From NCBI GenBank assembly GCA_030594205.1, contig JAUVFR010000001.1, positions 220,252 through 283,814 on the forward strand: a stretch of 63,563 bases of DNA, in the 5' to 3' direction. Below the pieces are notes generated by a model. The model was given only the letters and a program-made list of their open reading frames with translations. It had not been told where the DNA came from and made no database searches. Both the position numbers and the translations under genes were made by a program. Shown piece by piece: positions 1 to 63,563 of this stretch. Positions within the stretch are counted from its first letter, which is position 1. Each line of letters begins with the position of its first letter. This stretch comes from Methanobacteriota archaeon (GTDB taxonomy: Archaea; Thermoplasmatota; Thermoplasmata; RBG-16-68-12; JAJISG01).

Positions 1-539
1 TAGATACCAAAGACCCATGGAGGAATCACAAACGTGGTGATGGAGAGCACGGTGAGGCCCCGGTCCATAGGACTCATGGCCCGATGGGCCATCTTCATCC
101 CCAGCCAGATCCCGAAAGCTGCGGCGATGATGTCCGCCGTGAAGAAGAGGATGAGGGTCCGGGGCAGGCGCTCCAGAATGATATCGGCAATCTGGTCGGA
201 GCCTGCCGCGTCCGTCAGGACGATGGCCCTGCCTAGTTTGAGTTGTAGCGCATCTATCGTATATCGTATGGTCTTCGGAAGGAAAGGTTCGTTCAGTCCC
301 CGGGCTTCCACCATCCCCTCAAACCGTACGCGGAAGATCTCTTCCTGGACGTCGTCTGGCAGGGCGGCGTAGTCTGGATCCGCGCGGAGCGATGTCCGCA
401 CCGCGAACGCGATCTGTCCCTTGAGAATCTCATCGATGAAGCCCCCGAAATTGGCGATGATGACGCTGACGTAGACGGCAAGAACCAGTGTGATTAGGAG
501 GAGAACCCCTCGTTTAATGAGGTACCTCCCAAAGGCCAC
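1..539 (-). CDS. ABC transporter permease, DppB/OppB-like (3' end beyond window)
   Basis: Reading the reverse strand from a GTG at 539 gives an uninterrupted frame to the window edge. The N-terminus has a short basic stretch, then a membrane helix (LLLITLVLAVYVSVIIANFGG), then a roughly 100-residue extracytoplasmic part, then a second helix and SMTFVIPPW-like residues (here SITTFVIPPWVFG). This order (first helix, long loop, second helix with the start of the conserved permease core) is that of the binding-protein-dependent peptide/nickel permease DppB/OppB family. In that family the protein forms half of the membrane channel of an importer. A TATA element lies just upstream (561-570), so the gene is probably the first of a leftward operon whose other members are outside the window. 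An in-frame stop at 561-563 limits the upstream extent. Substrate cannot be inferred. Confidence 0.75.
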   Translation of the reverse strand, partial: MAFGRYLIKRGVLLLITLVLAVYVSVIIANFGGFIDEILKGQIAFAVRTSLRADPDYAALPDDVQEEIFRVRFEGMVEARGLNEPFLPKTIRYTIDALQLKLGRAIVLTDAAGSDQIADIILERLPRTLILFFTADIIAAAFGIWLGMKMAHRAMSPMDRGLTVLSITTFVIPPWVFGI

Positions 540-560
540 AGAGTAATTAGACTTGAGTCG

Positions 561-570
561 CTATATAATC
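561..570 (-). promoter_or_regulatory. TATA box for the DppB-like permease
   Basis: The reverse strand reads GATTATATAG here, centred about 26 bp before the GTG at 539. The spacing implies a transcript starting at or next to the start codon. Confidence 0.6.
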
Positions 571-632
571 CTTCTCCCGAACGATTTCAGGCCCCCATTC
601 ACGCGGAAATCGAAGCCGTTGGCCGCCGACCC

Positions 633-1505
633 TCAGCGGTTCGGCACCTTGGCGATGAGGACGGCGAAGAGGACAAGAAGGCCAACGATCCACGCCGCGT
701 TAGCCCACACGACCACCTGCGGGAGGAGGGGATCGGCAGGCCAGATGACAAACATGAGATGGGCCGGCACGAAGGCTGCCGTGATTCCTTGATGGAGACC
801 CGTGAAGCTGACCACGTCGAACCACGCGGACTCGAACGTCAGGATGCCCTCGAGGCGGATGGCACCGATGAGCGCCGCAAGAAGGACGAAAGCCGTGGTT
901 CGTAGCAGGTTGGATCCCAACCATACCAGGGCGGAGAGAGGGCCCACAAACCCCGGGCCAAGGATTGTCCCGAACACCAAGCCGAGCAACAAATAGAGGG
1001 CGGCAAGGACCAGGTTGCCCCCGACGAAGGCCGCCACCAAGAGCAGGTCGACGGCCTCCCCGACCATTGCCTGAATCAAGAACGCCGCGGCAAGGCTGAG
1101 GGGAATCAGGGGCACCGCCAGCGCCGCCAGCAAGCCCGCGACCTTTCCTCCCGCCATGAACTGGTTGGGCGCCGGCTTGGAGAGCGCCAACGGGAGGAGG
1201 CCGGCGGACGCGTCGGACTCCAGGTTTTCACGCGCGAGGACCACGGGGATCAACGGCAGGATTACCGGCATGAAGAACGCCAAGGTGCTCAGCGCCCCGT
1301 CGGCTCCCCGCTGCCACAGCTGTAAGGTGGCGGGATCCGCCCCCGAAGCCGCGGCCTGGAGGGCGGCCTGGCCCAGAAGCCAGGCCAGGAACAGGGTGGC
1401 CGCAGCGAGGAATGCGATTGCAGCCGCCATCCGCGTGCTGAAAACCGAGCCCTTCAAGTCTTTGAGGAAGAAACCGACCAACGGCCTTGAAACACGCGCG
1501 AACAC
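633..1505 (-). CDS. ABC-2 type transporter permease
   Basis: This 290-residue, strongly hydrophobic protein has about six predicted membrane helices. A first helix lies near residues 25-45 and a pair lies near 85-135. It starts with GTG immediately after the stop of the ATPase gene (no gap), so the two are surely co-transcribed and translationally linked. An ATPase followed by a six-helix permease is the standard layout of ABC-2 exporters used for drug, lipid or polysaccharide efflux or for the NosFY/CcmAB type. No substrate-specific motif is visible. It ends about 95 bp before the divergent-looking region upstream of the DppB-like gene. Confidence 0.75.
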   Translation of the reverse strand: MFARVSRPLVGFFLKDLKGSVFSTRMAAAIAFLAAATLFLAWLLGQAALQAAASGADPATLQLWQRGADGALSTLAFFMPVILPLIPVVLARENLESDASAGLLPLALSKPAPNQFMAGGKVAGLLAALAVPLIPLSLAAAFLIQAMVGEAVDLLLVAAFVGGNLVLAALYLLLGLVFGTILGPGFVGPLSALVWLGSNLLRTTAFVLLAALIGAIRLEGILTFESAWFDVVSFTGLHQGITAAFVPAHLMFVIWPADPLLPQVVVWANAAWIVGLLVLFAVLIAKVPNR

Positions 1506-2444
1506 TCAGGCCCCCTCCTTCACGATGGCCCGGAAGACGTCCCCGAGGGTGATTTCGGCGGCCTCTACGGGGGCCGTGCCCTCCCCCTCCGCATCGAGCG
1601 TGTCACGGACCAATCCCACATTGACCCGCCCGGGATCCACGTAGATTACCGTGACGGTCGACGTCGGTTTGACCTCGACAACGCCTTTGAGCCCCTTGAG
1701 GGCCGTCAACGCGCCTGCGGACAAGTTGACTGCCTTGACGAAGATGCGAGCGTGCTTCCCCTCCCCTACCTGCCGAAGGAGGTCGGCTGTCGGGAAGGGA
1801 TCGGTCGCTCGCCCTTCCACTAGAATCGTGACTTGATCGCTCAGGTCCTGGACTTCGGAGAGCTGAGGAGACGCCATCACCATCGTCTTCCCACGCCTCT
1901 TCAGCTCCTCGAGTTTCCCCAGCAAGAAGGCACGGTCCTCCCCACTGATCCCCGTTAGAGGCTCATCCAGGAGCAAGACCTCCGGGTCCGCAAGGAGGGC
2001 TTGGGCCAGCACGAGCATCTTCTGGTGGCCCGCGGTATAGGTGGCGGGGCTCTCCTCCGAGTCCTCCGCAATCCCGAGAAACTCCGTGAGCTCGGCAATC
2101 CGGGCCTTCTCTCCGGACCCCGATAGGCCCGTTATCCTGGCCCAGAACCGCAAGTAGTCCGGGCCACTCGACCACCGCGCGAAGTCTGTCGTCTCGGGCA
2201 TGTATCCGATCTTCTTGCGGACCTCTCGCGTCTGCCCGACCGTGTCGAACCCATCGATGCTCACAGTCCCGGCCGTGGGCTTCAGGGCCGTGGCGAGCAT
2301 CCGCATCGTGGTGGTCTTGCCAGCGTTTACGAGTCCCAGGAGCCCGTGCATGGCCCCCCGTTCCACACGAAACGAGATGTCGTCGACCGCGGTGACGGGT
2401 TTTCTCCACCCGAATGTCTTGGAGAGCCCCTCCACCTCGATCAT
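1506..2444 (-). CDS. ABC transporter ATP-binding protein with degenerate motifs
   Basis: This is the ATPase partner of the following permease. A Walker A motif (GLVNAGKTT), a Q-loop region (GYMPETTDF) and a Walker B (LLLDEPLTGI) are visible. Two key motifs are unusual. The signature that is normally LSGGQ reads YTAGHQKM, and the switch position that normally carries His reads ASPQL. A C-terminal extension of about 80 residues follows the ATPase core, as in the CcmA/NatA class. I chose the ATG at 2444 (MIEVEGLSK) over the one at 2456, because a TATA element at 2465-2477 is centred about 27 bp upstream of it. The weakened catalytic motifs may mean slow or regulatory ATP hydrolysis; this is inference. 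Confidence 0.75.
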   Translation of the reverse strand: MIEVEGLSKTFGWRKPVTAVDDISFRVERGAMHGLLGLVNAGKTTTMRMLATALKPTAGTVSIDGFDTVGQTREVRKKIGYMPETTDFARWSSGPDYLRFWARITGLSGSGEKARIAELTEFLGIAEDSEESPATYTAGHQKMLVLAQALLADPEVLLLDEPLTGISGEDRAFLLGKLEELKRRGKTMVMASPQLSEVQDLSDQVTILVEGRATDPFPTADLLRQVGEGKHARIFVKAVNLSAGALTALKGLKGVVEVKPTSTVTVIYVDPGRVNVGLVRDTLDAEGEGTAPVEAAEITLGDVFRAIVKEGA

Positions 2445-2464
2445 GCCGGTGGGCATCCACGCTA

Positions 2465-2477
2465 ACGCTTAAATCTT
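2465..2477 (-). promoter_or_regulatory. TATA box for the ABC-2 transporter operon
   Basis: The reverse strand contains AAGATTTAAGCGT. Its centre is about 27 bp from the ATG at 2444 but only about 15 bp from the ATG at 2456, which favours the shorter protein. Confidence 0.5.
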
Positions 2478-2608
2478 CCACCGCGGCGACCTGGAGTCCG
2501 GTCCCTCCCGGATGGGACTAACTGGACTTGCAGCCGAAGCTGAACCTTTGAACGGACCCGGCAAGATTCTTAGATGCATCCCGCCTTCTCTCTAGCAATG
2601 GCGAGGTG

Positions 2609-3361
2609 ATGACCTTTCCCCGGCAGCGAGGCTTCCGTGCGGCGCCCCTCATGGCGGTGGGTCTCTTTGTCCTCGTCCTCACGATTCTGCCTGGGCACGC
2701 AATCGCCCGTTGCTTTGGGGTGCCCGAGGGCCTCGGCGACGAGCCTGCGGTCAACGCGTAATTCATGCGTTTCGAGATTGAGGCCGGGACGGGGTTCCAA
2801 GAACAGATCATCTTGGGCTTCCACGAGAACGCCACGGACGGGTTTGACCGACGCTACGACCAGTTCGCCCAGCCCTTCGACTTCCGGGCGGGGAGGGGGG
2901 AGGGGTTCGGACACGTGGCGTATTTCTTCTATCCCGAGAACGACCCGGAATCCGGGGGGCTCATTGAGAATGAGCCATCGCCCTCCCGCCTGCGTATCAG
3001 CACCGTCCGGCCCCGCTTGGACATGGCCTGGCCCCTGCGAATCGCCTATCTCTTTGACCAGGACACGCAGATCGAGATCCGTTGGAACACCTCGGAGGCC
3101 CGCGGCCTCGAGGGCTTCAACGTGAGCCTCCATGTTCCGCTGGGCCAGTGGATTTCCCTGACGGAGGAGTCGAGCCACATCTTCAATGCCTCCTTGGGCA
3201 TCCATCCGTTCCTCGTGGACGCCCATGGCCCTCCTGGGAGCCTTCCTGCGGAAGAGCCCCCCGCGTCTGATACCCTCGTCCTGGTGGGCAGCTTCGCCGC
3301 CTACGGAGCCGTCATCGCCATCATTTTGGGACTCCGATGGATGAAGAGACGGCAGGCGTAG
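2609..3361 (+). pseudogene. membrane-anchored surface protein interrupted by an in-frame TAA
   Basis: The first 50 codons from ATG 2609 encode a textbook signal peptide (basic start, hydrophobic AVGLFVLVLTILPGHAIA). They end in TAA at 2759-2761. The same frame continues immediately afterwards for about 200 codons to 3361 with an extracytoplasmic-looking domain and a single C-terminal helix (VGSFAAYGAVIAIILGL) followed by a basic stop-transfer tail. The part after the stop would otherwise be a secreted protein without a signal peptide. The simplest reading is one surface protein broken by a nonsense mutation or a sequencing error. An alternative is translation of the body from ATG 2765. I do not recognise the ectodomain. 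Confidence 0.6.
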
Positions 3362-3418
3362 AGGGCGGCCCCAACGCATACGAATGGTTGATATCGCCGC
3401 CGCGGACTTCCCTCTCCG

Positions 3419-4153
3419 ATGCCCCGCTATCGGGTTGTCCTGGTCGAGCCACGCGAAGGGGGAAATGTCGGGGCCGTCGCGCGCATCATGGCCAATCTGG
3501 GCTACGAGGACTTGGTCCTGGTGGACCCGGGGTCGCTCGCGGGGGCTTACCGTCGTGCCATGCACGGTCGGTTCGTGTTGAAGAGGGCAGAGACGGCGCC
3601 TGACCTCCGGACCGCCATCGCGGATGCCGACCTGGTTGTGGGCACGACGGCGATTCCGAGTTCGAAGGAGGAGGCCTTTCATCGTCACGCTCTGACACCG
3701 TGGGACATGGCCGCCGGCATGCAGCAGGTCGGGGGAACCGTTGCCCTCCTCTTTGGGAGGGAGGACTTCGGCCTCTACAACAGGGAGCTCGATCGAGTTG
3801 ACGTACTGGTCCATATCCCGTCCCGGCCCGAATACCCGGTGCTGAACCTCTCTCACGCCGCGGGTATCGTCCTGTATGAGCTCTACAAGGCCGAAGAGAG
3901 GCCCACGTTAGACCCGCCTCGCGCAGCCTCCGGTCCCGAGAAGGAGAGGCTCCATCAGACCTTCCGGGAGTTTCTGGCCGCCACCCGTTATCCGGCCCAC
4001 AGACGGAGGAGGACCGCCGTTCTGTTTCGCCGTCTCCTCGGTCGCGCCGCCCCTTCCAAATGGGAGTTCCACGCCCTGATGGGGGTCTTTCGGGGCGCCA
4101 CCAAGGCGATCAGTCGGACGTCGGGATCCCCAGGGCCCGGTCCGTCTTCCTGA
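3419..4153 (+). CDS. SPOUT RNA 2'-O-methyltransferase, TrmJ/SpoU-like
   Basis: The 244-residue protein carries the three SpoU family motifs. Motif 1 is the N-terminal EPREGGNVGAVARIMANLG, motif 2 is ALLFGREDFGL and motif 3 is VLNLSHAAGIVLYELY. These form the trefoil-knot SAM site and place the protein closest to TrmJ, which methylates the ribose of tRNA position 32. Archaeal TrmJ proteins have this length. A C-terminal basic segment of about 80 residues (ATRYPAHRRRRTAVLFRRLLG) probably contributes to RNA binding. The 3' end overlaps the end of the convergent GAPDH gene by about 44 bp. Exact target nucleotide is inferred from the family only. Confidence 0.85.
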   Translation: MPRYRVVLVEPREGGNVGAVARIMANLGYEDLVLVDPGSLAGAYRRAMHGRFVLKRAETAPDLRTAIADADLVVGTTAIPSSKEEAFHRHALTPWDMAAGMQQVGGTVALLFGREDFGLYNRELDRVDVLVHIPSRPEYPVLNLSHAAGIVLYELYKAEERPTLDPPRAASGPEKERLHQTFREFLAATRYPAHRRRRTAVLFRRLLGRAAPSKWEFHALMGVFRGATKAISRTSGSPGPGPSS

Positions 4154-5123
4154 TGCTTCGGTCCTTCTCAGACTCCATCTCGAGCATGGCCCGAATCGCA
4201 TCCACGTTCTCCGGAATCACGTCGGCCTCTTGATGGACGGCCTGGAAGTAGTAGAGCGTGTGGTTCTGCACGTGGACCCCCTCCTCCCACACCACGATCT
4301 CGTAGAGGTCCGACCGAGGGCGCTGGAGGTCTCGCGCGAGCTCCATGATCTGGGCCGTGGACGTGATGCCCTCGGCCCCCCGGACGAAGCGGAGGCGCGG
4401 GGCCCCCCGCCAGACCTCTAGGACCTCCTCCGTCGTCGCCTCCCCCTCCAGGTCCACGGTCACGGCGTGGACGTGCATCATCGTGGTGGGGACTTTCAGG
4501 GCGATGGTTTGGATGGGCAAGCCTTCGAGCACGCTCCGGACGTCGGGCCCGTGGTGGGAGGGCACGCGGAGCTCAGGCACGATCGCGTTGATGGGCCCGC
4601 GCGTCGTGTCCCCCGGGTCGGCGGCCCGCCGGACCATGACGGCGTTGACGTTCTCCACCCCGAACCGGGATTGCAGCGGGTACAGCGTCCGAATCAGGCC
4701 GGTCGTGTTGCACGAAGGGACGCGGAGGCGGTTCGCCCCGAGCGCCGCCTTGTAGTTGACGTTCGCGTTGAAGGACAGGCCGGTGAGCGCGTGCTTCTCA
4801 CCCCCCTGCCAGACCGCCTTCACTCTGGCTTCATCGTAGATCGGCCGGTAGCCGCTTCCTTTCGGCGTGCCATCTAGGACGACGTCCGCCTCGCCGAGCA
4901 GGTCCTCCAACGTGCCCTCCGGCTCGATGCCGACCTCCCTGAACGCGGCCTGGTGCGCCTTTGCCGTATAGAGGGGGTATCCGCGGGCGACGGCCGTGCG
5001 CGCTTCGAAGGTCGGTCGTGTCTTCGTGACGCCCACGATCTCCATGTCGTCCTGGGCGGCGACGGCGTCCGCCAGGCGCTTGCCCACCGTACCGTACCCG
5101 TTGATGGCGACCTTGGCCGGCAT
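4110..5123 (-). CDS. gap: type II (archaeal) glyceraldehyde-3-phosphate dehydrogenase
   Basis: The protein interconverts glyceraldehyde 3-phosphate and 1,3-bisphosphoglycerate with NAD(P)+ in the cytoplasm. The N-terminal Rossmann motif is KVAINGYGTVGKRLADAV, and the catalytic cysteine lies in VPSCNTTGL, both characteristic of the archaeal type II enzyme. The C-terminal part (DLYEIVVWEEGV) also fits. Length (337 residues) is normal. I chose the ATG at 5123 because homologues begin MxKVAINGYG, and a TATA-like GGTTTTAACC lies about 30 bp upstream; a GTG at 5132 is an alternative. Its 3' end overlaps the TrmJ-like gene in convergent orientation. Confidence 0.93.
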   Translation of the reverse strand: MPAKVAINGYGTVGKRLADAVAAQDDMEIVGVTKTRPTFEARTAVARGYPLYTAKAHQAAFREVGIEPEGTLEDLLGEADVVLDGTPKGSGYRPIYDEARVKAVWQGGEKHALTGLSFNANVNYKAALGANRLRVPSCNTTGLIRTLYPLQSRFGVENVNAVMVRRAADPGDTTRGPINAIVPELRVPSHHGPDVRSVLEGLPIQTIALKVPTTMMHVHAVTVDLEGEATTEEVLEVWRGAPRLRFVRGAEGITSTAQIMELARDLQRPRSDLYEIVVWEEGVHVQNHTLYYFQAVHQEADVIPENVDAIRAMLEMESEKDRSIRKTDRALGIPTSD

Positions 5124-5166
5124 GCGCCCCACGGAGGAACTACCGCGGAAGGTTAAAACCCGTGGT

Positions 5167-6144
5167 TCAGTCCCGGGGGAGGTAGAGCTCCCGTCGGATC
5201 CGGGGCACCATGGCCATCAGGACCGCCGCCTCCGTGAGCTCCTCTCGTGTCAGGCGGTCCTCCGTGAGGAAACCGATCGCTCCCTCCTTTCGCCCGATGT
5301 CCGGGATCCCCGCGAGGCGTTCCAGCGCCTCGCCCACGGTTCGGCCGCGCTTGACTTCATCCAGGACCACGGGTGGATGCTGGAACCCCGGCCCTGCTCC
5401 AAGGGTGAGTCGGCCGGCGCGGTCAATCACCGCGCAGAACTGCACGTCCCACGTGATCTCGGTCCCCTCCTGCCCCACCAGCCCGGCCTCGATGCCGACC
5501 CCCAGGTCCGCCTCCTCCCGAACCGCCCGGGCACGGGCAATGGCGCCTTGGAGGGCCTCGGCGCCGACGGGCTGGGGCGGAACTTCCGAGTCCGTCTCAT
5601 GGCCTTCGACGTCCACGTGGTCGAAGATGCGTCCGAAGACGCGCTTCACGGCCTCGATCTTCGCGGGATTCGTCGTCCCTACCCTGACCTGCACGGTCCG
5701 CAAGAGCTTGCCCGTCGGGTCGATTTCGCCGTTCCGGACGCGTGTGGAAGAGATTCGCAGACCGTCCTCCGCGGGCAGGTACGGGACCGTCAGGATCTCG
5801 AGGGAGGGAAACCCCCGTTTCTCCCGAGCCGCACTCAAGTCGCGTGCCGTCTCCTCCGTTTCGGGGGACACCACGATGCCTTGTAGGTCCTCGATGCGGT
5901 CCGCGGGTCCGAACCGCTGATGGATCTCTTCGATGCGGTATTGCGTCCATCCGCGGTCCTTCAGGTACCTCTCCAGGTTCCGTTTTCGTTCGGGGAAGGA
6001 GGCAATGTTGCCTTCCTTACGGGCCGCCATCTCATCCGACGCGAGGCCGATCAGGACTTCCTCCGCCACATCGAAGGCCTTGCCTAGGAGCACCGCGTGT
6101 CCATCGTGGATCGGGTCGAAGGTTCCCCCCAAGGCGACTTTCAT
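5167..6144 (-). CDS. phosphopantetheine adenylyltransferase fused to a DUF84 (ITPase/XTPase-like) domain
   Basis: Two domains are visible. Residues about 1-145 form the archaeal-type phosphopantetheine adenylyltransferase, with the nucleotidyltransferase motif GGTFDPIHDGH near the start and RISSTRVRNGEID near the end. It transfers AMP from ATP to 4'-phosphopantetheine in CoA synthesis. Residues about 150-325 match DUF84 (YjjX-type inosine/xanthosine triphosphatase), starting VRVGTTNPAKIEAVKRVF, with GIEAGL and the GFLTEDRLTREE end. The fusion joins a biosynthetic nucleotidyltransferase to a nucleotide-pool cleaning enzyme. I used ATG 6144 (MKVALGG), which starts the domain cleanly; a start 10 codons earlier is possible. 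Confidence 0.85.
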   Translation of the reverse strand: MKVALGGTFDPIHDGHAVLLGKAFDVAEEVLIGLASDEMAARKEGNIASFPERKRNLERYLKDRGWTQYRIEEIHQRFGPADRIEDLQGIVVSPETEETARDLSAAREKRGFPSLEILTVPYLPAEDGLRISSTRVRNGEIDPTGKLLRTVQVRVGTTNPAKIEAVKRVFGRIFDHVDVEGHETDSEVPPQPVGAEALQGAIARARAVREEADLGVGIEAGLVGQEGTEITWDVQFCAVIDRAGRLTLGAGPGFQHPPVVLDEVKRGRTVGEALERLAGIPDIGRKEGAIGFLTEDRLTREELTEAAVLMAMVPRIRRELYLPRD

Positions 6145-6319
6145 GAGATCCACGCTCGCCGGGAAAGGGGGCATCGAGGGTCGGGGACGGGGGCCTTCGG
6201 CGGCGTGGGCGGGGGCACCGAAAGATTCTCAAGCGTTATGCTCAGATTAGTAAAACGTTTCGGAAGCATTAAGTACCTAGACCCGCGATAATCGCGTATC
6301 TCCCCCACCTGAGGCACTC

Positions 6320-6550
6320 ATGAGGAAGCTGGGCACCATTAAAGACTTCTCCTACCGAGGCGACCTCTTGGTCCAGGCGACCTTCGCACCGGCTCCCGGT
6401 GCCGGGGTCCTCGATCATCGCAAGCGGAACCTCGGGCGGGTCGTCCGTGTCTTTGGCCCGGTCCGGGCCCCTTACGTCACGGTGAAGCCGACGAAGCAGC
6501 CCAAGCTCAGCCTCCTTGGCTCGGGGGTTTACATGGAGGAACCGAAATGA
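6320..6550 (+). CDS. gar1: H/ACA ribonucleoprotein component Gar1
   Basis: A 76-residue small beta-barrel protein with the Gar1 core pattern: [17 protein letters not shown], then [18 protein letters not shown]. Gar1 binds Cbf5 in the H/ACA RNP, which converts uridine to pseudouridine in rRNA under guide-RNA direction. The stop overlaps the start of the tfb gene (ATGA), and the gar1-tfb pair is a widely conserved archaeal gene order, which supports both calls. It lacks the glycine-arginine tails of the eukaryotic protein, as expected for archaea. A TATA-like CATTAAGTAC occurs about 50 bp upstream. Confidence 0.9.
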
Positions 6551-7482
6551 AGCGGAAAACCGTGGAGCAGGTCGAGGAACCCGCCCACTGCCCCGAGTGC
6601 GGGAGTGCGAACCTGGCGTACGACGAGACGCGCGGCGAGCTGGTCTGCCAGGAGTGCGGGCTCGTAATCGATGAGGGCATCATCGACCAGGGCCCCGAGT
6701 GGCGCGCCTTTGACTTGGAGCAGGGACAAAAGCGCGCTCGCACGGGGGCGCCCATGACCTACACGATCCACGACAAGGGCCTCTCGACCACCATCGGCTG
6801 GAAGAACAAGGACTCCTACGGGAGGACGATCCCGACCAAGAACCGGGCCCAGCTCTACCGGCTGCGCAAATGGCAACGGCGGATTCGGGTGAGCAACGCG
6901 ACGGAGCGGAACCTGGCCTACGCCCTGAGCGAGCTCGATCGGATGGCCAGCGGAATGGGACTGCCGAGGAACGTCCGAGAGACGGCGGCGGTGATCTATC
7001 GAAAGGCCGTGAACAAGAACCTCATCCGCGGGCGCTCCATCGAAGGGGTCGTGGCGGCCTCCCTCTACGCCGCCTGCCGCCAGAACGGCGTTCCAAGAAC
7101 CCTCGACGAAATTGCCAACGCCTCCCACGTCACGCGGAAGGAGATCGGCCGGACCTATCGGTTCATGACCCGGGAGTTGAAGCTCAGGCTCATGCCTACC
7201 CGGCCCCAGGACTACGTGTCACGCTTCTGCAGCGAACTCAAGCTGTCCGGAGCGGTGCAGTCCAGGGCCATGGACATCCTGAAGGATGCGACGGACAAGG
7301 AACTCACCTCCGGCCGGGGGCCCACGGGGGTCGCGGCCGCCGCAATCTATGTCGCCTCCATCTTGGGCAACGAGCGCCGCACCCAGAGAGAAGTGGCCGA
7401 TGTCGCGGGGGTGACCGAGGTCACGATTCGCAACCGCTACAAGGAGCTCACCGACAAGCTCAGCATCGACGTAGAGCTCTAG
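6547..7482 (+). CDS. tfb: transcription initiation factor B (TFB)
   Basis: TFB bridges TBP on the TATA box and RNA polymerase. The N-terminal zinc ribbon (CPECGSANL...CQECGLVI) is followed by the B-reader/linker region with WRAFD. Two cyclin-fold repeats follow, about residues 115-205 and 210-305. Each repeat has the expected helices ([20 protein letters not shown] in the first, [16 protein letters not shown] in the second). The C-terminus ends with the recognition helix region [11 protein letters not shown], which contacts the BRE. Length of 311 residues is normal. It is co-transcribed with gar1. Confidence 0.97.
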
Positions 7483-7484
7483 CC

Positions 7485-8147
7485 TTAAAAGAAGGGGCGA
7501 AAGCGGTCGAGGAGCTCCATATCTTCCAGGAGCTCCCGAGTCTTGCTGGGTCGTTCCACCAGAAAGAGACGGGCCAGGTCCTTCGGCGTGTCGACGTCTA
7601 ATCCGCCCTGGAGCAGGTCCACCACCGAGGCCGGGACGTCCTTTCGCATCGCCTCCTCCAGATGAGCCAGATGGTCGTCGTCCTCGAAACGGGGCTCGAT
7701 GACATCCGGGGGCGAGGTGACCAGGATGGAGGTCCCGGGGCCGATGGTGGAGGGGACCACCAGGACCGAGGGGCCCTCGGGGACGCGCCCAAGAAGGTAG
7801 CTCAAGTCGTCGGACGTCAGGAGGGGCAGGTCGCTGGGGAGGGAGACGAGGGTGTCGCCCCCCCGCTCCTGGGCGAACCGCACACCGAGGTGAAAGGCGG
7901 TATCCATGTCCTGGGGGTCGGTCTCCTTGATGGGCAAGAGGCCCCGCTCTTTCGCACGCGCCAGCACCTCATCCTCCGGACTGACCACGGCGGTCTGACT
8001 GAGCTCCGGGCAACCCTGGGCCGCGTTGGTCACGTCCTCGAACATGGCCTTGGTGAGAGCCCTCCGCTCTCCCACGTTCAGCACCGAGGCCAGTTTCGGC
8101 CTGGTCTCGTGAAAGCTCTTCAGGATTATCGTACCCACCGTCGTCAT
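7485..8147 (-). CDS. cofC: 2-phospho-L-lactate guanylyltransferase-like protein (coenzyme F420 synthesis)
   Basis: CofC activates 2-phospho-L-lactate (or phosphoenolpyruvate) with GTP for coenzyme F420 biosynthesis. The 220-residue frame has the CofC pattern: TIILKSFHETRPKLASVL at the N-terminus (nucleotide-binding), SLPSDLPLLTSDDL in the middle (the metal-binding Asp region) and GLDVDTPKDLARLFL near the end. I placed the start at ATG 8147 (MTTVGTIILK), preceded by a purine-rich GGAGGGAG, rather than 20 codons upstream. Its 3' end abuts tfb in convergent orientation with a 2-bp gap. The neighbouring pyridoxamine-oxidase-fold protein could be an F420 user, but that is inference. Confidence 0.82.
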   Translation of the reverse strand: MTTVGTIILKSFHETRPKLASVLNVGERRALTKAMFEDVTNAAQGCPELSQTAVVSPEDEVLARAKERGLLPIKETDPQDMDTAFHLGVRFAQERGGDTLVSLPSDLPLLTSDDLSYLLGRVPEGPSVLVVPSTIGPGTSILVTSPPDVIEPRFEDDDHLAHLEEAMRKDVPASVVDLLQGGLDVDTPKDLARLFLVERPSKTRELLEDMELLDRFRPFF

Positions 8148-8245
8148 CCGGGCTCCCTCCGATGCGGGCCTCCCAACACAGGGGCCGCATGAGATAACGG
8201 GGGCCACGCTACTTAACGCATCGCCGTCGCGGGTGACGCCGGCCT

Positions 8246-8632
8246 CTATCCGAGGTCGCGAACACGAGCGGCGTCGATCTTGACCAGAGGGCCTTGAATT
8301 TCCTCTGGGGGATGGTCAGGGTACTTCGCCGCCATCGCTTCCCAGACGCCCTGGGACTCCCGTTCGCTGCGCACCCACTGCGCCAGTCCTTGGACGACAA
8401 AGCCCCCCAACGCCCCGTCCTCGGACACGTCGGCGAGGACGGCAAGGCGTCGGTTGGCGTGCAGGTGCGTGACCTGCTCGGATTCCGCGGGCGAGGTGAA
8501 GTAGAGGGAGGTCCCGTCGAAGTAGAAGCGGACGGGCGCGCTGAAGGGGTCTCCGCGAGGCGAGATCGTGGCCACCCGGAGGCTCCGGACCTGGTCCAAG
8601 ATTTTCAACTGCCGTGGCGTCCACTCCGTCAT
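8246..8632 (-). CDS. pyridoxamine 5'-phosphate oxidase-fold protein, possible F420 or flavin oxidoreductase
   Basis: A 128-residue split-barrel flavin/F420-binding protein. The pattern LRVATISPRGDPFSAPVRFYFDGTSLYFTSP is typical of the PNPOx-like/F420-dependent reductase superfamily, as is LHANRRLAVLADV further on. The ATG at 8632 is favoured because the TATA element AGCTATATTTATCG (8655-8668) lies about 29 bp before it. The longer frame beginning at 8689 would have to start upstream of that TATA. It sits beside cofC in the same orientation. Cofactor identity cannot be told from the sequence by eye. Confidence 0.75.
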   Translation of the reverse strand: MTEWTPRQLKILDQVRSLRVATISPRGDPFSAPVRFYFDGTSLYFTSPAESEQVTHLHANRRLAVLADVSEDGALGGFVVQGLAQWVRSERESQGVWEAMAAKYPDHPPEEIQGPLVKIDAARVRDLG

Positions 8633-8654
8633 GGCTCCTTTCTCAACTTCCGCG

Positions 8655-8668
8655 CGATAAATATAGCT
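8655..8668 (-). promoter_or_regulatory. TATA box for the PNPOx-fold gene
   Basis: The reverse strand reads AGCTATATTTATCG, centred about 29 bp upstream of ATG 8632. It fixes the start of that gene. Confidence 0.6.
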
Positions 8669-8689
8669 AAGGGCCGGGTCTGAAAGCAC

Positions 8690-8697
8690 CTATTTAG
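8690..8697 (+). promoter_or_regulatory. TATA box for the aminotransferase operon
   Basis: CTATTTAG is centred about 29 bp before ATG 8723, giving a leaderless start. It lies back-to-back with the TATA of the divergent PNPOx gene. Confidence 0.55.
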
Positions 8698-8722
8698 TGG
8701 ACGCCGTCCTGGGCCCTCGAGC

Positions 8723-9928
8723 ATGGCCGACCCGCCGCGGGAGGAGGGGCCCGGCGCCTTCGCCATCGCCGACGCCCGGGTCTCCGATCGGGTCCAACAC
8801 TTTCCCGAGTCGGTCATCCGTGAGATGACCCGGTTGGCCAACCGCCACGGGGCCATCAACCTCTCCCAAGGCTTCCCCGACTTTGACCCGCCGGAGGAGA
8901 TCCTGGAGGCGGCCCGCGACGCCCTCGCGGAGGGGTACAACCAATACGCCACCACGTGGGGAGCCGAGGACTTCCGTCAGGCGATCGCGGAGAGCGCACT
9001 CCGCTTTCAAGGGCTCGAGGTGGACCCCGATGCTCACGTCGTCGTCACGTGCGGGGCCACGGAGGCGATGATGGCCGCCATGCTCTCCCTCATCGACCCG
9101 GGGGAGGAGGTCGTGGTCCTCGAGCCGTTCTACGAGAACTACGGGCCCGACGCTATCGTCTCGGGTGCCCGCCCCGTCTTCGTGCCGATGGAGTGGCCCG
9201 CCTACCGATTGGACGAGGAGGCGCTGAAGGCGGCGTTTGGACGGGAGACCAAAGCCATCATCCTCAACACCCCCAACAACCCCACGGGCCGAGTGTACGA
9301 CGAGGGAACCCTTCGACTCGTGGCCGACCTTTGCTCGGACCACGACGTAGTGTGTGTCACCGACGAGATTTACGAGCACATCGTCTACGACGGCCGCCGT
9401 CACGTCAGTATCGCCACCCTCGGAGGCATGTGGGAGCGCACCGTCACCATCAGCGGCTTGTCGAAGACCTTCAGCGTGACGGGGTGGCGCCTCGGTTACG
9501 CGCTCTCGCCCCGAACCCTCACGGAGGCGTTGAAGCGGACCCACGACTTCCTCACGGTCGGGGCCCCGCACCCCCTGCAGATCGCGGGGGCCTTCGCCTT
9601 GCGGATGGGCGATTCCTACTTCGAGGCCCTGCGAGCCGCCTACACGGAACGGCGGGAGGTCCTCTACGACGCCCTCACCGCCATCGGATTCAAGTGTGCC
9701 AAACCGGAGGGCTCCTACTACATCATGGCAGACATCCGCCCGCTGACCGACAAGGACGATGTGGGGTTCAGCCGTTTCCTGGTGGAGGAGGTCGGCGTGG
9801 CCGTCGTTCCCGGGAGCAGCTTTTTCGCCGACCCCGCGGACGGCCGTTTCTTCGTCCGCTTCGCCTTTCCCAAGCGGGTTGAGACCCTTCGAGAGGCCAC
9901 AAAGCGGCTGGAAGAGGTGGCGAGATGA
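8723..9928 (+). CDS. class I/II PLP-dependent aminotransferase
   Basis: The 401-residue protein has all fold-type I landmarks. The substrate-binding NLSQGFPDFDPP lies near residue 50. TPNNPTGRVYDE carries the cofactor Asn, DEIYEHIVYD has the Asp and Tyr contacts, and the Schiff-base lysine is in SGLSKTFSVTGWRLGY. RFFVRFAFPK carries the carboxylate-binding Arg. The NLSQGFPDF pattern is shared with kynurenine/methionine aminotransferases (YbdL/KAT type). Substrate is uncertain. The stop overlaps the start of the next gene (ATGA), so the two form an operon from a TATA box at 8690. Confidence 0.9.
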   Translation: MADPPREEGPGAFAIADARVSDRVQHFPESVIREMTRLANRHGAINLSQGFPDFDPPEEILEAARDALAEGYNQYATTWGAEDFRQAIAESALRFQGLEVDPDAHVVVTCGATEAMMAAMLSLIDPGEEVVVLEPFYENYGPDAIVSGARPVFVPMEWPAYRLDEEALKAAFGRETKAIILNTPNNPTGRVYDEGTLRLVADLCSDHDVVCVTDEIYEHIVYDGRRHVSIATLGGMWERTVTISGLSKTFSVTGWRLGYALSPRTLTEALKRTHDFLTVGAPHPLQIAGAFALRMGDSYFEALRAAYTERREVLYDALTAIGFKCAKPEGSYYIMADIRPLTDKDDVGFSRFLVEEVGVAVVPGSSFFADPADGRFFVRFAFPKRVETLREATKRLEEVAR

Positions 9929-11460
9929 AGGCCGCGGCCGACCTCGTTCTCGTGGGGGGTCGGATCCTCACGTGGTCGGAAGAGGAACCGGAGGCCGAGG
10001 CCATTGCCCTGGGGGGCGGTCGCATCTTGGCCGTGGGGAGGCGAGCCGAGGCCATCGGCTTTGAGGGGCCCGAGACGCGCGTTCTGGATGTGGGGGGTCG
10101 TGTCGTCCTCCCCGGATTCAACGATTGCCATGTCCATCTGGCGACTTACGGCGCTCGCATCGCCTCGCTGGACCTGGCATCCGCCGCGTCCCTGGATGAC
10201 CTGAAGGCACGGGTGGCCGCCAAGGCGTCCGGGGTGCCCGGGGGCGGATGGCTGCTAGGACACAACTGGGATGAGAGCAGGTGGCCGGTCCGCCGTTACC
10301 CCCTTCGGGAGGACCTGGACCAGGCGGTCCCCGATCACGCGGCGGCCCTATCGCGTGTCGACACCCACATGGCCGTGGCGAATTCGGAAGGCCTTCGGCG
10401 TCTGTCCCTCGAAGGCTTGGAAGGCGCGGAGCGGGACGCCGCGGGCGAACTCACGGGCGTGCTCAAGGAAGACGCCATGGAGGTCCTCCGCGAGGCGACA
10501 CGCCCCGACGCCGCCACGATGCAAGAAGGTCTCCAGGCGATGATCCGAGACGCCCATCGCCTCGGCATTACCTCCGTGTCAGAGACGGTCAGCCCGTACG
10601 GCATTGCGGCATACCGAGTGCTCCAACGGGCGGGGGAACTCGCGCTGCGCGTGAACCTCATGCCCCGGGCGGAAGGTCTTCCCGCTCTCCTGGAGGGCGG
10701 CCTCGGGACCGGGATTGGCGGGGGGCTCCTTCGGCTGGGGCCACTGAAGGCCTTCTTCGATGGCTCCCTGGGGGCGCGGACTGCCGCGTTGACGGAGGAC
10801 TTCGCCGACGAACCCGGGAACCGTGGCATGCTCATTTACTCGGAAGAGGCGGCAGCCGCCCTCGTTCGGGATGCGAGTGCGGGGGGGTTCCAGCTCGCCC
10901 TGCACGCCATCGGCGACCGGGGCATCCGTGCGGCGATCCACCACCTCGCCGGGGAGGGAGGCGAGGGGTTCCGCCACCGGATCGAACACCTCGAACTCCC
11001 CACGGAAGAGGACCTGAGAGAGGCCCGAAGGCTCGGCCTCGTCGCGTCCATGCAGCCCAACTTCGTCGGCCAGTGGAGTCGGCCGGAGGGGATGTACGAG
11101 GACCGACTCGGGCCGGAGCGTTTGGAAGGGAACAACCCCTTCCGCCGGATCCTTGACACGGGCATTCCTCTCGCCTTTGGCTCGGACAACATGCCCCTGT
11201 CACCCCTCTATGGCGTGCACTGGGCCGTCAACGCCCCCTTCGAGGCCCAGCGGTTGACCGTGGAGGAGGCCTTGCGCGCCTACACCCTGGGATCGGCCTA
11301 CGCCAGCGGGGAGGAGGGGCTCAAGGGGTCCCTCGACCCGGGGAAACTGGCCGATCTCGTCGTCTTGGAGAAGGACCCACGGGAGCGCCCTGATTCCATC
11401 CAAAGCATTCCCGTACACGCCACGATCTTCGGCGGGCGCGTCGTCTACCAGGCCGCCTAG
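9925..11460 (+). CDS. metal-dependent amidohydrolase, YtcJ/Amidohydro_3 type
   Basis: A 511-residue amidohydrolase-superfamily protein. VVLPGFNDCHVHLATYG holds the first metal-binding His pair. LALHAIGDRGIRAAI and FRHRIEHLELP carry further metal His residues, and AFGSDNMPLSP carries the Asp. GSLDPGKLADLVVLEKDP closes the small beta domain. This order fits the YtcJ-like branch, whose substrates are largely unknown and include formamides and N-acyl compounds. Translational coupling to the aminotransferase suggests an amino-acid-derived substrate, which is an inference. The stop overlaps the convergent DUF1028 gene by a few bases. Confidence 0.87.
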   Translation: MKAAADLVLVGGRILTWSEEEPEAEAIALGGGRILAVGRRAEAIGFEGPETRVLDVGGRVVLPGFNDCHVHLATYGARIASLDLASAASLDDLKARVAAKASGVPGGGWLLGHNWDESRWPVRRYPLREDLDQAVPDHAAALSRVDTHMAVANSEGLRRLSLEGLEGAERDAAGELTGVLKEDAMEVLREATRPDAATMQEGLQAMIRDAHRLGITSVSETVSPYGIAAYRVLQRAGELALRVNLMPRAEGLPALLEGGLGTGIGGGLLRLGPLKAFFDGSLGARTAALTEDFADEPGNRGMLIYSEEAAAALVRDASAGGFQLALHAIGDRGIRAAIHHLAGEGGEGFRHRIEHLELPTEEDLREARRLGLVASMQPNFVGQWSRPEGMYEDRLGPERLEGNNPFRRILDTGIPLAFGSDNMPLSPLYGVHWAVNAPFEAQRLTVEEALRAYTLGSAYASGEEGLKGSLDPGKLADLVVLEKDPRERPDSIQSIPVHATIFGGRVVYQAA

Positions 11461-12350
11461 TCCTTGGGCAGCCGCGCCTGCATATACCGGTAGACGGACC
11501 GCCAGAGAAAGCCGTCGTCCCTCCACTTGTTCTCAAAGTTGTGAACATGGAAGAAACGCTCCAGGGCCTCTCCGCTCTCCTCCGACCAGCGTCCGTCGAC
11601 GGGTCCCTGGTAAAGGTCGGCCTTCGCCAGGCGAGCCTGAACGTCCTCTGCCACGGGGCCATGGAGTCGGACCGCGTCTTGGGGGTCTTCCCGTTGAAGG
11701 AGGGTGAGGTCGTAGATCTGGAAGACGCGCCCTAACTCGGAGATGGGGGTCGGGTGGTCGTCCACGCGCAGGTCGATGTACCGGTCCATGAAGCCACCGT
11801 AGCCTCCCCCCTTCCGGACCACCAACAGGGCGGCGGATTGCTGCCCGCGCCGGTCCCCCCCGGCCCGTTGGCCCGCCTCCAGCGCGGCCAGGAGTCGCTC
11901 CGGCAGGTCCGCCTCGGTCTCCTCGAAGGCCGCCGCCATGTCCCGGACGACCTCTTCGGATCCCAGGATGTTTCCGAGGGTGCAGAAGCCCTCGCCCACG
12001 ATGTGCCCGGCCCAGGCGAGACAGTCGTGCCCTGTGAACGCGGCCACCCGGCCCCGGACATCCACCATTCCGACCTGCCGGACCGGGGCCTGCCGGTCCT
12101 CTTCGGTCAGGGCGGCAACGACGTCGGCCGGGGCATCCCCGCGCCCCATCCGGTCCAAGCCCTTGGGACCGAAGGAGACGTTGGCCTGGGCCTGGGTGGC
12201 CACCGCACCGACCTCCGCCCGCGCCCAGGGGACGACGGCTCCGACCGCGATGAACTTGGACTGGGTGGCCACACCCAGGTCCCCCGTCTCCGCGTCGCGG
12301 GCGACGATGGAGAAGGTACCGGCCTGAAGCGGAGGCCAAGGGGCCATGGG
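11457..12350 (-). CDS. DUF1028 family Ntn-hydrolase-like protein
   Basis: The protein begins TFSIVARDAETGDLGVATQSKF shortly after the start, the DUF1028 signature. That family has an Ntn-hydrolase-like fold with a potential internal nucleophile. GMGDAPADV-like and AWAGHIVGEGFCTLGNIL segments also fit. After the roughly 210-residue core is a C-terminal region, LYQGPVDGRWSEESGEAL, that resembles the peptidoglycan-binding-like repeat often attached to DUF1028. I chose ATG 12350 (MAPWPPLQA). A longer frame would overlap endA by 56 bp, while this start leaves 28 bp. Function is not established for the family. Confidence 0.75.
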   Translation of the reverse strand, partial: PMAPWPPLQAGTFSIVARDAETGDLGVATQSKFIAVGAVVPWARAEVGAVATQAQANVSFGPKGLDRMGRGDAPADVVAALTEEDRQAPVRQVGMVDVRGRVAAFTGHDCLAWAGHIVGEGFCTLGNILGSEEVVRDMAAAFEETEADLPERLLAALEAGQRAGGDRRGQQSAALLVVRKGGGYGGFMDRYIDLRVDDHPTPISELGRVFQIYDLTLLQREDPQDAVRLHGPVAEDVQARLAKADLYQGPVDGRWSEESGEALERFFHVHNFENKWRDDGFLWRSVYRYMQARLPKD

Positions 12351-12378
12351 CGGGCGATGGCTGGCTGCGGGATAACCC

Positions 12379-13431
12379 TCACGGCCGCATCCGCTGGAGC
12401 CGGAGGTAGGCCACCTCCTCCCCCGTGCGGCCAAGGAGGATCTCCTTCCGAACGCCGTGGGCGAGGCGCACGGCTCGGCTCACCTCCGGCCAGGTCCCGG
12501 TAAAGCCCTCAGGAAGGGCGTGAATGAGGTACTTGGCGTGGGTCGAATCGGGGTCTCCCTCGTAGCCGCGGAAGTGGGCCCCGTACTTGAAGCCGGTCTT
12601 GACCAGAATGCCCCGCTCCTTCAAGTCCTCGTAGACCCGCAGTCGCAGCTGGAAGTCGGGCTGAATCCGGATGGCCTCTCGCAAGAGCGTGGCGAGCCCC
12701 ACCTTTCGACCAGTCTGGGCCCTTCGCACGACGAGGGCCCCGCGCTGGGCCAAGTACAGGGTCTCGAGGAGGGACAGTTGAAGGCGCTCACCCAGCATCT
12801 TCCCGTAGAACCCCCTCTCGTAGAGCCCCCGCGCACTCGCGGCGTCCGTGACCAGCGACCGGTCATTCATGAACAGCGCCTCGGCCTCGATCCCTGACAG
12901 GTCGTCTTGCATCCGTCCCCGGGGCGAGGCGTTGGAGACGCGGTAGTAGGTGATGTCACTCTCCTCGTCCACGACCGCAACGACGAGCTCCTTGCGGACC
13001 CGGGCCACGCGCCCGAGGTGAGCCTCGAGCTCTCCCAGATCAAAGAGGCTACGCTCCGAGAGGGCGAGGACCCAGTATCGCGTGGGGGCCTTGTCCGGTC
13101 CGGACCCACGCGGAAAGACCCGGAAGTCCAAGGGGGGCACGCCCGCCTTGACGACGTACCCCCGCTGTCGAAGATCCCGGTACACGAGGTACCGGATCTC
13201 GAAGTTCGGGAGCACGGCATTCCCCTGCCGGAAGAGGTTCTTGATTCCCAGCTTCCGGCCGGCCCGCGTGACGTCGAGCTTCCCCGCCTCGCTGAGGTAC
13301 GCCGCTTCCACGAGGTCGAGTTCCACCCCTCCGCCCGGGAGGGGATTCCCGAAGTAGCCGCGGTTGTACAGGCGGCTCCCGTCGGCCTCATCGGCCACGA
13401 GAACCTTCCCTTCGAGGAGCCGTCCGGACAT
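12379..13431 (-). CDS. endA: tRNA-splicing endonuclease, two-unit (homodimeric) type
   Basis: EndA cuts bulge-helix-bulge motifs in precursor tRNA. At 350 residues it is twice the single-unit size, and two internal repeats are visible. Each has YNRGYFGNPL / YERGFYGKML, LVEAAYLSEAGKL / LLETLYLAQRGAL and a beta-strand C-terminal half. Only the second repeat has the catalytic triad region: YGAHFRGY, STHAKYLIHAL (His) and RLAHGVRKEILLG (Lys). The first repeat is the structural pseudo-catalytic unit, as in the Archaeoglobus-type enzyme. The start ATG 13431 (MSGRLLEGK) lies 28 bp from a TATA-like GCTTATACT. A two-intron tRNA-Val in the same window is a likely substrate. Confidence 0.9.
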   Translation of the reverse strand: MSGRLLEGKVLVADEADGSRLYNRGYFGNPLPGGGVELDLVEAAYLSEAGKLDVTRAGRKLGIKNLFRQGNAVLPNFEIRYLVYRDLRQRGYVVKAGVPPLDFRVFPRGSGPDKAPTRYWVLALSERSLFDLGELEAHLGRVARVRKELVVAVVDEESDITYYRVSNASPRGRMQDDLSGIEAEALFMNDRSLVTDAASARGLYERGFYGKMLGERLQLSLLETLYLAQRGALVVRRAQTGRKVGLATLLREAIRIQPDFQLRLRVYEDLKERGILVKTGFKYGAHFRGYEGDPDSTHAKYLIHALPEGFTGTWPEVSRAVRLAHGVRKEILLGRTGEEVAYLRLQRMRP

Positions 13432-13525
13432 GCAGGCGAACAAGGTCGCCGGAGTATAAGCACGTCCGCGAACGTTTGAGGCGTCCTGCCGGTACTGAGG
13501 ACACGCCCGATAGCGATCTGGTTTC

Positions 13526-13535
13526 CTTTATATAG
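13526..13535 (+). promoter_or_regulatory. TATA box for the HTH regulator
   Basis: CTTTATATAG is centred about 27 bp before the GTG at 13557. A second AT-rich CTATTTATAG at 13540-13549 overlaps the expected initiation region and could be an autoregulatory site; that is speculative. Confidence 0.6.
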
Positions 13536-13556
13536 AAGGCTATTTATAGTCAAACT

Positions 13557-14492
13557 GTGGACCGGGCCCAACTTCTCACGGAGGCGCGCGATCTCCTCTC
13601 CCACACCGGCTTCTTCGTCAGCGAGCAGCACTGGAGCCGCGGGCTGAGCTTCGACCTCGCCGCCCGTCGCGACGACGTGCTCTTGCTGGTCAAGGTTCTC
13701 CTGAACGTCGATGCCCTCGGCCGAGACGCCGCCCGCGAGCTGAAGGCCGTCGCCTACAGCCTCGACGCCGCCGCCCTTCTCGTCGGACTGAAGAGCAGCA
13801 GCGGGGCCCTCCAGGAGGGTGTCGTCTACTCACGCTTCGGCATCCCCATTGCCTCCCCGAAGACGTTGCAGGAGTTCTTGGAAGAGGGCGTCCCGCCCTT
13901 CATCTTCTCGGCCCCCGGCGGGCTGTACGTGCGGCTCAATTCCGACGTACTCCGTCGGGCCCGGGAGGAGATGGGCATCTCCCTGGGGCAGATGGCCGAG
14001 GTCGCACACGTCACCCGACGCACGATTCAGATGTACATAGAGGGGATGAGTGCCACGGTGGAAGCGGCCTCCCGGCTGGAGGAGTTCCTTAACGAGCCCC
14101 TCGTCGTTCCCCTAGATCCCTTCGGCTTCCACGAGGAGGAGGGCAGCCCGGGCCGCGCCTCCCCCGCCAAGGAGTTCCATGGGGTGATTCGTGGACTCCT
14201 CACCAAGCTGGGATACGATGTATTCCTCACCAGGCGATCGCCCTTCGATGCCATCACCAAGGACGAGGCGATCCTCTTCCTCGCAGGGATGGAGAGGCAG
14301 GAACGCACGCTCCGCCAAAAGGCGGAGGTCGTGGCCAACCTGTCTAGGGTGGTGGAGAGGGAGCCCATTATGTTTGTGGCTCGACGCGAGGAGATCAGCT
14401 TGCGCGGGGTTCCGATCATCGACGCCCAAGAGCTCCGGTCGCTTCGGGAACGCGGGGAGATGGTCGAGCTCGTCGAGGAACGGAAGCAGTAG
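13557..14492 (+). CDS. archaeal HTH-type transcriptional regulator (XRE-like, COG1395 type)
   Basis: The 311-residue protein starts at GTG (MDRAQLLTEARDLLSHTGF). Residues about 1-115 form a conserved archaeal N-terminal domain that reads like a nuclease-fold relic (FDLAARRDDVLLLVKVLLNVD). A Cro/XRE helix-turn-helix follows (LRRAREEMGISLGQMAEVAHVTRRTIQMYIEG, about 127-160). A second nuclease-fold-like domain sits at the end (FDAITKDEAILFLAG). This architecture is typical of a conserved archaeal regulator family of unknown target. The gene is divergent from endA and has its own TATA box. Confidence 0.8.
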   Translation: MDRAQLLTEARDLLSHTGFFVSEQHWSRGLSFDLAARRDDVLLLVKVLLNVDALGRDAARELKAVAYSLDAAALLVGLKSSSGALQEGVVYSRFGIPIASPKTLQEFLEEGVPPFIFSAPGGLYVRLNSDVLRRAREEMGISLGQMAEVAHVTRRTIQMYIEGMSATVEAASRLEEFLNEPLVVPLDPFGFHEEEGSPGRASPAKEFHGVIRGLLTKLGYDVFLTRRSPFDAITKDEAILFLAGMERQERTLRQKAEVVANLSRVVEREPIMFVARREEISLRGVPIIDAQELRSLRERGEMVELVEERKQ

Positions 14493-14522
14493 GCCTCGAG
14501 GGCCGCCCTGGCGACTCGCAGA

Positions 14523-15539
14523 CTAGGAACGCGCCGCGGCGGCCTTGACCTGGACCCGTTCCTTCCGGCCTTTGGACGGTGGTTGCCTGGGATGGGCCGC
14601 CCTTTTCTTGGACGCCGCCGCCTTCTTGCCGATAGCCGCTTTCTTGAACACGAAGTAAAGCCGCGAAGGCTGTTCCCCGCGCCCGCGAAGGGCCAGGGCG
14701 CGGATGTGACAGTACACCTTGGTCCCGTTGGATTTTGTGAAGAACGCCTTCAGTCCCTCTGACATTTCCCCGTTCACGAGGGGCTTCTGGCCCACGAAGT
14801 CCATCTCCGCGAGCAACCGTCCGCGGTTGTCCTTGGGCTTGAGCAGGCGCGCCCAGGCCTTGCCTCGCAGCTGCGCCTCCTTCCACCCGAGGAACTTCGC
14901 ACTCGAGGGGGACAGCCCACGGACGCGCATTTCGCCGTCCACCTTGACCGCGGCGTCGGCCAGGTTCTCCGCGAGGTCCTCCAGCTTGCGGAAGACCCGG
15001 TGGGATTCGTCCTGGAGGCGCGCATTCTCGACGGCGGTGGCCAGTTGGTTCCCGATGCCACTGACGACGTTGATTTCCTTGCTCGTGAAGTAATGGCGGG
15101 AGGTAGTGCTGTCCAGCGTCATCATCCCCAGGGCCTTCGCATTGTACACCAGGGGCACGATGAGCATGGACCTGAGCTGCCAGGCCCGGATGACCTTCTG
15201 GGGCAGGAGATCTTCCTGGGGTAGGTCTCGAACCACGGAGGGGAGCTTCTGGGTGAGGACCTTGTTCACGAGTCCGGGGACCTCGGCGTGGCTAAGCTGC
15301 CGCTCCATCAGGACCGCGGCAAAGGCGTCCCGGGGGCAGTAGGCCTCAGCGGGGACGAGCACCTGATTCCGGGGATCGTCGAGGAAGACCGCGCACCGGT
15401 CCACCCTCACGAGCTGCGGGGAGATGCGCACCACCGTCCGTAGCACCTCCGACAGGTCGGAGAGGTTGCTCACCATCTCCGAAACGCCGATGAGGGCCGC
15501 CAGAATCTGGGTCTCCCCGAGACTCCTCTCGTCGAACAT
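14523..15539 (-). CDS. GAF-PAS sensory protein with a basic C-terminal tail
   Basis: Residues about 10-175 form a GAF domain (VDRCAVFLDDPRNQVLVPAEAY, LRSMLIVPLVYNAKALGMMTLD), followed by a short helical linker. Residues about 190-290 are PAS-like (DGEMRVRGLSPSSAKFLGW, MDFVGQKPLV, GTKVYCHIRAL). The last 40 or so residues are rich in Lys, Arg and Ala (KKAAASKKRAAHPRQPPSKGRK), which could bind nucleic acid or the membrane. No kinase or output domain is seen, so it is probably an intracellular ligand sensor that works through a partner. The ligand is unknown. Confidence 0.75.
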   Translation of the reverse strand: MFDERSLGETQILAALIGVSEMVSNLSDLSEVLRTVVRISPQLVRVDRCAVFLDDPRNQVLVPAEAYCPRDAFAAVLMERQLSHAEVPGLVNKVLTQKLPSVVRDLPQEDLLPQKVIRAWQLRSMLIVPLVYNAKALGMMTLDSTTSRHYFTSKEINVVSGIGNQLATAVENARLQDESHRVFRKLEDLAENLADAAVKVDGEMRVRGLSPSSAKFLGWKEAQLRGKAWARLLKPKDNRGRLLAEMDFVGQKPLVNGEMSEGLKAFFTKSNGTKVYCHIRALALRGRGEQPSRLYFVFKKAAIGKKAAASKKRAAHPRQPPSKGRKERVQVKAAAARS

Positions 15540-15688
15540 GGGGACGTCAAATAATGCCTAGCCGAGGTGGAAAAAGCTTTCCTCGTGGTTATCAGGGGCT
15601 GCCCTCGGGGGAGGCAGGAGTCCTCGCGCAGGTAGGCTCCGGGCAGCGGGAAAACGCTTTAGGAGACCCCGGGCTAGCTCCCAGAGAA

Positions 15689-15988
15689 ATGGAAGCTGTG
15701 TTCCTGTTTCCGAAGGAGGCCTCCGCCCGGAGTCGGGAGATCTTGGAGGACGATCTCGTCAGTCGCCAGAGCGTGACGCTGCGGGACGCGCGGGCGCTTG
15801 GCGTTGATCAGGATGGCACGCTGGTCTTCATCCAAGGGGATCCCGGGGTCATCGAGCGGTTCGAGTCCCTCGCAGAGGAAGCGGCGGAACGGTTGGGGGA
15901 GGACCAGGCCGCCTCTCTGCGTGCCATCCTCCGGAAGGAGGAGGAGGACGCGGCCGAGGGAGTGGGCCTTCTCTTCGGGGGCACGTAG
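15689..15988 (+). CDS. hypothetical protein, 99 residues
   Basis: A short acidic protein beginning MEAVFLFPKEASARSREILEDDL, with alternating strand and helix segments and an acidic helical end (ILRKEEEDAAEG). I do not recognise the family. ATG 15689 is preferred over the longer frame from 15554 because an AACGCTTTAGG TATA-like element lies about 30 bp before it, and codon composition improves from that point. It precedes the CPBP gene in the same direction but that gene has its own promoter. Confidence 0.55.
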   Translation: MEAVFLFPKEASARSREILEDDLVSRQSVTLRDARALGVDQDGTLVFIQGDPGVIERFESLAEEAAERLGEDQAASLRAILRKEEEDAAEGVGLLFGGT

Positions 15989-16046
15989 CGGCGTGTACCA
16001 CTCCTGAACGCGCCTGTTCTCAGCCCTGAATCCTTGGATGTACCCC

Positions 16047-16054
16047 TTTTTATC
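16047..16054 (+). promoter_or_regulatory. TATA box for the CPBP membrane protease gene
   Basis: TTTTTATC is centred about 27 bp before the GTG at 16077, supporting a leaderless GTG start rather than the ATG at 16038, which lies upstream of the TATA itself. Confidence 0.6.
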
Positions 16055-16076
16055 AGATGACCACCTGGTTTTCCCC

Positions 16077-17438
16077 GTGAGTGGCCTCCCCGATTCTCCC
16101 GAGTCGGAGGGTGCACCCGTCGTTTGCCCCCGATGCGGCACCTCCTATGGAGGCAACTTCTGCCCCAGCTGTGGCTGGCCCGCAGGCGTGCCTCTCCCCG
16201 CCCGGACTTCGGCCCTCCGGACCATCCTCGGGGTGGCATGGGTCTTCGCCGTCATCCTGTTTCTCGTCTACCTCGCCGCGATGCTGGGCGCCCTCCTGTG
16301 GATCAGCCCGAGGATCGTCGAGGGGATCGTTGCCGGTGCGTGCACAGCCTGTACGGCCTTCTTCTTCTGGATCAACCCCTTGAATCCGACGCTCTTGGAC
16401 GTCGTCGAGGTCGGGGGGCCGACCCTGTTGGCCTGGTTCTTGATCCTGCTGACCGTGATCCTCGGGATCTACCTCTACCTTGTCCTCTTCACCGGGAAGC
16501 GAACGTACCGGGACATGCGCCTCCCACCTGAACGAATCGAGAACAAACTGGGCTCCCGGAGTGCGGTCGTGGCCGTGGGCCAGGTCTTCATGGCCCTCCT
16601 CCTCTTCGACTTTCTGTACTTCTCGGTTATCCTGCCCTTCGGTTTCGGCTTCGTGCCAGAGGCACCGCCCTTCTTCAGCGAGGCCCCCGAGTGGTATGTG
16701 CTCTACAGCACCGTGAATGCCGCCGTGTGGGAGGAGATCGCGACTCGCTTCCTCCTCATCGGACTGCCTATGGCGCTGGCCGCCTTCGTCACCCGGCTTC
16801 CACACGTGGTCCATGGGACGGTCGGGCACAACCCGGGCCGCGCCCGCTACCTGGCGGGGGCGCTCAAGTACCTCTTCGGCGGCCAGGTGCGGGAAGGCTC
16901 TCCCCGTGCTGCGATCTTCTTGGGAGGGGTCCTCGTGCTCGCATCCGCCGCTATCTTCGGGTACCTGCACGTCCCCGCTTGGGGCGCATGGAAGTTCGTG
17001 GATACGTTCCTCGCGGGCCTCGCCCTCGGCTACCTCTTCTTGCGACATGGGATCCTCGCTTCCATCCTCCTCCACCTTTCCGTGAACTCCCTGGGTATCC
17101 TGTTCTCGGTGGCCGGCGGAGAAACCAACTTGGGCGCGTCGTTCCTCGTCGGCATCCTCTACCTCGTCCTCGTGGCGTTTGGGGTCGGGTTCTTCGCGTA
17201 CTACGCGAAACGGACGGGGGGGATCCTCTTCGGCTGGCTCCGGCGAGGCGGAGGAAAGAGGGTGCTAGCCCCGCCGCCGCAGCCCGTTCCGGGAACCCCG
17301 GCGGGCGATCTGCTTCTGTTTCCGGTGATCTGCCCGCAGTGCGGCGGTCACGAGGCCCATTACCAAGATGGCGCCCTGCTTTGCTCACGATGCGGAACGC
17401 CCCTCTCATCTCCCTCTCCGGACCGTAGTCGGGGCTAG
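16077..17438 (+). CDS. CPBP-family membrane metalloprotease-like protein with zinc ribbons at both ends
   Basis: A multi-pass membrane protein (453 residues, about eight helices). The N-terminus is a cytoplasmic zinc ribbon (CPRCGTSYGG..CPSCGWP) before the first helix. The core has the CPBP (CAAX protease/bacteriocin-processing) motifs. These are EEIATRFLLIG (EExxxR), FGYLHVPAW (FxxxH) and a third motif, SILLHLSVN. The C-terminus carries a second zinc ribbon (CPQCGGHEAHYQDG..CSRCGTPL). Both ribbons should face the same side. CPBP enzymes are intramembrane glutamic/metallo-type proteases that process prenylated or secreted peptides; substrate here is unknown. Its 3' end overlaps the convergent UPF0201 gene by about 33 bp. 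Confidence 0.85.
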   Translation: MSGLPDSPESEGAPVVCPRCGTSYGGNFCPSCGWPAGVPLPARTSALRTILGVAWVFAVILFLVYLAAMLGALLWISPRIVEGIVAGACTACTAFFFWINPLNPTLLDVVEVGGPTLLAWFLILLTVILGIYLYLVLFTGKRTYRDMRLPPERIENKLGSRSAVVAVGQVFMALLLFDFLYFSVILPFGFGFVPEAPPFFSEAPEWYVLYSTVNAAVWEEIATRFLLIGLPMALAAFVTRLPHVVHGTVGHNPGRARYLAGALKYLFGGQVREGSPRAAIFLGGVLVLASAAIFGYLHVPAWGAWKFVDTFLAGLALGYLFLRHGILASILLHLSVNSLGILFSVAGGETNLGASFLVGILYLVLVAFGVGFFAYYAKRTGGILFGWLRRGGGKRVLAPPPQPVPGTPAGDLLLFPVICPQCGGHEAHYQDGALLCSRCGTPLSSPSPDRSRG

Positions 17439-17780
17439 CTCCTCGATTAGGCCCCGAAGGTCGTCGGAGACCACGGTCACGCGGATGTCCCCCAGGGGGG
17501 CGTGGGCCGAGAAGGAAACGCGACCGGCGAAGGCGGCCTGCTTGTTGAGATGGAAGACCAGATGACGCCCCCGAACGGCACCCAGGAGCACCTCGCGCGC
17601 GGAGTCCCGAATGCGCTGTTTCTGCAGGAGCTCGGCAAATCGATCGAGGGAACCCGCCGGACCCGTGAGGCTATCTCCCTCTTCCAGACGGGCCTCGGGA
17701 AAGAGGTTGAGGACGGCCCTACGCGCCTTCTCCGCGCTCTCCGTGGCGCGGCGAGGGGTCTCGACGGTCGCCTCGTACAC
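17406..17780 (-). CDS. UPF0201/RNA-binding-fold archaeal protein
   Basis: A 124-residue protein with the family pattern ATVETPRRATESAEKARRAVLNLFP at the N-terminus and FHLNKQAAFAGRVSF...APLGDIRVTV in the C-terminal half. This matches the archaeal UPF0201 family (small RNA-binding-like domain, function not established). It starts at GTG 17780, 27 bp from a TATA-like GACATTTTACCGC at 17802-17812, so leaderless. Divergent from the polymerase small subunit gene. Confidence 0.78.
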   Translation of the reverse strand: MYEATVETPRRATESAEKARRAVLNLFPEARLEEGDSLTGPAGSLDRFAELLQKQRIRDSAREVLLGAVRGRHLVFHLNKQAAFAGRVSFSAHAPLGDIRVTVVSDDLRGLIEELAPTTVRRGR

Positions 17781-17858
17781 ATTCCCCCCATCCGGCCGGC
17801 GCGGTAAAATGTCGCCCGTTCGCGAACCTTATCTACACGCCCCCCCATCGGGGGCGGA

Positions 17859-19310
17859 ATGCAGGAGGATCTTCTCTCACTCGCCATGGAATCGGGGGTC
17901 CTCCTGGATCCCGAGCTGGCGGATTACCTCGCGGAGCGCAGACACCCCGTGGACAGCCTGCTCGCTATCCTCGAGGCGGTGAATCCCCGTCTTCTCGTCC
18001 TCACCCTGGATGAGGTCCAGGCATTGAATCCCATCCCCCCGACTCCCCAGGTGACTCCCGCGTCGGCCCCCGTCACGGCCCGTGTCCGAAAGGACCGGCT
18101 CGGAACACGACGTGAGGACTACGAGTCCGAAATCGTCGTCCGTCAGGACATCACAGGTCATTCCACGTGCACAGGAGAGATGCGGGACTTCTCCCGCTAC
18201 TTCAACCATCGTTACAAGGTCCTCTCCCGCCTGTTGCGGGCGAGACGCGAACTCGTCGGGGCCGTGTCCATCGACCGTGCCCTCAAGATGGCCCGGGAGG
18301 TGCGCGTTATCGGCATCGTCCAATCCGCCAAGCGGACCCGGACCGGGAACTACCTCCTCCTGATTGAGGATGAGGAGGCTTCCTGTCAGGTTCTCGTCCC
18401 CGCCGAGGGTCCTGGGGCCGACGGCGCCCCCGTCCCGGACGAGGTTCTGGGAATCGTGGGCCGTCCCTGGAAGGACGATATCCTCCTCGCCGAGGAGATT
18501 GTACGCCCGGACGTTCCTCCTTCCCACGCCTTCGCCGGGGCGGACGAGGCTCTCTGTGCCGCCTTCGTTTCTGACCTCCACGTCGGGAGCCGCCTTTTCC
18601 TTCGCGATCGCTGGGAACGGTTTGCCAAGTGGCTCGGCACCGAGGAGGCATGCCGCATCAAGTACCTGGTCGTGGTCGGCGACGTCGTCGATGGCATCGG
18701 GGTCTATCCACGGCAGGACGAGGACCTAGCTGTGGACGATGTGTACCGCCAGTATGAGGAGGTCGGAGCTATGATCAGCGCCTTGCCGGAGGAGTTGCAG
18801 GTGATCATCCTCCCCGGCAACCACGACGCCATCCGCCCCGCGGAACCCCAGCCCGCCCTCCCCGAGGGGATTCAACAAGCCTTCCCAGACGGCGTCCTGT
18901 TCGTGGGCAATCCCTCCCTCCTCCGCCTTCACGGTGTGGACGTGCTCTGTTACCACGGGAAGAGCATGGATGACTTGGTAACGAGAATCCCGGCCGTCAC
19001 CTACGATCGGCCCTTGACGGGCATGGTGGAGATGCTCAAGCGGCGCCACTTGGCCCCGTCCTACGGAGGGAAGACACCGTTGGCCCCGGAGCGGACCGAC
19101 CACCTCATCATCGACGCCCTCCCTTCCATCTTCGCCACGGGTCACGTCCATGGATTCGGGATTGGGGAGTATCGCGGAATCCGCCTGCTCAATGCCTCGA
19201 CGTGGCAGGGACAGACGGCCTTCCAGCGGATGCACAACATCAGCCCCAAACCCGGGATGGTCCCCATTGTGGATCTGAAGACCGGCGAGACTTTTGCCCA
19301 GGCCTTCTGA
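17859..19310 (+). CDS. polB: DNA polymerase D small subunit (DP1, 3'-5' exonuclease)
   Basis: DP1 is the proofreading subunit of the euryarchaeal replicative polymerase D. After a short N-terminal region and an OB-like domain (about residues 115-220, RVIGIVQSAKRTRTGNYLLLIEDEEA) comes the calcineurin-like phosphoesterase core. Its motifs are FVSDLHVGS, VVGDVVDGIG, ILPGNHDAIRP, LCYHGKSMDD and FATGHVHGFG, giving a full set of metal ligands. Length of 483 residues is normal. The TATA-like ACCTTATCTAC is about 29 bp before ATG 17859. The large subunit DP2 is not in the window. Confidence 0.95.
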   Translation: MQEDLLSLAMESGVLLDPELADYLAERRHPVDSLLAILEAVNPRLLVLTLDEVQALNPIPPTPQVTPASAPVTARVRKDRLGTRREDYESEIVVRQDITGHSTCTGEMRDFSRYFNHRYKVLSRLLRARRELVGAVSIDRALKMAREVRVIGIVQSAKRTRTGNYLLLIEDEEASCQVLVPAEGPGADGAPVPDEVLGIVGRPWKDDILLAEEIVRPDVPPSHAFAGADEALCAAFVSDLHVGSRLFLRDRWERFAKWLGTEEACRIKYLVVVGDVVDGIGVYPRQDEDLAVDDVYRQYEEVGAMISALPEELQVIILPGNHDAIRPAEPQPALPEGIQQAFPDGVLFVGNPSLLRLHGVDVLCYHGKSMDDLVTRIPAVTYDRPLTGMVEMLKRRHLAPSYGGKTPLAPERTDHLIIDALPSIFATGHVHGFGIGEYRGIRLLNASTWQGQTAFQRMHNISPKPGMVPIVDLKTGETFAQAF

Positions 19311-19357
19311 GGGGCCGGGGGAAATGCCCTTCTAGGGCGGCCCGCTAACGCATCCGC

Positions 19358-20059
19358 ATGCGGATCGTGGCCGTGGGGGACATCCACGGCGAGGAACACT
19401 TGGACGCCTTGAGGGCCTCCCTCGCCGAGGCCCCGGTCGCCGACCTCGTTCTCTTGGCGGGGGACATCACGCACCGGAACGACATCGACCTCTACGGCCG
19501 CGTCTTGGAGGTCTTCGAGGAGGCGTTGGGTGCTCCGATCATCGCGGTCTTTGGCAATCACGAATGGTCTGACTCCCACGCCGAATACCGGATGACCTAC
19601 CCCATTACCTTCTTGGCGGAAGAGGCGAAGGAGCTACGGGTCGCGGACCGATCCATCCGCGTGGTGGGGAGCACGGGCGTCCTTGATCGACCGACGTGGT
19701 GGCAACGAACCAACCTCCCACAGATTGCGTCGGAGTACACTCGCAGGCTCCAAGCGCTGGACGGGCTTCTGGAGGAGGAGGGGTTTCGGATCCTCCTCAC
19801 CCACTACGCTCCCACCTACCGCACGCTCGTGGGGGAGGGGGAGAGCTACTGGGACCAGTTGGGATCCAAGCGGATGGAAGGCGTCCTCCTGCGGCATCGT
19901 CCCGAACTCGTCGTTCACGGGCATACCCACCGGGGCGTTCCGTTCGCCGAGCTGCAGACCGGGCAGACGACCCTGCAGAACTTCGACCGGGGCCGGGCGA
20001 TTCCGATTCACAACGTGTCTTTCCCGGTTCGGAGGGATGTCACCGTTTTGGATCTGTGA
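19358..20059 (+). CDS. calcineurin-like metallophosphoesterase
   Basis: A 233-residue phosphoesterase with all metal motifs: VAVGDIHGEEH, LAGDITHRND, FGNHEWSDSH, LLTHYAPTY and VVHGHTHRGVP. It lies 47 bp downstream of polB in the same direction, so may share its transcript. The family hydrolyses phosphodiesters or phosphomonoesters; the short form and PVRRDVTVLDL end give no specific substrate. Archaeal members of this type are often annotated as Icc-like proteins. Confidence 0.85.
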   Translation: MRIVAVGDIHGEEHLDALRASLAEAPVADLVLLAGDITHRNDIDLYGRVLEVFEEALGAPIIAVFGNHEWSDSHAEYRMTYPITFLAEEAKELRVADRSIRVVGSTGVLDRPTWWQRTNLPQIASEYTRRLQALDGLLEEEGFRILLTHYAPTYRTLVGEGESYWDQLGSKRMEGVLLRHRPELVVHGHTHRGVPFAELQTGQTTLQNFDRGRAIPIHNVSFPVRRDVTVLDL

Positions 20060-20093
20060 GGGCGAAGCAACACGAACGGAAGACTCGTGCGAT

Positions 20094-23000
20094 CTAGAGG
20101 GACGGGTCGATTAGGACCCCGCGATCCACGTCCCCGACGTCGATGGCGTAGATCCGCGTGCCGAGATTCTCGATGACGATGACGTTCCAGACGACGCCCT
20201 TGTTGTGGCGATACCAGCGGATGTAGCCGTCCTCTGTCGCGATGACGATGTCGTCCCAGTAATCCCCGTCCAGGTCGGCCACACGCAGGCTTCGCACGTC
20301 GTCCTGGTTCGTATGAATCAGTGAGCGGGTCCACGTACCGTCATTGGCCCACCAGTAGACCCGGTTGTCCTGGGTTCCCGCCGCGATGTCGTAGGTTCCG
20401 TCGGCGTCGAGGTACCCCACATCCACCCCGTTCACGGTGCCCGTGGTCCCAAGGCTGATGGAACCCCAAGCGGGCGCGTAGTAGACGCGGACTGTGCTGC
20501 CGGCGCCAACCACGATGTCGTTGTCCCCATCCCCGTCCATGTCGGCCACCACGAGGTCGTTGACGGCCGATCCGACGCTGATGATTTCTTCGTCGGGGTC
20601 GGTGATGTAGCGGCGCACAAACATGTGATCCACGTAGACGGTGTCGATGTCGGTGGCGTTGGGGTCACGGTTCGCGTCCTTGACTCGGAGGTAGAGGGGC
20701 AGACCCCCCACGGCCTTGGGGAGATTCGCCGTCTGGTAGGCGTCGTTGTCCGCCGTCTTCGTGACGGTAATCAGGCTGGACCAAGGTCCGGCCGCGGCAA
20801 GGGAACCTTCGATGACGAAGTCGTCGGATTCGGTGTTGAGGGTGTGATGGGCCTCGATGAAGAGCTTGTACGCGTCCCCGCCGCCCCCAACGGTGAAACT
20901 TCGCCATTGGTGTTCGAGGCGACTTGTCGTACCCTGCTGGCGCGCCACAAGAACCACCACTTGGTCTACGGAGACCCGGGAGGCCAGGCCGTCCGTGTTC
21001 TCGTCCAGAAGTGACGTGTCTGTATCCTGGATCACGATGTAGAGGTCGCCCCCGCCGAACCCGGCGCCGCCCAGGTCGAAGAACTTCAACGTCTCCTCAG
21101 TCTCGGTGATGGTGCCCAGCACGGTGACGCCGCCGGGGCCGGTCTTGTAACCGATTTCGAACGGCTCGACGCCGCCTCCCTCGCTGATAAAGCTGTCGAC
21201 GGCCAGGATGGCCAAGTCGTCCGGGCCCAGGGCCGGGACGCTCCCGATATAGTATTGATGACCCGGCTGCGCGCCGCCCGAACTGTTCTTCATCAGATAG
21301 CGATCCGTCCCAAAGAACGGGTCGTACAGTTCCTCTTGGAGGATTTCGTAGACGCTGTCGTCGCTCCAGGTGTCGAGGTAAGACCCCGAGAACACGATGT
21401 CGTACTGCGAGAGGATCTCGGTGATGGGGAAATAGAAGTCCCAGACTTCGCCGGGCCCTAGGACCTCCTCGATGGCCTCGTAGGTGTCGTCCGAGGCACG
21501 GGTATCGCCCACACTCCCAGTGACGTTCCCCTCCACCAGGATGTCGACCGCCAGGTCATAGTCCGTGGTGAGTTGGGTTCCGAAGATGCCGAAACCGTTG
21601 TTCCGGAAGATTTGCACCTCACCGTTCGCGGTTCCCACGAGGATGTCGTTGAATCCGTCGCCCCCTGCTGGGTACACGTCCGCGATCTTGACGACGTTGA
21701 TTGCCGTGGGCAGGCTAGCGATAAGGCTGGGGGTCCACTCTCCATCGTTGGTGTAGACCCACACCTCCCCGGAGCTGGTCCCGGCCGCAATGTCGTTGTC
21801 CGAGTCCCGATCGAGGCGCCCGATGGCCACGCCTTCGACCCGGTCCGCCAGGTTGTCGATCTCGTAGCGGGTCCATTGGCTCCCGTCGCCGACGGTGTTC
21901 CGGTACCAGAGAACGCGCCCGACCTCCAGTCCATAGACCGCGTCGAGGTCGCTGTCCTCGTCCAGGTCACCCAAGGCCACGTCCAGGAAGTCCCCGCCAC
22001 CGAAGGGGGGGCGACCGCTGCAGAACCAAAGGAAACAATCTTGGCGGAAGGACTCCATGACCGTCCGACTCCAGGCACCGTCGTTCTCGTAGAAGGTCGC
22101 GTACCAGGTCTCATCGTCGCCGAACCACCGGAATGTGTACTCGTTCAGCGCCGTAATCACGTCCAGATCCCAGCGGGCCCCACGGACGATGATCTGGCCG
22201 GTGAGGGCGTATTCCTCGTTGAAGTCGACGACCCGCTTGATGCGGAAGCCATAGGCGTTGGTGCCGAACAGCCAGGGATCCAGGTTCGTGGTCGAGAGGT
22301 CGACGTTGAAGGAGTAGGAACGGCTGTCGTTGACCGCGCCTGGGCTCACGGGGTCGTTGCCGGGGGTGGCCCACACCTGGACTCCGCTCTCGTAGTCAGA
22401 GATGACCACGTCGCCAAATGTGAATCCGGCGTCCGTGTCCAGGACGGTGACCTTGACGTACATGATGTCCGTCGTGTTGAACGTGTTCGTGGGCTGGGTG
22501 TGAGCCGCGTCTGCGAAGAACTCGAGTCGCGGGTAGTCTGGGGCGCTGCCGTTCTGTTCCGTCACGAGGATGCTGTCCGACGTGGCGAAGCGGTTGTTCG
22601 GAGACGGGACGTTGTTGGTGCGGATCTCCATGGCCACGGAGTAGGGTCCCGCCGCCAGCTGGACGCCGTCCCACCCGTAGGCGCTGGAGTTCGTGCTGAA
22701 GCGGAACTCGTAGACGGAGAAGCCTCCCACAAAGCCCAGGAAGGAGAAGGCCCGTGTGCTGGACGGGAGCGTCGTCCTGGTCACCGGATCGTTGTAGGGC
22801 GTCGGACCGTATACGACGGGCATCTGGGGAAGCCCGGAGGGGGAGTAGAGGAACACGTCGTTCTGCAGGTCCGCGTTCTTCAGCTGCTGGCTCGCCACCA
22901 CGATGACGACAGTCTCCCCCTTTCGGAAGGTTCGCGTCCCGTTGGCGTCGTAGCCGTTGGTGTCCCATTCCGTCGCGTTGAAGATGTCGTAGAGCTGGAG

Positions 23001-23906
23001 GTCGTTCTCAAGGGCTAGGCCCTCGGGGCCCCTGAAGGGCGAACCACCGCCGCCGAGGTCCAGGACCTCGAAGATGAGTCGCGTCTGGGCCTCCCGTCCG
23101 CCCATATCCGTCGCGTTGAGGATGATGATGCCCCCGTCCCAACTCTGCAGGGCGGCGAAGCTCAGGGCGCGACTGAAAACTCCGTCTCCCGCCAACGCGT
23201 CTCCCACGATGGGATCCCCGTTGTCCAGCAGCTGGACGTAGCCGAGGGGGGCTCCGTATCCGAAGGTGATGTATCCCCACACTGAGGCCGGATTCAGATC
23301 CCCATCCGGGTCGCCGACGCGGACGTAGATTGCAAACGTATCGTCCACGCCGACCGGATCGCGGCTCGGGCTCGAGGGCTCCGAGTCCATCCACTTCTCG
23401 AGGAAGACAGGCATGCGCTCCCCGCCCTCTCCCAGAAGGACCTGATCCCAGACGACGGTCCCTCTGACCACGTCCACGATGAGGATGGAAATCCGTCCGG
23501 TCTGAGGGATGGTTTCGTTCGCGTAGCTCCACGTCTCCCCGATGTTCCAATGCACATCCGGTCCGTTCACGCCGTAGGCCTTGACGCTGACGCCATCGAA
23601 GTGGCTGCCATTCGTGCGGAATGTATGGGTCAGGTTGTCGATCGTGAGGTAGATCCGGGTGTTCGTATCAAGAAGGTCGTCCCCGCCAAGGTGCGTCAGG
23701 TTGACGTAGGCCCCGGACCAACTTCCGGCCACGTACCGCCCCTCCAGCCCCCCATCGATCCCGACGTTACCCTGGGCTCGGGGGGCAGGGAGGGTGAAGA
23801 CCCAGAGGACGATTGTCGAGAAGAGAATGACCGTGATGAGGAGGATGAGAATGGTTCCAATGACCTCTGACACACCACGATGGTCCAGAGGTCTCCGCTG
23901 CAGCAC
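20094..23906 (-). CDS. giant FG-GAP/VCBS-repeat surface protein with archaeal pilin-like N-terminus
   Basis: A 1270-residue protein. The first 40 residues read HRGVSEVIGTILILLITVILFSTIVLWVF in part, the class III (type IV pilin) signal of archaea with a charged residue before a G-V-S-E-V cleavage region and a long helix. It is followed by a long Asn/Asp/Thr-rich ectodomain. From about residue 640 on there are FG-GAP/VCBS-like repeats (LDVALGDLDEDSDLDAVYG, IAIGRLDRDSDNDIAAGT, DLVVADMDGDGDNDIVVGA, LRVADLDGDYWDDIVIA), which usually fold as a beta-propeller and bind Ca2+. Start is GTG 23906 with a GGAGGAG ribosome site, and a TATA-like GATTAAATAAG about 45 bp upstream. Likely an adhesin or a pilus-associated surface protein. 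Confidence 0.8.
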   Translation of the reverse strand: MLQRRPLDHRGVSEVIGTILILLITVILFSTIVLWVFTLPAPRAQGNVGIDGGLEGRYVAGSWSGAYVNLTHLGGDDLLDTNTRIYLTIDNLTHTFRTNGSHFDGVSVKAYGVNGPDVHWNIGETWSYANETIPQTGRISILIVDVVRGTVVWDQVLLGEGGERMPVFLEKWMDSEPSSPSRDPVGVDDTFAIYVRVGDPDGDLNPASVWGYITFGYGAPLGYVQLLDNGDPIVGDALAGDGVFSRALSFAALQSWDGGIIILNATDMGGREAQTRLIFEVLDLGGGGSPFRGPEGLALENDLQLYDIFNATEWDTNGYDANGTRTFRKGETVVIVVASQQLKNADLQNDVFLYSPSGLPQMPVVYGPTPYNDPVTRTTLPSSTRAFSFLGFVGGFSVYEFRFSTNSSAYGWDGVQLAAGPYSVAMEIRTNNVPSPNNRFATSDSILVTEQNGSAPDYPRLEFFADAAHTQPTNTFNTTDIMYVKVTVLDTDAGFTFGDVVISDYESGVQVWATPGNDPVSPGAVNDSRSYSFNVDLSTTNLDPWLFGTNAYGFRIKRVVDFNEEYALTGQIIVRGARWDLDVITALNEYTFRWFGDDETWYATFYENDGAWSRTVMESFRQDCFLWFCSGRPPFGGGDFLDVALGDLDEDSDLDAVYGLEVGRVLWYRNTVGDGSQWTRYEIDNLADRVEGVAIGRLDRDSDNDIAAGTSSGEVWVYTNDGEWTPSLIASLPTAINVVKIADVYPAGGDGFNDILVGTANGEVQIFRNNGFGIFGTQLTTDYDLAVDILVEGNVTGSVGDTRASDDTYEAIEEVLGPGEVWDFYFPITEILSQYDIVFSGSYLDTWSDDSVYEILQEELYDPFFGTDRYLMKNSSGGAQPGHQYYIGSVPALGPDDLAILAVDSFISEGGGVEPFEIGYKTGPGGVTVLGTITETEETLKFFDLGGAGFGGGDLYIVIQDTDTSLLDENTDGLASRVSVDQVVVLVARQQGTTSRLEHQWRSFTVGGGGDAYKLFIEAHHTLNTESDDFVIEGSLAAAGPWSSLITVTKTADNDAYQTANLPKAVGGLPLYLRVKDANRDPNATDIDTVYVDHMFVRRYITDPDEEIISVGSAVNDLVVADMDGDGDNDIVVGAGSTVRVYYAPAWGSISLGTTGTVNGVDVGYLDADGTYDIAAGTQDNRVYWWANDGTWTRSLIHTNQDDVRSLRVADLDGDYWDDIVIATEDGYIRWYRHNKGVVWNVIVIENLGTRIYAIDVGDVDRGVLIDPSL

Positions 23907-24067
23907 TCAGGCTCCTCCCAATAGGGGCTTATTTGCGCTGGCCAGCTTATTTAATCATTCCCGCGGGATTATCGAAGAAGATAGCAAGAATCGACGGACG
24001 GGGCGAGTCTGGGGGGCATCTTATGGGCACGTCTCGTCGGAGGCCGAGGGGCCAGACTGTAACCAAG

Positions 24068-24074
24068 CTTTAAG
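24068..24074 (+). promoter_or_regulatory. TATA box for signal peptidase
   Basis: CTTTAAG is centred 30 bp before ATG 24101. This makes the ATG at 24074 impossible as a leaderless start. Confidence 0.55.
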
Positions 24075-24100
24075 TGGCCAGTATCTGCTATAACGGCCCG

Positions 24101-25042
24101 ATGCCCCAGGAGGAGGCACGCCGTCTCCCACGCTCCCTAGTCAATTTCCTCCGAGATCTCGCCATCGCCTTTCTCCTGGTCGCCATTGTGTTCGGGGCCC
24201 TCTTTGTGTTTGCCCGTACGTGGCCCCCCATGGTGGTGGTGGAGAGCGGCAGCATGCAGCACAGCAATGCGGAGAGCTTCCTCGGGGTCGTGGACACCGG
24301 GGACATTGTCATCGTGCAGACCGCTCCCCGCCGGCAGGACATCGCGACTTACGTGCAGGGTCGGACCGTGGGATCCTCGAACTACGGCGACTTCGGGGAT
24401 GTGATCGTCTTTCAGGATCCCGATGGGCCGCCGGGCCGATGGATCATCCATCGGGCCTTGGTCTTCCTCGCCTGGAACGAGACAGCAAACGGGTTTGACA
24501 TCCCCACGCTGGAGTCCCTTGAGCGGGGTCGCGATTGGGATTCGAGTGCGGCCACGCCCTTCGGCCTCGTCTCGGGCGACACCGTTACCCTCATGAATGT
24601 CGGTTTCCGACCTAATACAGACGTGATGATTCGGATGAGCGACTTCTTCAACGATCTCAACCTCACGGATTGCCCCGCCTCGTGCGAAGGCTACGTCACC
24701 ATGGGAGACAACAACGCCCCGGGTTACGACCGAGATCTCGTTTTCCAGAATCTCATCCTCGGGCGGTCACGGGGGGAGCTCCCCTGGTTCGGCCTCCTGA
24801 AACTCACCTTCGCCGGCCCCTTCGCCTGGGGCGATGCCCGGGCGCCCGCCAACAGCTGGTCGGCCCTCACCGTGTCCCTCATCCTCCTCGTCGCCGGCCC
24901 CATCGGCCTCGACGTGGGCTTTTCCCTCCTCGCGGCCCGTCGCGAGAAGCGCGCTGTCAACCCAGACGAGCAGGAGGAGAACGCCCATCCGGAAGCGGAC
25001 GAGGGTCCCCCGGAGGACGACGAAGAGACGCCCGCTAAATGA
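24101..25042 (+). CDS. signal peptidase I, archaeal/ER type
   Basis: A membrane-bound serine protease that removes Sec signal peptides. After a short cytoplasmic N-terminus a helix spans residues about 20-40, then VVVESGSMQH carries the catalytic Ser (about residue 51). GRWIIHRALVFL carries the His that replaces the bacterial Lys in archaeal/eukaryotic enzymes. GYVTMGDNNAPGYD is the conserved later box with the Asp. A second helix (SLILLVAGPIGLDVGFSLL) and an acidic cytoplasmic tail follow. The tail is Glu/Pro-rich and longer than usual. Start ATG 24101 is supported by a TATA box 30 bp upstream. Its end overlaps the convergent cdc6 gene by 8 bp. Confidence 0.92.
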   Translation: MPQEEARRLPRSLVNFLRDLAIAFLLVAIVFGALFVFARTWPPMVVVESGSMQHSNAESFLGVVDTGDIVIVQTAPRRQDIATYVQGRTVGSSNYGDFGDVIVFQDPDGPPGRWIIHRALVFLAWNETANGFDIPTLESLERGRDWDSSAATPFGLVSGDTVTLMNVGFRPNTDVMIRMSDFFNDLNLTDCPASCEGYVTMGDNNAPGYDRDLVFQNLILGRSRGELPWFGLLKLTFAGPFAWGDARAPANSWSALTVSLILLVAGPIGLDVGFSLLAARREKRAVNPDEQEENAHPEADEGPPEDDEETPAK

Positions 25043-26267
25043 GGGTCGTCTGGACCTTGGGCCGATAGCTGCGGAGTTCCCTCAACACCTCATCCCGATT
25101 GAGAATTCGCTTCACGTCCGGTGCGGACACGCTGGATTGGATTTCCTTCGTTCGTCCGCCGCGGCCGAAGGACTTCACCTTCGCGTTGATGAGGCCCAGC
25201 ATGTCGAGCTCCGAAATGAGGTCCGTCACCCGTCGCTGGGTCAGCGGGCCCAAGCCCGCCCGCCTGCACAGCTGGGAGTAGGTATCGTACACCTCCCCCG
25301 TCGTCAGCTTCGCGATCCCGACCTCCTGTTGGAGGATGATGCCGAGTAAGATGAGTTTCGAGTGGGTGGGCAAGGAGCGCACTGCCTCGATCACGAGGTC
25401 CAGCTCGAGCTTGTTCTTCGCCCGCTGAACCATGACCTCGGTGATGTGGTTCCGGCCCTTGCGGTCCGCCAGTTCCCCGGACACCCGGAGAAGGTCAAGG
25501 GCCCGCCGGGCGTCCCCGTGCTCTTGGGCCGCCAAGGCCGCGATGAGGGGTATGACCCCCTCCTCGATGACCCCGGGATCGAAGGCGAGTTGGGCGCGCT
25601 GCTCGAGGATGTCGCCGAGCTCCTTCGCGTTGTAGGGTGGGAAGACCATCTTCTCGTCGCTGAGCCGGCTCTTCACACGCGGGTCGAGGAATTCCGTGAA
25701 CTTCAGGTCGTTCGATATCCCGATGAGGCTGACCTTTGCCTGGTGGAGGTCGTCGTTGATCTTGGTGAGGTGATACAGGACATCGTCTCCGCTCTTGTAC
25801 ACCAACTTGTCAATCTCGTCAAGGGCGATGACCACGACCCGGGCGGCATCGTCGATCTTACGCCGGAGCAGGTTGTACACCCTCTCCGTGGACAGGCCGG
25901 TGAAGGGGATGCGCTCGTCAAAGTCTTGAATGAATCGGTTGCCGACGTTCTGGAATACCCCGTAGGGTGTGTCCACGATCTCGCAGTTGATGTAGAAGTA
26001 CTCCACCCGGTCCTCGATGTCGGCCCGTCGGAATTCGTGGCCAACGTACTTCACAACGGCTGTCTTCCCCGTCCCCGTCTTCCCGAAGATCATCACGTTG
26101 GACGGCGCCGCACCCCGGAGGGCCGTCGCCAGCACCGAGGCAAGCTGGTTGATCTGCCGCTCCCGGTGCGGCAGGCTGTCGGGAATGTACGAGGGGCGGA
26201 GGACGTCCCGATTCTCTCGGAAGATGGATTCCGCGTGAAGATACGGTTGGAAGATGTTCCCTTCCAT
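25035..26267 (-). CDS. cdc6: Orc1/Cdc6 replication initiator
   Basis: The 410-residue protein recognises replication origins and loads MCM. The AAA+ domain has Walker A (FGKTGTGKTAVVKYVG), Walker B (VVIALDEIDKLV), sensor 1 (SLIGISNDLKF) and the lid with EHGDARRALDLLRVSGE. The C-terminal winged-helix (about 315-395) has LGPLTQRRVTDLISELDMLGLINAKV. I placed the start at ATG 26267 (MEGNIFQPYL, before the conserved RENRDVLRPSYIP). A longer frame to 26435 would run through the upstream direct repeats and lacks conservation-like sequence. Region 26268-26431 upstream could contain an origin. Confidence 0.93.
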   Translation of the reverse strand: MEGNIFQPYLHAESIFRENRDVLRPSYIPDSLPHRERQINQLASVLATALRGAAPSNVMIFGKTGTGKTAVVKYVGHEFRRADIEDRVEYFYINCEIVDTPYGVFQNVGNRFIQDFDERIPFTGLSTERVYNLLRRKIDDAARVVVIALDEIDKLVYKSGDDVLYHLTKINDDLHQAKVSLIGISNDLKFTEFLDPRVKSRLSDEKMVFPPYNAKELGDILEQRAQLAFDPGVIEEGVIPLIAALAAQEHGDARRALDLLRVSGELADRKGRNHITEVMVQRAKNKLELDLVIEAVRSLPTHSKLILLGIILQQEVGIAKLTTGEVYDTYSQLCRRAGLGPLTQRRVTDLISELDMLGLINAKVKSFGRGGRTKEIQSSVSAPDVKRILNRDEVLRELRSYRPKVQTTLI

Positions 26268-26353
26268 CAAGGACTCCCCTGAGAAGGCGGCTCCCCCAAC
26301 GGTCCGCCCCCTTGGACCGACGACATCACCCTCGTCTACAAAAGGCTTTGTTT

Positions 26354-26365
26354 CGGCGGCCGCCG
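26354..26365. repeat. 12-bp perfect palindrome upstream of cdc6
   Basis: CGGCGGCCGCCG is a perfect inverted repeat in the space between cdc6 and nadE. It is very GC-rich and may be fortuitous in this genome, but it lies in the candidate origin region. Confidence 0.4.
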
Positions 26366-26396
26366 GACACCTCTTTTGGAGGGGGAACGGCACCCC

Positions 26397-26446
26397 TTTT
26401 TCGCCCTCACTCGCGCCAGTCTTTTTCGCCCTCACTCGCGCCAGTC
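26397..26446. repeat. 25-bp tandem direct duplication at the 3' end of nadE
   Basis: Two perfect 25-bp copies, each TTTTT followed by CGCCCTCACTCGCGCCAGTC, sit head to tail at 26397-26421 and 26422-26446. The second copy contains the last codons and the stop of nadE (DWRE stop). The first duplicates them outside the gene, in the cdc6-upstream space. A recent slippage or recombination event is the simplest cause. Position next to the initiator gene makes an origin-related role possible. Confidence 0.85.
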
Positions 26447-27298
26447 GAGTCCCAGGGTACGAATCCCAACCTTCGGGATGAGGGGCATTTTCCGCTTGTG
26501 GATGGATCGTCGCACCATCTCGCTAACCCGCTCGACCGTTTCCTCCGGAAGCCCCGTTCGGGATACGATCTCCTCCGACGGCATCTCCAGTTCGAGACCC
26601 AGGAGGGCGCGATCCAGGTCCTCATACGAAATCCCTAGTTCCCCCTCGTCGGTCTGCCCCTCCCACAGGCCCGCCGACGGGACCTTTTCGAGAATCCGTT
26701 CAGGAAGTCCCAATTGGCGCGCCATACCGCGGACCTGTGTCTTATACAGGTCGCCGAGGGGAGCGAAGTCGCAACCCGCGTCGCCGAACAGGGTGAAGTA
26801 CCCGCTAAGGTACTCGGATTTGTTGCTCGTCCCAATGACGAGTCGGTTCTCCGCGTGGGCGGCCTGATACAGGGCGATCATCCGAACACGGGCGTGCACG
26901 TTACCGCGGCCGATTCGGTCCTCCTGCGGAATCGCGAGGGATTCCACGAGGGCATCAACCATCGGTCCGATCTCGACCGTTCGGAAGCGAATGCCGAGAT
27001 GCTTTGCCCATGCCTCCGCGTCCCGAACATCCGGGGAGTGCCCGGCCGTTAGTGGCAGGGCGAGGCCCAGGACTCTGTCGGGCCCGATGGCATCCGCCAA
27101 CAGGCCGGCCGTGACGGACGAGTCGAGGCCACCGCTCATGCCAAGGACGACCCCATCGCGGCCGCTCTCCTCCCAATGATGCCGGAGGAAGGCCTGGATG
27201 ATGGCGACCTGCTCCTCCCGGAAGGAGGGACGAAGGGCCATGTCCTCTTGATGGCGGCGGGGTACATAGCTTGCTCCGCCCGCCTTTGGGAACCTCAT
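26432..27298 (-). CDS. nadE: NAD+ synthetase (ammonia-dependent)
   Basis: NadE amidates nicotinate adenine dinucleotide to NAD+ using ATP. The PP-loop is GMSGGLDSSVTAGLL, followed by VIGTSNKSEYLSGYFTLFGD and GCDFAPLGDLYKTQV. VPSAGLWEGQTDEGELGISYEDLD is the conserved ATP/NaAD region. No glutaminase domain is present, so ammonia is the nitrogen source. Length of 288 residues is normal to slightly long. ATG 27298 is used and lies behind a GAGGGGG stretch; ATG 27241 (MALRPSFREEQ) is a shorter alternative. It is divergent from valS with a shared promoter region. Confidence 0.92.
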   Translation of the reverse strand: MRFPKAGGASYVPRRHQEDMALRPSFREEQVAIIQAFLRHHWEESGRDGVVLGMSGGLDSSVTAGLLADAIGPDRVLGLALPLTAGHSPDVRDAEAWAKHLGIRFRTVEIGPMVDALVESLAIPQEDRIGRGNVHARVRMIALYQAAHAENRLVIGTSNKSEYLSGYFTLFGDAGCDFAPLGDLYKTQVRGMARQLGLPERILEKVPSAGLWEGQTDEGELGISYEDLDRALLGLELEMPSEEIVSRTGLPEETVERVSEMVRRSIHKRKMPLIPKVGIRTLGLDWRE

Positions 27299-27333
27299 TG
27301 CCCCCTCTCAGGTGCGGCATCCACCGCGCAGGC

Positions 27334-27346
27334 CTTTTATCAAAAG
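27334..27346. promoter_or_regulatory. near-palindromic TATA element shared by nadE and valS
   Basis: CTTTTATCAAAAG reads as a TATA-like box on both strands. It is centred 28 bp before the valS ATG at 27368 (leaderless) and about 42 bp before the nadE ATG at 27298 (short leader). One sequence can therefore serve both divergent genes. Confidence 0.5.
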
Positions 27347-27367
27347 AGGGAATGGAACAGCCGCATC

Positions 27368-29680
27368 ATGGCTGAACCTACGCTCAAGGGTAAGCGCTGG
27401 GAACCCGCGATGGAGGAGAAACTCCTTCAAGCCTGGGAGCCGGACCTCTACCGTTTTGACCCGGGCAGCGGAAAGCCAATCTTCACCATCGATACGCCGC
27501 CGCCCTACCCCTCGGGCATGAGTTGGCACATCGGGGCCGTTGCGGCCTATTCCCTGATTGACATGATCGCCCGGAGCCTGCGGATGCGGGGGTACGAGGT
27601 CCTCTTCCCCTTCGGCCTGGACCGGAACGGCATCAACATCGAACGCACGGTGGAGCGAAAGTACGACAAACCTCTCTACGAGTGGGACCGCCAGGAATTC
27701 ATCGAGGTGTGTCGAAAGGAGGTGGACCGGCAATCTCAGGTGTACCTCAAGACCGCCCACCGCATCGGTTTCTCCGCCGACTTCGAGGACCACTACTACG
27801 AGACCGATTCCCCGGAGTACCGGGCGATGTCCCAGGGCATCTTCCTCCAGCTCTTCGAGCGGGGTTACTTCTACCGCGACCTCCGGCCCACGTTCTACTG
27901 CCCCGGCGACCGGACTCCCATCGCGGAAGCGGACATCGAGTACGAAACCCGACCGTCAAGACTCGTACACGTCGCCTTCCAGGGGAAAAATGGCCCCGGG
28001 GTGACCGTCGCGACCACCCGCCCGGAGCTCCTCTTCGCTTGCGACGCGGTCATCGTTCATCCCGATGACGAGCGATACACCGACCTGCAGGGGGCGACCC
28101 TCCTCGTGCCTCCCACCGGGAAGGAGGTCCAGGTCTATCCCCACCCGGCGGCCGATCCGGTGTTCGGGACCGGGGCCGCGATGATCTGCTCCTACGGAGA
28201 CACGACCGATATCCGGCTCTTTCGGGAACTCGCACTGAACCCCGTGGCGGCCATCGACGAGGAGGGGCGGATGACCGCGGATGCGGGGCCTTACGAGGGC
28301 CTGACCGTGGCCGAAGCTCGCCGGTCCGTCACCTCCGATTTGGAGAAGGCCGGGGTCGTTGAGAAGGTGGAAGAGATCGCCCACAAGACTCCGGTTTGCG
28401 GCCGATCCGGCGACGCCATCGAGTTCGTCCAGACCGAGGACTGGTATATGCGACAGCTGGACGTTCTCCCGGAGCTCCGCGAGCTCGTGGGAGAGATGGA
28501 GTTCCATCCGAGCCGCCATCGGCAGCTTCTCCTGGACTGGATCGATGCCCTCACCATCGATTGGCCTGTCGGCCGACGGCGGTATTACCACACGGAGATT
28601 CCCCTCTGGTATTGCGAGAGCTGTGGAGAGGCCCTTGCCCCGCCTCCCGGGCCATACTACCGGCCATGGAAGGACCCGGCCCCCTTCGAATCCTGCCCCC
28701 GCTGTGCGGGCACAGCATTCCGGGGCGAGGAGGGCGTGTTTGACACCTGGATGGACTCCAGCAACAGCAACCTCGTGGCCACCCTGTACAACCGAGACGA
28801 CGCCTTCTTCAAGGCCCATTTTCCCGCCTCCCTTCGCCCCCAGGGGCGGGACATTGTCCGGAACTGGCTGTACTACACGCTCCTGAAGAGCTATCGCTTT
28901 CTCGGAGTGAAGCCCTTCGAGCACGTGTTCATCCACGGCATGGGGTTGGACAAGCTCGGCCGCGCCATGCACGACAGTCTCGGCAACGTCGTAGAGCCGG
29001 GTCCCATCTTCGACCAGCACGGCGTGGATGCCTTCCGGTTCTGGGCCGCGAGCGAGACGAATGTAGGCGAGGACTTCCGGGTCTCGGAAGACAAGATTGG
29101 TGGGGCCAAGAAGTTCCTCACCAAACTTTGGAACGTGGCGCGCTTCATCTCGTCGTTTCCAGAGACAGAGGCGGGGGAGCTCCCCGCAACAGAACGATGG
29201 ATCCTGGCCGAGCTTGACCGGCTCGTCGACGATGCCCAGGCGGGCTTCGAGGACTTTAACTTCTTCGTTCCCTCCAACAGGGTCCGGGACTTCCTCTGGA
29301 ACCTCTTCGCCCCCCATTACGTGGAGATGGTGAAGCATCGGGCCTACGAGGGGGATCCGGCGGCCATCCATGTCCTCCATAGGGTCCTTCGGGATTTGCT
29401 CCGCCTGCTGGCGCCCATCTGCCCCTTCATCACGGACGTCATCTGGCGAGAGATGTACGGCGGGTCCGTCCACCGGGAGGCTCTCCCGGCTGTCCGGGAG
29501 GAGGGGGGGAGCGATTGGGTGGCACTGACACCCTCCCTCCTCGAGTTCAACTCCTCGGTTTGGAAGGAGAAGAAAGAGCAAGGCCTCGCCCTTCGCGACC
29601 AGATTGCGGGCGTCGACCTTCCCGAGAACCTTACGCCCTTCGCGGAAGACTTATCGCGCATGCACCATATCCAGTGGTAG
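27368..29680 (+). CDS. valS: valyl-tRNA synthetase, divergent class I signatures
   Basis: A 770-residue class I synthetase. Landmarks are TIDTPPPYPSG with a WHIGA variant of HIGH (about residues 53-57) and VLFPFGLDRNGINIE. Then come FYCPGDRTPIAEADIEYE at the editing-domain boundary and VATTRPELLFACDAVIVHPDD in the CP1 editing domain. PVFGTGAAMICSYGDTTD and FDTWMDSSNSNLVATLYN follow. The KMSKS position reads AMHDS (533-537, in DKLGRAMHDSLGNVV). It therefore looks like a ValRS whose HIGH fourth residue and KMSKS lysines are replaced. Start ATG 27368 follows the shared TATA by 28 bp; the frame extends upstream without support. The stop is 2 bp from the next gene. Confidence 0.82.
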   Translation: MAEPTLKGKRWEPAMEEKLLQAWEPDLYRFDPGSGKPIFTIDTPPPYPSGMSWHIGAVAAYSLIDMIARSLRMRGYEVLFPFGLDRNGINIERTVERKYDKPLYEWDRQEFIEVCRKEVDRQSQVYLKTAHRIGFSADFEDHYYETDSPEYRAMSQGIFLQLFERGYFYRDLRPTFYCPGDRTPIAEADIEYETRPSRLVHVAFQGKNGPGVTVATTRPELLFACDAVIVHPDDERYTDLQGATLLVPPTGKEVQVYPHPAADPVFGTGAAMICSYGDTTDIRLFRELALNPVAAIDEEGRMTADAGPYEGLTVAEARRSVTSDLEKAGVVEKVEEIAHKTPVCGRSGDAIEFVQTEDWYMRQLDVLPELRELVGEMEFHPSRHRQLLLDWIDALTIDWPVGRRRYYHTEIPLWYCESCGEALAPPPGPYYRPWKDPAPFESCPRCAGTAFRGEEGVFDTWMDSSNSNLVATLYNRDDAFFKAHFPASLRPQGRDIVRNWLYYTLLKSYRFLGVKPFEHVFIHGMGLDKLGRAMHDSLGNVVEPGPIFDQHGVDAFRFWAASETNVGEDFRVSEDKIGGAKKFLTKLWNVARFISSFPETEAGELPATERWILAELDRLVDDAQAGFEDFNFFVPSNRVRDFLWNLFAPHYVEMVKHRAYEGDPAAIHVLHRVLRDLLRLLAPICPFITDVIWREMYGGSVHREALPAVREEGGSDWVALTPSLLEFNSSVWKEKKEQGLALRDQIAGVDLPENLTPFAEDLSRMHHIQW

Positions 29681-29682
29681 GG

Positions 29683-30351
29683 ATGCGAAAGATCCTTCTC
29701 CTGCTGATCCTCGCCCTCCTGGCCTTTTCCGGGTTCGCGGCCGCGACCCACTTCGCCGACCATCGCTATTACGTCCAGGGCAACATCGTAGACTCCTTTG
29801 GGATGCCTGGGATGTTCGTGCGAGTAGACGTGGTGGATATCTCCGATCCTTTGGTGCCCGCTTCGGCGGGATCGGCAGGCTTCGGCGGCGACTACTCGGT
29901 TCTCATCCACCTCCACAACAACAACGTGGGGGACCAGATTCGTGTCACCGTAGGGGGGCAGAGCGCGGTGATTATAGCCGAATTCGATCCCACCGACGGC
30001 GACACGGAACGGTTCTCCCCGCGCCTCCCCTTCACGATTGCACCGGGCGCGAACCTCGTGCCCTACGTCCTCATCGCTCCCGCCATCGTGATCCCGCTTT
30101 TGCTGGTGGTGCGACGGTATGTCCCCATGGGCCGTCCTCGCGCGAGGGCGAAGCATGGCCTCGGCGCCATCTCCGGAATCGGGAAGGCCCGAGAGAAGGA
30201 CCTGAAGGCCTTGGGAATCGACAGTCCTAATAAGCTCGCAGAGGCCGACGCCGCCATGATCGCGGGCAACTCGAGCTTTAGCCTGAGGGAGGCGAAGCGC
30301 GTCGTGCGGCGAGCAGAGGCGTTGGTGGAGGAGAGAAACCCTCCCACCTAG
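29683..30351 (+). CDS. secreted-type membrane protein with cytoplasmic HhH tail
   Basis: A 222-residue protein. A signal peptide (MRKILLLLILALLAFSGFAAA) is followed by an extracytoplasmic beta domain of about 110 residues with repeated Asn/Asp/Gly (VQGNIVDSFGMPGMFVRVDVV, which resembles a carboxypeptidase-regulatory-like fold). One membrane helix follows (VPYVLIAPAIVIPLLLVV). The cytoplasmic tail of about 80 residues contains a helix-hairpin-helix motif (ISGIGKAREKDLKALGI) like those of DUF4332/SAM-HhH DNA-binding modules. It starts 2 bp after valS and overlaps the DRG gene stop by 4 bp. A helical DNA-binding-like tail on a surface protein is unusual; function is unknown. Confidence 0.75.
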   Translation: MRKILLLLILALLAFSGFAAATHFADHRYYVQGNIVDSFGMPGMFVRVDVVDISDPLVPASAGSAGFGGDYSVLIHLHNNNVGDQIRVTVGGQSAVIIAEFDPTDGDTERFSPRLPFTIAPGANLVPYVLIAPAIVIPLLLVVRRYVPMGRPRARAKHGLGAISGIGKAREKDLKALGIDSPNKLAEADAAMIAGNSSFSLREAKRVVRRAEALVEERNPPT

Positions 30352-31448
30352 CCCGGCCGTGTCGCGATGGTCAGGACATCCCCATCCTGGAGCGTGTGGT
30401 TCAGCCCCACGCGTTGCCCCCGGAAACGGGCGCTCGGACCCGACACTTCCGCGTGACGGAACCGCTCGACGAATTTCCCGTGCAGGAGCCGACAGACTTC
30501 CTCGACCGTGGCCCCGGCCCGGAGGATGACCGGCGCCTCTGAAGCGTCTTTCTGACCGCGCGGCCTCAGGTACACCCGGATGAAGGAGAGCCGCTCATAT
30601 ACGGTCTCGATGAGGGCGCCGATGCCGTCCTCTTCCTTGGCCGAGATGGGGACCACGGTCCACCCTTTCAGGTCTTGGCGGAGGCGCTCAAGGGCCTTCC
30701 CCGTGATCAGATCGATCTTGTTCAGGACGAGGATCGCGGGGACGTAGACCCGATTGGCCGCAAAGCAATCCACGAGCCGCTCCAGATCCAGGTCCTCTTG
30801 CAGCACAATTTCGCCGTTGAGGAGGCCCCACTCGCGCGCGACTGCCCGGACCGTTTCTTCGTCGAGATGGGTCTGCAGGACCGAGAAGGCCACCGTGAGT
30901 CCGCCCCGGTCCGTCCTATGGACGGAGACCCGCGGCGGCGCCTCGTTGAGGCGGAGACCTCCATCGTAAAGCTCTCGCAGAAGCGGGTCCGGATCCGCGC
31001 GTTCGACGTCGACCATGAGGAGAAGCAGGTCGGCGATCCGAGCTTGCGAGAGGACCTCCCGACCTCGACCCCGTCCCCGTGCGGCCCCCTCCGCGAGGCC
31101 AGGCAGGTCGAGGAGCTGAATCCTGGCCCCCCGGTGGGCGAGCATCCCAGGAACCGCCCGAAGGGTCGTGAAATCGTACTCCCCGACCTGACTCGAGGCC
31201 TCGGTGATCACGTTGAGGAGAGTGCTCTTGCCCACGCTCGGGTACCCCGTGAGCGCCACCGTGCCGTCCCCGGCCTTCCGAACCCCCGTCCCGTCCTGGC
31301 GCGGCCCCTTCGGGCGCGCGGCCTCCTCACGAAGTTTCGCGAGCTTCGCCCGAAGAACTCCCAGGTGCTTCTGCGTCGCCTTGTTGTAGGGCGTCCGCCG
31401 AATCTCCTCTTCGATTTCCTGAATGCGCGCCTCGGTCGAAGGCACCAT
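30348..31448 (-). CDS. DRG/Obg-family GTP-binding protein with TGS domain
   Basis: A 366-residue translation-factor-type GTPase. G1 is LTGYPSVGKSTLLN. The DRG-type switch region is LLDLPGLAEGAARGRGRGREVL (G3 with Gly-rich segment). G4 is LVLNKIDLI and G5 is VVPISAKEEDG. The C-terminal TGS domain follows (about 295-366, LRAGATVEEVCRLLHGKFVERFRHAEV). An N-terminal coiled helix (IQEIEEEIRRTPYNKATQKHLG) is typical of the archaeal/eukaryotic DRG family. I took ATG 31448; an alternative TTG lies eight codons upstream. DRG proteins bind ribosomes. Confidence 0.93.
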   Translation of the reverse strand: MVPSTEARIQEIEEEIRRTPYNKATQKHLGVLRAKLAKLREEAARPKGPRQDGTGVRKAGDGTVALTGYPSVGKSTLLNVITEASSQVGEYDFTTLRAVPGMLAHRGARIQLLDLPGLAEGAARGRGRGREVLSQARIADLLLLMVDVERADPDPLLRELYDGGLRLNEAPPRVSVHRTDRGGLTVAFSVLQTHLDEETVRAVAREWGLLNGEIVLQEDLDLERLVDCFAANRVYVPAILVLNKIDLITGKALERLRQDLKGWTVVPISAKEEDGIGALIETVYERLSFIRVYLRPRGQKDASEAPVILRAGATVEEVCRLLHGKFVERFRHAEVSGPSARFRGQRVGLNHTLQDGDVLTIATRPG

Positions 31449-31518
31449 CCCACCAAGCGAAGGGACCAGCAAATCGTTATCGCCCGTCGAGGGGCTGTTC
31501 GCCGAGAGAACGCCTTGG

Positions 31519-32463
31519 TCAGTCCGAGGGGGTCCCCGGAACGATGCGGGTGCCGGCCCCTCCCTCGAGGGCCGGGATGGCGCCGTCCCGGTCGACGATG
31601 ATTGCCAGGCTCCCTCCCCCGTCCAGGAAGTCTACCGCCCCGCGAATCTTCGGCCCCATACTGCCCGGGGGGAACTGCCCTGCGAGGAGGTGTCGTTCCG
31701 CCTCCCTAGCGGTCAGCTGTCCGAGCGCCCTCTCGCGCTCCGTCCCGAAGTCCAACGAGACGTGGGGCACGTCGGTCAGGAGAAGTAGGAGCTCCGCCCC
31801 CAGCTCCCGCGCAAGGAGGCTGCTCGTCAGGTCCTTGTCCACGACCGCTTCGACGCCTCGCACTCTCCCTCGCTCCCGAACTACCGGCACGCCACCGCCA
31901 CCTCCTGCGATGACCACGGGCGCGCCTCCCTCCAGGATTTCACGAATGTGCGAGACGCCCACGACCTCAAGGGGCCACGGGGACGGAACCAGACGCCGAA
32001 ACCCGCCTCGGGGGTCCTCGGCCATCGTCGCCCCCAACCGCTCGAGCTCCCGGGCGCGCGACTCCGAAACGAGGGGGCCAATGGGTTTGGAGGGCGTGTG
32101 AAACTCGGGATCGGTCGGGTCCACGGCCACCAACGTGACGAGGGCCACGGGCGCACTCCCGGGGTCCTCGAGAGCTTCGAGGAGCGCGATCTGGATGGCA
32201 TACCCGATCTGCGCCTGGGTCTGGGCCACCAGCACATCGAGGGGGCTGGGGGCCACCTCCCCCGCGGCGATTTCGCTCTGGGAGAGGAGGGCGCCAACTT
32301 GAGGGCCATTGCCGTGTGTCACGATCAGCCGGTAGTCCCGCTCGCGAAGCGCGAGGAGCGGAGGAGTCAGCCTGCGCGCCACATCAAGCTGACTGGCCCA
32401 CGTCAACGGGCCGGTGGGAGGCGCGATGGCGTTCCCGCCCAACGCGACGACTGCGAGCTTCAT
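31519..32463 (-). CDS. arcC: carbamate kinase
   Basis: The 314-residue amino-acid-kinase-fold enzyme transfers phosphate between carbamoyl phosphate and ADP. MKLAVVALGGNAI and VTHGNGPQVGALLSQSE are the carbamate kinase N-terminal signature. VAVDPTDPEF, VIAGGGGGVPVV, AVVDKDLTSSLLARELGA and LLLLTDVPHVSLDFG are also present. GSMGPKIRGAVDFL near the end closes the active site. No adjacent arginine deiminase or ornithine carbamoyltransferase gene is in view, so direction of use (catabolic ATP formation or carbamoyl phosphate supply) is unknown. Confidence 0.93.
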   Translation of the reverse strand: MKLAVVALGGNAIAPPTGPLTWASQLDVARRLTPPLLALRERDYRLIVTHGNGPQVGALLSQSEIAAGEVAPSPLDVLVAQTQAQIGYAIQIALLEALEDPGSAPVALVTLVAVDPTDPEFHTPSKPIGPLVSESRARELERLGATMAEDPRGGFRRLVPSPWPLEVVGVSHIREILEGGAPVVIAGGGGGVPVVRERGRVRGVEAVVDKDLTSSLLARELGAELLLLLTDVPHVSLDFGTERERALGQLTAREAERHLLAGQFPPGSMGPKIRGAVDFLDGGGSLAIIVDRDGAIPALEGGAGTRIVPGTPSD

Positions 32464-32657
32464 GAGACCAACCGGGCGTCTGTTCAGCTCTCGCCCCTAT
32501 TAAACGGTCCCCGCTGGGTGGTCCACGTGCGTCGGCCACTTTCACCGAACTCCCCCCTTCGCGCTTATAGCTCCCGACGTGCCGACAGGGAGGCGTGACA
32601 TCATCTCCAAACCCTTAAGAGGGGGGCTCGGGTACGCCGGCCGACGGAAGGGATGGG

Positions 32658-34616
32658 ATGCCCCGCCAGTCCTTTGCCGAGCGGTTAGCTGCCAAGCAAA
32701 GGGAGATTTCCGTCTCGGAGTTCTTCGAGCGAAACAAGCACATCCTGGGATTCGATTCGGCCACCAAGGCCCTCCTGACCTCGGTCAAGGAGGGTGTGGA
32801 CAATGCCCTAGACGCTTGTCAGGAGTACGGAGTCCTGCCAGATCTCCTCGTCCAGATCGACCGGGTGGACAGGGACGAGTATCATCTGGTAGTGGAGGAC
32901 AACGGGCCTGGTATCGTAAAGCGTCAGGTGCCCAAGGTGTTCGGTAGGCTTCTCTACGGCTCCCGATTCCACACGTGGTCGCAAACGAGGGGCCAGCAAG
33001 GCCTGGGCATCTCAGGGGCCATCCTGTACGGACAGATTACCACCGGGAAACCCGCGGTGGTCCGCTCGAAGACCGCCCAAGACGACGTGGCCTACCAGAT
33101 CGAGCTTCTCATCGACACAAAACGGAATCGCCCACAGGTCTTGAAGCGAGACTTCCAAGTCTGGGATCGGGAGCACGGGACCCGTGTCGAGACGCACCTC
33201 CGCGGCCGTTTCATCAACGGGAGACAGTCCGTCATGGAGTACCTTCGCGCGACCGCCATCGTCAACCCCTATGCACGCATCGTCTTCCAGCCGCCGGACG
33301 GCGCGCGCCGAACCTTCGACCGCGTCTCCTCCGAGCTACCCCGTCCTCCGGTGGAGGTGAAGCCGCACCCCTACGGCGTAGAGCTGGGCACCCTCCTGCA
33401 GATGGCCAAGGAGAGTTCCCACCGGCGCTTGACCGCCTTCCTCCAGTCCGACTTCAGCCGAATCAGCTCCCGTGTTGCCAAGGAGATCTGCCGCGAGGCG
33501 GAGGTCCCCCCCGAGTCCCACCCGAAGAATCTCAACCTGTCCAGGGCGAAACGTATCCATGTGGCCTTCCGCCGCGTGAAGATCATGGCGCCCCCCACCG
33601 ACTGTCTCTCTCCGATCGGCCAACGACTCATCCGAACGGGACTCCGGAACGTGGTGGGATCGCTACGTCCCGAATTCTATGCCCCCCCCGTCACCCGGCC
33701 GCCGGCCGTCTATGGCGGTCACCCCTTCCAGGCGGAAGTCGGGATTGTTTACGGGGGCGAGCTGCCAGGTGATCGGCCCGTGGAGATCCTCCGCTACGCG
33801 AACCGAGCACCTCTGCTCTACCAACAGGGCGCCTGCGCCACCGCCCAGGCCATCGAGTCCGTGGACTGGCGGCGGTACGGTCTGGAGCAGCGAGGGGGTC
33901 GGGGCATGCCGTACGGGCCCGCCATCATCCTCGTCCACGTGTGCGCGACCCGGGTCCCCTTTACCTCGGAGGCCAAGGAGGCCATCTCCCCCATCCCTGA
34001 GATCGTGGCGGAGATTGTACGGGCGCTTCAGGAGAGCGGGCGACGGCTCCGTTCCCACATGAACAAGAAGGCGCGTCGGGCCAAGACGAGCGAGAAGTTC
34101 GAGATCGTCCGAAGTGTTCTGCCCCTCATGGCAGAGAAGAGCGCCAAGATCACGGGCCGCCCTCCGCCCGACATCACGCGCACCATCGCCAAGATCATGA
34201 ACGTCATCTGGATTGACGAGCGTGTCGTTTTCGAGGACGGGCGGCACCGTGTACGCGTTCAGGTGTACAATTACACAAGCGCCCGCAAGCGACTCGCCCT
34301 CCACGCGGTGTTGCCCTTGGACGCCCTGGACGAGGCCACCGTGCAGCCTGCCCCCACGCAACTGCGCGCGGACGGGAAGGCAAGCTGGAAGCTCCCCTGG
34401 ATCCCCCCCACCGAGAAGGTCGTCATCGCCTTCGAACTCGTGGGCTTGGGCCGGAGGGGATACGAGGAGGGGGACCTCTTCGTGAGCGGCGTCCCCACGA
34501 CCCAGGTGGTGGGTGCGGAACCCCTCCCCGGGGATTGGGACCTGGAGGCGACGCTATCGGAGGGAGACGACCTACCTGGTGACCCCCTCGCCGAGGAGGT
34601 GGCAGAGAGTGGCTAG
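32658..34616 (+). CDS. top6B: DNA topoisomerase VI subunit B
   Basis: The 652-residue ATPase subunit drives DNA passage in topoisomerase VI. The GHKL motifs are [16 protein letters not shown] (N box), [14 protein letters not shown] (G1) and [15 protein letters not shown] (G2/ATP lid). The H2TH domain follows at about 230-310 and the transducer domain at about 310-470 (the Lys finger region is near [16 protein letters not shown]). A C-terminal beta domain of about 130 residues is present, as in euryarchaeal proteins ([21 protein letters not shown]). It overlaps the start of top6A, forming the expected two-gene operon. A TATA-like CCCTTAAGAGG lies about 40 bp upstream. Confidence 0.96.
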
Positions 34617-35715
34617 CCAGTCGCAGAGGGCACGCCAGCGCGCCGTCGTACGGTCGCTCCGTGGGTTGGCGGAGAAGGTCTACGAGCACCTAGAACACGG
34701 ACGCATCCCGGAGATGTCCATTCCCCTCCGGACGAAGTCCAACATCCGTCTCAACGCCCGAACGGGAGTCTGGACCTATGGGAAGGCCAAGGGGACGCGG
34801 TCGGCCAAGACACTCAAGGGAGCCAAGATGCTCCTCCGGACGCTCTACGTCCTCGACTTCATCCGAGACATGATCCAAGAGGGGAAGTCCTCCACCCTTC
34901 GGGAACTCTACTACATCTCCGAGGGCTGGGAATACGCCGGGTTCTCGACGCAGGATGAGAGCAACCTCCTGGCGGAGGACTTGGAGATTCTTACCGGAAG
35001 CCTTCGAGAGGACTTCCGCCTGCGCCCGGAGGAGGACGGCGCGCGAGTGATGGGAAACCTCACCGTGGAGGAGTTGAACCGGCGGGGCGAGCCGAAGCGG
35101 TTCAACTGCCGTGACGACGTGGGGGATTCCGGGTACGGCATCCCACACAACGTGGAGGCCGAGAAGTTGAAGCTCATCGATTGCGACGCCGATTTCGCCC
35201 TGGCGATCGAGACCGGGGGGATGTTTGACCGGCTGGTCGAAAATCGGTTCGATGAGGACATGCGAGCTCTCTTGGTCCACATCAAGGGACAACCCGCCCG
35301 CGCCACGAGGCGGTTCCTCAAGCGGCTCAACGAGGAGCTCGGTCTGGACGTCTTGACCTTCGTCGACGGGGATCCGTGGTCCTTCCGGATCTTTGCCTCG
35401 ATCGCGTACGGGGCCATCAAGACCGCCCACATCTCGGAGTACCTCGCCACGCCCACGGCCTCGTTCTTGGGCATCACGGCTTCGGATATCCTCAACTACG
35501 ACCTTCCGGCGGCCGACTTGACCCCGCAGGATGCCAAGGCCCTCCGGGACATCCAGAGTGACCCCCGCTTCGGCGACCGCTTCTGGCGGGACGAGGTGGA
35601 ATTGATGTTGGAGGTCGGGAAAAAGGCGGAGCAGCAAGCCCTGGCCAAGTATGGCCTGGATTACGTCACGGATGTCTACCTGCCCGAGAAAATCGCGCAG
35701 CTGGGCCTCGGCTAG
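34609..35715 (+). CDS. top6A: DNA topoisomerase VI subunit A (Spo11-like)
   Basis: The 368-residue cleavage subunit. The 5Y-CAP domain has [15 protein letters not shown] with the catalytic Tyr (of the adjacent pair at ELYY). The Toprim metal site follows ([24 protein letters not shown]). It ends with [14 protein letters not shown] chose the GTG at 34609, overlapping the top6B stop by 8 bp, since it begins the usual N-terminus ([20 protein letters not shown]). The longer frame to ATG 34513 lies inside top6B. The subunits together make an A2B2 type IIB enzyme that relaxes and decatenates DNA. Confidence 0.95.
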
Positions 35716-35733
35716 GGGGCGTTTCCCTCGATC

Positions 35734-36360
35734 TCAGGCCCCTTCGGGGGTTCCCACCCCGGCGTACTCATCCACCGCCCCCTTGGTCATGAGGCGTTTC
35801 AGCTCGGCCGTCCGGACCTTCAGGAGGATCACGTCTCCAAGGATGGCCAGGCTCGTGGGAACGTCCAGACGCCGCTTGCGCTTCACCGGATTCAGCGTCC
35901 CCAGCCTCTGGTATGGTTTCCGATCGAGGAGGAAGGTCAGGCTGTCCACTCTCCAGAGGTTCGTGTCGATGTACGCATCCTCCACGATGCCGAGGTTCTG
36001 CCCGTCCTGGGAGATCACGGGCATCCAGAGGACCCAGGGAAGGGCCATGGGTGGCTTGTCCGGTCGGATGAGGAAGTCCCCCAGCTTCTTCACCGGGGTC
36101 TTGAGGAGGACAAAGTTGCCCACGGACGCGACGGCGTTGGGGTCGAGCAGGGCCGCTTCCCGCTCCTTCCGGGTCCGGAGCCCGAGGGCCTTGGTGAACC
36201 CCCGCTCCGGTTTCATCTCGAGGGCCGCGACGTTCCAGTCGTCCCCGACCAAGGCGATGTGGACCCGTCCCACTTGCCAGGCGTCGGCGGAGATGACCGG
36301 CATCCCGTACAGCTTCCCGGCCCGGAAATGCATACGCGCCTCGAACTGCCCCTCCCGCAT
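35734..36360 (-). CDS. double PRC-barrel protein, possible cell-division factor
   Basis: A 208-residue protein with two PRC-barrel-like halves. The first is MHFRAGKLYGMPVISADAWQVGRV..VALEMKPE, and the second is LWMPVISQDGQNLGIVEDAYIDTNLWRVDSLTF. Each ends with a hydrophobic strand near SVGNFVLL or LGDVILLKV. PRC-barrel proteins in archaea include CdpB/CdvA-like cytokinesis factors that bind SepF, as well as RimM-like and H-subunit-like folds. A division role is therefore plausible but not shown here. ATG 36360 is used because the frame upstream is arginine-rich noise. It ends 18 bp from top6A in convergent orientation. Confidence 0.75.
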   Translation of the reverse strand: MREGQFEARMHFRAGKLYGMPVISADAWQVGRVHIALVGDDWNVAALEMKPERGFTKALGLRTRKEREAALLDPNAVASVGNFVLLKTPVKKLGDFLIRPDKPPMALPWVLWMPVISQDGQNLGIVEDAYIDTNLWRVDSLTFLLDRKPYQRLGTLNPVKRKRRLDVPTSLAILGDVILLKVRTAELKRLMTKGAVDEYAGVGTPEGA

Positions 36361-36403
36361 ATATATTCTTGTTCCGATGATTATCGTCGGGCTCTGGGCC
36401 GGC

Positions 36404-36414
36404 CTCTTATAGCG
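36404..36414. promoter_or_regulatory. bidirectional TATA element
   Basis: CTCTTATAGCG carries TTATAG on the plus strand and CTATAAG on the minus strand. It is centred about 26 bp before the GTG at 36435, and about 48 bp before the PRC-barrel ATG on the other strand. Confidence 0.5.
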
Positions 36415-36434
36415 GGGGAGGCCGTTTTCCCTCC

Positions 36435-36584
36435 GTGGGAGACGCCAGGAAGGCGTTCGGCGGGCTCTGCGAATTCTGCAGCTACGAGGGACCGTTCGAC
36501 CGGAAGGAGGAGACGGGCGAGTTCGGGTGCCCCCAATGCGGCCAGCCGCCCCGACACGCCCCCGAGGACGAGTGGCTCGGGTGA
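36435..36584 (+). CDS. tiny zinc-ribbon protein, 49 residues
   Basis: A short frame starting GTG GGA GAC and ending at TGA 36582-36584. It encodes CEFCSYEGPFDRKEETGEFGCPQCG: two CxxC knuckles spaced about 19 residues, a zinc ribbon. The codons keep a high GC third position, and the leaderless spacing to the TATA at 36404-36414 (about 26 bp) makes it likely real although it is short. It is followed after 2 bp by another small gene, so it is probably the first gene of a two-gene transcript. Function unknown. Such tiny Cys-rich proteins are common but rarely studied in archaea. Confidence 0.7.
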   Translation: MGDARKAFGGLCEFCSYEGPFDRKEETGEFGCPQCGQPPRHAPEDEWLG

Positions 36585-36586
36585 CC

Positions 36587-36850
36587 ATGTCCGGAGAAGA
36601 GGCCCTGACCCAACGGGAGGGGGAACGCCTCCTCGACTTTCTCGAGCGGGCGATTCGGGCTCGGGGGGGCGCCCGTCGACTGATTCTCGGCATGGATCGA
36701 TACCGTGAGGTCCAGGATAGCGTGCAGAACGAGGACTTTGGGCTCGTGAGCATTGGGGGCCGGCACCCCTTCCAGAACATCTCCCACATCTTTGGCGTCC
36801 CGGTCGAGGTCGACTACCACGACAAGACCCGTCTGGAGTTTCTGGACTAG
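36587..36850 (+). CDS. hypothetical protein, 87 residues
   Basis: This starts at ATG 36587, 2 bp after the zinc-ribbon stop. It has a helical N-terminus (MSGEEALTQREGERLLDFLERAI), a basic turn (RARGGARRLILGMDRYREV) and an alpha/beta C-terminal part ending VPVEVDYHDKTRLEFLD. I do not recognise the family. The tight spacing indicates co-expression with the zinc-ribbon protein. Confidence 0.65.
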   Translation: MSGEEALTQREGERLLDFLERAIRARGGARRLILGMDRYREVQDSVQNEDFGLVSIGGRHPFQNISHIFGVPVEVDYHDKTRLEFLD

Positions 36851-37190
36851 GCGTTGGCAGGGCACCCCGGCAGGGATGCAGACAGTAGGGAGACGGCAAG
36901 CTCTTTGGAAAGTCTGCTTAGCTACTGTGCTGCTAGGGCCCAGGCCGGGCCCCGCCGGGGCCCCGGGCAAGCGGCGAGAGGCGCCCCTAATAGGGTGAAA
37001 GGGCGGGGCCATCGGGCCCCGCCCCCAACAGAGATGACCGGCGGCCAATTGCGAAGCCGCCGTGGTTCAACGTGATGCTCAGCCGCCGCCCCCTGCAAAG
37101 GGAAGCAGGCGGGGGAAGCAGGCGGGGGAAGCAGGCAATCCCCGAACCGCCCTCCGCCGCCGCCGTGCTGTTCCCCCTCCAGGGGAAGGA
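36851..37190. other. 340-bp gene-free segment with strong hairpin potential; possible structured RNA of unknown type
   Basis: No convincing coding frame exists; the open frames are low-complexity Arg/Pro/Gly. On the plus strand there are several long pairings. One is GCAGACAGTAG against CTACTG..CTGC near 36885-36945. Another is a long GC hairpin GGGCGGGGCC/GGCCCCGCCC around 37000-37030. A third is GGCGGC/GCCGCC around a GCGAA loop near 37040-37070. It also contains GGAAAGTCTGC and AGGGTGAAAGG, which recall parts of RNase P RNA, but the order and other conserved blocks do not fit. A tRNA gene follows. Non-coding and possibly transcribed; identity open. Confidence 0.35.
37101..37136. repeat. 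13-bp tandem repeat, 2.8 copies
   Basis: GGAAGCAGGCGGG is repeated head to tail, the last copy truncated to GGAAGCAGGC. It lies at the 3' side of the structured-looking segment, just before tRNA-Arg. Confidence 0.85.
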
Positions 37191-37264
37191 CGGGCCGACC
37201 GGGATTTGAACCCGGGTTTAGGGCTTCGCAGGCCCTTGGGATGTCCAAGCTACCCCATCGGCCC
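37191..37264 (-). tRNA. tRNA-Arg (anticodon GCG), no intron
   Basis: The reverse strand folds into a full cloverleaf. The acceptor stem is GGGCCGA/TCGGCCC. The D-arm has GGG/CCC and the loop TAGCTTGGACAT. The anticodon stem is AGGGC/GCCCT with loop CTGCGAA (anticodon GCG, codon CGC, Arg). The T-arm is CCGGG TTCAAAT CCCGG. The discriminator is G, and CCA is not encoded. Length is 74 nt. No insertion is seen at the anticodon loop, in contrast to tRNA-Val in this window. Confidence 0.92.
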
Positions 37265-37313
37265 CCGCCCATGCAACGCGGGAGGTTCATAAGAATCCGG
37301 TGGTGGCGCCGTC

Positions 37314-37955
37314 CTAAGCCAGACGTCGGTCATGGAGGACCGCCTGCAGCTTGCGGGTCACCTCCCCGATGCCCCCCTCGCTGCGGACCCGCGCAAGCAA
37401 CCCCTTCGCCGCATAGCGGTGGACGAGGGGTTCCGTCTCGCGTCGGTAGGCGCGGAGCCGCTCCCGGATTACCTCTTCCGTGTCGTCCTCGCGATGGACG
37501 AGTTCTCCCCCGCAGCGGTCACAGACGCCCGACCGCCTCGGCGGGTCGTGGACCAGGTGGTAGACGGCCTGGCACTCCCGACAGACACGTCTCCCGCTCA
37601 ACCGCTCGATCAGCTCCCCCTCCGCCGCCTCCAGGGCGACGACGACATCCGGGGTCACGTGGGCCTCGAAGGCCTCCGCCTGGGCGACGGTACGCGGGAA
37701 GCCATCGATGATGAACCCCTCTCGTGCGTCCTCGTCTTCCAGCCGCTCGCGGATCATCGCGATGATGAGGTCATCGTGGACCAGTTCCCCTCGCTCCATG
37801 AACCCGCGAGCCTTCCGCCCGAGGGAGGTGTCGGAGGCCACGTGCCTCCGGAGCATGTCTCCGGTGATGATGCGGGGCACGCCGAGGATCTCTGAGAGCC
37901 GGCGCGCCTGTGTCCCCTTCCCCACCCCAGGGGGTCCCAGGAGGACGACCTTCAC
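37314..37955 (-). CDS. adk: adenylate kinase, Zn-containing LID type
   Basis: A 213-residue NMP kinase converting AMP and ATP to 2 ADP. P-loop VLLGPPGVGKGTQARRL, NMP-binding region ITGDMLRRHVASDTSLG and IIDGFPRTVAQAEAFE are present. The LID has the four-cysteine zinc site (CRECQAVYHL...CDRCGGEL). It is the bacterial-type Adk rather than the archaeal AdkA type, and zinc LIDs are frequent among related proteins. It starts at GTG 37955 (MKVVLLG) with GGGTATAAGC about 26 bp upstream, hence leaderless. The tRNA-Arg gene lies on the same strand 50 bp beyond its stop. Confidence 0.95.
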   Translation of the reverse strand: MKVVLLGPPGVGKGTQARRLSEILGVPRIITGDMLRRHVASDTSLGRKARGFMERGELVHDDLIIAMIRERLEDEDAREGFIIDGFPRTVAQAEAFEAHVTPDVVVALEAAEGELIERLSGRRVCRECQAVYHLVHDPPRRSGVCDRCGGELVHREDDTEEVIRERLRAYRRETEPLVHRYAAKGLLARVRSEGGIGEVTRKLQAVLHDRRLA

Positions 37956-37976
37956 AAGCCGCCCTAACTGCCGGAC

Positions 37977-37986
37977 GCTTATACCC
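37977..37986 (-). promoter_or_regulatory. TATA box for adk
   Basis: The reverse strand reads GGGTATAAGC, centred about 26 bp before the GTG at 37955. Confidence 0.55.
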
Positions 37987-37992
37987 CTTCAC

Positions 37993-38820
37993 CTAGGCGG
38001 GCGCCGCCTCCTCCACCGCCTTCGGGCCGGGGGTCGCGGCCGGGACCGGTTCCACGGGCCGGAGGCCGGCGTAGAGGTAGAGCGTGGACCCCACCATGGC
38101 GGTCCCTAGGAGACTGTAGAGGACCGGGAAGAGGAGGAGGCCCACGAGACCCCATCCAACGAGGAAGAAGGCGATGGACGCGAGGAGGGTGAGGGTGGCA
38201 TAGCCGAGGCAGTAGGGGATGACCTCCGGAAACCGACGGGCGGCCAACTCGATGCTCATGCGGAGGGCCAGGGCCAGGGGGGCGTTGTCGACCACGACGA
38301 CGAACGGGGTCAGGAAGAGGAAGTACAGAAGGCCGAGGACGGCCGCAAAGACGAAGAACGCCGCGGGCCCCTGCCCGAGGCCGCCCAGCAGGAACGGACT
38401 CGCGGCCAGGAGGAGGAAGGTGGTGATGGCCAGGAAGGCGAGGACCCGAGGGAACGCGCGGTTGGCCGACGCGAAAAAGCCCTCCCCCCTCCCCACCCGC
38501 CGGGCCATCTCGAGGCGACCCACGTAGCCGGCCGTCAGATAGGACTGGACGACGAGGACCAGGAGGAGGAGGGCCGTGGCCAGGTCCCCCGAGGTCCCCA
38601 GCATGTACAGGGGATAGAAGGGAAGCGCCCCGCCCCCCGGCCCCCACACCTGAGCGACGGAAGGCAGGGCCACAGGGAGGGTGAACTGCGGCGAGACGAT
38701 TGCCGGAGTCGCCACCAAGGCCAACATTCCCAGATCAAAGGCCAGCGGGACGAGAAGGAGGAGAGGCGCCTTCGGGACGAGGCGGAACCCCTGTTTCAGC
38801 GCATCGGACCAGAGCGGCAC
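37993..38820 (-). CDS. multi-pass membrane protein of unknown function
   Basis: A 275-residue protein with about six membrane helices: LLLLVPLAFDLGMLALVA, ALLLLVLVVQSYLTAGYV, VLAFLAITTFLLLA, FFVFAAVLGLLYFLFL, LTLLASIAFFLVGW and LLFPVLYSLLGTA. It ends in a Pro/Ala/Glu tail. The profile suits a DUF4013 or glycerophosphoryl-diester-phosphodiesterase-type membrane domain, but I cannot name the family. It starts with GTG 38820 about 32 bp from a TATA-like CCTTAAGCCCC. It lies between adk and the phosphomevalonate decarboxylase in the same orientation. Confidence 0.6.
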   Translation of the reverse strand: MPLWSDALKQGFRLVPKAPLLLLVPLAFDLGMLALVATPAIVSPQFTLPVALPSVAQVWGPGGGALPFYPLYMLGTSGDLATALLLLVLVVQSYLTAGYVGRLEMARRVGRGEGFFASANRAFPRVLAFLAITTFLLLAASPFLLGGLGQGPAAFFVFAAVLGLLYFLFLTPFVVVVDNAPLALALRMSIELAARRFPEVIPYCLGYATLTLLASIAFFLVGWGLVGLLLFPVLYSLLGTAMVGSTLYLYAGLRPVEPVPAATPGPKAVEEAAPA

Positions 38821-38870
38821 AGCATTCCCGGGGTGGGAGTTCGTTGCCGGGGCTTAAGGTTGTCCACGCG

Positions 38871-39830
38871 TCAGAAGAGGTGATCTTCAACCGTCTGCGC
38901 GGCCCCCCCGACGCGGCAGCGGAGGGTTTCGATGCCCAGTTCCTGGATTCGCACCTCTACCTCGTCGACGTCCTCCGGGAAGGTGTTCACGTAGACCGTG
39001 GCCCCGGTGTCGATGGAGAAGAACGCAGGGACCTCCTCCTCGCGCATCCGACGGACGGCCATGATGACGCTGAGGGTCTCCGGCGTCCAGAGAACCATCT
39101 CCTGCGGGCCCGTCATGGTAATCCCGTGAAGCAGGAGGGTGTCCCGTTCCGCGAGTTCGCCGATCCGTCCCACCTCCTCGTTCCCGATCGCAAGCTCCAT
39201 TTCGGCGAGCATGCGGGGCACCTCGGCGACGCGGGCCATGAAGAAGGGGGAGTTCACGACCTCTCGATGGGCGGCCTCCGTGTCTCGATATGCGGGAACG
39301 AGGGCGACGAGGATGCCCATCTGGAGGTCCTCGGAGGCGAGCTGCTCGGCGTACGATTCCTCGTCGGTCGAACCGGTCCTCCACTTGGAGAAGGCCCCCG
39401 TCACCGCGCGTGTGGCCGAACCCGCTCCCCGACGTGCGAACACCGACAATTGCTGGGGCGTCAGGTCTAAATCCGCCGCCCGCGCCGCGGCCACCGCAAG
39501 GGCGGCGAATCCCGACGCCGAGGCCCCCAACCCAACCCCCGCCGGGAAGCTGTTTGTCGAGACGACCCGCGCATGGTCGGAGATGGCAGCCCGGTTTCGG
39601 ACCGCTTCCAAGACGGCGATCCCTCGCTCGAGCTCCCGGGCGGTGGAGGAGACCCCGTCCAAGGTCAGCGTGTCGGCGCCGTAGTCCCCAAACTCGACCG
39701 TGGTTCGGGTGACGAGAGGGGCCGTACACACCGAAATGGAATCATGGAAGGGAAGTCGGAGAACGGGGTCCGCAAGGCCGTGGTACTTGATCAGTCCTTG
39801 GATGGGGTGCGCCGTGGCGGTCGCCTTCAT
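38871..39830 (-). CDS. phosphomevalonate decarboxylase-like protein (mevalonate diphosphate decarboxylase family)
   Basis: A 319-residue GHMP-fold enzyme of the MDD/PMD family. It begins ATAHPIQGLIKYHGLAD, matching the haloarchaeal-type decarboxylase I remember (Lys of KYHG in place of KYWG). It has the phosphate-binding NSFPAGVGLGASASGFAALA and RRGAGSATRAVTGAF. The catalytic Asp is in FFSIDTGATVYV, so decarboxylation looks possible. The product would be isopentenyl phosphate, which the IPK gene in this window can phosphorylate. Alternatives in the same family are classic diphosphomevalonate decarboxylase and mevalonate 3-kinase (Thermoplasma type). It follows the archease gene by 27 bp. Confidence 0.82.
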   Translation of the reverse strand: MKATATAHPIQGLIKYHGLADPVLRLPFHDSISVCTAPLVTRTTVEFGDYGADTLTLDGVSSTARELERGIAVLEAVRNRAAISDHARVVSTNSFPAGVGLGASASGFAALAVAAARAADLDLTPQQLSVFARRGAGSATRAVTGAFSKWRTGSTDEESYAEQLASEDLQMGILVALVPAYRDTEAAHREVVNSPFFMARVAEVPRMLAEMELAIGNEEVGRIGELAERDTLLLHGITMTGPQEMVLWTPETLSVIMAVRRMREEEVPAFFSIDTGATVYVNTFPEDVDEVEVRIQELGIETLRCRVGGAAQTVEDHLF

Positions 39831-39857
39831 GTAACCTCGTCCCCAAGCCGCGGCCGG

Positions 39858-40262
39858 CTAGATATCGAAGACGACGTTGGCATATCCCTCCTTCGGGTCG
39901 ACCTCCAGCATGTGGTAGGTGACCGCCTTGACCTGGGTCTGGAGACGGTGCCGCCCCGGATCCACCCCCTCGCCCCGGGCCTTGGCCGAGAGCCGAAATC
40001 CCTCGATGGCCACGTCAAACTCGGCGAGGAAGACGTTCTCCGCCTCGTGGATGAAGAGGAGCTCGCTCAACCAGTCCACCATGAGAGAACCGAGGTCGTG
40101 TGCCTCCGCTTCCACCTGCACCTCCCCGACGGGGCGCACGCGGTCGACGTCGGTCATGAGGTCGAACATGCCGTAGGCCGCGTTCTCGAAGATTTCATCC
40201 GCGCTCGCGCCGTAGGCCGTGATGCCCGTGTCGGCGGTATGCTCGAACACCTTGTACCGCAC
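39858..40262 (-). CDS. archease, RtcB-ligase activator
   Basis: A 134-residue archease: YKVFEHTADTGITAYGASADEIFENAAYGMF is the family signature, and the end has GRHRLQTQVKAVTYHMLEV. Archease stimulates the tRNA ligase RtcB, which seals tRNA exons after EndA cleavage. The start GTG 40262 gives the proper N-terminus (VRYKVFEH), and a TATA-like GTTGATATCCC lies about 23-25 bp upstream; longer frames are arginine-rich noise. It is the first gene of a short unit with the decarboxylase. RtcB itself is not in the window. Confidence 0.87.
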   Translation of the reverse strand: MRYKVFEHTADTGITAYGASADEIFENAAYGMFDLMTDVDRVRPVGEVQVEAEAHDLGSLMVDWLSELLFIHEAENVFLAEFDVAIEGFRLSAKARGEGVDPGRHRLQTQVKAVTYHMLEVDPKEGYANVVFDI

Positions 40263-40402
40263 GCACCGTTTCAATTCAAGCCGGGATATCAACCTTCGCG
40301 GGAATCGGGACTCTTCCCCTTGGCGGAGTAGACTCTCTCGACGATTTCGATCGGAACCCGTCCCTTGCGGCTCTTTCACCTGCGGGGAACCTAGATTCGA
40401 TT

Positions 40403-41122
40403 TCAAGGGGGAGGTCCCGGAGGTTGCGGGTACCAGTCGGGGTATCTCCGGTAGGGGAGGGGATCTAGGACGCCCGCCTCCTGGAATCCCTTCAAGCGGA
40501 GCTGACACGCGTCACAGAGGCCGCACGCCTCTGCCTCGCCCAGGTAGCAACTCCACGTCCGGGCGAGGGGAACGCCCAGCTCGACCGCCCTTTGAACGAT
40601 TGCCCCTTTCGTGAGGGCCATGAGCGGATGACGAATCTGCACGGGCCGGCCGTCAACCCCCCGCCTTGTCCCAAGCCGGGCGGCCTCTTCGAAAGCCTGA
40701 AAGAATTCCGGTCGGCAATCCGGATAACCACTAAAGTCGAGAGCCGTGGCCCCGATGAAGATCGTACCGGCGTCGATCACCTCCGCCCATGCAAGGGCGT
40801 AGCTGAGAAAGATTGTGTTTCGCGCGGGGACGTAAGTCTCCGGGATGCCGTCTGAGATCTCGTCCAGCTCGCGGGCCATCGGGACTTCCACACTCTCGTC
40901 TGTTAGGGCCGATCCCCCGAGCTCCCGGAGGTCGAGGTTCAAAACGCGGTGGTCGTCCACTCCGAGGGCCCGTGCGACCTCCCGCGCGGCCTGCACCTCC
41001 CGCTCGTGGCGTTGCCGGTACGCGAACGTTAGGGCGTGAGCGCGGAACCCCTCCGTCTGGGCAATGGCCAGGGTGGTGCTCGAGTCGAGACCCCCGCTCA
41101 GCAGGACGACGGCAGCGTCCAT
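40403..41122 (-). CDS. queC: 7-cyano-7-deazaguanine synthase
   Basis: QueC makes preQ0 from carboxy-deazaguanine, ATP and ammonia. In archaea preQ0 goes into archaeosine in tRNA. The PP-loop is [18 protein letters not shown], and the adenylation region has [17 protein letters not shown]. The CxxC zinc site is in [19 protein letters not shown] (Cys cluster), followed by a 20-residue tail. Length of 239 residues is normal. A TATA-like CCTTTAAGCGC is about 30 bp before ATG 41122. About 140 bp of intergenic sequence separate it from archease. Confidence 0.93.
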
Positions 41123-41166
41123 GGCCCCCAGGAATCGAGCCCCTCGCGCTTAAAGGTGGCCCACGG

Positions 41167-42177
41167 CTAGCCGAGGGCCTGCTGGGCCGTGATTTCATCG
41201 AGGGGATACGGGTCCCAGGGCTTTAGGCCCAAGGCCACTTCCAATTCGGGAAAGGTCAGGACGGGCTTCTCGTACCGCGTCGCGTCGTCGATGGCGATGC
41301 GGGGACAGGCCGTGTTGACGAAGGCGTCCACCTTGTGCCCCTGCAGGAGTTCCGGGCTCACGGTGTCCATCAGGAGGAGATGACCTTTGCGTCCACGGGA
41401 GGCGAGGAGGTCTTTGATCTTCCGAGCGAGGGCCATCCGGTACTGGCCGACCTTCCGCGAGACGATGATCCCAAACGTGGCCGCCTCCTGCGCCAGCGCG
41501 ATGGCGGCGTGTCGGACCCGGAGGACGCGGTCCTTCAACTCTGCCAGGTTCCGTACCTCTTCCGTGAACGGGTCGGCCACGATCACCGGCGTGGTGGTGG
41601 CGAGGGCGACGCCGAGGGCGTGGAAGTCTCCCGTGCCCACGTAGAGGAAGGAGTCCACCCGTCCCTCCACCTCCCGCGCGGGATGGACATCGCAGCCCAG
41701 GAGCTGTCCTTCGTAGGCCGTTCGCCCGTCCGCGCCGCCTACCAGGACCTTCTTTCCTTGCTCCTCCAAGTACGCGACGACTTTCGAAAACCACGGCTGG
41801 TGTTGGATGTTGGTCAACAGCCCCACACGCCGTCCCAGAAGGGGTAGTGTCGCATCCAAGAAGTCGAGGGGCGGGAACGCCATGGGTGCCTCCACAAAGA
41901 CGACCTTTTTCAGGTTCAGGTACGGCATGGGAGCGTGTCCGATCTGGACAATCAGGTCCACTGGCATCTGTGGGACGTCGCACGCCCCGAAGGTGGGCTG
42001 GGCCGAGACCATGGCCGTGACCCCCGTCTCCCGTTCCAGATCTTCCGCCGTCTCGAGGGCGCGGAGGCGCAGCCCATCCGGGAATTGGATGCCGACGGTC
42101 TTGCAGCCCCGGTCACGAATCGCCCGGAAGGCCGGCTCCAAGTCCAGAGCCGCCCCCCTCCGGTCTGCCGAACTCAC
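41167..42177 (-). CDS. dph2: diphthamide biosynthesis enzyme Dph2
   Basis: The radical-SAM-like (non-canonical) [4Fe-4S] enzyme transfers the 3-amino-3-carboxypropyl group from SAM to His of EF-2. Three cysteine regions expected for the cluster are visible: TFGACDVP, LGCDVHPAR and FVNTACPRIAIDDA. The start is GTG overlapping the L10e stop as GTGA (SSADRRGAALDLEPA), and it gives 336 residues as usual. A longer frame runs back through the ribosomal gene and is not used. Translational coupling to L10e links EF-2 modification with translation genes. Confidence 0.93.
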   Translation of the reverse strand: MSSADRRGAALDLEPAFRAIRDRGCKTVGIQFPDGLRLRALETAEDLERETGVTAMVSAQPTFGACDVPQMPVDLIVQIGHAPMPYLNLKKVVFVEAPMAFPPLDFLDATLPLLGRRVGLLTNIQHQPWFSKVVAYLEEQGKKVLVGGADGRTAYEGQLLGCDVHPAREVEGRVDSFLYVGTGDFHALGVALATTTPVIVADPFTEEVRNLAELKDRVLRVRHAAIALAQEAATFGIIVSRKVGQYRMALARKIKDLLASRGRKGHLLLMDTVSPELLQGHKVDAFVNTACPRIAIDDATRYEKPVLTFPELEVALGLKPWDPYPLDEITAQQALG

Positions 42178-42674
42178 GAGGTTTCCACGATGATGCGTGT
42201 GGGCGTCGGAAGCTTGTACCCCGCCTTTCGTAGCGCTTGCTTCGCCCGCTTCATATGGGAGGGAGTCGTGCGAATGAAGAGGAGGGTCTGACCCGTTCGC
42301 ACCCGGGCCGCCGTCCCCACGGGGGTCCCGAAGGCCCCTCGCATTCCATCCGAGATGCGGTCGGCGCCGGCGCCCACGGCAATCTTGTTCTCTCGCAGGA
42401 CAATGTGGGGGTAGGGCTGGATTCGCAGATGGTATTGTTGGCCGGCTCGCCGGGAGATGAACCGGTTTGCGGTAACGCGAGCGGCCTCGAAGGCGGTGTG
42501 GCGAATCTGACATGCCTCCTCCGCCACGAGTCGGATCTTGAGGGGGAACTCGCCCTGGGGGTTCCCCATGTCGTACTGGGCAATGCGGGAACTGGGAACC
42601 CCTCCCATGTACTCCCGCCGGGTGTAAGGCTGCCCCTTGGCCTGCCGATACATCGAGGCGGGCTTTCGAACCAT
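42174..42674 (-). CDS. ribosomal protein uL16 (L10e)
   Basis: Large-subunit protein that lines the A-site/tRNA-docking region. The N-terminus MVRKPASMYRQAKGQPYTRREYMGG is typical. RIQPYPHIVLRENKIAVGAGADR and GMRGAFGTPVGTAARV (the conserved loop) follow, ending RKAGYKLPTPTRIIVE. Length of 166 residues matches archaeal L10e. A TATA element at 42695-42704 is about 25 bp before ATG 42674, so leaderless. It is first in a unit with dph2. Confidence 0.96.
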   Translation of the reverse strand: MVRKPASMYRQAKGQPYTRREYMGGVPSSRIAQYDMGNPQGEFPLKIRLVAEEACQIRHTAFEAARVTANRFISRRAGQQYHLRIQPYPHIVLRENKIAVGAGADRISDGMRGAFGTPVGTAARVRTGQTLLFIRTTPSHMKRAKQALRKAGYKLPTPTRIIVETS

Positions 42675-42694
42675 GGGCGTTTCTAGGCCTCGTC

Positions 42695-42704
42695 GCTATA
42701 AAAC
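42695..42704 (-). promoter_or_regulatory. TATA box for L10e
   Basis: The reverse strand reads GTTTTATAGC, centred about 25 bp before ATG 42674. Confidence 0.6.
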
Positions 42705-42749
42705 CGTTGGCGGTCTGGCGTCGACCGCGCAGCGGGTCGCCTCTCCCTC

Positions 42750-43367
42750 CTACTCGCTCGCGACGGCCCGTGTCGAGAGCATCACGGCGATGACCGCCAC
42801 GACGGCCGCCACGGCCACGACGAGTCCGTAGCTCACAAACAACAGGAGGGTGGTGTTCACGAGCGGGAGGTTCTGGAGGAACACCTCAGCTGGGAGCGCC
42901 CAGGCCGAGATCCCGAAGATGGCCGCCAGGAGGCCCAATGGCGCGGCTAGGAGGGTCCGCAGGCCTGTGCGGAATAGAGTGAGTTGGTCGTGGACCTTCA
43001 GGTCCTCGCTGATAGCCACCGTCGCCGCGCTCTCCGGGCCCTGGGTCACAAATTCGCGGGCCAGGCGTTCCGCGTCTCGGGTGGACACGGGCCATTCGAC
43101 CTCGCGTCTCAGCTTGGTCTCCACGCCCAGGAGGACGGAACGGGCTTGGGTGTCGACCCGCAGCATCGTCAGCAGGCCCGCCGTGAGGGTCCCAATGAGG
43201 ACCAGGGCGCTGCCCACTAAGATGCCGTTGTAGGTGCGGAAGGAAACGAGAGGGGCATACTCGTACCCCGTCTGCGAAGCCATGTAGAAGGAGAGGACAA
43301 CCGTGAGGATGGATCCGATCACGATGGTCGCCGCGAGGGCACGCATAACCCTTCGAATACTCACCAT
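42750..43367 (-). CDS. membrane protein of unknown function, about four helices
   Basis: A 205-residue protein with an N-terminal pair of helices (ALAATIVIGSILTVVLSFYMA and GILVGSALVLIGTLTAGLLTML). A cytoplasmic loop of about 60 residues rich in charged residues follows (GVETKLRREVEWPVSTRDAERLAREF). The C-terminal pair is LLAAPLGLLAAIFGISAWA and TLLLFVSYGLVVAVAAVVAVIAVM. I do not recognise the family. It is divergent from IPK with a 141-bp intergenic region that holds an inverted repeat and two TATA-like boxes. Confidence 0.6.
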   Translation of the reverse strand: MVSIRRVMRALAATIVIGSILTVVLSFYMASQTGYEYAPLVSFRTYNGILVGSALVLIGTLTAGLLTMLRVDTQARSVLLGVETKLRREVEWPVSTRDAERLAREFVTQGPESAATVAISEDLKVHDQLTLFRTGLRTLLAAPLGLLAAIFGISAWALPAEVFLQNLPLVNTTLLLFVSYGLVVAVAAVVAVIAVMLSTRAVASE

Positions 43368-43410
43368 GTTCCATGTTCGCGTGCTCCCCCTTCATAAGGA
43401 CACCGTTTCT

Positions 43411-43457
43411 ATTCTGAGAATCGAGAATGATAATCAGACTCCGAATTACCTCAGAAT
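43411..43457. repeat. 8-bp inverted repeat in the IPK upstream region
   Basis: ATTCTGAG (43411-43418) and CTCAGAAT (43450-43457) are exact inverted copies separated by 31 bp of AT-rich sequence (GAGAATGATAATCAG inside). The arms lie between the divergent membrane gene and IPK, suggesting an operator or a weak structural element; not otherwise supported. Confidence 0.35.
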
Positions 43458-43508
43458 GCGTCCGCCGAAGCGTTAAATAGCCTCCCGGTCCGTTGCGAGG
43501 TTCGGGCC

Positions 43509-44261
43509 ATGAATCTCATCAAGCTGGGGGGCAGCGCTCTCACCATCAAGGGCTCCTTGCCCCGCGTCCGCCGGAAGGTCTTGGAGGCCCTGGCCGCCGA
43601 GCTATCCCCTTTCCAAGGGGACCTCTGCTTGGTCCACGGAGGAGGGAGTTTCGGACATCCTCTGGCCCTCGCATACGGCCTCCACCGCGGTCTCCGCGGG
43701 GACGACGGCCTCATGGGATTCGCCGAAGTCCAGCGACGGATGCGCGACCTGAATGGTCAGGTTCTGGACGCCCTCCATGCCTCCGGTGTGCCTGCTGTGT
43801 CCGTCCCCCCCGCTCCCCTGGTTCGGATGCGGGGAGGTGAGCTCGAGTCGCTCTCGGTGGATCCCTTCCGAGAAGCCCTCGAGGCGGGCCTTGTCCCGGT
43901 GACTTTCGGCGACGTCGCCCTGGACGCGGTGCAGGGGGCCGCCATCTGCTCCGGAGACGACCTGATGGTTCACCTCGCTCGCGCCCTGCGACCGAATCTG
44001 GCCCTTTTCGTCGCGGACGTGGAGGGAATCGTCGGTCCCGGGGGGGACGTCCTGGAGGTGATCCGTAGGGAGGTGCCCGACCTTGCCTGGAGAGAACCCG
44101 CGGAGGATGTGACGGGGGGAATGCGCGCCAAGGTCCAGTGCATGCTGGACATCGCCCGAGACGGGTCGCGCTGCCTCCTGGTGAGTGGCCTCGTCCCGGG
44201 TCGGGTGCAGGCCATCCTCGAAGGGCAACGCGTCCCGGCCACGGAGGTCCGGTGGTCCTGA
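43509..44261 (+). CDS. ipk: isopentenyl phosphate kinase
   Basis: IPK phosphorylates isopentenyl phosphate to IPP in the modified archaeal mevalonate pathway. The 250-residue amino-acid-kinase protein has NLIKLGGSALTIKG and LCLVHGGGSFGHPLA (Gly-rich plus the His that defines IPK). VTFGDVALD, ICSGDDLMVHLA and VTGGMRAKVQ follow. The TATA-like GTTAAATAG lies about 32 bp upstream. Its stop (TGATG) overlaps the ATG of the isomerase gene, so the kinase, isomerase and prenyl synthase are one operon. Confidence 0.95.
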   Translation: MNLIKLGGSALTIKGSLPRVRRKVLEALAAELSPFQGDLCLVHGGGSFGHPLALAYGLHRGLRGDDGLMGFAEVQRRMRDLNGQVLDALHASGVPAVSVPPAPLVRMRGGELESLSVDPFREALEAGLVPVTFGDVALDAVQGAAICSGDDLMVHLARALRPNLALFVADVEGIVGPGGDVLEVIRREVPDLAWREPAEDVTGGMRAKVQCMLDIARDGSRCLLVSGLVPGRVQAILEGQRVPATEVRWS

Positions 44262-45322
44262 TGACGGAGCGAAAGCGGGAGCACGTGGACATCGTCCTCG
44301 ATAGGGAGGTCCGGCCTCGGCACAACTACTGGGACGACGTGCAGTTCCTGCACAACGCAATTCCTGAAGTGGACCTAGACGAAGTGGACCTTCGAACTGA
44401 TCTCTTCGGCAAGCCCCTCGCCGCCCCCATCGTCATTTCCTCCATGACCGGGGGATTCAAGGACGCCGTCCAGATCAACGCTAATCTGGCCCACGGCGCC
44501 GCCGAGGTGGGCGTCGCCATGGGAGTCGGGAGTCAACGCCAAGTCCTCCAGGGTCAGGCCCCGGAGGATTCCTGGACCGTGTTGAGGGAATACGACATCC
44601 CCCTGGTGATTGCCAACATCGGGGCCCCGCAGCTCGTGCCGCAGGCTGGGAAGGACGCCCTGGGGGTCGAGGATGCGAAGCGCGCGTTGGAGATGGTCCA
44701 AGGGGACATCCTGGCGATTCACATGAACTACACCCAGGAGATTGTGCAGCCGGAAGGGGATCAGCGGTCTCGGGGGGTCTTGAAGGCCCTCGGCGTCATC
44801 GCCGCCGAGGTCCCGGTCCTGGGGAAGGAGACCGGCGCCGGCATCTCGCGGGACGTCGCCCTACGCCTCAAGGAGGCGGGGGTGCAGGGCATCGATATCG
44901 GAGGCCTCGGGGGCACGAGCTTCTCCGCCGTGGAGTACTACCGGGCCAAGAAGGAGGGCATGCGACAGAAGGAGCGACTTGGTCAGACCTTCTGGGAATG
45001 GGGCATCCCCTCGCCCATCTCTCTCCTCCTGGCCAATGTGGGCCTCCCCCTTATCGCCACGGGGGGTCTCCGGAACGGCCTGGACGTGGCCCGAGCCCTT
45101 GCCCTCGGTGGCCAGGCGGGGGGCATGGCCTCCCAGATGCTTCGGGCCGCCAACGAGTCGGCGGAAGCCGTGGTGCGGGCCCTCGAGGAGGTGGTCGCGG
45201 AGATCAAGGCGGTTCACCTCTTGACCGGGTGCGGCAGTCTGGCCGAGCTGGCGGAGACGCGCACGATTTTCACCGGCCCAACGCGGGAGTGGGCGGCTTC
45301 CCTCGGCCTCCGGGAGGGGTAG
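44261..45322 (+). CDS. fni: type 2 isopentenyl-diphosphate isomerase
   Basis: This FMN-dependent isomerase converts IPP to DMAPP. From ATG 44261 it gives 353 residues. REHVDIVLDREVRPR (substrate site), APIVISSMTGGFKDAVQIN and VAMGVGSQRQVL are present, as are VIANIGAPQLV, IHMNYTQEIVQPEGD, VLGKETGAGIS and DIGGLGGTSFSAVE with the FMN-binding GGTSFS. GLPLIATGGLRNGLDVARALALG closes the barrel. The upstream frame extension lies within IPK and is ignored. It overlaps IPK by one base and is followed after 3 bp by idsA. Confidence 0.96.
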   Translation: MTERKREHVDIVLDREVRPRHNYWDDVQFLHNAIPEVDLDEVDLRTDLFGKPLAAPIVISSMTGGFKDAVQINANLAHGAAEVGVAMGVGSQRQVLQGQAPEDSWTVLREYDIPLVIANIGAPQLVPQAGKDALGVEDAKRALEMVQGDILAIHMNYTQEIVQPEGDQRSRGVLKALGVIAAEVPVLGKETGAGISRDVALRLKEAGVQGIDIGGLGGTSFSAVEYYRAKKEGMRQKERLGQTFWEWGIPSPISLLLANVGLPLIATGGLRNGLDVARALALGGQAGGMASQMLRAANESAEAVVRALEEVVAEIKAVHLLTGCGSLAELAETRTIFTGPTREWAASLGLREG

Positions 45323-45325
45323 CCG

Positions 45326-46348
45326 GTGGACCAGCCGGCGTTTGAGGCGTATCTCCATGAAAAATCGGCCGTTGTCGATGACGAGCTGCAGGCCTGGCTC
45401 CCTCCCGTGGAGGGGATTCCCCCCCTCCACGAGGGGGTCCGGTACGCGCTGGGTCTCGACGTCCCGGAACGGAAGCGGCGGGGCAAGCGCCTCCGGCCCG
45501 TGCTCTGCCTGTTGACGTGCGAGAGCCTCGGTGGCGATCCGGACCGGGCCATGCCCTTCGCCCTCGCGTCCGAGATGCTCCACAACTTCATGCTCGTGCA
45601 TGACGACATCGAAGACGGGGACCGGCTCCGCCGTGGTCGGGACACGGTTTGGGTCCGATACGGCGTCGAACACGCGATCAATATCGGCGACTACATGTTC
45701 GCCCAGACCTACGATCTCGTTCACGCCTCCAGGGAGCGCGGGGTGCCCGCGTCCAAGGTCCTTCGGCTCGTGGACGTCGTCTCTCGAACCGTGAAGAGGA
45801 CGGGGGAGGGCCAGGCCCTGGACCTCGAAGCCCGGCAGAATCGCGGACTGACGGTGGACGATTATCTCGAGATTGTCCGGGCAAAGACGGGGAGGTATCT
45901 CGCGGCCCCCCTCATCGGTGGAGCCGAGATCGCGGATGCCGGGTCCGACGTGATAGACGCCCTCGCCTCCCTCGGGGACCAAATCGGCCCCGTGTTCCAG
46001 ATTGCAGACGACGTTCTCGATCTCACCGTGAGCAAGGGCCGAGGGGAGCCGGGATCGGACATCCGTGAAGGCAAGCGTTCCCTCCTGGTGGTCCACACGG
46101 CAGGAGCCGCCACGTCGGACGAGGCCAGGGAACTGTTTCGTATCCTCGACGCCCCGCGCGAGAAGGTGACGTCGGCGGAGGTGGCCTGGGTCATGGAGCT
46201 CTTCGAGAAATACGAGGCGGTGGATGCCGCCCGTGCCGTGGGCCAGGAAATGCAGGCAGCGGCGGAGGGCGTTCTCAAGCAGCTCCCGGGGCGGCTTCAC
46301 GCCAACCTGTCGGCCGCGGTGGCGTTCATGCTAGGCCGGAAGTGGTGA
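45326..46348 (+). CDS. idsA: geranylgeranyl/farnesyl diphosphate synthase (polyprenyl synthetase)
   Basis: This enzyme elongates DMAPP with IPP to C15-C20 prenyl diphosphate for archaeal lipid chains. The first Asp-rich motif is FMLVHDDIEDGDRLRRG (DDxxD), the second is FQIADDVLDL. KRLRPVLCLL and YMFAQTYDL around residue 110 fit the family. It starts at GTG 45326 with 340 residues. It is the third gene in the IPK-fni-idsA operon and ends 3 bp before the convergent radB gene. Confidence 0.94.
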   Translation: MDQPAFEAYLHEKSAVVDDELQAWLPPVEGIPPLHEGVRYALGLDVPERKRRGKRLRPVLCLLTCESLGGDPDRAMPFALASEMLHNFMLVHDDIEDGDRLRRGRDTVWVRYGVEHAINIGDYMFAQTYDLVHASRERGVPASKVLRLVDVVSRTVKRTGEGQALDLEARQNRGLTVDDYLEIVRAKTGRYLAAPLIGGAEIADAGSDVIDALASLGDQIGPVFQIADDVLDLTVSKGRGEPGSDIREGKRSLLVVHTAGAATSDEARELFRILDAPREKVTSAEVAWVMELFEKYEAVDAARAVGQEMQAAAEGVLKQLPGRLHANLSAAVAFMLGRKW

Positions 46349-46351
46349 ACA

Positions 46352-47020
46352 TCAGGACTCCAAGCCACGATCCGTCAACCGGAACTTGACGCTGGCCCCT
46401 TCCTCCAAGTGGCGGTGCTTCATGATGACCGCCAGACGCCACTGCGGGGCAACCTTCTCCAACCGGAGGATGTCCTTCGCGTTATGGCTCATCATGTGTC
46501 CCCCGAGGGGGGTGTATTCCCCCGTATCGAGCTTGGTGTACACCTGGGACGTCACGAGGATGGGGATGTCCCGGCGGCGGGCCGCGGCCATCAGGGCCGT
46601 AATCTGTCGTGCGAGGGAATGCCGCTCCTTCTCCCGAGCCGCGTCGCCCCCCCGCAACCGATAGTGGGTCGTGGCGCTGTCCAGGACCACGAGGCCGATC
46701 TCAGGGGTGGTTTCTGCGAGCTTCGCGGCCCTGCTGACCGCATTCTCCTGCTCCGCCATGGTGTGGACGGCGGTGAATAGGACCTCCGGGACGACGCGCT
46801 CGAAGTCGTCCCCGCAGATTTGCCGTAAGCGCTCGAGGGAGACCCCCTCTGTGTCGATGAAGGCGACCTTGCGGCCCGCCTGTGCAACGTTGCGGGCCAG
46901 CTGCAGACAGAGATTCGTCTTCCCGCTCCCCGCCTCCCCGAAGAGGAGGGTGATGCACCCGCTCTCGATCCCCCCATCGAGGAAGGCATCCAGGGTGGGG
47001 CAAGCCACCTCGATTTTCAC
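46352..47020 (-). CDS. radB: DNA repair and recombination protein RadB
   Basis: The 222-residue RecA-family ATPase lacks the N-terminal DNA-binding domain of RadA, which identifies RadB. Walker A LLFGEAGSGKTNLCLQLA, Walker B IGLVVLDSATTHYRL, and the L1/L2-like SQVYTKLDTGEYTPLGGHMMSH are visible. RadB is a euryarchaeal paralogue that modulates RadA and recombination. It starts at GTG 47020 with CTTAAATAGC 26 bp upstream, so leaderless. Convergent with idsA. Confidence 0.93.
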   Translation of the reverse strand: MKIEVACPTLDAFLDGGIESGCITLLFGEAGSGKTNLCLQLARNVAQAGRKVAFIDTEGVSLERLRQICGDDFERVVPEVLFTAVHTMAEQENAVSRAAKLAETTPEIGLVVLDSATTHYRLRGGDAAREKERHSLARQITALMAAARRRDIPILVTSQVYTKLDTGEYTPLGGHMMSHNAKDILRLEKVAPQWRLAVIMKHRHLEEGASVKFRLTDRGLES

Positions 47021-47040
47021 CCTCGAACGAACGACCCAGC

Positions 47041-47050
47041 GCTATTTAAG
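47041..47050 (-). promoter_or_regulatory. TATA box for radB
   Basis: The reverse strand reads CTTAAATAGC, centred 26 bp before the GTG at 47020. It also overlaps the end of the nmd3 gene on the same strand, so radB transcription can begin within it. Confidence 0.55.
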
Positions 47051-47753
47051 CCGCCTCGGCGGGCAGGCGAACCGCGTAGGTGACTCGATAGACATCGTGC
47101 CCTCCGCGCCTGCCATGGAGCTTGGGGGAGGAGGAGACCTTCCCCCCCAGATGGGCCTTGATGCGCTGGGCCAGGGCCTTGGCGGCCCTGTTGCTACTGA
47201 GGTAGATGTCGAGCCCACCGTGCATTGTCTCCTCCTTGGCGACGAAGAGCCTGGGCTCCCCGCGCATCCTTTCCTCGACAAAACCCCGTATAGTCTCCAT
47301 TTCCTCCTCCGCCACGGGGCGATCGAAGGCACGGACCTGAAGGATGGCTTCGTAGTACTGGCCGTGTTGCCTTGCGCAGTCCGGACAGGTCGTCCGCTTT
47401 AGACGGACGCGCGCCTCGCTCACCTGCTCCGCCACCAGCTCCGGGAGCACCAGGCGGTGAGACAGGCGGAGCCCCACCTCATCCGAGTGGCGGAGGTCCA
47501 TGTGGAGGAGAACCTGGTGATCCCGGACGTCCCGTGAAACCGCGGCGGCCTTCGCCACGGTCTGCCGAAGGGCGTCCTCCAGTTCGGTCTCGGCCCATCC
47601 GCGGGGAACGTGAAAACGACCGCAGTGGACGCATCGCTCGAGTTCAAGGACCGACGGGAGGTCCACGAGGGAGCGCTTCTGCGGCAAGCAGTTCGCACAG
47701 AGACCCCCGTGCACGGGACCCTCGGTCCCGCACTCGACGCAGAAGCTCCTCAT
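47046..47753 (-). CDS. nmd3: NMD3-like ribosome biogenesis protein
   Basis: A 235-residue NMD3: N-terminal zinc ribbons FCVECGTEGPVHGGLCANC and LELERCVHCGRFHVPRGW, then the later CPDCARQHGQYYEAILQVR. It ends in an eIF5A-like segment (FVAKEETMHGGLDIYLSSNRAA). In eukaryotes NMD3 is the 60S export adaptor; archaeal members bind large subunits. It overlaps the upstream DUF424 gene by 4 bp, consistent with an operon. Confidence 0.9.
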   Translation of the reverse strand: MRSFCVECGTEGPVHGGLCANCLPQKRSLVDLPSVLELERCVHCGRFHVPRGWAETELEDALRQTVAKAAAVSRDVRDHQVLLHMDLRHSDEVGLRLSHRLVLPELVAEQVSEARVRLKRTTCPDCARQHGQYYEAILQVRAFDRPVAEEEMETIRGFVEERMRGEPRLFVAKEETMHGGLDIYLSSNRAAKALAQRIKAHLGGKVSSSPKLHGRRGGHDVYRVTYAVRLPAEAA

Positions 47754-48043
47754 AGAACGACCATCTGGGCGTGGGGTACGCCGTCGATGCGAATGATGCC
47801 CGCCTCTTCGACAAACCCCCCCTCCAGGGCGGCGGCGACGGTCTCCTCGCCCACGAAGTTCCCGATCGTGGCGAGTCGCAGGTGGCGGAGGAGCTGTTCC
47901 CGGTCTGCGGCCACGTCATCGTAGAACTCCGGCCTCACCTCCAGTCGGAGCTCCCCCTCGCGCAAGGTCTGTCCCAGGACGTCCGCATCACAGGCGGCGA
48001 CCAGCACCTCCTTACCCCGATTGTGGACCTTGAGTCGGATCAA
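47750..48043 (-). CDS. DUF424 family archaeal protein
   Basis: A 97-residue protein with the DUF424 pattern: LKVHNRGKEVLVAACDADVLGQTL at the start, FYDDVAADREQLL in the middle and ATIGNFVGEETVAAALEGG...GVPHAQMVVL at the end. The family is conserved across archaea with no established function; the association with NMD3 and translation genes is common. It starts at TTG 48043 with GATTTATAGG about 27 bp upstream, so a leaderless TTG start. Confidence 0.85.
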   Translation of the reverse strand: MIRLKVHNRGKEVLVAACDADVLGQTLREGELRLEVRPEFYDDVAADREQLLRHLRLATIGNFVGEETVAAALEGGFVEEAGIIRIDGVPHAQMVVL

Positions 48044-48065
48044 GGCATGGAAACTCGTGTGGCCC

Positions 48066-48076
48066 GATTTATAGGT
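48066..48076 (-). promoter_or_regulatory. TATA box for DUF424-nmd3
   Basis: The reverse strand reads ACCTATAAATC, centred about 27 bp before the TTG at 48043. It lies in the 40-bp gap after the mcm stop. Confidence 0.55.
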
Positions 48077-48083
48077 ATCCGAG

Positions 48084-51000
48084 TCAGAACCGGCTCACGA
48101 GGCGCCACTTGTTGGGGGCGGGGGAGTAGACCTCCCCCTCCTGACTCCAACGCTTGAGCCATGCCTCCACGCGGTTGGGCGGTACGCCCCGTTCCTCCGC
48201 CGCCTCCAGGATGTCCTTCAACTCCGCCGCCCCGTCGCGCTCGGCCAATTCCCCGATGATCTCCCGCAAGGCGATAATCTGGGCCCGCTGGGACTGGCTG
48301 AGCCCCGTGGCCACGATGTCGATGTCGAATCCACCCTCGATGCCCGTCACGCGCTCCAGCCAGTACTCGGCAATGCGCACGGACCGCTCTGCATCCTCCG
48401 CCTCCACGTTGGGGCTGAGACGGGCACGGGCGCTGGCCTCGGCGAGTCGGATGAAGGCCTCCAGCTGTCGAGGCGTGATCGGGACCGTGCCCGTCTCGTC
48501 CTCCCCTTGCTTCCGAATCTCGAGGTACTTGTCCTGGATGACCTGCATCGCCTCGGGCGTGAGAACGGGATAGACGCGCTTGGCGTAGGCGATGTATTTC
48601 CGCAGGAAACTGGGCTCGAAGTAGGGAAGGAACGCCTCGTCCACCTCCTCCGGGTGTGCGTCGAGTCGATGGGACTCCGCCTGACGCATTTTTTCTCCTG
48701 CGAGGTGCCCTCGGAGGATGTGCTCCGCCATCGCGCGGTCGACCTGCGCCTGCGGCTTGTCCAGGATGGGGAAGATGGTGTCGAACCGCGAGAGGAGGGT
48801 AGGCGGGAGCTGAATTTGCTCCGAGATGTACTTCCCTGAGTCAAAGCGTCCCAAAGTCGGATTCGCTGCCGCAAGAATCGAGGTTCGAGTCTGCAACGTA
48901 GCTGTGATTCCCGCTTTGGCGATGTGGACTGTCTGTTGTTCCATTGCGTTGTGGATGCTCGATCGATCCTGGTCGTTCATCTTCTCGATCTCGTCGATGG
49001 CCACGAGGCCCCGATCGGCGAGGACCAACGCCCCGGCCTCCAGTGTCCAGCGCCCCTCTCCAAACTCATCTCGCACGGCCGCCGCGACCAAGCCGGCTGG
49101 CGTCGCTGCCTTGCCTGATGTGTAGATTCCCCGCGGTGAAAGCCTCACGATGTAGGTCAACAGTTCTGACTTGGCCGTGTTGTGGCTGATGATGCCGTTA
49201 GCGATGAACCGCTCTGGACCCGGAACCTCGACATCGTACACCGTCTCCACTCCCACGGTGCGGATTGACACAATGCGTTCCGTCAGATGGCGGTGCCAGC
49301 GACGACTGCGACCCTCGGCCTCCCTAACCACGTCCTCCAGTCTCTTCCCTTTCTTTTCACTGGCGAAGCCGATTTTCTCCGCGAACGTGATCAGTGAGTT
49401 GGCCTGGCGGATTACCAAGGAGCCACTTGGACCGCCGCGGATCAGGTCCCCTCGGGAGGAACGGTGAGGTCTGGGCGCAGGCCCCCAGAGAACTCGGCTA
49501 TGAACGCCCCATCTCAGGAGGAGAACCTGGACGTCACGAAGCAACTCGATTTCGGCCGATCTCAAGGTGATGGCTGTCCGGCCGCGTCCGTTAGCGAAGC
49601 AGGAGCCGTCCGCTTCGAAGAGCCAACGGAGGAAGGAGCTTACCACCGAGTTCCGGGATCTGAGGATGGAGTCCGGAATTCGCTTCACCCGAAGATCCTG
49701 AAGCCATCGAGCGATCGGTGTGCGGTCCACTTGATAGGCAATGGTGTGATGCCGGGGCTTCTGTCGGTTCGGGGTTACGCCGAAGACTTCCTCAATCAAG
49801 CCGACGAGCAAGGGTTCGAGTTCCAGCTCTTCGGTCGCGATTTGGAAGCCTACTCTTCGGTCCTGGATCCAGCCATCTCCCAGAACGTAGCCTAGGATGG
49901 CCGCGAGCTTCTCATCAAAGAATTCGGGGACTCGCACGCGCCATGATTTGTGGTAGTACTCCGGCTTCTTCCATCCCGTCCGAACGAGGGCCCGCTTAGT
50001 GCACCTGATGCTCGGTGTCACCCTCACGCGGTCTCCGATGCGCAATGCGTCCAAGCGTCTCCACTCGCCCCGACGCTCTTGCGGAATCCAGACAAGAAGC
50101 GGATGGTTGTAGGTGCCCTTGATGCACTTCCCCGATTCTGTGACAACTTCCAAGATGGGTTGCTTTTCATATCGATGGAAGCGTGTTGCCAAGCCGCTCC
50201 GATAGCCTCCGGTCCCGAGTCGCAGCCTTTCCGAGATCGGCTGAAGATGATGGGTTCCGAGATCCTCGAGTTTGGCGGTGGTCCCGTTTCCAAGGGTAAT
50301 CCGTTCATCACCGATGAGGCACCCGGGGTCCCCCACGAGCAATACGTGGCTGTCTCCACGGATGCGTCGGCCGTCGGGAAGCTCCTTGGCCACGCCTCCG
50401 AAAAGCTGGAGGGCCAGGGCCTCCTTCTCCACATTCAACCCATAGATGGAGGGGGCAATCGATCCCACGATCTTGCGGATGACGTCGCCGCTCGCGGCCT
50501 CCTCCAGGATTCGCTCCTCGTCCTCCGGCGTAATCTCGATTTCCTCGTACTCGACCTCCTCCAACTCCAGCCCGACGACGTCGAGGAAGATGTCGAAGAG
50601 CGTGGATTTGGAGCGGAATCGACCGCGCTGGGAGCCTCGCAAAACCCCGTTGAACACGATGCGGTCCCCCGGGTTGGCGAGCCCGACGAGGTCCTCCTCC
50701 AGGTAGCCGGCCAGACGTTGTGGAGCTTCTCCCCCGCGGAGGTCCTCCGGCGCCTCCTGAATCTCGATCTTCTGGGTGTCGATGTAGCGGGAACCCTCAT
50801 CGAGGAGCTTGAATTTCGTCGCACCCGTAGTGCGGCTACAACCCCCTTGGTCCTCGTAACACTCCAATGGCTCGCGAAAGTCTAGACCCTCCTGGGCCTC
50901 CTTGATCACCGCCCCGCAACGCAGACACTGGAAGACCGCCTCGACCAGACGGGGGCGGACCTCGGTCGCCTTCCGAACGAGCCCTTCGACGGAGACCAGC

Positions 51001-51359
51001 TTTCCCAGATGCTTCGCTCGAAGGTCGCGGACCTCGACTCGGAGGTCCCGGGGGACGCCTCGAACCCGAAACCGGATTTCGGCTTCCTCGGTGGGCGGAA
51101 CAAAGCTGCGGATCGCCTGTTCCACGGAGTACACGGCATTCTGAGGGTGGTCGAGGAGGTAGATTGCCAGGTCCGAGTCGAACCGGTCGATGGCGCCGTA
51201 GTCGACCTCCAGGCTTCGCTCCTCCGGATAGGCATCCGCGAGCTTGGTGATCCGCCCGCTGAGGTCGGCCTCGTCGAGGAATTCTTCCCAGCGCGCTACT
51301 AGCTCCTCGGTCGAATAACTCAGCAGGTGACGGTTCCCCCGTCGCGTCGTTGTGACCAT
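48084..51359 (-). CDS. mcm: replicative helicase MCM, interrupted by an intein
   Basis: The 1091-residue precursor contains a normal MCM of about 710 residues plus a 381-residue intein. Host parts are the N-terminal domain (RWEEFLDEADLSGRITKLADAYPEERSLEVDYG), the zinc finger (CLRCG...CYEDQGGC) and the OB region. Then come the AAA+ core with Walker A GDPG/TAKSELL (split by the intein), Walker B VAIDEIEKMNDQD and Arg finger LSRFDTIF. A C-terminal winged helix follows. MCM unwinds DNA 3' to 5'. ATG 51359 is used; a TATA-like CTTAAATAGC lies only about 8 bp upstream, so the true promoter is not clear. Confidence 0.96.
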   Translation of the reverse strand: MVTTTRRGNRHLLSYSTEELVARWEEFLDEADLSGRITKLADAYPEERSLEVDYGAIDRFDSDLAIYLLDHPQNAVYSVEQAIRSFVPPTEEAEIRFRVRGVPRDLRVEVRDLRAKHLGKLVSVEGLVRKATEVRPRLVEAVFQCLRCGAVIKEAQEGLDFREPLECYEDQGGCSRTTGATKFKLLDEGSRYIDTQKIEIQEAPEDLRGGEAPQRLAGYLEEDLVGLANPGDRIVFNGVLRGSQRGRFRSKSTLFDIFLDVVGLELEEVEYEEIEITPEDEERILEEAASGDVIRKIVGSIAPSIYGLNVEKEALALQLFGGVAKELPDGRRIRGDSHVLLVGDPGCLIGDERITLGNGTTAKLEDLGTHHLQPISERLRLGTGGYRSGLATRFHRYEKQPILEVVTESGKCIKGTYNHPLLVWIPQERRGEWRRLDALRIGDRVRVTPSIRCTKRALVRTGWKKPEYYHKSWRVRVPEFFDEKLAAILGYVLGDGWIQDRRVGFQIATEELELEPLLVGLIEEVFGVTPNRQKPRHHTIAYQVDRTPIARWLQDLRVKRIPDSILRSRNSVVSSFLRWLFEADGSCFANGRGRTAITLRSAEIELLRDVQVLLLRWGVHSRVLWGPAPRPHRSSRGDLIRGGPSGSLVIRQANSLITFAEKIGFASEKKGKRLEDVVREAEGRSRRWHRHLTERIVSIRTVGVETVYDVEVPGPERFIANGIISHNTAKSELLTYIVRLSPRGIYTSGKAATPAGLVAAAVRDEFGEGRWTLEAGALVLADRGLVAIDEIEKMNDQDRSSIHNAMEQQTVHIAKAGITATLQTRTSILAAANPTLGRFDSGKYISEQIQLPPTLLSRFDTIFPILDKPQAQVDRAMAEHILRGHLAGEKMRQAESHRLDAHPEEVDEAFLPYFEPSFLRKYIAYAKRVYPVLTPEAMQVIQDKYLEIRKQGEDETGTVPITPRQLEAFIRLAEASARARLSPNVEAEDAERSVRIAEYWLERVTGIEGGFDIDIVATGLSQSQRAQIIALREIIGELAERDGAAELKDILEAAEERGVPPNRVEAWLKRWSQEGEVYSPAPNKWRLVSRF
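49179..50321 (-). other. intein in mcm Walker A, with LAGLIDADG homing endonuclease domain
   Basis: The intein begins at Cys347 and ends His-Asn before a Thr of the +1 position (SHN/TAKS), splitting GDPG-TAKS. Splicing motifs are CLIGDERITLGNG (block A), TYNHPLLVWI (block B), YDVEVPGPERFIANG (block F) and IISHN (block G). The endonuclease core has ILGYVLGDGWIQD and LRWLFEADGSC, the two LAGLIDADG helices. Length is 381 codons. The host reading frame is open, so splicing activity is likely. Insertion at this ATP-binding site is a known MCM location. Confidence 0.95.
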
Positions 51360-51457
51360 GGGCTATTTAAGAAACGGGCCATCGCTTCGTGTGGGGCTCT
51401 CCACCCTTCGGACCCGATTTCCACTGGAACTACTGGCCTCCTCCGAGCCGCCTTTCG

Positions 51458-51595
51458 TCATGCGCATAGCGAGTAGCCGCATCCGCGGCAATGGAAACAT
51501 CCTCCTTCCGGGACCAACGCGAGGCCGCAGGTGGGACAAACCCTCCTTACGGCGACCGAGATGGTGGCCCCTCGTCGATCGGTCGCGCTCTCCAA
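51458..51595 (-). CDS. tiny zinc-ribbon protein, 45 residues
   Basis: A short minus-strand frame from TTG 51595 to TGA 51458-51460. It encodes VCPTCGLALVPEGGCFHCRGCGYSLC: two CxxC pairs plus extra Cys, resembling the C-terminal zinc domain of class II ribonucleotide reductase. A clear TATA (CCTTTATAG, 51624-51632) is centred about 33 bp upstream. It lies about 100 bp upstream of mcm on the same strand, so it could be co-transcribed with mcm. No longer gene fits here; other frames are low-complexity. Confidence 0.6.
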   Translation of the reverse strand: MESATDRRGATISVAVRRVCPTCGLALVPEGGCFHCRGCGYSLCA

Positions 51596-51623
51596 TCACT
51601 CACCTCGAGACTCATCTTAGGGG

Positions 51624-51632
51624 GCTATAAAG
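51624..51632 (-). promoter_or_regulatory. TATA box for the tiny zinc-ribbon gene
   Basis: The reverse strand reads CCTTTATAG. Together with BRE-like flanking A/G, this is one of the best TATA boxes in the window. Confidence 0.55.
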
Positions 51633-51717
51633 GACGGTTGGAGGGAGGTCCCCGAAAGTGAGAGCCCGCCACAAGCTTTAATCGTACCAGGTCTGTTACC
51701 AGCGGGCGGGGGAGCCG

Positions 51718-52308
51718 GTGTTCGTTCCGGAGCGCAACCTCAAGGAGCTCATTCTTTCTTATCTCAAAAGGGAGGAGACCTCCATCAGCGGCCTGGCCCG
51801 CCGGCTGGAGGACGACGGATATAAGCTCCATCGCCTCCTCATCACCGGCTACCTCCGGGCCCTCTCCGACCTCGGCTACGTGCGGGAGCGCGAGATCCCT
51901 CCGGCCAAGGTCTACGGCCTGGCGGGTGGGCGTGAGCGGAACTTGTACGAGATGCTCGGGAGCATCGCGCGGGACATCGAGGGCGACGAGCGGAAGGCGG
52001 TCCGACTCGCCATCGCGATTCTGCAGCGCCTCTTCCGCCGTCCGATCTTCTTCCGAGAGGTCCGGGAGGCCGGCTTCCCCAGCGGGTACGACGCCTTCAT
52101 GGTGGAGGAGGACGAACGGGCGGAAGCGAGGAAGGAGCTGTTGAAAGTCGGAATTCGGCTCCCCCTGAGCGAGCCGGCCTATCAGGTAAAGGCCCGCCGG
52201 AACGAGAGGCAGGAGGAGGCCCTGATCCGGCTGGTTCTCGAGCGATTCGGCGTCTCCGGGCTGGTCATGGAGACGAAGCAGACCCGTTTGTCGGAAAAGT
52301 CGGGCTAG
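51718..52308 (+). CDS. winged-helix regulator-like protein
   Basis: A 196-residue protein that starts at GTG 51718 behind a GGGGGAG ribosome site. The first 70 residues look like a winged helix (LKELILSYLKREETSISGLARRLEDDGYKLHRLLITGYLRALSDLGYVRER), followed by a coiled helical middle and a basic end. I do not recognise the specific family. It is divergent from the mcm/zinc-ribbon cluster with a TATA-like GCTTTAATCG about 38 bp upstream. Confidence 0.7.
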   Translation: MFVPERNLKELILSYLKREETSISGLARRLEDDGYKLHRLLITGYLRALSDLGYVREREIPPAKVYGLAGGRERNLYEMLGSIARDIEGDERKAVRLAIAILQRLFRRPIFFREVREAGFPSGYDAFMVEEDERAEARKELLKVGIRLPLSEPAYQVKARRNERQEEALIRLVLERFGVSGLVMETKQTRLSEKSG

Positions 52309-52335
52309 AAAACCTCGACCCGGCATCCGGACGCG

Positions 52336-52521
52336 TCAATCTCTGCGAATCGGGACCACGCCGGTGAAGATCAGCCCGACCGCGGCCTGGACAGGAGCGG
52401 CGGGGTTGTTGCAGTCGATGCTCCCCTCGGGGACCACATTTGTTCTGCTAAAGAAGTCCACTTGGATCTTGGTGAGGGTGTGGGTCCTCAGGCCGCAGGA
52501 AAGAACGCCGCCACTCTCCTC
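52336..52521 (-). pseudogene. coding remnant downstream of SRP RNA (62 codons, no start)
   Basis: On the minus strand a 62-codon stretch ending at TGA 52336-52338 has codon use like real genes (GC-rich third positions). It encodes LSCGLRTHTLTKIQVDFFSRTNVV and PAAPVQAAVGLIFTGVVPIRRD. Upstream the frame runs into the SRP RNA gene with no plausible start. It looks like the 3' end of a gene that lost its 5' part. I do not recognise the family. Confidence 0.4.
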
Positions 52522-52585
52522 GGCCGCGGTTAGGGGGGCCGGGAAATACCCTTCTGAGCCGCCGCCGGAAGGACGGAAGCGGGAA

Positions 52586-52895
52586 GCTAGGCCACTGGGG
52601 TCGACGCGCCGTCGGGATCCAGGCCCCCGGGGGCCTTCTCCATCCCGCACCCCCACGAGCACCGGCAGCCCGCGGTTAGGCTGCTCACTTCCGTGCCTGA
52701 CCCGGTTCCCACGGCTAAGGTCGGGTCCCCGGCCCTCCGGCCCGTTTCCCAACCAGCCCCGGTCCCGCGGGACAGGATTTCAGCGTCGGCCGTCCGGGCT
52801 GGAAACCGGCCGGCTACGCCTCGCCCAGCTGTCGGCCCCGCATATCGACGGTTTCGGTGTACAAGGGGACGCCGAGCCCCCCGCCCAAGCCTAGC
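52586..52895 (-). ncRNA. signal recognition particle 7S RNA
   Basis: The 310-nt reverse-strand sequence begins GCTAGGC and ends GGCCTAGC, pairing as helix 1. The 5' Alu part has GGGGGGCTCGGCGTCCCC and ACCGAAACCGTCGATATGCG, matching archaeal SRP RNA helices 2-4. The conserved helix 8 (GGTCAGGCACGGAAGTGAGC, followed by AGCC) carries the asymmetric loop and GGAA tetraloop that bind SRP54. A TATA box sits 27 bp upstream. The long open frames seen on both strands here are not genes. SRP RNA is the scaffold for co-translational membrane targeting with SRP54 and SRP19. Confidence 0.95.
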
Positions 52896-52916
52896 AATGC
52901 TGGAAGCCGGGCCAGG

Positions 52917-52928
52917 GATTATTAAGTT
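52917..52928 (-). promoter_or_regulatory. TATA box for SRP RNA
   Basis: The reverse strand reads AACTTAATAATC, centred about 27 bp before the RNA 5' end at about 52895. Confidence 0.65.
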
Positions 52929-52940
52929 TGCGCCGCCGGT

Positions 52941-53294
52941 TCAACGCTGCATCAGCTTGATGATGGCCTCGGCGGGCTCCCCATCAGCCTCGATGAGGGC
53001 CTGGCGGGCTTCCTCCGGGGTGACGCCGGTCCGTTCCGCCACGAGTTGAACGTCCTCGTCCGGGATGGCAGGACCGCCACCCGGGACCGCCTCCTCCGCC
53101 TTCCCGGTGACCATAAACATATGCTGGCCTTGCGCGTCCATCTCAGCGACCCCCGGGTTGCGGATGACGACTTCCCGATCCGCCGTGCGGATGATGACCT
53201 CCTCCACCCCTTCCCACTCCTTGTAGCCCAGCTGTCGCATCATCTTCTTGGCCTGGCGGGGGTCCACGCGCCCACCGGGAAGTCCTGGAATCAT
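52941..53294 (-). CDS. nascent polypeptide-associated complex protein
   Basis: A 117-residue archaeal NAC. The NAC domain begins DPRQAKKMMRQLGYKEWEGVEEVIIRTADREVVIRNP, and a C-terminal UBA domain reads VQLVAERTGVTPEEARQALIEADGEPAEAIIKLM. Archaeal NAC forms a homodimer at the ribosomal exit tunnel. It is next to the SRP RNA, and both genes act on nascent chains. The TATA element CTCTTATAGG is about 32 bp before ATG 53294. Confidence 0.95.
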   Translation of the reverse strand: MIPGLPGGRVDPRQAKKMMRQLGYKEWEGVEEVIIRTADREVVIRNPGVAEMDAQGQHMFMVTGKAEEAVPGGGPAIPDEDVQLVAERTGVTPEEARQALIEADGEPAEAIIKLMQR

Positions 53295-53321
53295 GGCGAT
53301 CGGCCGATGAATCTCGCTCTG

Positions 53322-53331
53322 CCTATAAGAG
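53322..53331 (-). promoter_or_regulatory. TATA box for NAC
   Basis: The reverse strand reads CTCTTATAGG, centred about 32 bp before the ATG at 53294. Confidence 0.5.
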
Positions 53332-53387
53332 TGTAGAAGCCCGACGAACGGGCCGCCTGAGCATTAAATACGCCGCGACCCCATGAA

Positions 53388-55169
53388 ATGGCCGTGAAGG
53401 TCGCCGTGGTCTTCGACGACAAATGCCACCCGGACCGGTGCAACCTCGAGTGCATGGCTTACTGCCCGCCGATGCGGACGGGCACGGAGGTCATCTGGCT
53501 CAGCGAGGAGACAGGCCGGGCTGTCATCTCGGAGGAGACCTGCATTGCCTGCGGGATCTGCATCACCAAGTGTCCATTCGATGCCATTCGCATCGTGAAT
53601 CTCCCCGACGAGCTGGGGGAGGAGATGGTCCACCGATACGGGCGGAACCAGTTCCGTCTGTTCCGACTCCCCGTCCCGAAGGAGGGGCACGTGATCGGCC
53701 TCCTCGGACCCAACGGCATCGGCAAGACCACGGTGATTAACATCCTGGCGGGACAGCTTGTCCCGAACCTGGGAGGGTATGAGGAGAAGGCGGACTGGGA
53801 CCGGGCCCTCGAGGCGTACGCCGGGACGGAGATGCAGAACTACCTGCGACCCCTCGCGGAAGGGACCCGACGAACCGCGTTGAAGCCCCAGTACGTGGAC
53901 CGCCTCCCACTCGTCCAGAAGGAGGAGGTGGGGACCTTGCTGGAAGGCGTCGACGAGCGCGGCGAGCTCGACGCCGTCGTCCAGGATATGGAGCTCGGAG
54001 GCTTCCTGGACAGCCCCCTGAAGACCCTCTCCGGGGGGGAGCTTCAACGGACCGCCATCGCCGCGACCCTCCTGAAGGACGCGGACGCCTACTTCTTCGA
54101 CGAACCCTCCTCCTACCTGGACATCCATCAACGCCTCAAGGTAGCGCGGGTCATCCACGACCTCTCCCGCCGGAGGTCCGTTGTCGTCGTAGAGCACGAC
54201 CTGGCCATCTTGGACTTCCTGGCGGAGACCGTCTACCTCCTCTATGGGGAAAAGGGGACCTACGGCATCGTGGCCCAACCCCGGCCCGTCCGGAGCGCCA
54301 TCAACGTCTATCTGGAGGGGTACCTGCCCGCGGAGAACGTCCGGATCCGGAGACGCGAGATCCGTTTCGAGGCCCGCGCCCCGAGGCCGGAGTGGAAAGC
54401 CGAGACGCTCCTGACCTTCTCGCCGCTCGAAGTGGAGCTGGACGGCTTCTTCCTGGAGACCGAAGGAGGCGTCGTCCGCAAGGGGGAGGTGGTGGGTGTG
54501 CTGGGACCCAACGCCACGGGCAAGACCACCTTCATCCGGGTGTTGGCAGGGGAACTCCGTCCGAAGACGGGAGGGGTGGAGGGGGAAGGCAGGGTCTCCT
54601 ACAAACCCCAATACATCCAGCTCGCCTACGAGGGGAGTGTGCGGGAACTCCTCCTCGGCCGCATCGGCAAGCAGGTGGAGAGCAGCTACTTCCGAACGGA
54701 GGTGGCCAGCCCCCTTGAGTTGGATCCGATCTACGAGAAGGAGGTGGCTTCCCTCGCCGGCGGGGAGCAGCAGCGGGTGGCTATCGCCCTCGCCCTGGGG
54801 GCGGACGCGGACATCTACCTTCTGGACGAGCCCTCGGCCTACCTGGACAGCAATCAGCGGATGGAGGCGGCCCGGGGGATCCGGCGGGCGATGGAAAACG
54901 CGGGGAAGACGGCGCTCATCGTGGACCACGACGTCTACTTCATCGACATGGTGGCGGACTCCCTCATGGTGTTCACGGGGGAGCCCGGCCGGACGGGGCG
55001 AGGAACGGGTCCCTACTCGATGCGTGACGGCATGAACCGCTTCCTCCGGGCGGTGGACGTGTCCTTCCGTCGGGATCGCGACACGCAGCGACCTCGGATC
55101 AACAACCCGGACTCCAAGCTGGATCGACTCCAGAAAGCAGCGGGGGAATTCTACTACCAGGTCGCCTAG
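53388..55169 (+). CDS. ribosome recycling ATPase ABCE1 (Rli1)
   Basis: ABCE1 splits ribosomes after termination. The N-terminal ferredoxin-like FeS domain has CHPDRCNLECMAYCPP and CIACGICITKCPFDAIRIV. Twin ABC domains follow. NBD1 has GLLGPNGIGKTTVINIL, signature LSGGELQRTAIA and FFDEPSSYLD. NBD2 has GVLGPNATGKTTFIRVL, LAGGEQQRVAIAL and LLDEPSAYLDSNQR. The 593-residue length is normal. Start ATG 53388 is used; a nearby ATG at 53383 would end in five codons. It has a TATA-like CATTAAATAC about 22 bp upstream, and is divergent from NAC. Confidence 0.98.
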   Translation: MAVKVAVVFDDKCHPDRCNLECMAYCPPMRTGTEVIWLSEETGRAVISEETCIACGICITKCPFDAIRIVNLPDELGEEMVHRYGRNQFRLFRLPVPKEGHVIGLLGPNGIGKTTVINILAGQLVPNLGGYEEKADWDRALEAYAGTEMQNYLRPLAEGTRRTALKPQYVDRLPLVQKEEVGTLLEGVDERGELDAVVQDMELGGFLDSPLKTLSGGELQRTAIAATLLKDADAYFFDEPSSYLDIHQRLKVARVIHDLSRRRSVVVVEHDLAILDFLAETVYLLYGEKGTYGIVAQPRPVRSAINVYLEGYLPAENVRIRRREIRFEARAPRPEWKAETLLTFSPLEVELDGFFLETEGGVVRKGEVVGVLGPNATGKTTFIRVLAGELRPKTGGVEGEGRVSYKPQYIQLAYEGSVRELLLGRIGKQVESSYFRTEVASPLELDPIYEKEVASLAGGEQQRVAIALALGADADIYLLDEPSAYLDSNQRMEAARGIRRAMENAGKTALIVDHDVYFIDMVADSLMVFTGEPGRTGRGTGPYSMRDGMNRFLRAVDVSFRRDRDTQRPRINNPDSKLDRLQKAAGEFYYQVA

Positions 55170-55801
55170 GGCGACTGGGCTTCCCCGACCGGCCGACGGT
55201 TCCGGCGCCACCATCGGTAGCCCAAGTATGCCGCGATGATCACGGCGACCGTCGCCAGGACGAGGAGGTCGAAGTTCTCCAGACTCTCCGCAAAGGCGAA
55301 CGCGGCCTGGCCCAGGTAGAAGCCGGCGGTGACGAGAATTGCGGACCAGATAAGGGCCCCGAAGAAGGTGAACGGGATGAAGACCCGGAGGGCCATGCGG
55401 GTGATGCCTGCCGGGAAGGAAATGACGGAGCGGAAGCCGGTGAAGGAGTTCGCCAAGAAGACCGCCCAGCTTCCCCACCGCTGGAACCAACCGTCTACGT
55501 GGCCCAGGTGCCGCGCCTCGAACCGGAAGAGGCGGCCGTACTTCACCAGGAACGGACGGCCGAGGAACCGGCCGATGGCGTAGGCCCCCAGGGAACCGAC
55601 CGTCGCCCCGGCGGCGGCCACGAGGATGACGAACGGGAGGAAGAAGGTCCTCTCCCGCGCCAGGAGGCCGGCAAAGGGGAGGATGGCGGCACTGGGGATC
55701 GGGGTGATGACCCCCTCGATGACCATCACCACGAAGATCGCGAGGTACCCCCCGGTGGCGACGAGTTCCAGGAGGAAGGTGGCGATCTCGAGAAAGACCA
55801 T
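55166..55801 (-). CDS. DedA/SNARE-associated (VTT) membrane protein
   Basis: A 211-residue DedA-family protein with about five helices. The sequence has FVVMVIEGVITPIPSAAILPFAGLLA (the conserved E...P...P region), VGSLGAYAIGRFLGRPFLVKYG and WAVFLANSFTGFRSVISFPAGITRM (the G-x-R-x3-PxxAG motif, here FRSVISFPAG). The start ATG 55801 fits the TATA (CGCTTAAAAAAG) about 29 bp upstream. Family members act as lipid scramblase/transport-related proteins. Its end overlaps the ABCE1 stop by 4 bp in convergent orientation. Confidence 0.87.
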   Translation of the reverse strand: MVFLEIATFLLELVATGGYLAIFVVMVIEGVITPIPSAAILPFAGLLARERTFFLPFVILVAAAGATVGSLGAYAIGRFLGRPFLVKYGRLFRFEARHLGHVDGWFQRWGSWAVFLANSFTGFRSVISFPAGITRMALRVFIPFTFFGALIWSAILVTAGFYLGQAAFAFAESLENFDLLVLATVAVIIAAYLGYRWWRRNRRPVGEAQSP

Positions 55802-55823
55802 CGCGGCGCCTATTCGACAGGCT

Positions 55824-55835
55824 CGCTTAAAAAAG
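55824..55835 (-). promoter_or_regulatory. TATA box for the DedA protein
   Basis: The reverse strand reads CTTTTTTAAGCG, centred about 29 bp before the ATG at 55801. Confidence 0.6.
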
Positions 55836-55876
55836 CTTGGCGAGCAGGTATCATTGGCGCGCGGCGCCAAAGGGCC

Positions 55877-57145
55877 CTACGCAGTGGATGCCGCGAGGGG
55901 AATCCACCGGCCCTGTCGGTCTTCCTCCAGCTCCCGTGCCTCGGCGACGAGCGTTCCGCGCAGGAAGGTGGCCGTGGGGAAGATCGCCTCCCAGCCCTCG
56001 AAGGGGGTCCACCCCGCCTTCGAATGGAGGTCTCGCGACCGGATCCGGCTCCTTTCCCGCGGGTCAAAGACGGCGATGTCGGCATCCATCCCCACCTCCA
56101 GGGAGCCCTTCCCCCGGAGCCCAAAGAGGGCGGCAGGTCGACGGCACAGCGCACGGACGAGGACGTCCAGGGAGAGGTCGCCCCGCTGGACGAGGCCGAA
56201 CATCAGGGGATAGACCGTCTCCACGTTCGGGGCGCCGGGCGGGGCGTTGTCGAACGTCTCCCCCTTCTCCTCGCGGGTGTGGGGGGCGTGGTCGGTGGCC
56301 AGCACATCGACCTGTCCCTCCGCAAAGGCCTTCCACAGGGCCTCCCGATCGGCCGGGGGCCGCAGGGGTGGGTTCACCTTTCCGTGGCTTCCCAGGTCGG
56401 CCGTCATATCCAGGAGGAGGTGCATCGGCGTCGCCTCCACGCTCAACCCGGCGCCCCGGAGGGCCTCCAGCCCCACGCGAGAGGAGAGGTGGGCCACGTG
56501 AACCCGATCGGACGGGTGCCAGGATACCAGTTTGCGGAGGGCGTTCCCCTCCCCGGCCTCCGCGCCTCGCGCTTCGTGGTGGTCGGGCAGCGTCTCCTCT
56601 GTCCGAGGTCGGAAGGTGGTGGGATCCTCCGCATGCACCGTCAACGGCCGGGACACGTCACGAAGAGTCCCAAGGATCCCGGGGAGGTCCTCTCCCGATC
56701 CCGCCAGTCCGCCAAAGCTCTCGGCCCAGTAAAATTTGTAAGCGTGACAATACGGCTCCAACCGCGCGATGTCCTCTCTCTGGAGGACCCCACCAAACAA
56801 CCCGAAGTCCACGTTGGCTTTCGGAGTGACCGTGGCCCGCTTCTCCTTCAACCGGTCTGGCGAGGTGGCGTGAGGCTGGGTGTTGGGCATGTCAAGGACG
56901 GAGGTGATGCCCCCCACGGCCGCCGCCTCACTGCCGGTGAAGAAGTCCTCCTTCTGGGTAAGCCCCGGATCGCGGAAGTGGACATGGACGTCGACCCCCC
57001 CGGGGAGGAGAATGCGGTCGCCGAAGTCGTACCGCTCGTCTCCTCGAAGCGTCTTCTTCACGACGCGGATGACCCCGTCCTCGATCCCGAGGGCCAGGCC
57101 ACGGAGCGCCCCGCGGTAGTACGCCCTACCCTGGATGACCATCAT
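55877..57145 (-). CDS. pyrC: dihydroorotase
   Basis: PyrC closes the pyrimidine ring precursor carbamoyl-aspartate to dihydroorotate. The 422-residue protein has the metal HxH (PGGVDVHVHFRDPGLTQKEDF) and SVLDMPNTQP. AYKFYWAES carries the Lys expected to be carboxylated, and LTVHAEDP and VHVAHLSSRVG supply further His ligands. VDVLATDHAPHT carries the Asp. The ATG pair at 57145/57142 (MVIQGRAYYRG) is preferred; the frame upstream is arginine-rich. It overlaps the end of the AMMECR1 gene by 20 bp in the same direction. Confidence 0.94.
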   Translation of the reverse strand: MMVIQGRAYYRGALRGLALGIEDGVIRVVKKTLRGDERYDFGDRILLPGGVDVHVHFRDPGLTQKEDFFTGSEAAAVGGITSVLDMPNTQPHATSPDRLKEKRATVTPKANVDFGLFGGVLQREDIARLEPYCHAYKFYWAESFGGLAGSGEDLPGILGTLRDVSRPLTVHAEDPTTFRPRTEETLPDHHEARGAEAGEGNALRKLVSWHPSDRVHVAHLSSRVGLEALRGAGLSVEATPMHLLLDMTADLGSHGKVNPPLRPPADREALWKAFAEGQVDVLATDHAPHTREEKGETFDNAPPGAPNVETVYPLMFGLVQRGDLSLDVLVRALCRRPAALFGLRGKGSLEVGMDADIAVFDPRERSRIRSRDLHSKAGWTPFEGWEAIFPTATFLRGTLVAEARELEEDRQGRWIPLAASTA

Positions 57146-57746
57146 GGACTGTGCTGAGGACCCGTTGAACGACGGCGCCCCGGGGTTCCACCTCCCCGAA
57201 GACCTCCGCCTCGAACCGGTAGACATCGACGGATGGCTCGAACCAGGCGTCGGGGAGTAGGCCGGCCTTCATGCACGTCTGGGTGAGGAACTCTTCGGGG
57301 GCCCAGCCCTGCTCCACGGCCACCTGAGGGAGGAGGAGGCCGCCGGTCGCTCCCTGACGAACCAAGAGGCCATGGATGCCCACCTCCACGGTGTCGGGGT
57401 ACCCCAGCGGCCGCGCCGCGGGCAGCCGTTCGGGGGACGTGAGGAGACTGACCTCGACCACCACGAGGTCCGTCTCTTCGGGCCCCAGGGGCTCAAAGCG
57501 CGGGTCGTGGCAGGATGCCACCGCCGCCCGTTCCACCGCCTCCCCAAGGGAGACCGCGGTTTCCACGTAGCCGATACAACCGCGGAGAATCCCCTCTGGA
57601 TGCGTGCTCAGGGTGACGAAGACGCGACCGGGTCGGGCAAAGGTAGCGGGGACGATTGGGCGGTCGTCGACCGGGCGGCCGGCCCGAGAATCCACGGACC
57701 AGCGGGCCAAGCGGACCCCGGCCTTACCCTCGGCCTGGCTCCACAT
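57126..57746 (-). CDS. AMMECR1-domain protein
   Basis: A 206-residue AMMECR1 family protein with RVFVTLSTHPEGILRGCIGYVE (the conserved LRGCIG), FEPLGPEETDLVVVEVSLL and VEVGIHGLLVRQGATGGLLLPQVAVEQGW. Archaeal members are conserved but of uncertain biochemical role, with a proposed nucleotide or radical-SAM link. A TATA element at 57770-57779 lies about 28 bp before ATG 57746, which is leaderless. It leads into pyrC with overlap, so the two are probably co-translated. Confidence 0.87.
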   Translation of the reverse strand: MWSQAEGKAGVRLARWSVDSRAGRPVDDRPIVPATFARPGRVFVTLSTHPEGILRGCIGYVETAVSLGEAVERAAVASCHDPRFEPLGPEETDLVVVEVSLLTSPERLPAARPLGYPDTVEVGIHGLLVRQGATGGLLLPQVAVEQGWAPEEFLTQTCMKAGLLPDAWFEPSVDVYRFEAEVFGEVEPRGAVVQRVLSTVHDGHPG

Positions 57747-57860
57747 CGGCCAAACGAGGAGAGGCGCTGGCTTAAACTCTTCTCCCCCATTTTCTGCGGA
57801 CGCGGACCGGTCTAGAAAGCTTTAACTGAAGACACATCGATTTCACGTTGAGGCGTTTCG

Positions 57861-58385
57861 GTGAAGGCCATCCCCGTTCTCGAAATCATGTCGAAACGGC
57901 TGGTCACCCTGGCCCCCGATGCCTCGATTCATGACGCGGCCCGGTCGATGCGGGAGCGGGATGTCGGGAGCCTCCTGGTGGTCCACGAGGGAAAACCCAT
58001 CGGTATCGTCACCGAGAGGGACCTCGTAACCAAGGTCGTGGCGGAGGACCGGGTCCCCTCCGAGATGCGGGTCGAGGAGTGCATGACCTCGCCCCTGGTG
58101 ACTGTCGAGCCCTACCAGGAGGTCATGGAGGCCGCGAAGACCATGGCGGAGCTTCACATCCGTCGCCTCCCTGTCGTGGACGGGGAAAACCTGGTGGGCC
58201 TCCTCACGGAGAATGACGTGCTTAGGGTCTGGCCGGCGCTGATCGAAATCACCCGCCAACGGGCGGAGATGGCGAAGCAGGGGGAGGGGAACGGTCTGGG
58301 CTACTGCGAGTCCTGCTCCACCTTCTCGGACCAGCTAGGGCTCAGCCACGGCCAGCTGCTCTGCCCCGCTTGCGGCGAGACCTAG
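57861..58385 (+). CDS. CBS-domain pair protein with C-terminal zinc ribbon
   Basis: A 174-residue protein. Two CBS repeats form a Bateman module: VLEIMSKRLVTLAPDASIHDAARSM...VHEGKPIGIVTERDLV and VEECMTSPLVTVEPYQEVMEAAKTMAELHIRRLPVVDGENLVGLLTENDVLRV. A 20-residue linker precedes a C-terminal zinc-binding CESC...CPAC. Such modules bind adenine nucleotides. It starts at GTG 57861 with a TATA-like GCTTTAACTG about 37 bp upstream. It sits before the V4R-Roadblock pair, suggesting a signalling cluster. Confidence 0.85.
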   Translation: MKAIPVLEIMSKRLVTLAPDASIHDAARSMRERDVGSLLVVHEGKPIGIVTERDLVTKVVAEDRVPSEMRVEECMTSPLVTVEPYQEVMEAAKTMAELHIRRLPVVDGENLVGLLTENDVLRVWPALIEITRQRAEMAKQGEGNGLGYCESCSTFSDQLGLSHGQLLCPACGET

Positions 58386-58456
58386 CGGCCGACGCCCTTC
58401 TCCCGCGGTAATCGGGTCGCAAAATTTAAGGTGACCCAGGGGGACGCTCGTGTCAG

Positions 58457-58855
58457 ATGCGGTTTGTGAAGATCTCCCAGCCCGAGATCGAGGCAGTCCG
58501 ACAGCTTTACGAGAGCGTCATGTCGTACGCCTGCCATGGCCTCTTCTTCCAAGAGGGCCTCTCGCTCGGTGCGGAGGTCGCCGAGATGGCGGCCAAGGGG
58601 GAGGACTTCTTCGACGCATGCCGCCGCATCCTCATCGCGCGCGGCTGGGCGGAGGACATCACCTTCGGGGAGAAGGAGGTGAAGGTGACCGGTTCCATCG
58701 AGGCCACCGAGGATGCGGGGTCGATCACCTGTCATCGCCTCAAAGGCATCCTCTCGCGGGTCATGGAATCCGACAGGAGCCCTCGCGTGAGTCTCACCGA
58801 AACGAAGTGCGCCAGCAACGGAAACACCGTGTGCGTGTTCAAGATCGAGGCCTGA
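58457..58855 (+). CDS. V4R-domain-like small-molecule sensor
   Basis: A 132-residue protein with the V4R pattern: FFQEGLSLGAEVAEMAAKGEDF early on, then GSITCHRLKGILSRVMESD and the end SLTETKCASNGNTVCVFKI with conserved Cys and Gly-Asn. V4R domains bind small ligands such as hydrocarbons or tetrapyrrole-like molecules in regulators. The next gene begins 2 bp later and encodes a Roadblock protein. A TATA-like AAATTTAAGG lies about 30 bp upstream. Confidence 0.72.
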   Translation: MRFVKISQPEIEAVRQLYESVMSYACHGLFFQEGLSLGAEVAEMAAKGEDFFDACRRILIARGWAEDITFGEKEVKVTGSIEATEDAGSITCHRLKGILSRVMESDRSPRVSLTETKCASNGNTVCVFKIEA

Positions 58856-58857
58856 GC

Positions 58858-59208
58858 ATGAGCTTGGAGGACGTGTTGGGGAGGCTCAGAGAGGAGACGG
58901 GGGCCCTGGCCTCGGCGATCATTAGCCGGGATGGCCTGGTCATCGCGGCAGACCTCCCCGAGGGGGTGTCCGCGGAGACCTTCTCCATCATGTGCGCCGC
59001 CATCATGGGGGCCGCCATGACCGCGGTCACGGAGATGGGGCGGAGCGCCCCCACGCGGATCCTCTTGGAGTCGGAGGACATGCTGGTGGTAATCTGCGCC
59101 GCGGACCGCCGCTCCATGCTGGTGGTGGCCCTTCCTCCCGAGGCCGATGTGTCAAAGGTAGACAAGTGGGTCGACCTGGTGGTGGATGAGATTACGCTGA
59201 CTCAATAA
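58858..59208 (+). CDS. Roadblock/LC7 domain protein
   Basis: A 116-residue Roadblock/LC7 protein: MSLEDVLGRLREETGALASAIISRDGLVIAADLPEGVSAETFSIMCAAIMGAAM, then a central strand (RILLESEDMLVVICAADRRSMLVVAL). It ends DKWVDLVVDEITLTQ. These proteins regulate small GTPases and motility or signal complexes. No GTPase lies beside it, so the partner is the V4R protein or elsewhere. It is 2 bp downstream of the V4R gene. Confidence 0.85.
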   Translation: MSLEDVLGRLREETGALASAIISRDGLVIAADLPEGVSAETFSIMCAAIMGAAMTAVTEMGRSAPTRILLESEDMLVVICAADRRSMLVVALPPEADVSKVDKWVDLVVDEITLTQ

Positions 59209-59223
59209 ATGCGGGTAATACTG

Positions 59224-59314
59224 GAATCGCCGCGATGTGGCAGGCGTCTTTGACCTAGTCTTCAACGACAACTAGCGTTGTTGATAACCTAGGTTAAGAC
59301 GAGAATCGCCGCGA
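59224..59314. repeat. 12-bp direct repeat flanking an AT-rich imperfect palindrome
   Basis: GAATCGCCGCGA occurs at 59224-59235 and again at 59303-59314. Between them is an AT-rich imperfect palindrome centred near 59275 (CAACGACAAC..GTTGTTG). The surrounding 59209-59495 has no gene and lower GC than its neighbours. Confidence 0.45.
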
Positions 59315-59495
59315 GACGCTGCCAGCGAGAGGATTCGTCCTTATCGATTCCTAGTTCGGAAACGGTCGCATGCCGCGAGTCTTTCTTCCTTCTGTGAGGA
59401 ACAAGTTCGCTAGATGCTTTCATATCAATCAGGAACTCGCCCGCCTTGCGCCTGCCCCGAACCTTGATGGGTCAGGACCATCCGGCGCGACAAGC

Positions 59496-60596
59496 CTAAC
59501 CCTGTGACGGCCCATTCGGGCAGAACGGGCAGTCCTGGGGCAGAATGAAATTGACGTCGGATTCTGGAGCCGTCGCTGGCTGAAACTGGGATACGTAACC
59601 CCACTTCGCGGCCTTGACTGTGATCTCCACACCGATCGGCATCTGGAGACTGTAGAACCCGCTGCTGTCGGTCAGGTCCGAGGCGGTCGTGCAGTAGTTG
59701 CTCACGATCGCATGGAACAAAGGCGGGTATGGCGGGCCTGGCGGTAAGTCATCCTTGGTCACGTAGCCGGAAACGGTATCCAGCGACCGCGCGACCAGGT
59801 CGAGGTTCTGCGTGGTCCAGCCCCCTCCTACGGTCAGGGACATGGATTTCTCCTTGCTGCACGTGCCGGACTCGAGCGTGTAGTCGCCTACAAAGATGTC
59901 CTTGATCTCGTAGTTCCCGCCTGAGTCGGTCGTGGCCGTGTAGTTTAATGTCGCGTTGGAGAGCTTCACCTCGACCCCCGCGACGGGTGATCCTCCGTCT
60001 TTGACCTGCCCCTTCAGTGCGGCGGAGGGGATGTCGTGGAAGACGTTTCTGGCAGCGGACCCGACGATGACTCTTGTGTTGACCTCCAACGGATGGTCTT
60101 TGTCAGCCACCGCGATGGGTTTGAATTCCATGCTGACCTCGAGTTTTGCCTTCAGCGTGGTATTAAACCAGAAGTTGGCCCCATCTTGATCATGATCTTG
60201 CTGCCAATCTCGGCCCTCGAGGGCCGGACCAGGGATCTGGGTGACATCGACAGTCGATGCATCGAGCGGAACGAGCTCACGGCCTGCGGGCTTGTCAAGG
60301 AACGCCTTGAAGATGACGAGGGTGTCGCTCGCGTTACTGGGCAAGTCCGTCCCCCAACCCTCGACGGTAAACGCTGGTGAGAAGGAAGTGTTCTCCGTCA
60401 CCTTGATGACCAACTTGCCGCTGACGGAGTCCTCATAGACTGTGGATTCTCCGGTTGCGATGCCACGCCCCCCACTTCCGCCGGTTTTGCTGTTGTAGAA
60501 GTCCCCTTCCGCAACCGGATCCAAAGTCGCGATCGCACCCCCCGCGAAGAACGTCATAAGAAGAAAGACGGCCAAGACTATCGAGATTTTCTTCAT
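59496..60596 (-). CDS. secreted protein with carboxypeptidase-regulatory-like repeats
   Basis: From ATG 60596 (MKKISIVLAVFLLMTFFAGGAIA) the protein has a signal peptide, an N-terminal domain of about 170 residues, and two CarboxypepD_reg-like repeats (PSAALKGQVKDGGSPVAGVEVKLSNATLNYTATTDSGGNYEIKDIFVG, and VSGYVTKDDLPPGPPYPPLF...DLTDSSGFYSLQMP). The end has CPFCPNG, a possible zinc or disulfide pair. A TATA (CTTTATAAGC, 60638-60647) lies about 46 bp upstream with GGGGGG before ATG. The longer frame to 60635 would start within 10 bp of that TATA, so it is excluded. Extracellular role unknown. Confidence 0.75.
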   Translation of the reverse strand: MKKISIVLAVFLLMTFFAGGAIATLDPVAEGDFYNSKTGGSGGRGIATGESTVYEDSVSGKLVIKVTENTSFSPAFTVEGWGTDLPSNASDTLVIFKAFLDKPAGRELVPLDASTVDVTQIPGPALEGRDWQQDHDQDGANFWFNTTLKAKLEVSMEFKPIAVADKDHPLEVNTRVIVGSAARNVFHDIPSAALKGQVKDGGSPVAGVEVKLSNATLNYTATTDSGGNYEIKDIFVGDYTLESGTCSKEKSMSLTVGGGWTTQNLDLVARSLDTVSGYVTKDDLPPGPPYPPLFHAIVSNYCTTASDLTDSSGFYSLQMPIGVEITVKAAKWGYVSQFQPATAPESDVNFILPQDCPFCPNGPSQG

Positions 60597-60720
60597 TCCC
60601 CCCAAGTATGAACCCCCGGAGCGGGGTATCGTCATAGCTTATAAAGAATGTCATTGAGCAACACGTAACATTCCGAGGTGAGAACGAAGAAGCGGCGGAA
60701 ACCTTTGGGGGGAAACGGCC

Positions 60721-61866
60721 TTACTCTGTCTCGGCGGCTCGGGCTCCACGTAACCTCCGCCTCCACAGAACGATGATCGCCAGCCCGGCGATCAGCGCCG
60801 AGGCCACGCCCGCGACGAAGGGGTTGAAGAAGTCGGGTGCAGGCGGGACGTGCAAAAACGCCCAGGTCTCATCGGATGACCCGCCGGCTTCCCTGGGAAG
60901 GTCACCGCCGAAAAGGATGACCCGGTCCGATTCCGCGTCGTACGCCAGCGCCAGACTGCTTCGGATAGAGGGACTCCTCACCGACGTGATGTTCGTCCAC
61001 TGATTCCGGTTGCGGTCGTAGGCCCACGTCTCATTGGTCCAGAAGACCTTGTTGCTGGCCGTGCCGCCGAAGACAATCACCCGGTCCGCCTGCGAGTCGT
61101 AGGTCATCGCGTGCATTCGCCGAGCAGCCAGTCTGGGGTCGGGCGCCATCGCGGTCCACGTGTTGGCGTTGAAGTCGTAGCTCCAGGTGTCTTGGTGGAC
61201 GCTGCCCCTCATGGTACCGCCGAAAAGGATGACCCGGTCCGATTCCGCGTCGTACGCCATGGCGTGATTGCGACGACCTTGCGGCCTGACCGGGGGATTC
61301 ACGTTGGTCCAGGTGTTCGTGTTGGTGTCGTACGCCCACGTGTCGTTCTGGTCAAGATAGTTCAGGGGGTTCAACCCCCCGAACAGGATGACCCGGTCCG
61401 ACTCGCTGTCGTACGCCAGCGCATGGCGGGCTCGGAGCGCCGGGCTGAGGTCGGGAGTCACGTTGGTCCAGGTGTTCGTGTTGGTGTCGTACGCCCACGT
61501 GTCGGCCCTCCCTCCCACTTCGGTTCCCGGATGGCCGCCAAAGAGAATCGTGCGGGCGGACTCGACGTCGTAGGCCAGGGCGTGCCAGAAGCGACGTGGA
61601 GGCGCCACGGTCGGACTCAGGTCCGTCCAGGCGTTGTCATTGAAGTCGTAGGACCAGGTCTGGTTCGTTAGAAAGCCGCCAAACAGGATGACCCGGTCTG
61701 CCTGCGAGTCGTAAGTCATGGCAGGACCGAAGACAGCTTCCGGTCTCGGGTCGGGATTCAGATTCGTCCAGCCTGGCTCCTCGTCCGAGGCGGTCTGCGC
61801 GCCGGCGGGAACGAGAAGGGCGGACATTAGCAGCACTATCATCAAGGCAGCGGCGGCGGTCTGCAC
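60721..61866 (-). CDS. Kelch-repeat cell-surface protein
   Basis: Six Kelch blades repeat with the pattern YDSQADRVILFGG...WSYDFNDN.W. Blades begin near AMTYDSQADRVILFGG, ALAYDVESARTILFGG, ALAYDSESDRVILFGG, AMAYDAESDRVILFGG, AMTYDSQADRVIVFGG and ALAYDAESDRVILFGG, forming a beta-propeller. A single helix (FVAGVASALIAGLAIIVLW) and basic tail anchor the C-terminus. The signal peptide is QTAAAALMIVLLMSALLVPAGAQT if translation starts at GTG 61866. A longer frame to 61980 also exists but overlaps a TATA-like element. Likely extracytoplasmic and membrane-anchored. Confidence 0.7.
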   Translation of the reverse strand: MQTAAAALMIVLLMSALLVPAGAQTASDEEPGWTNLNPDPRPEAVFGPAMTYDSQADRVILFGGFLTNQTWSYDFNDNAWTDLSPTVAPPRRFWHALAYDVESARTILFGGHPGTEVGGRADTWAYDTNTNTWTNVTPDLSPALRARHALAYDSESDRVILFGGLNPLNYLDQNDTWAYDTNTNTWTNVNPPVRPQGRRNHAMAYDAESDRVILFGGTMRGSVHQDTWSYDFNANTWTAMAPDPRLAARRMHAMTYDSQADRVIVFGGTASNKVFWTNETWAYDRNRNQWTNITSVRSPSIRSSLALAYDAESDRVILFGGDLPREAGGSSDETWAFLHVPPAPDFFNPFVAGVASALIAGLAIIVLWRRRLRGARAAETE

Positions 61867-62029
61867 GGTGATTAACCCGGCCCATGGGAATAGTCCAGGG
61901 GGGATAAGGAATTCTTGTACTTTCGAAACAAAACGGGAAATAGGACATCTCGTCCCTAGCGGGGGACGGGCAACTGTCATATACTGACATCGTAACCCCA
62001 GGCTGCGGGAAAGGGCGCGGGGTCCGGCC

Positions 62030-62272
62030 GTGTTCTTGGCGGGGGAGCGCGGGCCAGAGGCTATCGTCCCCTTACACTCACCCCAAGCGGGTCGCTTTGT
62101 CTCAGGAGGTGGAACCGTTCTCTTGGAAGAACTCTTGGAGGAACTTCAGCGCGTTTCGGCACCGGACCAGACGATTCAAATCCAGCTCGTCGCCGATGGT
62201 AGGGTTCTGGCAGAAATCGTCAGCGAGCATCAGAGAAGGTCGGGGCAGACGACTCTTAGGAGTGTCATATAG
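62030..62272 (+). CDS. phage tail tape-measure C-terminal-like fragment
   Basis: The 80-residue frame starts at GTG and reads FLAGERGPEAIVPL, the common C-terminal motif of phage tail tape-measure proteins. It continues with VLLEELLEELQRVSAPDQTIQIQLVADGR and ends in a basic tail. Tape-measure proteins are usually many hundreds of residues, so this is a fragment. It sits in the only clearly accessory stretch of the window, close to tRNA-Val. Confidence 0.55.
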   Translation: MFLAGERGPEAIVPLHSPQAGRFVSGGGTVLLEELLEELQRVSAPDQTIQIQLVADGRVLAEIVSEHQRRSGQTTLRSVI

Positions 62273-62312
62273 CGTGATTTGGAGCTTCCCCTGTCCGAGC
62301 TGAGGTGCCGAT

Positions 62313-62498
62313 TTGGAGGCCTCGTCCAAAGTCCGAAAGCGGGTTCTAGAGGGCGAGATCAAGCTCGTCGGCGGTCGGTGTCCCGAATGCAACGGCCGCC
62401 ATGTGTGGACGACTCAGCGCGGAATAATCATTGCTTGGAAAGCGACCAAGGAAGATTTCGCGGCGCTAGGGAAGTGGAAGAAATGGTGGAGCGGATGA
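62313..62498 (+). CDS. small orphan ORF with a CPEC motif, 61 residues
   Basis: From TTG 62313: KVRKRVLEGEIKLVGGRCPECNGRHVW, then a tryptophan-rich basic end (KATKEDFAALGKWKKWWSG). Codon use is less GC-rich than the neighbours. I do not recognise it. Position beside the tape-measure fragment suggests phage or mobile-element origin. Confidence 0.4.
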   Translation: MEASSKVRKRVLEGEIKLVGGRCPECNGRHVWTTQRGIIIAWKATKEDFAALGKWKKWWSG

Positions 62499-62594
62499 GT
62501 TTGACTAGTGTCGGGGGAAAACGGTTAAATAAATACCTCCGGACTGCGTTTTACGGGGCCTTCTCGGCCTCCACACAGATACAAGGACGAGACA

Positions 62595-62813
62595 ATGGAC
62601 ACAGAGACGCAGAATTTTGAAGATTTGACGAACCCCGTTCTGTCCTTTGGGGTCGTCCTCCGGGCACGGATGGGCAAGATCAAGGAAATAGCCGAGGCAC
62701 TCGCCTCGGATCCCGACATAAAAATCGTCATTTCCAAGGTGGGCCAGGCGCGTACGTTGTGGCTTGAGGAACGCGAACGCCCCGATGACGAAGCCAGGAG
62801 GCGAGCGCCATGA
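62595..62813 (+). CDS. small orphan ORF, 72 residues
   Basis: From ATG 62595: ETQNFEDLTNPVLSFGVVLRARMGKIKEIAEALASDPDIKIVISKVGQARTLWLEE. The pattern of a short alpha/beta unit (LRARMGKIKEIAEALASDPDIKIVISK) is loosely like the ACT/RAM ligand domains of Lrp regulators, but it lacks a DNA-binding part. A GGTTAAATAAATACC TATA-like element is about 65 bp upstream and a weak AAGGACG site precedes the ATG. Confidence 0.5.
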   Translation: MDTETQNFEDLTNPVLSFGVVLRARMGKIKEIAEALASDPDIKIVISKVGQARTLWLEERERPDDEARRRAP

Positions 62814-62879
62814 GACTATAATACTTCGCCAAGATGCGACATGATGGTGGAGCAGGTCACCGCCGCCTGACCCCCAACT

Positions 62880-62888
62880 GTTATACCG
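62880..62888 (+). promoter_or_regulatory. TATA box for tRNA-Val
   Basis: GTTATACCG is centred about 28 bp before the mature tRNA 5' end at 62911. Confidence 0.55.
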
Positions 62889-62930
62889 CCGCCCCAGTTC
62901 GGACCACCGTGGGCCCGTGGTCTAGTGGTT

Positions 62931-62950
62931 TGCCTCGCCGAGGCCCACCA
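62931..62950 (+). other. 20-nt non-canonical intron in the tRNA-Val D-loop
   Basis: The insertion lies between GTGGTT and ATGAC of the mature D-loop. Its bulge-helix-bulge is built from GTGG/CCAC with 3-nt bulges on each side and an inner 5-bp stem. Removal restores a normal D-loop. Confidence 0.85.
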
Positions 62951-62967
62951 ATGACGCCACCCTTACA

Positions 62968-62980
62968 ATCCGCATAGGAT
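62968..62980 (+). other. 13-nt canonical-position intron in tRNA-Val
   Basis: The insertion follows A37 and precedes A38. Removing it gives loop CTTACAA closed by CCACC/GGTGG. The bulge-helix-bulge uses CTTA/TAGG, bulges CAA and ATA, and a 6-nt loop. Confidence 0.8.
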
Positions 62981-63030
62981 AGGTGGAGGTCGTCGGTTCG
63001 ATTCCGACCGGGCCCATCCCCTCTTCGCAC

Positions 63031-63563
63031 CTAGGGCGGAGCCCTTCGCCGGGAGCTTCCCCGGGCAGACTGCGGCCCGCCCGCATCCTTCTTCTCGCGC
63101 CCCTCGACCATCATCCCCCCAAGGCGCCCGAGGTAGGCACCGTTGAGGAGGTATACCTGGGCTCGCTCCATGTCCACCAAGCCGGATTTCAGGATCGGAC
63201 CGAGGTACTGGCGACCCCTCTCGTTCACGGGGGTTCCCCCGGAGAACTCGTTGAAGGCCGGAACCAGGACCAGCTCCTCGGGGTGTTGCGCATAGCGAGG
63301 GTGGTCCGCCACGAAGGGGGCCCGGACCCAGCATCGTTCGTAGGTTCGGGGGCCCAGACGATCGGGGAAGAGGAGGGTCGGGTGGTTGTGACCCATGAGG
63401 AGGGTGTGGGCCTCCATGACCTCGGGGGAGGGCCAAGCGTGCCCGTGGATGTATGCGACGTCGTCCCGACGGTACCCCTCGGGCCCATGGAGGGTCACCC
63501 AACGGGGCAGCAAGTAGGCAATGTTCCCGTCGTGGTTCCCCTGGACCAGGTGGACTTCGGAAA
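63031..63563 (-). CDS. metallophosphoesterase, partial (5' end beyond window)
   Basis: The reverse strand from the window edge reads SEVHLVQGNHDGNIAYLLPRW, and the later GHAWPSPEVMEAHTLLMGHNHPTLL supplies the His of the last metal motif. This is a calcineurin-like phosphoesterase of the archaeal Icc-like type (the MJ0037-like family is possible). It ends in a basic tail (KKDAGGPQSARGSSRRR). The N-terminal motif (DxH and GDxVD) lies outside the window. It is convergent with tRNA-Val, whose 3' end is 15 bp from its stop. Confidence 0.75.
   Translation of the reverse strand, partial: SEVHLVQGNHDGNIAYLLPRWVTLHGPEGYRRDDVAYIHGHAWPSPEVMEAHTLLMGHNHPTLLFPDRLGPRTYERCWVRAPFVADHPRYAQHPEELVLVPAFNEFSGGTPVNERGRQYLGPILKSGLVDMERAQVYLLNGAYLGRLGGMMVEGREKKDAGGPQSARGSSRRRAPP

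Follow-up and report, generated by a model that had tools for sequence, protein, structure and literature searches.

A tRNA-Val(UAC) gene with two introns

The window, by which I mean the whole stretch of 63,563 nucleotides that was analysed, contains a tRNA-Val(UAC) gene of 106 nt (62911-63016, plus strand, anticodon TAC) that is interrupted by 20 nt in the D-loop and by 13 nt at position 37/38. The Rfam tRNA model (RF00005) matches precisely this interval at 50.2 bits and places one insertion in the D-loop and one downstream of the anticodon. An independent script, which scored every removal of zero, one or two introns bounded by a bulge-helix-bulge (BHB), ranked highest the removal of 20 nt after T20a and 13 nt after A37, a solution with four of four central pairs at both sites. 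On the plus strand, exon 1 (62911-62930, tRNA positions 1-20a) is followed by intron 1 (62931-62950, between positions 20a and 21), exon 2 (62951-62967, positions 21-37, with the anticodon TAC at 62964-62966), intron 2 (62968-62980) and exon 3 (62981-63016, positions 38-73). The exons are placed by the Rfam match and the enumeration, the introns by the enumeration, by analysis of their motifs and by comparison with orthologs. Joined, the exons read GGGCCCGTGGTCTAGTGGTTATGACGCCACCCTTACAAGGTGGAGGTCGTCGGTTCGATTCCGACCGGGCCCA, a canonical tRNA of 73 nt in which the stems of the cloverleaf are intact and the anticodon is UAC. The coordinates, strand, anticodon, two insertions and 73-nt product given in a preliminary description of this DNA are all confirmed by the Rfam match and the enumeration.

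A TATA-like box (CTGTTATA, 62878-62885, plus strand), recognized by consensus match only, begins at position -33 relative to the tRNA. This is the usual spacing, as the best TATA-like match falls at -29 to -34 in 27 of 32 tRNA genes of the source genome. The codon GTA is in use (28 of the 8052 codons in 14 open reading frames of the window). ARAGORN recovers one of the two tRNAs in the window, missing tRNA-Val(UAC) both here and at the loci with orthologs, a warning that tRNA finders can overlook genes interrupted in this fashion. A match to an Rfam plastid RNA on the minus strand was discarded as the antisense of the tRNA.

The two introns differ in the motifs that bound them. Intron 1 lies in a strict BHB, formed on the plus strand by the central helix GTGG/CCAC (62925-62928 with 62945-62948), the bulges TT^T (62929-62931) and CA^A (62949-62951; the caret marks the junction) and the inner helix GCCTC/GAGGC (62932-62936 with 62940-62944). 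When the intron was shuffled, four central pairs plus an inner helix of 5 bp arose in 0.015% of trials. A U13.U22 mismatch lies beside the motif in the outer D-stem. The minimum free energy (MFE) fold of the D-loop fragment has the register slid by one (UGGU/ACCA, with 2-nt bulges), but relatives keep the register with 3-nt bulges, and the assignment made here rests on that conservation and not on MFE.

Intron 2 is instead of the bulge-helix-loop type. Its helix CTTA/TAGG (62962-62965 with 62975-62978, plus strand) is followed by a 3' bulge, AT^A (62979-62981), while on the 5' side the bulge merges with a terminal loop (62966 to 62974); with at most one inner pair it has no real inner helix and is not a strict BHB. 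Four central pairs were found in 1.3% of shuffled versions, and the local fold of lowest energy is a different hairpin, ATCC/GGAT, not a BHB. Both introns had been described as sitting in a BHB with a 4-bp helix and two 3-nt bulges, which holds for the D-loop intron; of these elements, only the 4-bp helix and the 3' bulge are present at the 13-nt intron. A length of 13 nt, described earlier as close to the shortest reported, is ordinary. Archaeal tRNA introns are reported to range from 11 to 129 nt, with medians mostly 12-25, and introns of 12-13 nt occur elsewhere in the source genome in two Thr, one Asn and one Gly tRNA.

The splicing endonuclease and the interrupted tRNAs it would serve

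The window also encodes a tRNA-splicing endonuclease, EndA (12379-13443, minus strand), in a single open reading frame with two PF01974 and two PF02778 stretches, as the preliminary description had proposed in calling it a two-unit enzyme. Alignments to EndA structures and across the order place the motifs KTGFKYG, HAKYL and VRK, which carry the catalytic Tyr, His and Lys, all in the C-terminal second repeat. The closest sequence in the PDB is 5x89 (EndA-like protein, tRNA-splicing endonuclease), followed by 1r0v. With two repeats in one protein, one of them catalytic, and no second EndA gene found in the draft genome, the enzyme is of the alpha'2 type. By alignment, in which the CSL-type loop was the feature compared, it does not belong with the broad-specificity enzymes, (alpha beta)2 or epsilon2 with a CSL/ASL loop and conserved Lys: the Crenarchaea-specific insertion of the Aeropyrum pernix enzyme (3p1z) is a gap in the window EndA. 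RtcB is present in the source genome.

The source genome, that of an uncultured member of the Thermoplasmatota, is a draft of 1.54 Mb in 69 contigs, 94% complete. Introns are apparent in 19 of the 38 tRNA genes found in it, a few of them with uncertain junctions and the draft being incomplete; the published proportions of intron-bearing tRNA genes are about 8% in Euryarchaeota versus about 48% in Crenarchaeota (PMC4090602). T-loop introns (59/60) are seen in four tRNAs: Met(CAT) (G000:C51:38788-39096, L026), Lys(CTT) (C63:59574-59826, L110), Ser(TGA) (C39:11347-11579, L111) and His(GTG) (C47:18738-18966, L112). The Lys gene has an additional intron at 37/38 and is the second two-intron tRNA of the genome. 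The T-loop intron of tRNA-Met was found by exact-pattern search in at least 18 of the 37 genomes of the order. At position 57 its central pair varies between G-C and A-U from family to family, with an A.G mismatch in f5. These T-loop introns and the doubly interrupted Lys(CTT) gene run counter to the earlier expectation that off-position introns and two-intron tRNAs would be uncommon in this lineage. Outside the order, matches in the phylum to the Met pattern are mostly intronless tRNAs with TCCG downstream and were set aside; an insertion is seen in G301 and G237 alone.

Related genomes provide further instances. In G001, from a sister genus within the family, Arg(CCG) carries a D-loop intron; in G004, from a different family of the order, D- or T-loop introns interrupt Arg(CCG), Pro(TGG), Ser(TGA), Lys(CTT) and Ser(GGA) (for both genomes, loci L120, L139, L140, L141, L142 and L144). 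The junctions of the D-loop introns are unsettled for G001 Arg(CCG) and G004 Pro(TGG), as the enumerator is unreliable on these two and, in the source genome, on Phe, Tyr and Ser(GGA).

All five D- and T-loop introns of the source genome have the strict motif, and mini-introns of the loop type occur at 37/38 only. This pattern fits the specificity reported for alpha'2 enzymes (PMC6379350). When the introns of three genomes are pooled, those shorter than 18 nt number 0 of 16 off-position versus 13 of 30 at 37/38 (Fisher p = 0.0015; p = 0.035 for the source genome alone), values to be taken only as a guide, as the 18-nt cut was set after the catalogue had been viewed and the related genomes are not independent.

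It might be supposed that the off-position introns are cut not by the alpha'2 enzyme but by a heterotetramer whose second subunit escaped assembly, or by a broad-specificity EndA. The genome is incomplete and a second subunit could be missing from it; moreover, published off-position introns mostly accompany heterotetrameric or broad-specificity EndA (PMC4090602, PMC12397907). Set against this, the same two-repeat type is encoded in 35 of the 37 genomes of the order (the 35 that gave a match), and the EndA matches listed above the cut-off include just one extra, a short fragment in G035. The crenarchaeal-type loop insertion is absent from all 19 EndAs aligned across the order. Finally, family f17 combines a D-loop intron in tRNA-Val with the same type of EndA. 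I consider a second or broader enzyme improbable and the alpha'2 EndA the better candidate.

Orthologs and history of the locus

Both introns of tRNA-Val(UAC) are kept in the sister genus, whose gene of 107 nt, with a 14-nt version of intron 2, is 90% identical overall; the same gene is found on a contig labelled Candidatus Thermoplasmatota archaeon bin292. The MFE fold of the sister genus's D-loop intron is a competing hairpin. In G004 (contig labelled Euryarchaeota archaeon bin_16) only the D-loop intron is present. It measures 30 nt, differs in sequence and has an inner helix of six pairs, and it shares the site and the central helix GTGG/CCAC that are also the same in the sister genus. Family f2 has only the intron at 37/38, in 15-nt versions, and the members read of families f3, f5 and f6 have no intron in this tRNA.

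Convergent with the tRNA gene lies a gene without a Pfam match (63031-63513, minus strand), homologs of which adjoin tRNA-Val(UAC) in families f1, f4, f5 and f6 (tblastn). Because these families have the neighbour in common, their tRNA genes are orthologous, and occupied and empty intron states are represented at one locus. Under the EndA tree, the D-loop introns of f1 and f4 may go back either to one gain with subsequent loss or to two gains.

These comparisons bear on whether the gene works at all. If it were a disrupted pseudogene, valine GTA codons would be read by another tRNA, an intact copy of which could be hidden in the draft genome. However, no second Val(UAC) gene is found among the tRNAs recovered from the draft, the stems formed by the exons are all intact, splicing motifs bound both insertions, and the gene is conserved at the same locus in the sister genus. 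A pseudogene is therefore very unlikely. Weaker still, and hardly credible, is the notion that the D-loop insert is retained as an enlarged D-arm: it does fold into a stable hairpin, but its ends fit the geometry of cleavage, the junction motif is preserved although the insert changes in sequence and length (20 and 30 nt), and the D-loop is uninterrupted in orthologs from related genomes.

Several other Thermoplasmata, including contigs labelled Methanomassiliicoccales, have an intron at this D-loop site. Among contigs named as Thermoplasmatota and DPANN, the central helix of introns at 20a/21 mostly, though not always, pairs despite base changes (GTGG/CCAC, GTGG/CCGC, GCGG/CCGC, GGGG/CTCC). 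The exact D-loop pattern is rare in the phylum, occurring in a sample of 390 genomes only in the source genome and G047, once a match in G252 that looks like a chance occurrence in coding DNA is removed. Four of the 24 matches to the pattern in the collection were likewise dismissed as non-tRNA sequence, probably coding DNA matched by chance.

As a separate observation, the same site of tRNA-Val is occupied by a D-loop intron on contigs assigned to Woesearchaeota, to Aenigmatarchaeota and to other lineages that are DPANN or unplaced (loci L074, L076, L078, L080, L086-L090, L093, L095 and L096). Some of these genes have extra introns, and several of the inner helices are weak or absent.

Motif and position in the proposed splicing of tRNA-Val(UAC)

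Judging from sequence, the gene very probably encodes a functional tRNA-Val(UAC), single-copy as far as found, from which an alpha'2 EndA would excise both introns and whose exons RtcB would join. The window's own alpha'2-type EndA would act, as a homodimer, on both introns. The D-loop intron would be cut on the strength of its 3-nt-bulge/4-bp/3-nt-bulge motif, which alpha'2 EndA would accept wherever it is located. The 13-nt intron would be cut because enzymes of this type accept a bulge-helix-loop at 37/38 in full-length pre-tRNA. The D-loop intron would presumably go first and the 37/38 intron second, since cleavage of a bulge-helix-loop is described as needing full-length tRNA. RtcB, in its presumed role as ligase, would then join the exons. 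The most likely reading is thus that EndA and RtcB would splice this tRNA in the ordinary way, cleavage being licensed by the motif and not by where it lies.

The alpha'2 EndA of Archaeoglobus fulgidus is rated narrow, requiring a strict 3-nt bulge, yet in full-length pre-tRNA it can excise introns of the bulge-helix-loop type at 37/38 (PMC6379350; PMC12397907). Like the enzymes of A. fulgidus and Thermoplasma acidophilum, the window EndA has two repeats per chain with the catalytic residues in the second and no Crenarchaea-specific loop; unlike those enzymes, which are rated narrow (PMC6379350), the same type here coexists with D- and T-loop introns. As to the introns, positions 20/21 and 59/60 and tRNAs with several introns are already established (PMC4090602, PMC4033280, PMC11291895). 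The preliminary description had held that two-intron tRNAs and D-loop introns are described mostly from Crenarchaeota and a few other lineages and would be uncommon with a two-unit EndA. Reviews bear this out, describing tRNAs of Euryarchaeota with alpha2 or alpha4 EndA as having a single intron, at 37/38 (PMC4090602), but the published spread is wider: multi-intron tRNAs are known from Methanopyrus, Methanothermobacter, Korarchaeum and ARMAN (PMC4033280), and more than half of the tRNA genes of Asgard archaea are multi-intronic (PMC11291895). As in these archaea, and in Thermoproteales and Nanoarchaeum, motif-bounded introns occur here at non-canonical sites (including 20/21) as well as at 37/38, several per tRNA; the host, in contrast, belongs to the Thermoplasmatota and has a fused two-repeat EndA without the broad-specificity loop. 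Off-position and double introns are therefore known in kind, and it is the enzyme context that reviews do not predict. I found no earlier reports of D-loop, T-loop or multiple tRNA introns in Thermoplasmatota in the part of the open-access literature that I searched.

More broadly, the evidence leans towards an order of Thermoplasmatota having come independently to interrupt its tRNAs as extensively as Crenarchaeota do, with only a narrow alpha'2 EndA, the enzyme limiting the motif and not the position. This could be possible because off-position introns keep the strict BHB and mini-introns of the loop type stay at 37/38. Reviews tie off-position and multiple tRNA introns to broad-specificity EndA, and this lineage, with a narrow type and diverse positions, is a natural counter-case, in which motif and position as limits on the spread of introns can be tested directly.

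Elsewhere in the window, the gene for an MCM helicase (48084-51359, minus strand) has an apparent intein inside the P-loop, recognized only by inspecting the translation by eye: GDPG is followed by CLIGDE...NGIISHN and then by TAKSE.
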